35,415 nucleotides of DNA, from contig JALRKE010000004.1 of the NCBI GenBank assembly GCA_023254845.1, forward strand, positions 1-35,415. Reading direction: 5' to 3'. Below the pieces are notes generated by a model. It ran no database searches. It was given only the letters and a program-made list of their open reading frames with translations, and was not told the origin of the DNA. A program made the position numbers and the translations under genes. This document shows, piece after piece, positions 1-35,415 of the stretch (positions are counted from its first letter, which is position 1; each line of letters starts with the position of its first letter). The DNA is from Candidatus Nanopelagicaceae bacterium. Its GTDB lineage: Bacteria; Actinomycetota; Actinomycetes; Nanopelagicales; Nanopelagicaceae.

Positions 1-122
1 CCACAGAAAAGTAGTTCGAATCCATTTGCCATTACAGCGCGCACATATGCCTGGGCACCGCAACGATCACAACGATCTAATGCGTTGAGGGGAGTGGAAT
101 CGAGAACTACGTTTTCAGTCAT
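1..122 (-). CDS. DUF7455-like small zinc-ribbon protein (partial, runs off left edge)
   Basis: Reverse-strand translation from ATG at 122: MTENVVLDSTPLNALDRCDRCGAQAYVRAVMANGFELLFCG...; CxxC motif; location next to topo IV B is typical of actinobacteria. Confidence 0.7.
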   Translation of the reverse strand, partial: MTENVVLDSTPLNALDRCDRCGAQAYVRAVMANGFELLFC

Positions 123-150
123 CTGCCTACCTCTCTATGGTTTAAGAATC

Positions 151-192
151 TGTGCAGGGGAACATCAAACCATCTCGGGTTTATTCCCCGCA
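151..192. other. Two-tier inverted repeat (hairpin) in the DUF7455/parE divergent intergenic region
   Basis: GGGGAA (157-162) pairs with TTCCCC (184-189), extended by TGC/GCA around a bulged A; nested AAACC (167-171)/GGTTT (178-182) with loop ATCTCG. Confidence 0.55.
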
Positions 193-311
193 GGCTGAAA
201 TAGATTTTTCTTCGCCTCGGGAGTGTCATTTCCCACCTTTATTGACAAATTCACAGTGTTTTCGGCGCGTAATCCCGATATGTGGAATAGCGCTGGATAC
301 CCTTCGCCGTC

Positions 312-2387
312 GTGGCAGATAAAGATACGCGCTCAGTCGAGAGCACATATACCGCTAAAGATCTCTCCGTTTTGGAAGGTCTTGATGCTGTTCGTAAGCG
401 TCCCGGTATGTATATCGGGTCGACTGATGGTCGCGGCCTCATGCATTGCTTGTGGGAAATTATCGATAACGCAGTAGATGAAGCGCTCGCTGGACATTGC
501 AAGAAAATCATTATCAATCTTGAGAAAGATGGATCCATTGAGGTCCATGATGATGGCCGCGGAATCCCAGTAGATAAAGAGCCTAAGACTGGTTTGACCG
601 GCGTAGAAGTTGTTATGACTAAATTGCATGCGGGTGGAAAATTTGGTGGCGGTTCATACGCTGCCACAGGCGGATTGCATGGAGTTGGAGCTTCAGTCGT
701 TAATGCTCTCGCATCTCGCCTTGATGTAGAGGTTGATCGTGACGGGAAGATTTATTGGATGTCATTTAAGCGGGGCGTCGCAGGTGTCTTTGATGGCGAT
801 GGCCCAGGAGCATCATTCGAGCCACAATCTGGACTTCGCACAATTGGAAAAGTCTCTTCTAAGATAACTGGAACTCGCGTTAAGTGGTGGGCGGACAAGC
901 AGATCTTTATAAAAGATTCGCAATACGATATTGAAGATATTTATACCCGCGCTCGTCAGACTTCGTATCTCGTTCCAGGTTTAACGCTAGAAGTTAATGA
1001 CAATCGCACTAAAGAGAAGAAGAGCGAGACCTTCTTCCATAAAGGCGGAATCTCCGAATACTGTAACTTCATCCAGAGCGATGCTCCAGTAGGAGATGTA
1101 ATAAGACTTATCGGCAAAGGGCATTACCAAGAAACAGTCCCCGTCCTTGACGAGAAGGGCCACCTTGAGCCGCAAGAAGTAGAACGGGATATGGATGTTG
1201 ATATCGCCGTTAAGTGGGGAAATGGCTACGAGAGCAATATCCGCTCCTTCGTGAACATCATTGCCACCCCTAAAGGGGGAACGCATGTCCAAGGCTTTGA
1301 GCGCGCTCTAACCAAGTCATTCAATGAGTTTCTCCGCTCAACGGGAACTCTAAAGAAGAATGAACCAGATGTGATCAAAGATGACATCTTGGAAGGAATC
1401 ACTGCGGTAGTAACCGTACGGATGCAAGAACCACAATTTGAGGGCCAAACTAAAGAAGTTCTTGGAACGCCAGCTGTGACAAAGATTGTCCAGCAAGTTG
1501 TTACCGATGAATTGAAGCGATTCTTTACGACCACAAAGAGGATCGATAAGGCAAACGGTCGATTGATTCTTGAAAAAGTGGCCAACGCAGCTCGCACTCG
1601 TATCTCCACCCGCACCCATAAAGATCTACAGCGCCGCAAGAATGCGCTAGAGAGCTCAGCCCTCCCTGCGAAATTATCTGATTGCCGCTCGGAAGATGTT
1701 TCGCGTACGGAGTTATTTGTGGTTGAGGGCGAATCTGCATTAGGAACAACTAAAGCGGCGCGAAACTCAGAGTTCCAAGCAATCTTGCCGCTGCGCGGAA
1801 AGATTTTAAATGTCCAGAAAGCATCGCTCTCCCAGATGTTGGATAACGCTGAGTGCGCGGCAATCATCCAAGTTATAGGAGCCGGCTCTGGAAAGTCATT
1901 TAGCCTTGAAGATGTACGTTACGGCCGAATCATCTTGATGTCAGATGCTGATGTTGACGGTGCACATATCCGTTGCCTACTTCTTACCTTGATTTATAGA
2001 TATATGCAGCCGTTGATTGAAGATGGTCGAGTATTCGCTGCGATTCCACCGCTACACCGGATTGAAGTGATGGGCTCTGGTGGCAAGAAGGGCGAAGTTC
2101 ATTACACATACTCAGATGATGAGATGAAGAAGTTGTTGGCAGATCTAAAGAAGCAAGGTAAGAAGTGGCGTGAGCCGATCCAACGTTACAAAGGCTTGGG
2201 CGAGATGGATGCCGATCAGCTCCGAGAGACCACCATGGACCCGGATCATCGCACGCTCCGCCGAATCACCATTAAAGATGGCGCAGATGCTGAGAAGATC
2301 TTTGAATTATTGATGGGTAACGAGGTAGCGCCACGAAAAGAATTTATCTCCGCTGCTGATATCGATAGAGAGCGGATTGACGCCTAA
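312..2387 (+). CDS. parE: DNA topoisomerase IV subunit B / type IIA topoisomerase ATPase subunit
   Basis: 691 aa; GTG start; GHKL motifs (DNAVDEA, DDGRGIPV, GGLHGVGASVVNAL), TOPRIM EGESA and DADVDGAHI, C-terminal QRYKGLGEMDADQL. Confidence 0.93.
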   Translation: MADKDTRSVESTYTAKDLSVLEGLDAVRKRPGMYIGSTDGRGLMHCLWEIIDNAVDEALAGHCKKIIINLEKDGSIEVHDDGRGIPVDKEPKTGLTGVEVVMTKLHAGGKFGGGSYAATGGLHGVGASVVNALASRLDVEVDRDGKIYWMSFKRGVAGVFDGDGPGASFEPQSGLRTIGKVSSKITGTRVKWWADKQIFIKDSQYDIEDIYTRARQTSYLVPGLTLEVNDNRTKEKKSETFFHKGGISEYCNFIQSDAPVGDVIRLIGKGHYQETVPVLDEKGHLEPQEVERDMDVDIAVKWGNGYESNIRSFVNIIATPKGGTHVQGFERALTKSFNEFLRSTGTLKKNEPDVIKDDILEGITAVVTVRMQEPQFEGQTKEVLGTPAVTKIVQQVVTDELKRFFTTTKRIDKANGRLILEKVANAARTRISTRTHKDLQRRKNALESSALPAKLSDCRSEDVSRTELFVVEGESALGTTKAARNSEFQAILPLRGKILNVQKASLSQMLDNAECAAIIQVIGAGSGKSFSLEDVRYGRIILMSDADVDGAHIRCLLLTLIYRYMQPLIEDGRVFAAIPPLHRIEVMGSGGKKGEVHYTYSDDEMKKLLADLKKQGKKWREPIQRYKGLGEMDADQLRETTMDPDHRTLRRITIKDGADAEKIFELLMGNEVAPRKEFISAADIDRERIDA

Positions 2388-2401
2388 GACTTAGGCTTTT
2401 T
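2382..2401 (+). terminator. Intrinsic terminator overlapping the parE stop codon
   Basis: GCCTAAGACTTAGGC perfect palindrome followed by TTTTT; stem contains parE TAA (2385-2387), U-tract runs into the parC stop codon complement (2400-2402). Confidence 0.6.
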
Positions 2402-3896
2402 AGGCAATTATTGTGCGACGTGGAGTCGCAAACTTCTTAGCAACTTCACCTAACTCTTCCGAAACCTTGGTCCGGAGCGCAGCCTCATTCTTGAGAAGTG
2501 CTGTTAATGCGGAGATCTCACTCTTCAAGGATTTCTGTTCTGTATCTAACTCAATCTTCGACATCTTTGTGAGTCTGCGTAGCGGCATATCCAAGATGTG
2601 AGTTGCTTGCTCGTCGCTTAACTTAAAGGTCTTCATCAAGGTCGTCTTAGCTTCAGAAGCATCTTCGCTACCACGGACAATCTTTACAACTTTATCGATA
2701 TCAACGATAGCCTTTAGAAGACCCTCTACAAGGGTCAACCGTGCCGAAGCTTTCTCTTTCCGAAAGTTCGATCGGCGTGTGACAACCTCAATTCGATGGT
2801 CAACGAATACTTGAAGTAATTCTTTAAGTCCAAGAGTCTTAGGTTTGCCATTTACTAGGGCAACTGCATTAATCGAGAATGCATCCTCTAGAGGAGTTAA
2901 CTTATAGAGGTTTTCGAGAACTTGTTCTGGCTCAAAGCCATTTTTTATCTCAATTACGACTCGTGTGCCATTCTGCCCATCTGTTAGATCGACGATGTCA
3001 GATATCCCCTGAATCTTCTTGCTTCGAACAAGATCGCTTATCCGCTCCACAACTTTCTCAGGGCCGATGTTGTAAGGCAGTTCTGTGATTGTTATTCCCT
3101 GCTTGCGCGAAGTGACTTTTCCAATCTCAACTTTCGCTCTAACCTTAAAGGCGCCTTTGCCGGACTGGTATGCCTCTAGCACTCCCTCTTTTCCGATAAG
3201 AGTCCCACCAGTGGGGAAGTCAGGGCCGGGAACTAACTTCATTAATTGCTTAACCGTTGCACCTGGATTTTCAATTAGATGTTGAGCAGCGGTAATTACT
3301 TCACCCAGATTATGAGGCGCCATATTTGTGGCCATACCGACTGCGATTCCGGTTGCGCCATTGACCAAGAGATTTGGATATGCGGCAGGAAGTACAAGGG
3401 GCTCCATGATCTGGCCGTCGTAATTTGCGCCGAAGTCAACGGTGTTTTCATCGACTTCATCGACCATCATCTGTGAGGCTGATGCAAGGCGCGCCTCGGT
3501 GTAACGCATCGCCGCAGGGCCGGCATCAAGCGAACCGAAATTTCCATGGCCATCAACAAGTGGCAATCTCATCGAGAAGGCTTGTGCCATACGAACTAGC
3601 GCGTCATAAATGGCGCCATCACCATGCGGATGCAACTTACCCATCACTTCACCAACTACTCGCGCACTCTTTACATGACCGCGGTCGGGGCGAAGGCCCA
3701 TCTCGGACATCTGGTGGAGGATGCGACGTTGGACTGGTTTTAATCCATCGCGCGCATCAGGTAGAGCGCGGGAGTAAATAACTGAGTAGGCGTATTCAAG
3801 AAATGAATCAGATAGCTCACTTGAGACATCGACATCAACTATCTTGCCGGGAAACTCACCAGGCTTTGGTCCACTCTTTGATTCGCGCTTTGCCAC
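2400..3896 (-). CDS. parC: DNA topoisomerase IV subunit A, lacking C-terminal beta-pinwheel domain
   Basis: 498 aa; [50 protein letters not shown] catalytic Tyr, [12 protein letters not shown]; stops at ATPRRTIIA, equivalent to the GyrA core end FGDKRRTEI. Confidence 0.9.
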
Positions 3897-3927
3897 GGCG
3901 TGATTCTGCCAACGCCAGAGCTACTTT

Positions 3928-4815
3928 CTATGGATTGACTCTCGGTCTAGCGCCGATAGTTGCGACACATTGGGCGGCAACATCCAAAGCGCGAGAGATT
4001 GAGGCATCAAGATCCTTTGATTTGAGCCATGAGGCCAGAAATCCTGCGGCAAATGCATCACCTGCTCCAGTTGTGTCGATTACCTTAGTTTCTCGCGCTG
4101 GTCTAGAAATCGGTTCACCACCATTAAATTTTGCAATTGCTCCCTTTGCGCCACGTTTAATAACAATCAATGGGGCGAACTCTTTAAGTGATTGAAATTG
4201 CTCTTCCTGATTTGTGACACCCGTTATGTACTCAGCCTCAGCTTCATTCATAAATAGCCCAGCAAAACCATTGATTAACGAAATAGCTCGCTCTCTTCCG
4301 AAGGCGCTCATTGTTCCTACCGAAGCTACATCAAAGAAAATTGGAATGCATAATTCCGTTATTGCCTTAATTATTCCAAGGACACCTTCACTTGATTGAG
4401 AGTTGAAGAGGGAGTAGCCCGATAGGAAGACGCCATCAACTCCCGCTAAATCGGGTAGATCAGCGATACTTAAACCGGAGTTAGCTCCAGCATCGGGAAA
4501 CATGGTTCGGTTTCCGTTTTGATCGACTAATACGACGACCGTTCCGGTCTTTGCCCCTTCAAGGGGTGGATTCTCGTGCTGCACCCCAAAGTCGGTTAGC
4601 TCTGCGTGAAAGTTAGCGCCAGAAATGTCTGCGCCAATTCGACCCGCAAAAGAAGTTGTTATATCCAGATGGGCAAGCCAAGTAGCCGTATTTGCAGCTG
4701 CTCCACCTCCATGCATTGATATTTCCGAGAGCGTGTCGCTATTAATGTTTATAGCGCTCTTCATCTGGACGATTACATCAATCATGGCATCGCCAATACA
4801 GAGAACTTTGGTCAT
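3928..4815 (-). CDS. psuK: PfkB-family carbohydrate kinase, probable pseudouridine kinase
   Basis: 295 aa; GGAAANTA and DTTGAGDAFAAGF PfkB signatures; immediately downstream of psuG. Confidence 0.75.
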   Translation of the reverse strand: MTKVLCIGDAMIDVIVQMKSAININSDTLSEISMHGGGAAANTATWLAHLDITTSFAGRIGADISGANFHAELTDFGVQHENPPLEGAKTGTVVVLVDQNGNRTMFPDAGANSGLSIADLPDLAGVDGVFLSGYSLFNSQSSEGVLGIIKAITELCIPIFFDVASVGTMSAFGRERAISLINGFAGLFMNEAEAEYITGVTNQEEQFQSLKEFAPLIVIKRGAKGAIAKFNGGEPISRPARETKVIDTTGAGDAFAAGFLASWLKSKDLDASISRALDVAAQCVATIGARPRVNP

Positions 4816-4816
4816 C

Positions 4817-5704
4817 TTAAGAATTTGCGATTTGAGCAGCTAATTTTGAATTGCTCTTTATGATTTCAATATTGACTTTAAGTGATTCACCATCGCTATT
4901 TGCATGGAAAAACTCCAGCAGGAATGGAGTGACATCCTTGCCCGTGACGCTATTTTCACGCGTCTTGGCCAAGCCCTCTTTAAGAAGTCGTTCATGAAGT
5001 CTTGGGTCCATTGGAAGAGGTGTTGGATTCGCGACTACCAAACCCGTATTAGCTGTTCCTACCTCTTTGCGAGCCCGCCAGATAGCGCCAATTTCTGCGG
5101 CGCTCTTTGCTTCATGTTCGATTGTGTATCCACTATCAGGTAGATAAAAACCCGGGAACTTCTTAGTTCGGTAACCAATCAACGGTACCGAGAGAGTTTC
5201 CAAACGCTCCAGGGTTGCTGGGATATCGAGAATTGATTTAACGCCAGCACAAACCACGAGCACCGGGATAGTTGCAAGAGCATGGAGGTCTGCCGATTCA
5301 TCCCAGCTTTCTTGTGCACCTCGGTGCACGCCGCCAAGTCCACCGGTCGCGAAGAATTCGATTCCAGCAAGGTGAGCTATATGAGATGTCGCAGCAACGG
5401 TTGTGGCAGCTGATAAACCATTTGCTGTAGCAGTTGCCAAATCTCTAATCGAAGCCTTTGTAAAGTTTTCATCATTTGCTACTCGATCAAGTTCACTTTT
5501 CTCTAGTCCAACATGTATTACGCCATCGATAATTGCGATAGTTGCTGGGGTTGCGCCTTCGCTTCTAACTATCTCTTCTACCGCAAGGGCAACTTCTAAA
5601 TTCTTCGGCCGGGGTAGGCCGTGGGAGATGATGGTGGACTCCAAGGCAACAAGTGGCCGCTTTTCAGCGAGCGCAGCCCTCACTTCGCTTGAATATTGGA
5701 TCAT
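4817..5704 (-). CDS. psuG: Pseudouridine-5'-phosphate glycosidase
   Basis: VALESTIISHGLPRPKNLE, FFATGGLGGVHRGA; start set at ATG 5704 (MIQYSSEVRAALAEKRP) by recalled family N-terminus; longer ORF to 5743 possible. Confidence 0.9.
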   Translation of the reverse strand: MIQYSSEVRAALAEKRPLVALESTIISHGLPRPKNLEVALAVEEIVRSEGATPATIAIIDGVIHVGLEKSELDRVANDENFTKASIRDLATATANGLSAATTVAATSHIAHLAGIEFFATGGLGGVHRGAQESWDESADLHALATIPVLVVCAGVKSILDIPATLERLETLSVPLIGYRTKKFPGFYLPDSGYTIEHEAKSAAEIGAIWRARKEVGTANTGLVVANPTPLPMDPRLHERLLKEGLAKTRENSVTGKDVTPFLLEFFHANSDGESLKVNIEIIKSNSKLAAQIANS

Positions 5705-6835
5705 ATGTCGGAAGGTTACTGGAAAGATGGGGGTGTGCCCCAAACGTTAGCGCAACTATCACAATCGCTATTTGCAACACTTGGGCTTGGGGGGACAAGA
5801 AACTCGTTAGAACTCCCTTCAAATACAGGTGCGCGTGAGTGTCTCTTACTAGTTGATGGCTTGGGCAAGAACGCGATTGATGAATTTTCCGCTAAGACTA
5901 AATACTTAAACCGCCTCGAATATAAAGAGACCTTAGTTGCCACATTTCCTTCAACGACTGCAACAAGTTTGACCTCACTTGGAACGGGGGTCTCTCCGGG
6001 AGAGCATGGCATGGTCGGCTATACGATGCGCGTTCCTCACAGTGGTTCACCGGAGCGAATCTTGAATGCTCTCAAATGGGACGAGCGAGTCGACCCGGTT
6101 ATCTGGCAATCTCAACCGACCCTCTTTGAAAGGGCAAATCAAGCCGGAATTCGTACTTCGCATGTAGCTGGTAAACGTTATGCCGAGACTGGATTTACCA
6201 GGGCAGCTCTTCGCGGCGGAATTTATCTTGGCGCAAATAGCAATGAAGAACTCACTACCGCAGCCTCCGAAGCCCTTAAGGCTCCTAATTCATTTGCCTA
6301 TCTCTACTTAAATGATGTTGACGATGCCTCTCATAGTTCCGGTTTTGGTTCAGAGAAGTTTCTTGCCGCCCTCGAAAGGGTTGACCAGCTGATTGGGGAG
6401 CTGCTTGAGCGACTCCCGAAAGGCACTCGTCTCTGGGTTACATCAGATCACGGAATGATTAATCGAAAGGACTTTATTGTCGTTGGAAAAGGGAATGACC
6501 TTCTTAGAGATGTAAAGCTAATGGCAGGAGAGCCGCGAGTTAGATACCTATACGTAGACGAAGAGAATATTGCGCAAGTAAAGCGTCGATGGGAGGAGCA
6601 TTTAGGAGATCGGGTGGAAGTCCTTTACCGAAGCGAGGCAATTTCTGCTGGATTATTTGGAGCCCAAGTTCTAGATCATGTAAGAGATCGAATCGGTGAC
6701 TTAATAGTCATCGCCAAAGGCGAATTGATTCTTGTGGAAATTGATCGTGAGCCACAACAGTGCGCAATGGTGGGTCATCATGGGGGAACTACAAAGGCAG
6801 AAGTTGAGATTCCGTTACTTACTTACGCCCTTTAA
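5705..6835 (+). CDS. Alkaline phosphatase / nucleotide pyrophosphatase-phosphodiesterase family protein
   Basis: LLLVDGLGKNAID, FPSTTATSLTSLGTGVSPGEHGMVGY, VTSDHGM, MVGHHGG metal-binding motifs; ATG at 5705 (alternative TTG at 5696). Confidence 0.8.
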   Translation: MSEGYWKDGGVPQTLAQLSQSLFATLGLGGTRNSLELPSNTGARECLLLVDGLGKNAIDEFSAKTKYLNRLEYKETLVATFPSTTATSLTSLGTGVSPGEHGMVGYTMRVPHSGSPERILNALKWDERVDPVIWQSQPTLFERANQAGIRTSHVAGKRYAETGFTRAALRGGIYLGANSNEELTTAASEALKAPNSFAYLYLNDVDDASHSSGFGSEKFLAALERVDQLIGELLERLPKGTRLWVTSDHGMINRKDFIVVGKGNDLLRDVKLMAGEPRVRYLYVDEENIAQVKRRWEEHLGDRVEVLYRSEAISAGLFGAQVLDHVRDRIGDLIVIAKGELILVEIDREPQQCAMVGHHGGTTKAEVEIPLLTYAL

Positions 6836-7629
6836 GACTCGTCTTCGCCATCTTTTTTCTTACTTCTTCCAAACATGATGTCATCCCATGATGGGATAGA
6901 GATTCGACGCGTTACGCCATCTTTCTTTGCATCGGTAGGAATGTCAGTTACTGATGGCGCATCATCTGAAGAAGGATCAGTTCTAACAGCTACGAGGCGC
7001 GGAGGTTGGGGCGAATCTCCTTCGGCCGGAAAGAGGACGCCATGGTCGCTCATTCGATCCTGTTTAGTTGGATGTTTAGAGATCTCCTCGCCACAAATCC
7101 ATTTTGCTCCGTCGTCTTGGGAGATAAAAGTCCGTTTGTTTAGATCAAAGCTCCAAGTTGCCTCACGGTTTCCATCTGAGGATGGATAGCTGAGAACTAG
7201 GTGCCAACTTCCATTATCGAGTCTCCAGGTATTCCAAGAGATTTGATTCATATTTACGCCACGTGGCGCAAGACGTTGAACAACTAATTCACGAAGTGGA
7301 AGCGAAGTTCCTTTAGGTGAAGATTTTTCTGCTTGTTCAATTACCCAGGCGCGTTCTTGCATTATTGGACTTGAGTAACGTTCAATCTTGTTCATTGACA
7401 ACCCGGAAATTCGAGCAACTTCGGCAAAGCTCTCACCGGCTCTAAGTCTTGCTTGGATTTCTTTTATTGAAAATGTCGGCGCATCCTCACTTACAGCGAC
7501 TAACTTTCGCTCGGTCATGGCACTCTTAAGTGAATCATCGATTCTTACGGTGAATGAATTTCCTTCACCATCAGCGAGCTCTATTCGCTCGCCATCGCTG
7601 GTGCGTCCAACAACTCGCAGTTCCGACAT
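6832..7629 (-). CDS. sepH: Septation protein SepH (DUF3071)
   Basis: 265 aa; N-terminal MSELRVVGRTSDGERIELADGEGNSFTVRID and helix-turn-helix region IQARLRAGESFAEVARISGLSMNKIERYSSPI. Confidence 0.85.
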   Translation of the reverse strand: MSELRVVGRTSDGERIELADGEGNSFTVRIDDSLKSAMTERKLVAVSEDAPTFSIKEIQARLRAGESFAEVARISGLSMNKIERYSSPIMQERAWVIEQAEKSSPKGTSLPLRELVVQRLAPRGVNMNQISWNTWRLDNGSWHLVLSYPSSDGNREATWSFDLNKRTFISQDDGAKWICGEEISKHPTKQDRMSDHGVLFPAEGDSPQPPRLVAVRTDPSSDDAPSVTDIPTDAKKDGVTRRISIPSWDDIMFGRSKKKDGEDES

Positions 7630-7670
7630 GAGGTAAAGGTTGCCATACCTTCGCGCTCAAACAGTGGAAA

Positions 7671-8891
7671 TCACGATGGAATTTCGCTCACTTTCACGCG
7701 CCATTGTTTCCAGAAAGGGAAAATGGATAGCGCAGATAGGCCCATGCAAAGAAGTGGGATTACGAAAGCGACAGAAACCCCTTGATTGTCAATGATGTAA
7801 CCAGTGATAGCCGGTGGTAGGGCGCCGCCAAGATTTAGCGCAGATATAGCCCAAGCTAATACTTCGGTCTTTCGACTTTCAGCCACCGAACGCTCAGCAG
7901 CTGCAAAACCTGCGGTTAAGAGCGGGGCGATAGCAAGTCCATTGAAGAATAGAACTACGCCCATAGCCACTAATTTTTCAGGAATAAGAAGAGCGACCAG
8001 GTAAATGGGAATAGTCAGCAAAAAGAGAAGAATTAGCGACTCCAAGAATCGCGTTGCCTCGCTTCGCTTCCATTTGATCGTTCCGATAATCAAAGCCGAG
8101 ATGCCACTGCCAAAAGACCAGACCGCGATGAAATATCCACTCCACTCACGAATTCCATACTCTTCGCTATAACCAACTATCACTAACCCAGCCGAGCTAA
8201 AGAAAGAACCACAGAGCATCAGGGGGATGAAGAGAGCACGAATGAAGGGGAGTCGAATCAACAGTGAGTGATCGGCGTCCGGTTCTTTTGGATGAGGCGG
8301 CGGTTCTGTTGATTTCTGACTCGCAAAGAGTATGCCACCGGTTGCCACAAATAACATCGCAGCAAATATTGCATATTCTGGCGCGAAGGTAACTGCCAAA
8401 AGAGTTGCGATTACAGGCCCAGATGTAAAGATGACTTCGTCAACAAAGGCCTCAAAAGAGTAAGCCGTATCCGTCAGCGCTCGATCCTCACCAATTGCAT
8501 ATATCCAGCGGCGCCGAACCATCTGGCCAGAGCCAATTACGAATGCCTCAAAGAGGAGAGCTGAGGTAAACCAGAAAAACGTTGGTGCATCGCTCTTGAG
8601 AAGAAATACGAATGCGCCCATAAAAAAGATATGAAGCGGTGCGGTGATGCTCAGAATTCGCCGCTGTCCAAATTGATCTGCCGCCCTAGACCAGAGTGGA
8701 GAAGCAATTGAGAGCACAATTGAAGCTGCCATAGACAGCGCGCCAGCAGTAGCGTACGAATCGGTCTCAGCGACTACAAAGAGAACAATTGCTAGATAGA
8801 GCATTGAGATTGGAAGCCTCAGGATGAATGCTGAAAAGGAAAAACGCCAACCCCCTGAAACCTTAAAGAGCTTTTTGTATGGGGTAAGCAT
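7671..8891 (-). CDS. Major facilitator superfamily transporter
   Basis: 406 aa, about 12 hydrophobic segments, MFS-like loop SRAADQFGQRRIL. Confidence 0.75.
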   Translation of the reverse strand: MLTPYKKLFKVSGGWRFSFSAFILRLPISMLYLAIVLFVVAETDSYATAGALSMAASIVLSIASPLWSRAADQFGQRRILSITAPLHIFFMGAFVFLLKSDAPTFFWFTSALLFEAFVIGSGQMVRRRWIYAIGEDRALTDTAYSFEAFVDEVIFTSGPVIATLLAVTFAPEYAIFAAMLFVATGGILFASQKSTEPPPHPKEPDADHSLLIRLPFIRALFIPLMLCGSFFSSAGLVIVGYSEEYGIREWSGYFIAVWSFGSGISALIIGTIKWKRSEATRFLESLILLFLLTIPIYLVALLIPEKLVAMGVVLFFNGLAIAPLLTAGFAAAERSVAESRKTEVLAWAISALNLGGALPPAITGYIIDNQGVSVAFVIPLLCMGLSALSIFPFWKQWRVKVSEIPS

Positions 8892-8923
8892 GTTGGTGAG
8901 TCTACTTGTGATTAGATTCCACT

Positions 8924-9715
8924 ATGACTATTAATCAGCAACTCCTTAATTTGGCTGAAGAGATAGCGAAAAAAGCTGGCGATATGTTGATGAAACGACC
9001 CTCAAATTTTGAACTTGATCAGAAGAGTGGCGTTCTCGATTTCGCTACCCAGATGGATCACGAGAGCGAGAAGTTGATTGTTGGCGCGATTCTTAGCGCG
9101 CGACCAGATGATGGAATTATTGGTGAAGAGGGTGCAAATCGAAGTGGGACAAGTGGTTACACATGGGTGATTGATCCAATTGATGGAACCGTTAACTATC
9201 TATATGGAATTCCGGGCTGGTGTATCAGCATCGCGATTAAAGATGCGGCTGGGGGTTTAATCGGAGTGGTTCACGCCCCTTCGATTCAAATGACTTGGAC
9301 AGCCATTCGAGGATCCGGGGCTTTCTGTAACGGTGCGCCAATTAAAAGTAACCAACAAGTCCCGTTAAATCGCGCACTTATCGCTACCGGATTTGCCTAC
9401 GATATTGATCGTCGTAAACCTCAAGCAGACTTTATCCGCGAACTGCTACCCAAGATTCGCGATATAAGAAGAATTGGCGCATGTGCAGTCGATATCTGCA
9501 TGGTCGCATCCGGATCTATTGATGCGCATTTCGAAGCCGGAGTAAATGAGTGGGATTACGCGGCTGCGGGTTTGATTGCTGAGGAATCGGGCGCGCAATT
9601 TAAATACATCAAGGGAATCTGGAATGGGGAGAAGTACTTCGTCTTAGCCGCAGGTTCTGGGCTATTTGAGGCCCTTGCCCAAGAGCTCGCCCCTCACGGA
9701 TTTGACCTTCGATAA
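8924..9715 (+). CDS. Inositol monophosphatase family protein
   Basis: IGEEGA, WVIDPIDGTVNY and NEWDYAAAGLIAEESGA motifs. Confidence 0.85.
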   Translation: MTINQQLLNLAEEIAKKAGDMLMKRPSNFELDQKSGVLDFATQMDHESEKLIVGAILSARPDDGIIGEEGANRSGTSGYTWVIDPIDGTVNYLYGIPGWCISIAIKDAAGGLIGVVHAPSIQMTWTAIRGSGAFCNGAPIKSNQQVPLNRALIATGFAYDIDRRKPQADFIRELLPKIRDIRRIGACAVDICMVASGSIDAHFEAGVNEWDYAAAGLIAEESGAQFKYIKGIWNGEKYFVLAAGSGLFEALAQELAPHGFDLR

Positions 9716-9817
9716 CTCCAAAGTTGTAGCGTAAATAGGCCCGGATTTAACAGCGGCCGGCTCTTATGGCAGGATACGGCGGCTAGCAAAGAACAACCAC
9801 TATCTAAGGATTCAATT

Positions 9818-10345
9818 ATGAACGTGCTTGATGCGGTAGATGCCGCCTCCCTCCGTAAGGACATCCCTAACTTCCGCCCCGGCGATGAGTTAAAGGTTCA
9901 CGTCCGCGTTATCGAAGGTAACAAGAGTCGCGTTCAGGTCTTCCAAGGTCTTGTGATTTCACGTCGTGGCTCCGGTATCCGAGAGACATTCACCGTCCGC
10001 AAGATCTCCTATGGTGTTGGCGTCGAGCGCGTCTTTCCAGTTCATGCACCGGTCATTGAAAAAATTGAATTAGTTCGCAAAGGCGAGGTTCGTCGTGCGA
10101 AGCTTTATTACCTCCGCGATCTTCGCGGCAAGGCTGCCAAGATTCGCGAGCGACGTGGTGGCGAAGAGCTAGAAGCGATTTATGCTGAGGCCGCGCCAGT
10201 TGTTGAGGCTCCAGTTGTAGATACTCCAGTCGCGGAGACAGAAGTTGCTGAGGCTCCAGTTATAGATACTCCAGTTGTTGAGGCTCCAGCCGCCGAAGCT
10301 GAAGTTCAAGTTTCTGAAGAGTCTTCAGAGAAGCCACAAGCTTAA
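9818..10345 (+). CDS. rplS: 50S ribosomal protein L19 with acidic Pro/Ala/Val repeat tail
   Basis: [67 protein letters not shown] before ATG; tail about residues 127-175. Confidence 0.95.
10199..10289 (+). repeat. 45-nt-period tandem repeat encoding [11 protein letters not shown]-type units in the L19 tail
   Basis: GTTGTTGAGGCTCCAGTTGTAGATACTCCAGT (10199) recurs as GTTGCTGAGGCTCCAGTTATAGATACTCCAGT (10244), partial third GTTGTTGAGGCTCCAG (10274). Confidence 0.85.
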
Positions 10346-10348
10346 GGA

Positions 10349-11023
10349 ATGTCTCCTCGCGGAAAGGGTTCCGCACTTCGGGAACTGCCGATACTTCTAG
10401 TCTCGGCGCTCATTCTCTCGATGATTGTGAAAACTTTCTTCGTTCAATTCTTCTATATCCCGTCGGGCTCCATGGAGAACACGCTCTTAGTTAACGATCG
10501 AGTTGGCGTAAATAAATTCGGCGCGCTTTTTAGTGATATCAAGCGAGGCGAAGTCGTGGTCTTTAGAGATCCGGCTGATTGGCTTAGCGTGCCCACTAAT
10601 GAAGAAACTGGCATAAAGAAAGTCGCTAAGGATGCGCTGGTCTTCGTTGGAGTGCTTCCTGATCCGGCTAAGCAGTATTTGATCAAGCGAGTAATTGGAG
10701 TTGGTGGCGATCGAGTCGTCTGCTGTAACGCCAGCGATCAGATTGAGGTAAATGGAACTCCCATCACGGAGCCCTACATCTATCCCGGCGATAAACCCTC
10801 AGATAGCGAGTTTGATGTGACTGTGCCGAAAGGTTTCATCTGGGTAATGGGTGATCATCGTGGCGCTAGCGCAGACTCAAGATTTCACACCCAAGATCCC
10901 AATAAAGGAATGGTTCCGTTAGATAAGGTCACAGGTAGAGCGCTCTTTGTTATCTGGCCGCTATCTAACCTTGGAATTCTTGAAGTTGGTAAGGATTTGT
11001 CGAAGATTCCCGTATCGGGATGA
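10349..11023 (+). CDS. lepB: Signal peptidase I
   Basis: FFYIPSGSMENTLLVNDRVGVNKF, KRVIGVGGD, VMGDHRGASADSR; N-terminal TM segment. Confidence 0.93.
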   Translation: MSPRGKGSALRELPILLVSALILSMIVKTFFVQFFYIPSGSMENTLLVNDRVGVNKFGALFSDIKRGEVVVFRDPADWLSVPTNEETGIKKVAKDALVFVGVLPDPAKQYLIKRVIGVGGDRVVCCNASDQIEVNGTPITEPYIYPGDKPSDSEFDVTVPKGFIWVMGDHRGASADSRFHTQDPNKGMVPLDKVTGRALFVIWPLSNLGILEVGKDLSKIPVSG

Positions 11024-11619
11024 TTGAGCGAAAACTTCTCGATTCCGGCATTAAGGCAATTGCTGGAGTGGATGAAGCTGGTCGTGGAGCGTGCGCTGGG
11101 CCACTCGTTATTGCAGCTCTCATTCTTAAGAACCCTAACGATCCATCTTTGCGGCAAGTTAAAGACTCGAAGCGACTCTCGTCAATCCAGCGAGAGAACC
11201 TATACGAGTTAATACTTGATCAAGTGAGCGCGCATGCAATCATCGAAATCTCACCTGAGGAGATAGATACGAGGGGAGTTCATAAATCAAATATCGAAGG
11301 GATGCGCCGAGCAGTAAATGCGCTAGGCGTGACCCCGGACTATGTACTTACCGATGGTTACGAAATTCCAGGTATCCCTTATCCAAATCTCGCGGTCTGG
11401 AAAGGTGATCAGGTCGCTCTAACTATCTCGGCGGCTTCGATAATCGCCAAGGTATACAGAGATAGTTTGATGGTTGAACTAGATCGTAAGTATCCAGGTT
11501 ATGGCCTAGCCGAACATAAGGGTTACGTCACCAAGATCCATAGTGGCGCGATGAAGAAGCTTGGGATTACGCCAATTCACCGTAAGAGTTATGCAAATGT
11601 GGCCAAGCTAATCAAGTAA
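11020..11619 (+). CDS. rnhB: Ribonuclease HII
   Basis: IAGVDEAGRGACAGPLVIAALIL, KDSKRLS, AASIIAKVYRD; ATGA overlap with lepB. Confidence 0.93.
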   Translation: MIERKLLDSGIKAIAGVDEAGRGACAGPLVIAALILKNPNDPSLRQVKDSKRLSSIQRENLYELILDQVSAHAIIEISPEEIDTRGVHKSNIEGMRRAVNALGVTPDYVLTDGYEIPGIPYPNLAVWKGDQVALTISAASIIAKVYRDSLMVELDRKYPGYGLAEHKGYVTKIHSGAMKKLGITPIHRKSYANVAKLIK

Positions 11620-11675
11620 TCCACAGATCTAATTATTTTTCACCAACGCTACTTCGGCCTGCGTACCTTCGCGCC

Positions 11676-12044
11676 GTGGCAAAGAATCCAATTGCAGCAA
11701 AGCTGGGCGAAGTCGGTGAAGAGTTTGTAGCGAACACTCTTACAGCAAAAGGAATGCGACTTCTGGATCGGAATTGGCGGATCAGAGAAGGGGAGATTGA
11801 CCTAGTTGTAGAGGATCGAGAAGGAACAATCATCTTTGTTGAGGTGAAGACTCGTTCCAGCGCCTCACATGGTGACCCACTCGAATCCATCAATAATGAG
11901 AAAGCATTTCGAATCCAGCGCCTAGCCCTTGCCTGGCTCGCTACCCATCAAAGGCTTGGTAGTCGATATCGGATTGATGTTGCAGGAATCCTCGTAGCGC
12001 GCTCGGGCGAATTCTTGTTGGACTATCGCGAGGGAGTTTTATGA
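11676..12044 (+). CDS. yraN: YraN/UPF0102 family nuclease-like protein
   Basis: GEVGEEFVANTLTAKGMRLLDRNWRIREGEIDLVVED...IIFVEVKTRS; GTG start. Confidence 0.88.
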   Translation: MAKNPIAAKLGEVGEEFVANTLTAKGMRLLDRNWRIREGEIDLVVEDREGTIIFVEVKTRSSASHGDPLESINNEKAFRIQRLALAWLATHQRLGSRYRIDVAGILVARSGEFLLDYREGVL

Positions 12045-13558
12045 CACTCGCCCGCACGACTTCGATAAACCTTCTTGGGCTAAAGGGCGAACCAATAGAG
12101 ATTGAAGTGGATGTCTCTAATGGTCTTCCAGCTTATTCATTACTAGGTCTTCCGGATGCGACTCTAAGTGAATCTCGGGATCGAATTAGAGCTGCGATTT
12201 TAAATAGCGGTAGAAATTGGCCCAATAGAAAAGTCACTGTTTCGCTCTCACCAGCATGGCTTCCGAAGAGTGGCTCAGCCTTTGATCTCCCCATCGCACT
12301 TTCAATACTTACTGCATCAGGCCAACTAAGAGAGAGCGATCTATCAAAAGCCTTCTTTCTCGGAGAACTTTCGTTAGAGGGAAATTTGCGGCCCGTTCGG
12401 GGAGTGCTTCCGACTCTAATTGCAGCTAGAGATCTAGGTATAAAGAGAGTGATTGTTCCAAGAGAGAATTTTCAAGAAGCTGGACTATTGAAGGATTTAG
12501 AGGTTCTGGCATTTTCAAATTTATCGCATGTAATTAGCTATTTAGAGAGTGGAGTTCGTGCTGAGAATCCAACGCTCATTGAATTACCTAAAGAGGTCGC
12601 AAAGCATGACATGTCCGAAGTGGCTGGCCATGTAGAGAATAAAGTTGCGCTTGAGATTGCTGCAGCTGGTGGCCATAACTTATTGATGATTGGTGCACCT
12701 GGTTCTGGTAAGACCATGTTGGCCGAGCGATTTTCAACAATCTTGCCACCCCTTGATGAGGATGAAGCGATTGAAGTGAGTGGCATTCACTCCATTGCAG
12801 GAACTCTTAAGGATAGAAATGTACTTAGTACCGAACCACCATTTATCGCTCCGCATCATTCCACGACTATCCCGGCGTTAGTTGGGGGCGGAAGTAACAC
12901 GATAAAGCCAGGCGCATGTTCGCTTGCGCATAGAGGAGTGCTTTTCATCGACGAGGCTCCGGAGTGCGATAGCGGGATACTGGATGCGCTACGCCAGCCG
13001 ATGGAATCTGGCTCAGTAACTATTTCTCGCTCCGCCTTAACTGCTTCTTTTCCAGCTCGATTCATACTCTTACTTGCCGCAAATCCATGTCCATGTGGGC
13101 GATTTGCTGGTCGTGGACGTAGTTGTCAATGCACGTCACTACAGGTGAGAAGGTATTTAGCGAAACTCTCTGGCCCGCTTCTGGATCGAGTAGATATCCG
13201 CCTACGGGTTGAAAGCCCAACTCGAGTTGAGTTATCAACTTCTAACGCCGAGCGGAGCGAATCCATTCGAATCCGAGTGATGAGAGCGCGAGCGATTGCT
13301 GCTGAAAGATTTGCTCCAGAGTCATTTAAATTGAACTCCCAGATTCCGCCAAGTTTGCTCCGAGAGAGATATCGCCCTAGTAAAGATGGAATGGCCTTAT
13401 TGCACGCTCTCTTGGATAAAGAAGAATTGAGCGCACGAGGATTTCATCGCACTATCCGGCTTAGTTGGAGTATCGCCGACATGAGCGGTGTAGATACTCC
13501 GGGAAAGTATGAAGTGGAGCGGGCGCTACTTTTGAGAAGTGGAATACCAGGCGAATGA
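12041..13558 (+). CDS. yifB: YifB/ComM family Mg chelatase-like AAA ATPase
   Basis: GLPAYSLLGLPDATLSESRDRIRAAI, GAPGSGKTMLAERF, HHSTTIPALVGGG, AANPCPCG. Confidence 0.92.
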   Translation: MTLARTTSINLLGLKGEPIEIEVDVSNGLPAYSLLGLPDATLSESRDRIRAAILNSGRNWPNRKVTVSLSPAWLPKSGSAFDLPIALSILTASGQLRESDLSKAFFLGELSLEGNLRPVRGVLPTLIAARDLGIKRVIVPRENFQEAGLLKDLEVLAFSNLSHVISYLESGVRAENPTLIELPKEVAKHDMSEVAGHVENKVALEIAAAGGHNLLMIGAPGSGKTMLAERFSTILPPLDEDEAIEVSGIHSIAGTLKDRNVLSTEPPFIAPHHSTTIPALVGGGSNTIKPGACSLAHRGVLFIDEAPECDSGILDALRQPMESGSVTISRSALTASFPARFILLLAANPCPCGRFAGRGRSCQCTSLQVRRYLAKLSGPLLDRVDIRLRVESPTRVELSTSNAERSESIRIRVMRARAIAAERFAPESFKLNSQIPPSLLRERYRPSKDGMALLHALLDKEELSARGFHRTIRLSWSIADMSGVDTPGKYEVERALLLRSGIPGE

Positions 13559-14433
13559 ATTTGGCTCTACTTAGACTCTTTTTTGCAACAGATCCGGGCG
13601 ATAAGTTCTGGGCGGCTGAAGTATCCGAAAGAGGCGCCGAAGAAGTTATTGAGCGGATTGAATCTGCTTGTTATGTATCTTCGAAACGTTCTTTCGAAAG
13701 AGTTCGCCAGCGACTACAAGAGCGAAGCTCCGCATCACTCGAAGATGAGGTCGGTAAATCTGGCGGTGAATTTGTAACTCGAGGCGATAAGAAATGGCCG
13801 CACGCACTTGATGACCTACTATCACCGCCGCTTGGGATCATCATCAAGGGATCTCCTCCTAAATGCGACTCAGTATCCCTAGTGGGTACTAGAAATCCAA
13901 CGCAATACGGTGCACGAATCGCAAGTGAGTTCTCATCGGGGTTTGTAGATCGCGGCATTGAGATTATTAGTGGTGGCGCATATGGGATTGATACTCACGC
14001 CCATAGAGGTGCGATTGCTGCAGAAGGAAGAACCACCGCCGTCCTTGCCTCAGGAATCTCAGTTAGATACCCAGCTGGTAACGAGCGACTCTTCGAAGAG
14101 ATTCTTGCTAATGGATCCCTCATTTCAGAGGTTATGCCTAATGAGAAGGCGCGACCTGAAAGATTCTTAACAAGAAATCGTCTAATCGCAGCTTTATCAA
14201 GGGCCACAATTGTCATCGAGGCAGCTTTTAGGAGTGGCTCACTTCGCACTGCGCATGATGCATCGGAATTAATGAAGGTGGTTCTCGCTGTCCCTGGCCC
14301 AATAACTTCACCAACCAGCGATGGATGTCATCGTTTAATTGGGGAGCGATGTGCCGAAATCGTCACATCAGTCTCAGATGCAATGGAGTTCTTGCCTCAG
14401 AGTGCATGTACCCTATGCATTGATGACGCATAA
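13555..14433 (+). CDS. dprA: DNA processing protein DprA
   Basis: SLVGTRNPTQYGARIASEFSSGFVDRGIEIISGGAYGIDTHAHRGA Rossmann-like fold signature. Confidence 0.9.
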   Translation: MNLALLRLFFATDPGDKFWAAEVSERGAEEVIERIESACYVSSKRSFERVRQRLQERSSASLEDEVGKSGGEFVTRGDKKWPHALDDLLSPPLGIIIKGSPPKCDSVSLVGTRNPTQYGARIASEFSSGFVDRGIEIISGGAYGIDTHAHRGAIAAEGRTTAVLASGISVRYPAGNERLFEEILANGSLISEVMPNEKARPERFLTRNRLIAALSRATIVIEAAFRSGSLRTAHDASELMKVVLAVPGPITSPTSDGCHRLIGERCAEIVTSVSDAMEFLPQSACTLCIDDA

Positions 14434-15334
14434 ATCTGCATTTGTATCAATTGTAGGTAGACCCAATACCGGTAAATCAACTCTTATAAATGCAATGGTG
14501 GGGGAGAAGGTTGCGATTACTTCGCATCATCCAAACACGACCCGCGGCGCAATAAGAGGCATAATTACTGAGCCTGATTTTCAGTTAGTTTTGGTTGACA
14601 CCCCAGGTCTTCATAAGCCCAAAACCACGCTAGGTTCAGCGCTTAATCAAGTCGTAAGTGAAAGTATTGGCGACGTTGACATCATTATTCAATGTATTCC
14701 GGCGATTGAAGCAGTTGGCGATGGCGACCTTTATATCGCCAAACAAATCGGCGCATCTAAGAGTACGATCAAGATTTGCGTTGTGACGATGATTGATATG
14801 GGTAAAGAGAATGAGTTGCCGCAACAGCTAATTGCCGCCTCGGAGTTGGCGAAACGCGCTGGCTTCTCCTGGGACGAGATAGTCCCAGTATCTGCCTTTA
14901 CTGATACCCAGATCGGGCTGCTGATAAAGCTATTAGCGAAGCATGCAAAAGTGGGACCGGCCTTCTATCCAGCCGAGATGAGATCCGATCAAGAGCTAGA
15001 ACTGACCATCTCGGAGTTGATTCGCGAGGCAGTCATCTCCGAACTCTTTGAAGAAGTTCCCCATTCGATTGCAGTCGTAATCGATGATCTATCAAGGCGA
15101 GAAGAGAAAGAGCTTATTGATATTCACGCGTCGATAATTGTTGAGCGAGATAGCCAAAAGGGCATCATTATTGGTGCAAAAGGAACGCACCTAAAAGACA
15201 TCGGAATTCGTGCCCGTAAAGAGATTGAGAAGAAATTGAATTCGAGGGTGTTTCTAGCGCTTCACGTGAAAGTTATTCCAAATTGGCAGAGTGACCCCAA
15301 AGCGCTCTCTAAATTGGGGCTGCTAAATAACTAA
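14423..15334 (+). CDS. era: GTPase Era
   Basis: FVSIVGRPNTGKSTLINAMVGEKVAITS, DTPGLHKPK, KH-domain GAKGTHLKDIGIRARKEIEKKL, C-terminus VKVIPNWQSDPKALSKLGL; ATG 14423 chosen, overlapping dprA by 11 nt. Confidence 0.9.
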   Translation: MTHKSAFVSIVGRPNTGKSTLINAMVGEKVAITSHHPNTTRGAIRGIITEPDFQLVLVDTPGLHKPKTTLGSALNQVVSESIGDVDIIIQCIPAIEAVGDGDLYIAKQIGASKSTIKICVVTMIDMGKENELPQQLIAASELAKRAGFSWDEIVPVSAFTDTQIGLLIKLLAKHAKVGPAFYPAEMRSDQELELTISELIREAVISELFEEVPHSIAVVIDDLSRREEKELIDIHASIIVERDSQKGIIIGAKGTHLKDIGIRARKEIEKKLNSRVFLALHVKVIPNWQSDPKALSKLGLLNN

Positions 15335-16209
15335 GCAGGAATTGGCTGCGTTGAAGGCCTTCGGCTCGCAAAGTAAGAACCGATAAGAACGAGCGGCAGA
15401 CCAATCAATATCGCAAGTGTTATTGGCTCGCTCAAGATAATAATTCCCAGGACTACGGCGACAGCGGTATTTGGATAAACCACTAGAGATGCTCGCGCAG
15501 GTCCAATTTCAGCAAGCACAAGGAAGAAGATCCAGAAAGCCATTCCGCTACATAAGATGCCCAGACCTAGCGTTGCAAGAGTCACATCAAGTGATGGCAT
15601 AGATTCCGGTCTACTCATTAGAGCAAAGGGGGCAAAAATTACTGATGAAATTGTCATCGCAATTCCATTAATCGCAAGCCCAGAGACTCCGGGAGCTTTT
15701 CTTGTAATCATATTTACTGCCCAGGCGTAAGAGACTGAAGCAATTAAAACTTGGGCAAGGGCTGCGAAGTTTCCAAAATCAGAGATGCTCTCTATTCCAA
15801 CAATTAAAGAGATACCAATTAAGCCAATAACTATTCCAATGATTCGGATACGGTGCGCGGCGGTTGAGTCACCGGTCTGGTGCGCAAAGAGAGTTGCCCA
15901 GATTGGCACTGTGGCAACTAGTAGTGCAACTACACCTGAGGAGAGATCTCGTTGTGAACTAGTTATTAACGACCAAGGAATCACCATCTCCAATACGGCG
16001 TAGAGCAATATGTAACGCCAATAAGGGAGTGCTTGCTTTAGAGAGCCTTCTCGCATTGCCAATGGGATCAAAAGGGTTGCGCCAATCAATAAACGCGAGA
16101 AAACTATCATCGGAGTAGAGAGTTCCTCGACGGCAACCTTCATGAAGAGATATGGGATTCCCCAGAGAAGACCGACCAGGCTGAAGAGGAGCCAGCCTTT
16201 ACGTGACAT
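15331..16209 (-). CDS. EamA/DMT-family transporter
   Basis: 292 aa with about 10 TM segments and two EamA-like repeats (VGLLWGIPYLFMKVAVEELSTPMIVFSR). Confidence 0.8.
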   Translation of the reverse strand: MSRKGWLLFSLVGLLWGIPYLFMKVAVEELSTPMIVFSRLLIGATLLIPLAMREGSLKQALPYWRYILLYAVLEMVIPWSLITSSQRDLSSGVVALLVATVPIWATLFAHQTGDSTAAHRIRIIGIVIGLIGISLIVGIESISDFGNFAALAQVLIASVSYAWAVNMITRKAPGVSGLAINGIAMTISSVIFAPFALMSRPESMPSLDVTLATLGLGILCSGMAFWIFFLVLAEIGPARASLVVYPNTAVAVVLGIIILSEPITLAILIGLPLVLIGSYFASRRPSTQPIPA

Positions 16210-17375
16210 TAAATAAGACTCCGATACAAATTGATTGTTTGATTCGCAACCTTATCCCATCCAAAGAAATCCATGGCACGTTTACGACCAGCAACCCCCA
16301 TTCTTGTCGCGAGAGGTTCGTCACTCAACACATGAAGAATTGATTCAGAAAGTTTCTTTTCAAACAACTTCAAATCCGAACTAAATTCAACAAGTAGACC
16401 GGTTTCATTAGCGGAAACAACTTCAGGAATACCACCAACAGCGCTAGCAACTACAGCAGTCTCACATGCCATCGCCTCTAAATTAACTATTCCGAGAGGT
16501 TCATAGACGGAGGGACAGACAAATACTCGTGCGAAAGTTAGTAACGCGACTAGCTCATCATGGGGAAGCATTTCTTTAATCCAGATTACGTTGCCACGAT
16601 CTTGGCGCAATTCATTTATCAGCGATTCAACCTCAGCACCGATTTGGGGTTCATCGGGGCTTCCGGCAGCAAGGACCAACGAATACTCCTTGGGTATTGA
16701 TTTCCAGGACCGTAAGAGATGTGCGAGGCCTTTCTGCCGAGTAATCCTTCCGACAAAGAGGGCATACGGAGTTGTAACGCCATGCTTATCTAGTATTGAT
16801 GAATGAAATGTGGGCTTGAACTTATTGGTATCAATTCCATTTCGAATTGTCACTATCTTTTTAGGATCAACTTGAGGATATGACTTGATTACATCATCTC
16901 GCATTCCATCACTAACAGCGATGATGGAATTGGCGTTCTCGTAGGCTAGTTGTTCAACCCAAGAAGAGATTACATAGCCGCCACCTAATTGCTCAGCTTT
17001 CCAAGGTCGAAGTGGTTCAAGTGAGTGAGCGGTGACTACATGAGGAATCTTGTAAATCTTGCTCGCCAGATATCCAGCAAAGTTGGCGTACCAAGTATGT
17101 GAGTGCACCAGGTCAGCGTTCTTAATCTTCAACGCCATATCCATGTCAATCAATAGCGTTTGAAGGGCAGGATTGATCTCAGTAAATGGTGGCTTCAATT
17201 CATATCCAGTCGCATCTATCCGCGGCGCTCCGAAGCAATGAACCTGGGTGTTGACTTGGAGAGTCTCCTTGAGCGCGTCAACCAAATTCCTCGCGTGGAC
17301 TCCAGCTCCACCATAGATATGTGGTGGCCATTCTCTAGTCAAGAGCGCTACCGAAAGTGACTTCCCGCTATTCAC
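16209..17375 (-). CDS. glgA: GT4-family glycogen synthase / alpha-glucan glycosyltransferase
   Basis: [74 protein letters not shown]; divergent from glgC. GTG at 17375 preferred over ATG at 17399. Confidence 0.82.
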
Positions 17376-17381
17376 TAAGCA

Positions 17382-17391
17382 AGAGTATCGT
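17382..17391. promoter_or_regulatory. Overlapping divergent -10 boxes for glgA (TACTCT, minus) and glgC (TATCGT, plus)
   Basis: AGAGTATCGT; both boxes share TA 17386-17387 and each lies exactly 6 nt from a start codon (GTG 17375 minus, ATG 17398 plus). Confidence 0.55.
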
Positions 17392-17397
17392 TCACTC

Positions 17398-18621
17398 ATG
17401 GCGCGCTTAGATCTACCACTAGGAATAGTGCTCGCCGGTGGCGAAGGTAAACGCTTGTTGCCGCTAACCGCAGATCGCGCTAAACCCGCCGTTCCTTTTG
17501 GCGGTTCTTATCGTCTCGTTGATTTCGTTCTCTCAAATCTAGTAAACGCAGGATTTCTTCGCATCGCAGTTTTAACTCAATACAAGTCTCACTCGCTAGA
17601 CCGTCACATCACAACGACCTGGCGGATGTCGACGTTATTGGGTAACTACGTTACCCCCGTACCGGCCCAACAGCGCTTAGGTCCTCGTTGGTATACCGGA
17701 AGTGCAGATGCAATCTTGCAGAACTTCAATTTGATTCATGACGAGAATCCCAAGCACGTCATTGTTTTTGGAGCTGATCACGTTTATCGAATGAATCCAG
17801 ATCAGATGTATCAACAGCATCTAGCCACAGATGCCGGAGTTACAGTTGCTGCTATCCGCGTGAAGCGAAGTGAGGCATCTCAATTCGGCGTAATCGAGTT
17901 AGCTGAAGATGGCGTGACCATCAAAGCCTTTCACGAGAAGCCGGAAAATCCACCATCGATGCCCGGTAACCCAGAAATCTCGCTCGTATCTATGGGTAAC
18001 TACATTTTCCGGCGCGACGCCATGGAAGAGGCCTTAATTCTTGATTCTGAGGATATCGATAGTCGCCATGATCTGGGCGGAAACATAATTCCTGCAATGA
18101 CGAAAGCGGGCCTGGCAAAGGCATACGACTTTGCAAACAATGTAGTCCCAGGTGAAACCGATAGAGATCGAGGTTATTGGCGCGATGTGGGAACAATTGA
18201 TTCTTACTTTGATGCGCACATGGATCTAGTTTCAGTACATCCAATCTTCAATCTCTACAACCGCCAATGGCCGATACTTACAAACCCGCCATCTCTTCCT
18301 CCTGCAAAGTTCTCCGAGCGTGGTATCGCCTTTGATTCAGTTGTAGGTGCTGGCTCAATCATCGCTGGTGGTGAGATGCATAGAACTGTCGCTTCTTACG
18401 ATGTTCTAGTGGGCCGAGATGCTCGAGTGGAGCGGACTGTTTTAATGCCATCCGTTCGAATCGGTGATGGCGCCCACGTTAAAAATGCAATCCTAGATAA
18501 AAGCGTTGTAGTCGAACCAGGGGCTCAAATAGGTGTAAATCTGGAGCGAGATCGGGAACGCTTTACCGTTTCCGAGGGTGGAATCGTTGTTGTGGGTAAG
18601 GGCGTAACAGTAACTCGCTAG
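17398..18621 (+). CDS. glgC: Glucose-1-phosphate adenylyltransferase
   Basis: [46 protein letters not shown]. Confidence 0.93.
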
Positions 18622-18770
18622 ATTATTCCTTCTTCTAGACCCTTAGCGACCTCGTTGCCACGCTTGATAGTTGCATCTAAGTCACTTAATTTCTTTAGTC
18701 CACTTAGCTGTTGGAACATTCGATGGTTCTTTTTAAATCGCTCACCATTTCGTGCGATGTAATGCCAATA
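18618..18770 (-). pseudogene. Out-of-frame C-terminal segment of the photolyase
   Basis: Frame gives [50 protein letters not shown], the expected continuation of CPFTTL in FeS-type photolyases; stop overlaps glgC stop by 4 nt. Confidence 0.75.
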
Positions 18771-20106
18771 GAGTCGTGAATGGACAAGAGTCCTTCTCAG
18801 TTCGAGTCTTTGGGTTATAGGCGCAGTCGCCACAGTAGTTCGACATTCTTGAGATATAGGCGCCACCTGCAACATATGGCTTCGTGGACATCTTTCCGCC
18901 GTCTGCATGAAGGCTCATCCCAATTACGTTTGGAACCATTACCCAATCTGTTGCATCTATAAATGCCTCGCGCATCCAAGCCAGGAAATCAGCAGGCCTA
19001 ACGTCGGCAAGAGCGGCCAAGTTGCTAAGCACCATGAGACGGGGAATGTGATGAACCCAGGCTCTATCCTCAATTTGCGAGACTATCTCACTGACACATC
19101 TCATCTTTGTCTTTGAGGAATCCGAGAAGACTGGCAAAAGTTTTCGAGTTGAGCCCAGCTCATTTAGATCTCTGTACTCGCGACCAAAGTACCAATAGAG
19201 CCCATTTATATATTCACGCCAACCAATTACTTGGCGAATGAATCCTTCACAGGAGGCAATTGGAACCCCACCCTTCTTAAATCGCTTCAGGGTTTCCGTC
19301 ACAATCTCATCGGCAGTAATCAGTCCAACATTCATATATGTACTAAGTAATGAGTGATTCAAGGCCCAACTCTCACTGGTCATCGCATCTTCATAGGGGC
19401 CAAACTCTTGGAAAGAACTCTTAAGGAATCGATCAAGTTGTTCCAGCGCAGCTTGTCTCGTTGTTCCCCAAGTTCTATCGGTTAAATTTCCAACGAGATC
19501 CAGGGAGGCGATCTCTGCAATTACTTCAAGGTCGATTTCATCCCGTTGATGTTCGGGATACTCCGGCCAGCTATGACCGAGTTTCGGAGGTGGGAGACGA
19601 TTATCTTCATCAAAGTTCCATTTACCGCCAAAAGGCTTACCTTCTTCCATCAAAATATCAAGTCTTTCTCTCTGGAAGCGATAGAAGTTCTCCATCTTGA
19701 GTGATTTTTGCGAACTAGCCCAATTTGCAAAAGTGTCTCTTGAAGTTAGAAAGAAATCATTCGGAACGAACTTCACATCGATATCCGAAAGGCTCTTGGT
19801 GAGGCGATAAGAGGATGGTGCCGTCGCCATTACTGCGGCATAATTTTTGGAGATCTTCCGGATTCCAGTAGCCGTATCGCTCGCCTTTTCATAATGAACT
19901 GTAAATCCCTCTTTCCTTAGCGACTCCGCGAAATGTCTTGCAGCGGAAAGAAGGAAGAAGAGTCGCTGTCTATGCCACCTAGCGCCCGTGAGCATCCGGA
20001 AACTTTCAATAAATACGACCTCGTGCTTCTTCGGGTCAGCATTTTTAAGCGCACCTTTATGGCGATTTAGGTTGTCGTGAGCAAGATAAATCAAGGTCTT
20101 TGACAT
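18742..20106 (-). CDS. FeS-type (PhrB/CryPro-like) cryptochrome/photolyase family protein, truncated by frameshift
   Basis: KTLIYLAHDNLNRHKGALKNADPKKHEVVFIESFRMLTGARWHRQRLFFLLSAARHFAESL; GGKMSTKPYVAGGAYISRMSNYCGDCAYNPKTRTEKDSCPF FeS-cysteine region. Confidence 0.85.
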   Translation of the reverse strand: MSKTLIYLAHDNLNRHKGALKNADPKKHEVVFIESFRMLTGARWHRQRLFFLLSAARHFAESLRKEGFTVHYEKASDTATGIRKISKNYAAVMATAPSSYRLTKSLSDIDVKFVPNDFFLTSRDTFANWASSQKSLKMENFYRFQRERLDILMEEGKPFGGKWNFDEDNRLPPPKLGHSWPEYPEHQRDEIDLEVIAEIASLDLVGNLTDRTWGTTRQAALEQLDRFLKSSFQEFGPYEDAMTSESWALNHSLLSTYMNVGLITADEIVTETLKRFKKGGVPIASCEGFIRQVIGWREYINGLYWYFGREYRDLNELGSTRKLLPVFSDSSKTKMRCVSEIVSQIEDRAWVHHIPRLMVLSNLAALADVRPADFLAWMREAFIDATDWVMVPNVIGMSLHADGGKMSTKPYVAGGAYISRMSNYCGDCAYNPKTRTEKDSCPFTTLLALHRTKW

Positions 20107-20190
20107 CACGGAAAGAGTAGTGGGGTAGGGGTAGAATCGCGCCCTGGATCAGAGTTGATCAATTAATTGAGTCATCGGAGAAGTTAAAAA

Positions 20191-21216
20191 ATGCGCTTTG
20201 GTGTTCTAACTGGTGGTGGCGATTGCCCAGGTCTTAATGCAGTTATTCGTGCCGTAGTACGTAAGGGCGAGAAAGAGTATGGCTACGAATTCATTGGATT
20301 TAGAGATGGCTGGAAGGGTCCGCTTGAGGGGCTGACAATGACGCTTAACATCAAGGCGACTCGTGGAATTCTGCCTCGCGGTGGAACCATTCTTGGATCC
20401 TCACGAACTAATCCTTTTAAGATTGAAAACGGCGTCGAGCGTATCAAAGAGAACCTCGCAAAAATGAGCGTCGATGCCCTGATTGCAATTGGCGGAGAAG
20501 ATACCTTAGGCGTTGCTACGAAATTAGATGCGCTTGGTGTAAAAGTGATTGGCGTCCCCAAGACAATTGATAATGATTTGAACAATACTGATTACACATT
20601 TGGTTTTGATACAGCTGTGAATATTGCTGTAGAAGCGATCGATCGACTTCATACAACTGCTGAATCACACCATCGCGCTCTGATTGTTGAAGTCATGGGT
20701 CGCCATGCTGGTTGGATTGCCTTGCACTCAGGACTCGCAGGCGGCGCGTCTTGCATTCTCATTCCAGAAGTTCCATTTGATATTGAGAAGGTTTGTAAAT
20801 TAGTCGAATCTCGATTTCAGCAATCGTATGCACCGATTTTGGTTGTTGCTGAGGGAGCACTTCCTAAAGATGGAACCTTGGTGACTAAGGATGGTTCCCT
20901 CGATGCTTTTGGTCACGTCAAGTTATCTGGAATTGGTGAGTGGCTTGCTAAAGAGATTGAAACTAGAACTGGTGCAGAAGCGCGGACTTCAATTCTTGGC
21001 CATATCCAAAGAGGCGGGACTCCAACTGCATTTGATCGAGTTCTCGCCACACGCTTTGGACTTCATGCGATTACTGCAGCACATGAAGGTGATTGGGGCA
21101 AGATGGTTGCGCTTCATGGGACCGATATCGTCCGGGTACCTTTGAAATCTGCCACCGATAAGTTGAAGACAGTAGATCCGCGCTTACTTGCTGAAGCAGA
21201 AGTCTTCTTCGGTTAA
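20191..21216 (+). CDS. pfkA: 6-phosphofructokinase, PPi-dependent type predicted
   Basis: GGGDCPGLNAVIRA, GGEDTLGVATKLD, VPKTIDNDLNNTDYTFGFDTA. Confidence 0.92.
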   Translation: MRFGVLTGGGDCPGLNAVIRAVVRKGEKEYGYEFIGFRDGWKGPLEGLTMTLNIKATRGILPRGGTILGSSRTNPFKIENGVERIKENLAKMSVDALIAIGGEDTLGVATKLDALGVKVIGVPKTIDNDLNNTDYTFGFDTAVNIAVEAIDRLHTTAESHHRALIVEVMGRHAGWIALHSGLAGGASCILIPEVPFDIEKVCKLVESRFQQSYAPILVVAEGALPKDGTLVTKDGSLDAFGHVKLSGIGEWLAKEIETRTGAEARTSILGHIQRGGTPTAFDRVLATRFGLHAITAAHEGDWGKMVALHGTDIVRVPLKSATDKLKTVDPRLLAEAEVFFG

Positions 21217-21257
21217 TCAAGTAGCGCCTAGAACGCAGTTCTACCTAACCTTCTCCT

Positions 21258-22610
21258 ATGAACGCCTCAACTCCAGCCCCAATTGAGACTCTCTTTGATA
21301 ATTCACTTGAAGCTGCCCAGCAACCAGAGTGGCCGGATAAAGCCAAGCTTGATCATGCAGTTAAAGAGTTAAAAACGCTCCCACCGCTTGTATTTGCCGG
21401 AGAGTGCGACAACCTAAAGGCAAAGATCGCCCAAGCGGCACGAGGTGAGGCATTTTGGCTACAGGGTGGAGATTGCGCTGAAACATTTGCGGGGGCAACA
21501 GCTGACTCGATTCGAAATCGTATAAAGACAATTTTGCAGATGGCGGCAGTCCTTCAATATGGCGCAAGCATGCCAGTCATAAAAGTTGGTCGCATGGCGG
21601 GACAATTTGCAAAGCCAAGAAGTAATAACATCGAAAAGCGCGGTGAAATTGAACTTCCTGCTTATAGAGGCGATGCAGTAAATGATTTGGAGTTCACCCA
21701 ATCTGCAAGGACTCCAGATCCGGCTCGACTTGTTAAGGTTTATCACACCTCTTCAGCAACGCTAAACCTCGTTCGTGCATTTACACAAGGTGGATTTGCC
21801 GATCTACGACTAGTACACGAATGGAATAAGGGCTTTATCAAAGATTCCAATACGGGCACTCGATATGAAGCCCTAGCGAAAGAAATCGGACGAGCACTGG
21901 ATTTCATGCGCTCTGCCGGAATCAATCCAGAAGAATTTAAGACTGTTGATTTCTACTCTTCACACGAAGCGCTAATCCTCGAGTATGAAAAAGCTCTTAC
22001 GCGTATCGATTCGAGAACCGGACTTCCTTATGATGTATCAGCGCACTTTGTATGGATTGGCGAGCGCACCAGACAACTTGATGGCGCTCATATCGATTTT
22101 GCCAAGAAAATAAAGAATCCAATCGGCGTTAAGTTAGGGCCAAAGACAAGCGTCGAAGAGATTATTTCACTTATTGAGGTGTTAAACCCTGAAGATGAAC
22201 CAGGTCGCTTAACCTTCATAACGAGAATGGGAGCTAAAAACATACGAAATGTCCTTCCACCATTAATCGATGCTGTGTCAAAGAGCGGAAAGAGCGTTCT
22301 CTGGGTCTGTGATCCAATGCATGGCAATACTTATGAAGCCCCTAGTGGTTATAAGACGAGAAGTTTTGATGATGTTCTAGATGAAGTGCGTGGATTCTTC
22401 GAGGTACATCATTCGAAGGGGACGCATCCAGGCGGAATTCACATCGAGCTAACTGGAGATGATGTAACTGAATGTGTTGGCGGTGGCGCTGAAATCTCCC
22501 ATGAGGACTTAGCCATGCGGTATGAAACTGCCTGCGACCCACGGCTTAACCACACTCAATCCCTTGAACTCGCCTTCTTGCTCGCAGAAATGCTCCGCGA
22601 TCACAAGTAA
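21258..22610 (+). CDS. aroG: Class II 3-deoxy-7-phosphoheptulonate synthase
   Basis: WLQGGDCAETFAG, IKVGRMAGQFAKPRS, SSHEALILEYE, WVCDPMHGNT, GGIHIELTGDDVTECVGG. Confidence 0.95.
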   Translation: MNASTPAPIETLFDNSLEAAQQPEWPDKAKLDHAVKELKTLPPLVFAGECDNLKAKIAQAARGEAFWLQGGDCAETFAGATADSIRNRIKTILQMAAVLQYGASMPVIKVGRMAGQFAKPRSNNIEKRGEIELPAYRGDAVNDLEFTQSARTPDPARLVKVYHTSSATLNLVRAFTQGGFADLRLVHEWNKGFIKDSNTGTRYEALAKEIGRALDFMRSAGINPEEFKTVDFYSSHEALILEYEKALTRIDSRTGLPYDVSAHFVWIGERTRQLDGAHIDFAKKIKNPIGVKLGPKTSVEEIISLIEVLNPEDEPGRLTFITRMGAKNIRNVLPPLIDAVSKSGKSVLWVCDPMHGNTYEAPSGYKTRSFDDVLDEVRGFFEVHHSKGTHPGGIHIELTGDDVTECVGGGAEISHEDLAMRYETACDPRLNHTQSLELAFLLAEMLRDHK

Positions 22611-22652
22611 TTGCCACTATCCGTTCCAAAGCGGTAGGCGTAGGCTTTCAAA

Positions 22653-23147
22653 ATGCTCAGTAGGGCGGCGTTAAAGACTCCAATCGGTTCGCTCTACCTG
22701 ATTTCACACGAGCACCTATTACTTGCAGCTGGTTTCTCTAACTTCAAAGAGTTAACAAACCAGTTAGATGAAGAAGATCTTGCGCAAGGTATCTCCGAAG
22801 TGAAACGATTGCCAATCATCACTGAGTTGCTTGAGGATTATTTCGCAGGCGATCTTAAGGCTCTTGATGGAATATCCGTTCGTCAACCGGGAGAGAAGTT
22901 CTCGCAATCTGCATGGAAGGCGATGCGCAAAGTTTCCCCCGGTAAAACAATTTCATATGGTGAACTTGCAAAGCGAGCTGGATCTGCAGATGCCGTTCGG
23001 GCCGCGGGGAGTGCCTGTGCTAGAAATCTAATTGCGCTAGTTGTTCCTTGTCACCGAATCGTTAAGACCGGGGGCGCACTTGGGAACTACGCCTATGGTT
23101 TAGATGTAAAAGAGTGGTTACTTCGCCATGAAGGCGCGCTCAAGTAG
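22653..23147 (+). CDS. ogt: Methylated-DNA--[protein]-cysteine S-methyltransferase
   Basis: ISYGELAKRAGSADAVRAAGSACARNLIALVVPCHRIVKTGGALGNYAYGL (PCHR active site). Confidence 0.93.
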   Translation: MLSRAALKTPIGSLYLISHEHLLLAAGFSNFKELTNQLDEEDLAQGISEVKRLPIITELLEDYFAGDLKALDGISVRQPGEKFSQSAWKAMRKVSPGKTISYGELAKRAGSADAVRAAGSACARNLIALVVPCHRIVKTGGALGNYAYGLDVKEWLLRHEGALK

Positions 23148-24167
23148 TTTCTTAAGAACCTCTACTGCGCTCTGGACGCCAATATCACTTACATCCATAT
23201 GGGTCACCAAGCGGACATATTTTGGTCCCAAAGCGCTAATCCAAATACCCTCTTTCTTAGTTGCCTCTGCAAACTCAGCAGCGCTCCAAGAGGATCCCGC
23301 TAGATCAAGGCCGACAATATTTGTCTCAATCTCATCTGGATTAACAGTTGATGGTGCGACTTGATTACAAGCGAGCGCAAGAGTTTTTGCCTTCTTGTGA
23401 TCATCTGCTAAACGATCTATGTTGTTATCTAGCGCAAAGTGGCCTGCGGCAGCTAATAATCCGACCTGGCGCATTCCCGCTCCATATCGTTTACGCCATA
23501 CTCGAGCGCTCGCTACTCTTTCTTTATTGCTAATCATCAGCGAACCAATCGGAGCCCCCAAACCTTTTGAGAGACAGACACTTATAGTCTCGAAGTGTTT
23601 TCCATATTCCTTTAGAGCCACCTTTGATGCCACATGTGCATTCCAAATTCGGGCGCCATCTAAATGGAGCTTTAAACCGAGGCTCTTAGTAGCTTGCGCC
23701 AATTTCTCAATCTCAGAGATTGGTTGAACTGTGCCACCGCCAAAGTTGTGAGTATTTTCTACTGCAATAGCAGTTGTGGAGACCAGATACGGGCCTGAAT
23801 TGGGGCGGGCAAGCTCTAGAACGGATTGCGCGTCAAGTAGTCCTCGCTTAGTAGTCCAAGTTCTTGTGGTTATCCCACCAAATGTTGCAGCAGCGCCAAG
23901 TTCGGCACGAACTATGTGAGAGTTGCCTTCACATAACAATTCCTCACCAGGAGAGACAAGGGTTCGTATCGCAAGTTGATTAGCTAGAGAGCCGCTAGGC
24001 GTAAAAACCGCAGCTTCTTTACCGAATATTTCTGCAACTCGTTCTTCCAAAGAGTTAACTGTTGGATCATCGCTATAGACATCATCTCCGACCGGCGCAG
24101 CAGCAATTGCAGCGCGCATCGCATCGGATGGGCGAGTAACTGTGTCGGAGCGGAGATCAACTATCAT
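23118..24167 (-). CDS. Threonine aldolase / beta-eliminating lyase family (PLP-dependent)
   Basis: IVDLRSDTVTRPSDAMRAAIAAAPVGDDVYSDDPTVNSLEERVAEIFGKEAAVFTPSGSLANQLAI; LHLDGARIWNA. Confidence 0.9.
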   Translation of the reverse strand: MIVDLRSDTVTRPSDAMRAAIAAAPVGDDVYSDDPTVNSLEERVAEIFGKEAAVFTPSGSLANQLAIRTLVSPGEELLCEGNSHIVRAELGAAATFGGITTRTWTTKRGLLDAQSVLELARPNSGPYLVSTTAIAVENTHNFGGGTVQPISEIEKLAQATKSLGLKLHLDGARIWNAHVASKVALKEYGKHFETISVCLSKGLGAPIGSLMISNKERVASARVWRKRYGAGMRQVGLLAAAGHFALDNNIDRLADDHKKAKTLALACNQVAPSTVNPDEIETNIVGLDLAGSSWSAAEFAEATKKEGIWISALGPKYVRLVTHMDVSDIGVQSAVEVLKKLLERAFMAK

Positions 24168-25020
24168 TTTTTACAGGAGTAACTTTCGGTTGGACGATCA
24201 TGATCATTGCTACGAGAACCATAGAGCCACCAAGAAGTATCCGTAAAGTTAATGGCTCGGCGCCCAGCGCGACGGAGAAGAGGGCGGCGAAGACAACTTC
24301 CATAGTGAGAATTACCGCGACTTTGGTAGCAGAAATGCGAGCTTGCGCCCAGGTCTGGATTACGAAGGCGAAGAATGTTGCAAATACTGCAGTGAAGACC
24401 ACAACTGCCCAGACTTGAGTATCCGGAGGTGCGACGAAACCATTTAGTGAAGCCGGTACCCAAGAAACAACGGCACAGGTGGCCAGCTGTATAAAGGTCA
24501 ACGTATAAGCGTCGAAGTCTTTACTCCATCGACTCAAGAGCAAAATGTGGGCAGCAAATAGAAATGCAGAGATGAGAACAAAGAGCTCCCCAGTACCAAT
24601 TGAGAGTCCGGTAATCGAGAGCACTCCAAGACCAACAGTTGCAAGGGCGATATAAAACCAGGCTTGGATAGTTAATTTCTCTTTAAGAATAAAGGCTCCA
24701 ATAAGCGGCGTTAAGACTACATACAGCCCCGTGATGAAACCAGTAATCGCCGGAGTAGTCCGCTCTAAGCCTAAAGTCTGGAAAATGTAGCCAAGGCCAA
24801 GTGCCGTACCGATTAACGATCCTTTGATTAATAATTCACGATTAAGCCTTGTTATGACCTTTGGATTTGCAACCAACATCACTAGGGCTGCAACTACGAA
24901 TCGAGAGACCAAGAAGCTGTAGACATCTTGCTGATCCAGGATGTCCTTCATCCAGACAAAGGAGATTCCCCACATTGCCGCAACTGCAAGAAGCGCCCAA
25001 GGCGCTAGTACAAGGGCCAC
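24157..25020 (-). CDS. EamA/DMT-family transporter
   Basis: 287 aa, about 10 TM segments, WGISFVWMKDILDQQDVYSFLVSRF. Confidence 0.8.
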   Translation of the reverse strand: MALVLAPWALLAVAAMWGISFVWMKDILDQQDVYSFLVSRFVVAALVMLVANPKVITRLNRELLIKGSLIGTALGLGYIFQTLGLERTTPAITGFITGLYVVLTPLIGAFILKEKLTIQAWFYIALATVGLGVLSITGLSIGTGELFVLISAFLFAAHILLLSRWSKDFDAYTLTFIQLATCAVVSWVPASLNGFVAPPDTQVWAVVVFTAVFATFFAFVIQTWAQARISATKVAVILTMEVVFAALFSVALGAEPLTLRILLGGSMVLVAMIMIVQPKVTPVKNDS

Positions 25021-25899
25021 CTATTTATTTCTCAATTTCTTAAGTAGCGCGACTTCCCGGCCATGTTCTGGCTCTTCTCCTGGAGTCTCGAGAATCAGGG
25101 GAGCGTTTACCACAGCTGGATGGCTAAGCAGCTCTTCAAATGGCTTGGTTCCAATTTCGCCCTCACCCAAGTTTGCATGTCTATCCTTTAGAGAGCCGAG
25201 AACATCCATCGAATCATTTGCATGAATCAATTGAATTCGTTCCTTACCCGCAACTTCTACCAAGAGATCTAGAGTCTTGGTCATGCCACCTTTACTTTTT
25301 ATGTCATGGCCGGCCGCAAATACATGGCAGGTATCAAGACAGACTCCAACTTTTGGATGCCACTCCAAAGCCTCAAAGTAATTTTTTAGATCATCTAACT
25401 TCTTTACAAGCGATTGGCCTTGGCCGGCGGTCGGCTCGAGTAGTAGCCAAGGGTCCGCATCGGTTAACTTCTCCAGGATTGGCATGACACCACTTTTTAT
25501 CTGTTTCCAAGCTTTAGGCAGATGAGATTCATCAACTGCAGAACCCGTATGGATTACGACTCCAAGCGCACCAATCTCACGACCTCTGCGAAGCGAGTAA
25601 GAGGTTGAGGCCACTGAATTTTTATAAGTCCCTTCTGTAGGCGAGCCAAGGTTTATGAGAAATGGCGCATGAACGTAAGTTTCAATTCCCAGTTCGCTAG
25701 CTCGCTGGCGAAATGCTGCATCTGCCTCAGGATTTGCATCGGGCATCGCCCAGCCACGGGGGTTCGAGGCGAAGACTTGAATCGCTTCAGCTTTAATTGT
25801 CGAGGCATATTCAATGGAACGCTTTGCCATTCCACCAGATGTAGGAACATGAGCTCCGATTAAGGGGAGCTTTACTTCCTTGCTTGCCTTCTTATTCAC
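25021..25899 (-). CDS. nfo: Endonuclease IV (AP endonuclease)
   Basis: IGAHVPTSGGMAKRSIEYASTIKAEAIQVFASNPRGW, GVCLDTCHVFAAGHD, HANDSMDVLGSLKDRHANLGEGEIG. Confidence 0.93.
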   Translation of the reverse strand: MNKKASKEVKLPLIGAHVPTSGGMAKRSIEYASTIKAEAIQVFASNPRGWAMPDANPEADAAFRQRASELGIETYVHAPFLINLGSPTEGTYKNSVASTSYSLRRGREIGALGVVIHTGSAVDESHLPKAWKQIKSGVMPILEKLTDADPWLLLEPTAGQGQSLVKKLDDLKNYFEALEWHPKVGVCLDTCHVFAAGHDIKSKGGMTKTLDLLVEVAGKERIQLIHANDSMDVLGSLKDRHANLGEGEIGTKPFEELLSHPAVVNAPLILETPGEEPEHGREVALLKKLRNK

Positions 25900-25903
25900 C
25901 CCG

Positions 25904-27829
25904 TCACCCTACTGTGATTGTCACAGTAGAGCCACGTTTAACCTTGCTTCCCACCTTAGGAGCGATATTCGTAACAACCTTCGTCTTCTTATTGCCAACT
26001 TTCTTGACCACAACCTTTAGCTCAAGATCTTTAAGCGCTGCAACTGCATTATCTTCAGTCATAGCAAATACATTAGGAATGAAGACGTATTCAGTTCCCT
26101 TTGAGACAATCAAGGTAATTGTGCTGCCTTTATCTGCTTCACCCTTGCCTGGAGTCTGGGAGACTACTGCGCCAGCAGGTAGATCTTCACTGAAGATGTA
26201 TTGAGTCTTGACATCAAATCCTGCTTCAACTAATTCATTAAGGGCTTGCTCGCCACTCTTTCCCTTGTAATCAGAGAACGAGACCTGCTCGACTCCTTTG
26301 GAGATAAAGAGCGTTAAGGAAGTATCGCGCTTGACTCTTTCGCCACGTACCGGAGTAGTCCTAAGAATCAAACCCTTAGGCAGATCACTAGAGAACTCTT
26401 CAACTATCTCACCAACAACCAACTTATTATCTTCTATCAATTCTTGTGCTACCGCAGGTTTAAGCCCCACTAAATCCGGGATGATGAAACGCTCTTTCCC
26501 TTTGGAGACAATTACAGTAACCAAGCCATCGGGATCAACGCGTCCACCGCCAGCTGGATCAGACTTAATAATTTTGCCCTCACCAACATCTTCACTAAAT
26601 GCCTCAACGCCAACTTCTAGCCGCAACCCAAGATCAGATAACTCAGAGCGGGCATCTTTCACGGTAAAACCAGCAAGAGAGGGCACAACTACCTTCGATC
26701 CAGGTCCAGCCCAGATATACCAAGAGGTGAAGAGCAAAACGAGCGCTACGAGCGCTGCAATCCGACGATTCCGCTTAACTCTAGGAGAAACGGCACGTTT
26801 TGATTCCTTCAACTTTTTCTTCGCCATCGAAATCTCCTTTTCGCTCTCTGAGTTAACCTCGGATTTATCTGAAACCTGGGTATTAGCCTTCTTTGTGCGT
26901 GGCTCTTTCTGGCGTTCCCGCACTGGTTGCTTGAGTGGCAATGGCGGTAAATCCAACTCCAAACTTAATTGTCTCTTTTTAGGATCTAACTTCTCAGAGA
27001 TCGTACGGAGCTCCTCTAGAAATACAGCTCCATCGGTCGGGCGTTTATCTGGATTAACATCAGTAGCCCTTAAGACTAGGTCATCCAATTCAGATGGAAT
27101 TGCGCTATTGCGCGTCGAGGGAGCGGGTACGCGATCATTTACATGCCTAATTGCAATTTGAACCGGATCCTCACCTTGGTAAGGCTTCTCTCCGGTTAGT
27201 AACTCAAATAGAACTATTCCAAGTGAGTAAACATCACTTCGCGCATCAGCTATCCCTCGCTGTACTTGCTCCGGCGAGAGGTAAGAAACACTTCCAAGAA
27301 TCACGCTTGACTCGGCTGTCATGGTGCTACCGAGTAGGGCTCCACGCGCCAATCCAAAGTCGGCAATCTTTATTCGGCCTTCTTTAGATACCAAGATATT
27401 TTCTGGCTTGATATCTCTATGAACTATTCCAATTTTATGCGCAGCAGCTAAGGCGCTCGCTACCGGAATAATCAAGGGAATAGCACGTTCTGCAGGAATC
27501 CGTCCCTGTTCATGCAAATAGTCTCGAAGCGTCGCTCCTTCAACTAATTCCATGACGATGAAGACACATGGCGTCCCACCTTGGTTCCATCCCTGATCTA
27601 GTACAGCGACAATATTTGGATGCGAGAGCGAGGCAGCAGCCTTTGCCTCTCGAATAAATCGCTCGACAAACTTCTCATCTTGAGCGAGGTGGGGATGCAT
27701 TATTTTTACTGCTACTTGTCGATCTAGCCGAAGATCTAAGGCAGCATAGATTGTGGCCATGCCTCCGGAGGCAACGACGCGATTTAACTTGTAACGATTA
27801 TCTATAACTTCGCCAGTTAAATCAGACAC
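25904..27829 (-). CDS. PASTA-domain Ser/Thr protein kinase
   Basis: VASGGMATIYAALDLRLDRQVAVKIM, HRDIKPENILV, DFGLAR, SPEQVQ; one TM segment; four PASTA repeats. Confidence 0.93.
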   Translation of the reverse strand: MSDLTGEVIDNRYKLNRVVASGGMATIYAALDLRLDRQVAVKIMHPHLAQDEKFVERFIREAKAAASLSHPNIVAVLDQGWNQGGTPCVFIVMELVEGATLRDYLHEQGRIPAERAIPLIIPVASALAAAHKIGIVHRDIKPENILVSKEGRIKIADFGLARGALLGSTMTAESSVILGSVSYLSPEQVQRGIADARSDVYSLGIVLFELLTGEKPYQGEDPVQIAIRHVNDRVPAPSTRNSAIPSELDDLVLRATDVNPDKRPTDGAVFLEELRTISEKLDPKKRQLSLELDLPPLPLKQPVRERQKEPRTKKANTQVSDKSEVNSESEKEISMAKKKLKESKRAVSPRVKRNRRIAALVALVLLFTSWYIWAGPGSKVVVPSLAGFTVKDARSELSDLGLRLEVGVEAFSEDVGEGKIIKSDPAGGGRVDPDGLVTVIVSKGKERFIIPDLVGLKPAVAQELIEDNKLVVGEIVEEFSSDLPKGLILRTTPVRGERVKRDTSLTLFISKGVEQVSFSDYKGKSGEQALNELVEAGFDVKTQYIFSEDLPAGAVVSQTPGKGEADKGSTITLIVSKGTEYVFIPNVFAMTEDNAVAALKDLELKVVVKKVGNKKTKVVTNIAPKVGSKVKRGSTVTITVG

Positions 27830-27838
27830 AACCGAATT

Positions 27839-28426
27839 TTAGATGAAGAAGTTGCCATCTACTCGAATTGTGGCGCAATCCCGAGTGTTTTCGCTCTTGA
27901 AGTGCTCTTGCTCACGGATCTGCCAAATGCGCATCTCGGTTTCTAGGTAATCACCATCCCTTCTCAGGACTCTCTGTAATCCGACTTCTGAATCAATATC
28001 AATCCAGATTAATTCATCAGTAAAAGCCCTCGTTGCTTTCTGTCCTGAACCAACTCCCTCCAGGATTAGTAGCTTTGGAAAAGGATGAGAAATTAGATCT
28101 CCAAATGACTTACTTAGCCAATCGTATTTTCGAAATCCAAGTGGTTTGCCTTGAGCAGCAGGCGTAAGTATCTGATTTACAAGTGTTCGCGTGAGCTGTG
28201 CAGTAAGCGCATCTTCCCAACCGTTGTAGAGGTCATCCATATGAATGGTAAGTACTTGGCCACCTTCATAGTTCTCCGAAATGCGATTTGCCAAAGTTGT
28301 TTTTCCTGAGCCCGCGGGTCCATCGATGGATATCGCTCGACTCAATGCAGATTTACGTGGACCTGTGCGTAGTCGCTCCAAAATATTCTCAAGTGAGATA
28401 TTTGCTACTTTCTTAGCTTCAGCCAT
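27839..28426 (-). CDS. Uridine-kinase-like P-loop kinase of unknown substrate
   Basis: AISIDGPAGSGKTTLANRIS Walker A, IHMDDLYNGW, LLILEGVG; ATG 28426 chosen, overlaps upstream pnuC-like gene by 22 nt. Confidence 0.75.
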   Translation of the reverse strand: MAEAKKVANISLENILERLRTGPRKSALSRAISIDGPAGSGKTTLANRISENYEGGQVLTIHMDDLYNGWEDALTAQLTRTLVNQILTPAAQGKPLGFRKYDWLSKSFGDLISHPFPKLLILEGVGSGQKATRAFTDELIWIDIDSEVGLQRVLRRDGDYLETEMRIWQIREQEHFKSENTRDCATIRVDGNFFI

Positions 28427-28974
28427 CTGACCAATCCGTAGATAGCTACAAGAGCGAAGACTGAATACAAGAGTGCGGTGAAGTAAAATTCTTGACGCGC
28501 ATAGTGCCAAGTTCCAAATAAGTTGATGGCAAACCAGAGCGACCAGGTCTCATGGAATTGGCGGACCATAATTAACTGGGTTATGGCACTTGCTACTAAA
28601 AGGAGAGAGTCAGGCCAGGATGCAGCTGCGCCAATACTTGCGAGAACCGGAGCGGCGATTAACCAGAGCGTCAGCGCTGCTAAAGCCCAGAGCGCTCGTT
28701 CCTTTGTGGTCATATAGCGAGGTTCAACGCCAGTGGGTTTCCAACCGAACCATCCCCAGATTGCCGCGGCAATGAAGACTATTTGTAGTAAAGCGCTGGC
28801 AAGTAAATCAACGTTGAAGAAGAAGAGACCGTAGAGCGAGCGACCTAAAATCCACCATGGCCAGGCCCAGCGAGTTCCGCGAGCACCTAATGTCACTGCT
28901 GTTAAAGAAGTTAGAACTGAGGCAAATTCAAGGTATGAAACTTCATATCCCCAGGCAGTAAAAAAAGTGTTCAT
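28405..28974 (-). CDS. PnuC-family vitamin transporter; thiamine specificity (PnuT-like) predicted
   Basis: 189 aa; LEFASVLTSLTAVTLGARGTRWAWPWWILGRSLYGLFFFNVDLLASALLQIVFIAAAIWGWFGW; preceded by a TPP riboswitch. Confidence 0.8.
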   Translation of the reverse strand: MNTFFTAWGYEVSYLEFASVLTSLTAVTLGARGTRWAWPWWILGRSLYGLFFFNVDLLASALLQIVFIAAAIWGWFGWKPTGVEPRYMTTKERALWALAALTLWLIAAPVLASIGAAASWPDSLLLVASAITQLIMVRQFHETWSLWFAINLFGTWHYARQEFYFTALLYSVFALVAIYGLVRWLKLRK

Positions 28975-28975
28975 C

Positions 28976-29064
28976 TATAACCCCTTTCCAATTCGCATTA
29001 CCGAACTGGTACAACGGTCGACCCGAAGGTCCTCTCAGCCAAATTTTGGCTCCCGATTGAGAAG
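28976..29064 (-). promoter_or_regulatory. TPP riboswitch (THI element)
   Basis: Minus strand CAATCGGGAGCCAAAATTTGGCTGAGAGGACCTTCGGGTCGACCGTTGTACCAGTTCGGTAATGCGAATTGGAAAGGGGTT: AGCC/GGCT stem, CTGAGA, and CAGTTCG-GTAATG-CGAATTG stem-loop (7 bp). Confidence 0.88.
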
Positions 29065-29080
29065 AAGATTAGCATAAGCC

Positions 29081-29413
29081 GTGCTCAAGTTTGCTTACTT
29101 TGCGATGTTGATCTTTACCTTTGTCGGCTCTATTTGGCTAGAGATTTTCCTAAAAGTTGGAGTACTAAGGAGAATCAAACGCGCGATACTAAGTATTTTG
29201 CCAGTTGCCATTATTTTTCTCATTTGGGACTACTACGCAGTCGCTCAAGGGCATTGGTGGTTTGATAAAAATCAAGTTGTTGGAATATTTGGCCCCAAGG
29301 GTGTGCCGCTCGAAGAGTTCCTATTTTTCATTGTAGTTCCGCTTGCGTCATTGCTGACTATTGAAGCCGTCAGAACTCAGAGACCACATTGGAAATTTGG
29401 TGACGAGAAGTGA
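29081..29413 (+). CDS. crtYc: Lycopene cyclase domain protein, first half
   Basis: 110 aa membrane protein; FLIWDYYAVAQGHWWFDKNQVVGIFGPKGVPLEEFLFFIVVPLASLLTIEAV (PxEE motif); GTG start. Confidence 0.88.
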   Translation: MLKFAYFAMLIFTFVGSIWLEIFLKVGVLRRIKRAILSILPVAIIFLIWDYYAVAQGHWWFDKNQVVGIFGPKGVPLEEFLFFIVVPLASLLTIEAVRTQRPHWKFGDEK

Positions 29414-29715
29414 CCTATACTGAACTTGCAATTCTCAGCGTCCTATTTGTGATTGTCGCTGATCGATATCTCCTTAAGGTTCGGTTACTTGAGAAGAAGG
29501 CATACTGGACGTCCTACTCAATAATCATCTTCTTCCAGCTACTTACAAACTGGTGGCTGACCTCTAGAAATATCCTGAGTTATAGCGAAGAAGTGATTAT
29601 TGGATGGCGAATCGCATCGGCACCGGTAGAGGATTTGTTATTTGGTTTCTCAATGGTCACCCTGACTATGTCTCTCTGGATTTTCTGGGGGCGCAAAGGG
29701 ATACAGCGCTATTAG
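29410..29715 (+). CDS. crtYd: Lycopene cyclase domain protein, second half
   Basis: 101 aa membrane protein; IIGWRIASAPVEDLLFGFSMVTLTMSLWIF (PVED motif); GTGA overlap with crtYc. Confidence 0.87.
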   Translation: MTYTELAILSVLFVIVADRYLLKVRLLEKKAYWTSYSIIIFFQLLTNWWLTSRNILSYSEEVIIGWRIASAPVEDLLFGFSMVTLTMSLWIFWGRKGIQRY

Positions 29716-30620
29716 CGGGCTCTGATTGCTCTGACCCAGGCCGGTAGAGCAACACTTAATCTTCTTAGCGTGGAAGTCTTTGCTCGATACTTGAAGACCT
29801 CATAGTTGATTTTCTCCACCTCATCAACAATTCCACAGTAAAGCTCACTCGCTGCTTGGATACACGGCCGTGATGCAGCAGATAGCAGCGCAATTCCTTG
29901 ATCGGACTCACGCTTAAGCCTTCGAACTCGGTCAATCTGGAACTTCAATGCAGCGATAATCTGCGGAGTAAGTATCCTGCGTTCTAACATGGCGCGGTCG
30001 ACGCCAAATTCGGCTAACTCACGCCCGGGGAGATAGATACGGCCTCGGTCGAGATCCTCATTAACATCCCTAATGAAGTTTGCTAACTGGAAGGCAATGC
30101 CTAACTTTTCTGCAGCTACTTTCGCCGCCTCCATTTGACCCGGGAGAGTGCCAAGGATGGGGACCATTTGTAGTCCGATTACCGCAGCTGATCCATAGAC
30201 ATATTCCATCAGATCCTCAAAAGTTTCATATTCAGTCTTATCAAGATCCATGGCCATAGAGTGCAAGAAAGCCTCAAAGTAGGAAATTGGGATATTAAAT
30301 CTATTTACGGTATCAACTAAGGCTCTGCCGATGTGATCATCACTTCTTCCGGCCTTGATATCTCGAAGTAATTGAAAGCTCCAAAGTTCTAACTCTTCAC
30401 GCTTCTCCTGAGGGGATAGTTTTGAATCTAAATCATCAACAATTTCGTCCGCGTATCTCGCAAAGCCATAGAGAGCGTGAACAAAGGGCCGTTTACTCTT
30501 GGGAAGTAACTGGGTTGCTAGGAAGTAGGTCTTTCCATGTTGCGAATTAAGTCGCTTGCACTCCAAGTAAGATTGACGCAGGTTTTCATCTTTTATACCT
30601 GCCGCTTCTAACTCATCCAT
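29712..30620 (-). CDS. crtB: Phytoene synthase
   Basis: YGFARYADEIVDDLDS, YGSAAVIGLQMVPIL, LGIAFQLANFIRDVNEDLDRGRIYLP. Confidence 0.93.
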   Translation of the reverse strand: MDELEAAGIKDENLRQSYLECKRLNSQHGKTYFLATQLLPKSKRPFVHALYGFARYADEIVDDLDSKLSPQEKREELELWSFQLLRDIKAGRSDDHIGRALVDTVNRFNIPISYFEAFLHSMAMDLDKTEYETFEDLMEYVYGSAAVIGLQMVPILGTLPGQMEAAKVAAEKLGIAFQLANFIRDVNEDLDRGRIYLPGRELAEFGVDRAMLERRILTPQIIAALKFQIDRVRRLKRESDQGIALLSAASRPCIQAASELYCGIVDEVEKINYEVFKYRAKTSTLRRLSVALPAWVRAIRAR

Positions 30621-32091
30621 TTCCAGTTATTCGCTCTGCAGCTAACTTTCCAGAGATTAATACCATCGGAACGCCAACACCAGGCTGAGTTCCACTTCCA
30701 GCGAAGACCACGTTCTCAAATCCTTTAGCCATATTGCCCGGCCTAAATGGACCAGTTTGGAAGAAAGTGTGTGCACTTGCAAAAGGCGCACCCATTTCAT
30801 GTCCCATTGCCTGCCACTCAAGCGGTGTGGTCAGATGCTCAACTTCAATGGAATCGCTAAAACCGGTATATCCGCGTGACTCCATCACACGAACCATCTC
30901 ATCACGATAACGAGCCGCCTCATGCTTCCAATCAATATCAGCGCTTAGATTTGGAGTAGGGAAGAGGATGTAATAGCTCTCTTTTCCTTTTGGTGCGAGC
31001 TCTGGATCATCATGAGATGGAACCGTCACCAGCAAGCTTGGATCAGTCATTAGCCGCTTTTCATCAATTAGCTCTTCGAATACGCCATCCCAGGAGTTAC
31101 CGAAATGAATATTGTGGTGTGCGATGTGGTCATATCGCTTCTTTGAGCCAGCAAGAAGAACTGCGCAAGAAGGGGAGTAATTCAATCGTTTAACTCGTCG
31201 CGGCGTCTTATTGAGGAGTTCTCGATATGCAACTGGAAGATCCGGGCTCAAAATGATGGCATCGCACGGATAGCGGGAGCCATCCTGGGTGATTGCAGCA
31301 GTAACGCGTCCGCCACTCTTTTCGAGTTCTGTTACCTTCGAGTCGTAGTGAATCTTGACTCCATGTTTGGTTGCGGCTCCGGCAAGGGCTCGAGGTAGCG
31401 CATGCATTCCGCCCTTGGGAAAGAAGACGCCATTTACCGAATCCATATATGCAATCACGGCATAAATTGCAAGAGCTTGCTGTGGGGATACCCCGGCATA
31501 CATCGCTTGAAATGAGTAGACCCGTTGAGTTCTCGGGTCCTTTAGAAATTGCGAAACTTTAGGTGCGAGTTTGCGGAACCCACCAATTGCAATCAATCGA
31601 GCGAGATTGGGAGTGAGGAGATTAAATGGAGTGTCAATATTCTTATCGATAAAATCATTCATCTCATACTTATAAAGCTTGGTTACAAAGTCAACATATC
31701 TTCGATAGCCAGCAGCTTCATCGCCACCGATGACTTGGGCAATCTCATCTTCCATCTTGGATGTATCAGCGTGCACGTTGAGGATGCTGCCATCTGAATA
31801 GAAAGCCCGATACAAGGGCGAAAGCGGCATTAATTCAAGCCAATCTTCCAAACTTTCTCCCACACAATTAAGCGCATCTTCGATGAGTGAAGGCATAGTT
31901 AGAACAGTTGGACCGGTATCGAATGAATACCCCTCTTTCTTCAATAATCCATTGCGGCCACCGGGAACCGACTCACGTTCTAAAATTGTTACTTCATGTC
32001 CGGAGCCAGCCAATCGCAGCGCAGCGCTCAGCCCAGAGAGTCCAGCGCCAACAATTACAACTCGATCGCGCTTGCCTTTGACTCTACGCAT
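30613..32091 (-). CDS. crtI: Phytoene desaturase
   Basis: VVIVGAGLSGLSAALRLAGSGHEVTILERESVPGGRNG; FAGSGTQPGVGVPMVLISGKLAAERI. Confidence 0.93.
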   Translation of the reverse strand: MRRVKGKRDRVVIVGAGLSGLSAALRLAGSGHEVTILERESVPGGRNGLLKKEGYSFDTGPTVLTMPSLIEDALNCVGESLEDWLELMPLSPLYRAFYSDGSILNVHADTSKMEDEIAQVIGGDEAAGYRRYVDFVTKLYKYEMNDFIDKNIDTPFNLLTPNLARLIAIGGFRKLAPKVSQFLKDPRTQRVYSFQAMYAGVSPQQALAIYAVIAYMDSVNGVFFPKGGMHALPRALAGAATKHGVKIHYDSKVTELEKSGGRVTAAITQDGSRYPCDAIILSPDLPVAYRELLNKTPRRVKRLNYSPSCAVLLAGSKKRYDHIAHHNIHFGNSWDGVFEELIDEKRLMTDPSLLVTVPSHDDPELAPKGKESYYILFPTPNLSADIDWKHEAARYRDEMVRVMESRGYTGFSDSIEVEHLTTPLEWQAMGHEMGAPFASAHTFFQTGPFRPGNMAKGFENVVFAGSGTQPGVGVPMVLISGKLAAERITGNG

Positions 32092-32098
32092 CTAAAGT

Positions 32099-33163
32099 TC
32101 AACTCTTTCTTTTAGTAGCGGCAAGGGCCATCTCTTCAAGGCTCTTTGCCACGTTGATATCCAACTCTGGATGCTCGAGGGCAGAGAGAGCTTGATTCAA
32201 CAACCGTTGAATCAACTCTTCACATTCCGCGAGCGCACCCGAATCCTCTATCAATCGTTGGATTTCTGCGACTTGAATTGCGTTGAGAGTTGAATCACCG
32301 AGAGCGCGTTCTATTTTCGCCCGAACGCTCGAATCCGAGCGCTCTGAGGTCATGGCTATCAAGACAGTTCGCTTACCCTCGCGAATGTCATCGCCAGAAG
32401 GCTTTCCAGTCACTTTGGAATCACCAAAGACTCCAAGGATGTCATCGCGAAGTTGGAAAGCTTCGCCCAAAGGAAGGCCAAAGTCGGAGAGAGATTGTTG
32501 TAGCGATTCGCTCGCTCCAGCGAGAGCTGCTCCGAAACGAAGCGGGCGTTCAATCGAATATCTTCCAGATTTGTAGCGAGCAATCTTCCTGGAGCGATCT
32601 AAATCTGATTTCCCTAACGCTCCCTCTAATACATCTAAGTATTGGCCAGCCATCAACTCGGCCCGCATCTCATGAAAAATCGGAATAGCTCGCTTTACTT
32701 GGAGTTCTGTGATTCCAGATTCACTAATCATCTGATCACTCCATGCCAGCGCCAAATCGCCAAAGAGTATGGCGGCAGCAAGGCCAAATTTTTCGGGACT
32801 TCCAGAGTAGGCGCTCTGGCTATGGAGCGCTTCAAATCTCTTATGTAGCGCGGGTTTACTCCGGCGCGAGTCAGAACCGTCCATAACATCATCGTGAATC
32901 AACGCGCAGACATGCACTAGCTCTAAAGCCGAACAGGCTCTGAGAACTTGTTGCGAAGGTGTCGCGCCAGCTGCAAGATGTCCAAGATAGGCAAAAATAG
33001 GTCGGAATCTCTTTCCACCATCTAAGACGTACTCGGATAGCGCTTCGGCTACTGGATTTAGATGAGTATCAATGGCCTTAAGTTCGGATGCTCGACTACG
33101 GGTAAATGAATCTAGTTCGGCATCAATAGCGCTACGAATCTCTGAGATTCCCGGCAAAACCAC
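32099..33163 (-). CDS. crtE: Polyprenyl (geranylgeranyl) diphosphate synthase
   Basis: GGKRFRP, LIHDDVMDGSDSRR (first Asp-rich motif), FQLRDDILGVFGD (second); GTG start. Confidence 0.92.
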   Translation of the reverse strand: MVLPGISEIRSAIDAELDSFTRSRASELKAIDTHLNPVAEALSEYVLDGGKRFRPIFAYLGHLAAGATPSQQVLRACSALELVHVCALIHDDVMDGSDSRRSKPALHKRFEALHSQSAYSGSPEKFGLAAAILFGDLALAWSDQMISESGITELQVKRAIPIFHEMRAELMAGQYLDVLEGALGKSDLDRSRKIARYKSGRYSIERPLRFGAALAGASESLQQSLSDFGLPLGEAFQLRDDILGVFGDSKVTGKPSGDDIREGKRTVLIAMTSERSDSSVRAKIERALGDSTLNAIQVAEIQRLIEDSGALAECEELIQRLLNQALSALEHPELDINVAKSLEEMALAATKRKS

Positions 33164-33169
33164 AGCGCA

Positions 33170-33179
33170 ACGGTACCCT
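33170..33179. promoter_or_regulatory. Overlapping divergent -10 boxes for crtE (TACCGT, minus) and metF (TACCCT, plus)
   Basis: ACGGTACCCT; boxes share TA 33174-33175, 6 nt from GTG 33163 (minus) and 8 nt from ATG 33188 (plus). Confidence 0.55.
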
Positions 33180-33187
33180 CAACCCGT

Positions 33188-34033
33188 ATGCCGAGCACTC
33201 CATCTTTCTCAGTCGAATTCTTTCCGCCAAAAGATATGGCAGGAGAAGCGCGCCTCTGGGCATCCTTAGATGCGCTCGCTCCATATAAGCCTGACTTTGT
33301 CTCGGTTACTTATGGAGCTGGCGGAAGTACTAGGGATCGCACGATAAGAATCACTAGCGAGATAACAAAGCGCACAGGGCTTCCAACGGTCGCACATCTA
33401 ACTTGCGTTGGTTCGACTGAAGACGAATTACGGGAGACTTTGAAAAATTATCGAAGCGCAGGAATAACCTCAGTACTTGCGCTGCGAGGAGACCCCGAAG
33501 GTGGACCTGCATCTAATTGGCAGAGCACAGCCGGAGGATTCGATCATGCTGACCAACTTGTATCACTTGCTCGAGAATTAGGTTTCGAAGTCGGCGTTGC
33601 TGCATTCCCAGATAAACATCCAGCATCAAGGGACCTCAATCAAGATGTCAAAGTGCTACTTGAGAAAGAGCGACGAGGAGCAACCTTTGCCACAACACAA
33701 TTCTTCTTTGGCGTCGAAAAGTACTTAGAGCTAAAAGAGCGACTTCGAGTGAGTAACTCAAAACTTCCACTGATTGCTGGAATTCTTCCAATAACAAATG
33801 TCAAACAATTAGAGCGGATGGCGCTCTTGAGCGGAACTCCAATCCCGCACGCAATCAAAGCTCGAATAAGCTCACTCGAATCAACTCCTGAATTAGTTAG
33901 AGCGGAAGGTGTGGCAATTGCCGCCGAGCTAGCTCAAGATTTGATTGCCACAGGAACTCCTGGGATTCACTTCTACACCATGAATTCTGCTGAGTCGACA
34001 ATCGAAATTGTAAAACGCGTAGGCATTCGATAA
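33188..34033 (+). CDS. metF: Methylenetetrahydrofolate reductase family protein
   Basis: FSVEFFPPKD, FVSVTYGAGGSTRDRTI, VLALRGDPE, GIHFYTMN. Confidence 0.9.
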   Translation: MPSTPSFSVEFFPPKDMAGEARLWASLDALAPYKPDFVSVTYGAGGSTRDRTIRITSEITKRTGLPTVAHLTCVGSTEDELRETLKNYRSAGITSVLALRGDPEGGPASNWQSTAGGFDHADQLVSLARELGFEVGVAAFPDKHPASRDLNQDVKVLLEKERRGATFATTQFFFGVEKYLELKERLRVSNSKLPLIAGILPITNVKQLERMALLSGTPIPHAIKARISSLESTPELVRAEGVAIAAELAQDLIATGTPGIHFYTMNSAESTIEIVKRVGIR

Positions 34034-34041
34034 TCAAGAAA

Positions 34042-34683
34042 ATGAGTAGAGGGATGAGCAAAGAAGAGTTATTCTCGAATTGGAGCACGCTTCATGGTGG
34101 CGCCGAAGTTAAGGGAATCGTGCGCGCTTGGCTGACCATTAGTTTTTATATCACCCGACCAATAATTATCTTGAGGCTTTCACCAAATTCATTGTCGCTT
34201 CTCTCTATTTTCGCTGCAGCTGGATTTCTACTTGCGCTAGAGAGTCATTGGGCAATTACGCTGTTGGTGCTCTCACTTTTATTGGATGGGATAGATGGAA
34301 CCGTTGCAATTGCGACTGGGAAGAGCTCAAAATTTGGAGCCCTGGTCGATAGCGTTGCAGATCGATTAGTAGAAGGGTTATGGGCAATGGCGCTCTATCT
34401 TTTGGGCGCTCCTTGGCAGGTAGTGATAACAGCCTGGTTAGCAGCTTTCGTTCAAGAGTACTTACGAGCGCGCGTTGGCGGACTTGGCGTTAATCAAGTT
34501 CTCTTCGTAACCTGGTGTGAACGGCCCGTTCGAGCCACTCTGATTTTTATTCCGCTGATAGGAAGGCTCTTTGGTTTTGACTTATTCGAGTTGGCCGCTT
34601 GGATCTGGGCAATAATGCAGCTAACAAGCGCGCTTACGCTATTTAACTTGCTTCGATTGCAGCTGCAACAATCTCAGCGCTAA
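34042..34683 (+). CDS. CDP-alcohol phosphatidyltransferase family membrane protein
   Basis: LLLDGIDGTVAIATGKSSKFGALVDSVADR matches DxxDGxxA(R)x8GxxxDxxxD with Ile in place of Arg; multiple TM segments. Confidence 0.78.
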   Translation: MSRGMSKEELFSNWSTLHGGAEVKGIVRAWLTISFYITRPIIILRLSPNSLSLLSIFAAAGFLLALESHWAITLLVLSLLLDGIDGTVAIATGKSSKFGALVDSVADRLVEGLWAMALYLLGAPWQVVITAWLAAFVQEYLRARVGGLGVNQVLFVTWCERPVRATLIFIPLIGRLFGFDLFELAAWIWAIMQLTSALTLFNLLRLQLQQSQR

Positions 34684-35415
34684 GTGCGACCAACGGCAAG
34701 CCCCCACCGGGGTGAGCAGAGCCGCCAACGCAATAGAGATTTTCAATCGGGGAGCGATTACGTGCTCTTAAGAATGCCGAGCGCATTCCATTACTTGAAG
34801 TTCCATAGATGGAACCACCGGGTGCCCGATAATCACGTTCTAGATCCGCTGGAGTTCTAATCTCCATCTTTAATATTCGATCTCTTACATGAATTCCCTT
34901 GCGCTCCATTTGGGAGATGATGTGATTGGCATATTCCTCTTTAAATCCCGCGTGATTCCAATCTGTGCCTAATCCTGGTTCATGACGTGGAGCATTAATA
35001 AGGACAAACCACGCTTCGTGATCAGGCAAAGGCACCATGGTTTGGTCTTGCGGATTGCAGATATAGATTGCAGGGTCTTTCGGTGGCTCCTTGCGCTTAA
35101 AGATTGCATCAAACTCATCATCGTAGTTCTCCGGAAAGATCACCGTGTGATGCTTTAAATCACTCTTGCCTCTTAAAGACAACAGAAGTGAGAAGCCAGA
35201 GAGTGAGGGAGTAGCTCGCTTCAAGGCATTGAGCGCTTTCTCTCCCTTTGGCTCTCCTTTAACAAGCTTCCCATAAAGTTCTGAGGCATCAGTATTTGAA
35301 ATAACGAGATCACAAACAAAGCTTCTGCCGTCGGCCAAGGTAACTCCAGTAGCCCGGCCCGCCTCTGTCTTGATAGCGCTAACCTGTGAATTCAAGTGAA
35401 TCTCAACGCCGAGCT
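34643..35415 (-). CDS. CrtI/CrtN-like carotenoid desaturase or oxygenase family FAD protein (partial, runs off right edge)
   Basis: FVCDLVISNTDASELYGKL; RTPADLERDYRAPGGSIYGTSSNGMRSAFLRARNRSPIENLYCVGGSAHPGGGLPLVALSAEIVA; frame open to window end. Confidence 0.85.
   Translation of the reverse strand, partial: LGVEIHLNSQVSAIKTEAGRATGVTLADGRSFVCDLVISNTDASELYGKLVKGEPKGEKALNALKRATPSLSGFSLLLSLRGKSDLKHHTVIFPENYDDEFDAIFKRKEPPKDPAIYICNPQDQTMVPLPDHEAWFVLINAPRHEPGLGTDWNHAGFKEEYANHIISQMERKGIHVRDRILKMEIRTPADLERDYRAPGGSIYGTSSNGMRSAFLRARNRSPIENLYCVGGSAHPGGGLPLVALSAEIVAAAIEAS

Follow-up and report, generated by a model that had tools for sequence, protein, structure and literature searches.

A candidate thiamine kinase of uridine-kinase-like P-loop type, encoded behind a TPP aptamer and pnuT in Nanopelagicaceae

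We analyzed a stretch of 35,415 nucleotides from a Candidatus Nanopelagicaceae bacterium (contig JALRKE010000004.1; hereafter the window), whose genome is available as a 1.08-Mb assembly with 77% completeness, and found that an ORF on the minus strand (27839–28426) probably encodes a non-orthologous thiamine kinase, which would convert thiamine to TMP. This proposal draws on a conserved gene arrangement, on a lack of the other known routes, on the retention of ThiL and on a predicted fold; the proposed kinase is unrelated to the known thiamine-activating enzymes. According to the mechanism that we propose, thiamine would equilibrate across the membrane via the transporter PnuT, and the candidate kinase would phosphorylate it with ATP to TMP and thus trap the imported vitamin. 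ThiL, encoded elsewhere in the genome, would then turn TMP into TPP, and TPP bound to the leader would switch off the importer and the kinase together, the kinase gene presumably sharing the transcription unit of the pnuT gene that it overlaps.

On the minus strand, a TPP aptamer (29066–28969) is followed by a Pnu-family transporter gene (28974–28405) and then by the P-loop kinase gene (28426–27839), which encodes 195 aa when translated from the ATG at 28426. This start codon lies inside the 3' end of the transporter gene, giving an overlap of 22 nt, and is kept in close relatives (QMAEA.. in L002 and QMAED.. in L003); in other relatives, the junction is a short overlap or a near-zero gap. The first-pass annotation had described this start, this overlap, the Walker A sequence GPAGSGKTT and a DDLY motif, all of which were confirmed by the translation and coordinates. 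According to the ORF list, a PASTA-type Ser/Thr kinase gene (25904–27829, minus strand) begins 9 nt past the stop of the candidate kinase; the same neighbor is found in relatives with and without pnuT, and it is conserved context outside the proposed function. On the other side are carotenoid genes, with two short lycopene-cyclase subunits encoded on the plus strand (within 29081–29715) and, on the minus strand (within 29712–33163), phytoene synthase followed by genes resembling phytoene desaturase and polyprenyl synthase. Carotenoid genes adjoin the thiamine cassette in most of the relatives that we read.

The aptamer (28969–29066, minus strand) matches the complete Rfam model RF00059 (positions 1–105) with 42.3 bits and E 3.1e-7 in an E-value scan; this score is below the Rfam gathering score of 54.3 bits, so the element is unlisted at the gathering threshold. 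We took it as a true short variant because it matches the complete model at this E-value (3e-7), carries the conserved motifs CUGAGA and UAAUGC and recurs in relatives at the same position. No second TPP match was found in the source genome at its present completeness. Aligned to Rfam, the leader has AGGGG as the 3' strand of its P1 stem, 7–11 nt before the pnuT ATG, and this is also the probable Shine-Dalgarno sequence of pnuT. Control at translation is suggested by this overlap; the simplest reading is that TPP binding would sequester the ribosome binding site of pnuT. A plain MFE fold of the leader did not recover this overlap and was uninformative (z −0.74). Among family genomes, a fast scan with strict filters called an aptamer directly upstream of 96/133 pnuT loci, and when six of the missed loci were rescanned with lax filters, it was found in all six, five of them at E < 0.01 and the weakest (L099) at 26.4 bits and E 0.3. 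As a side observation, the UAAUGC motif provides an ATG in frame with pnuT, which is read at 28975–28998 (minus strand) as ATG CGA ATT GGA AAG GGG TTA TAG with the pnuT ATG immediately after; in several relatives lacking that leader stop, the ORF runs from MRIGK.. into PnuT.

The transporter (28405–28974, minus strand) belongs to the Pnu fold family, matching PF04973 with E 4.5e-37, and it matches TIGR01528 with 71.6 bits against a cut-off of 42.45. We predict that it is the thiamine facilitator PnuT on the basis of the TPP aptamer found upstream in the window and in relatives; PnuT is reportedly established to work by facilitated diffusion. Two irregular pnuT loci were met in relatives. One genome (G147) has two TPP-pnuT-kinase copies (contigs C27 and C89), one with an in-frame TAA in pnuT, and the second copy reflects either duplication or a mixed assembly. 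In another (G092:C1:131491-132053, L015), pnuT is apparently split by a frameshift or stop and the kinase is intact.

The candidate kinase carries three conserved motifs on the minus strand, to which we assign roles provisionally from sequence. The Walker A motif GPAGSGKTT (residues 36–44; 28295–28321) has G, G and K columns that are invariant in both alignments (A1 and A2). HMDDLYNGW (residues 62–70; 28217–28243), which contains a family-specific Tyr and Trp, is likely to be the catalytic and substrate-side loop; its D64, Y67 and W70 are invariant in the family alignment and nearly so class-wide, and D64 would be catalytic by analogy. In EGVGS (residues 123–127; 28046–28060), EGVG is invariant in 38 family members and E and G class-wide. 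The motifs HMDDLYxGW, DW and EGVGS are thus common to the family and mostly kept class-wide, which hints at one substrate class. The best curated match is NF005115/PRK06547, a "hypothetical protein" model, with 111 bits over residues 30–188, short of its cut-off of 173 bits; a relative from another family reached 125 bits. Membership in Udk is not indicated by the scores, which were 27.8 bits against 220.3 for TIGR00235 and 35.6 against 180 for PRK05480. An AlphaFold2 model built with 24 relatives in the input was confident (pLDDT 93.9, pTM 0.90), and its nearest solved folds are 1rz3 (a possible uridine kinase), uridine-cytidine kinases and phosphoribulokinases, with TM of about 0.65–0.7 and about 20% identity; the best matches are uridine kinases at E 1e-10 to 1e-11. 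The nearest P-loop group also includes 3asz, and NRK (NRK1) and PanK are among the distant relatives. From the Walker A motif, the invariant D64 and this model, the ORF is predicted to be a uridine-kinase-like small-molecule kinase, as had been read from the sequence in the first annotation.

We examined the conservation of the locus in 151 genomes of the family, 83 of them good and many being incomplete MAGs. The kinase is present in 139/151 and a PnuT-type match in 140/151, and coordinate comparison showed that in 126 of the 139 the kinase follows pnuT immediately and in the same orientation, an arrangement far beyond chance. In three further kinase genomes the two genes are split between short contigs: in two of these, pnuT lies at a contig end or close to it, and in the third the kinase is close to an end. 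No pnuT is nearby in the remaining ten. Every one of the 83 good genomes encodes the kinase (80) or ThiE (5), counting G003 and G076 under both, and every kinase-less genome without ThiE is less than 90% complete.

In the ten genomes without pnuT, the kinase still lies between the carotenoid genes and the PASTA-type Ser/Thr kinase (L066–L075). In nine of them, a thiB-like ORF is found elsewhere directly behind a TPP element (L076–L083, L085), in most cases also with a ThiP-like permease; four ThiB proteins were tested and all were recognized by TIGR01254 (198–228 bits against a cut-off of 93.4), and the one ThiP tested was recognized by a curated model. The tenth genome (G076, L084) has behind its TPP element an ORF that resembles, by eye, YkoE of an ECF-type importer. 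In three kinase-less genomes (G005, G014 and G020), the slot is shared by thiE and TPP-thiO-thiG, one at each side. Since the slot holds the kinase in one group and thiE/TPP-thiO-thiG in the other, we consider that it has a thiamine function in both. At L087, L088 and L090, thiE and TPP-thiO-thiG, on opposite strands, lie where other genera have pnuT-kinase, which suggests replacement at one locus. G005 and G020 have a second TPP element before a CytX-like HMP permease, the CytX match being below its cut-off.

Outside the family, a profile built from the family found the kinase in 195/297 genomes of the class, usually in a single copy, and we inspected its loci in 56 genomes. One genome from another family (G278) has TPP-pnuT-kinase beside odhA, at a different genomic place (L200). 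Five genomes from three families (G198, G229, G269, G338 and G392) have the kinase touching or next to a gene for an NMT1/THI5-type binding protein; the order is SBP-kinase-permease in G269 and G338, and the kinase of G269 overlaps the permease by 4 nt. Thiamine is the ligand that we infer for these neighbors, which belong to a broad protein family. Well-supported branches of the kinase tree set the NMT1-linked members apart from the PnuT-linked ones, an indication that the association arose more than once. All six importer-linked genomes lack a strong ThiE, and such neighbors are found for 6/28 ThiE-less against 0/28 ThiE-bearing kinase loci (Fisher p 0.023, a value that ignores kinship and comes from a tally made after viewing the loci). 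In G199 (L183), the kinase adjoins an ABC importer with a thiamine-like look; phosphonate-type models match it better, and it was left uncounted.

The association with TPP-regulated transporters, which the first-pass annotation had made a test of its idea, holds within the family and does not extend class-wide, where a thiamine-type importer is next door in 6/56 loci and a TPP element accompanies one of those; among 20 ThiE-less genomes outside the family, L200 was the only locus with a TPP element beside the kinase. Complementarity between the kinase and ThiE was also absent at the class level (both 126, kinase only 38, ThiE only 71, neither 31; Fisher p 0.20). Since most orthologs outside the family have neighbors unrelated to thiamine and no such complementarity is seen, the role of the kinase family in general could differ; prototrophs could also use a thiamine kinase for salvage. 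We therefore propose only tentatively, judging the chance to be somewhat below even, that the uncharacterized PRK06547-like family is a general actinobacterial thiamine kinase, which would be a further fold for thiamine activation and would explain salvage in the class.

These class-level data bear on the possibility that the enzyme is a housekeeping kinase for another small molecule, such as a nucleoside or another vitamin, and merely shares the pnuT operon in this family. Its fold neighbors (uridine kinases, phosphoribulokinase, NRK and PanK) and the broad occurrence of the family across the class, for the most part not near thiamine genes, are what such a kinase would show; however, the great distance from Udk, the almost complete alternation with ThiE among family genomes, and the independent links to PnuT at another locus and to NMT1-type importers make this explanation unlikely.

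The thiamine genes that the family has kept and lost point more directly to the reaction. Thiamine pyrophosphokinase (TPK; PF04263) was found in 0/151 family genomes and the ThiK equivalog (TIGR02721) above its cut-off in 0/51 relatives, with no ThiK match at all in the source genome. An APH-type protein scores 60–72 bits to ThiK in about 15 of the 51 relatives, and these may have an APH-type thiamine kinase. ThiC is present in 2/151 genomes and a strong ThiE in 7/151 only, the other 144 including the source genome. ThiL, which converts TMP to TPP, is present in 143/151 genomes, in 82 of the 83 good ones and, with the protein confirmed, in the source genome. Because ThiL needs TMP and ThiE is missing, TMP should come from phosphorylation of thiamine or from import. 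Five single-contig genomes of 99–100% completeness (G001, G016, G018, G028 and G040) show this state clearly: TPP-pnuT-kinase and ThiL are present, and searches for TPK, a strong ThiE, ThiC and a ThiK-like match found none.

A one-step TPK, converting thiamine to TPP with ThiL retained for other reasons, would fit a family without known TPK, and also the operon logic known in Bacteroides, where a TPP riboswitch, pnuT and tnr3 form an operon with thiamine pyrophosphorylase (PMC5613172). The two systems are alike in having an enzyme for activation and trapping of thiamine directly behind a TPP-controlled PnuT; the Bacteroides partner is a thiamine pyrophosphorylase/TPK, whereas the candidate in the window is a P-loop kinase unrelated to it, after which ThiL would complete the conversion. 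Such a one-step enzyme would make ThiL dispensable, and so the near-universal retention of ThiL in good genomes, despite the nearly constant absence of ThiE as the usual TMP source, counts against it. Uridine-kinase-type folds transfer one phosphate, which also disagrees with pyrophosphoryl transfer, and we regard the one-step reaction as quite improbable.

The first-pass annotation had named HMP and thiazole as well as thiamine as possible substrates of a non-orthologous trapping kinase. The thiamine part is strengthened by the co-occurrence, the lack of TPK and ThiK, the retention of ThiL and the several importer types; the precursor part became unlikely. A kinase for HMP, hydroxyethylthiazole or another precursor would agree with a leader that senses TPP, and NMT1/THI5-type proteins, found beside the kinase elsewhere, can bind pyrimidines, but it is very improbable because there is no strong ThiE to join the phosphorylated precursors in nearly all family genomes, including the source. 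Equally hard to credit is a nicotinamide riboside kinase serving a PnuC-type importer, in spite of the PnuC name of the curated transporter model and the distant relationship to NRK1, in view of the TPP aptamer preceding the transporter and the persistence of the kinase in genomes that have a TPP-controlled ThiB-type importer instead of pnuT.

A thiamine kinase as proposed here would resemble known systems in reaction and differ from them in protein. ThiK (YcfN) of E. coli also converts thiamine to TMP but has an aminoglycoside-phosphotransferase fold in contrast to the P-loop fold here; TPK (ThiN/Thi80) likewise serves salvage of imported thiamine and is absent from the family. NF005115/PRK06547 and the uridine kinase/PRK/NRK group (1rz3, 3asz) are the closest curated family and fold, the former being uncharacterized and the latter acting on other substrates. 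According to passages of Kang et al. (2017; PMC5301498), acI-type actinobacteria, the most abundant bacteria in most freshwater lakes, are thiamine auxotrophs lacking nearly all enzymes of de novo synthesis and salvage of thiamine, and acI strains have a THI element before a pnuC-like gene, a probable PnuT, which corresponds to the importer and riboswitch described here; the kinase is unmentioned in those passages. Coastal surveys have shown that most Actinobacteria depend on intact external B1 (PMC10881298), and standard reconstruction counts ThiK, ThiM and ThiN as the salvage enzymes (PMC6593275). In the open-licence literature, we found no paper proposing this kinase, or PRK06547, as a thiamine kinase. 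With a candidate enzyme named for the missing step, vitamin B1 use by acI becomes testable. If the proposal is true, a conserved "hypothetical protein" family gains a function and genome scoring for B1 changes, since surveys by TPK, ThiK or ThiE would miss this kinase.

A related observation concerns TPK annotation at the class level. About 100 class genomes have an above-threshold PF04263 match, and no convincing TPK was found among the sampled class genomes. The matches listed cover only about model positions 5–45 and lie in ORFs mostly of about 400 aa, for which SteA fits, and we rejected them as partial and SteA-like. SteA is annotated as TPK in M. tuberculosis and acts in cell-wall hydrolase regulation (PMC12977500); the class-level matches probably represent SteA and invite false annotation as TPK.
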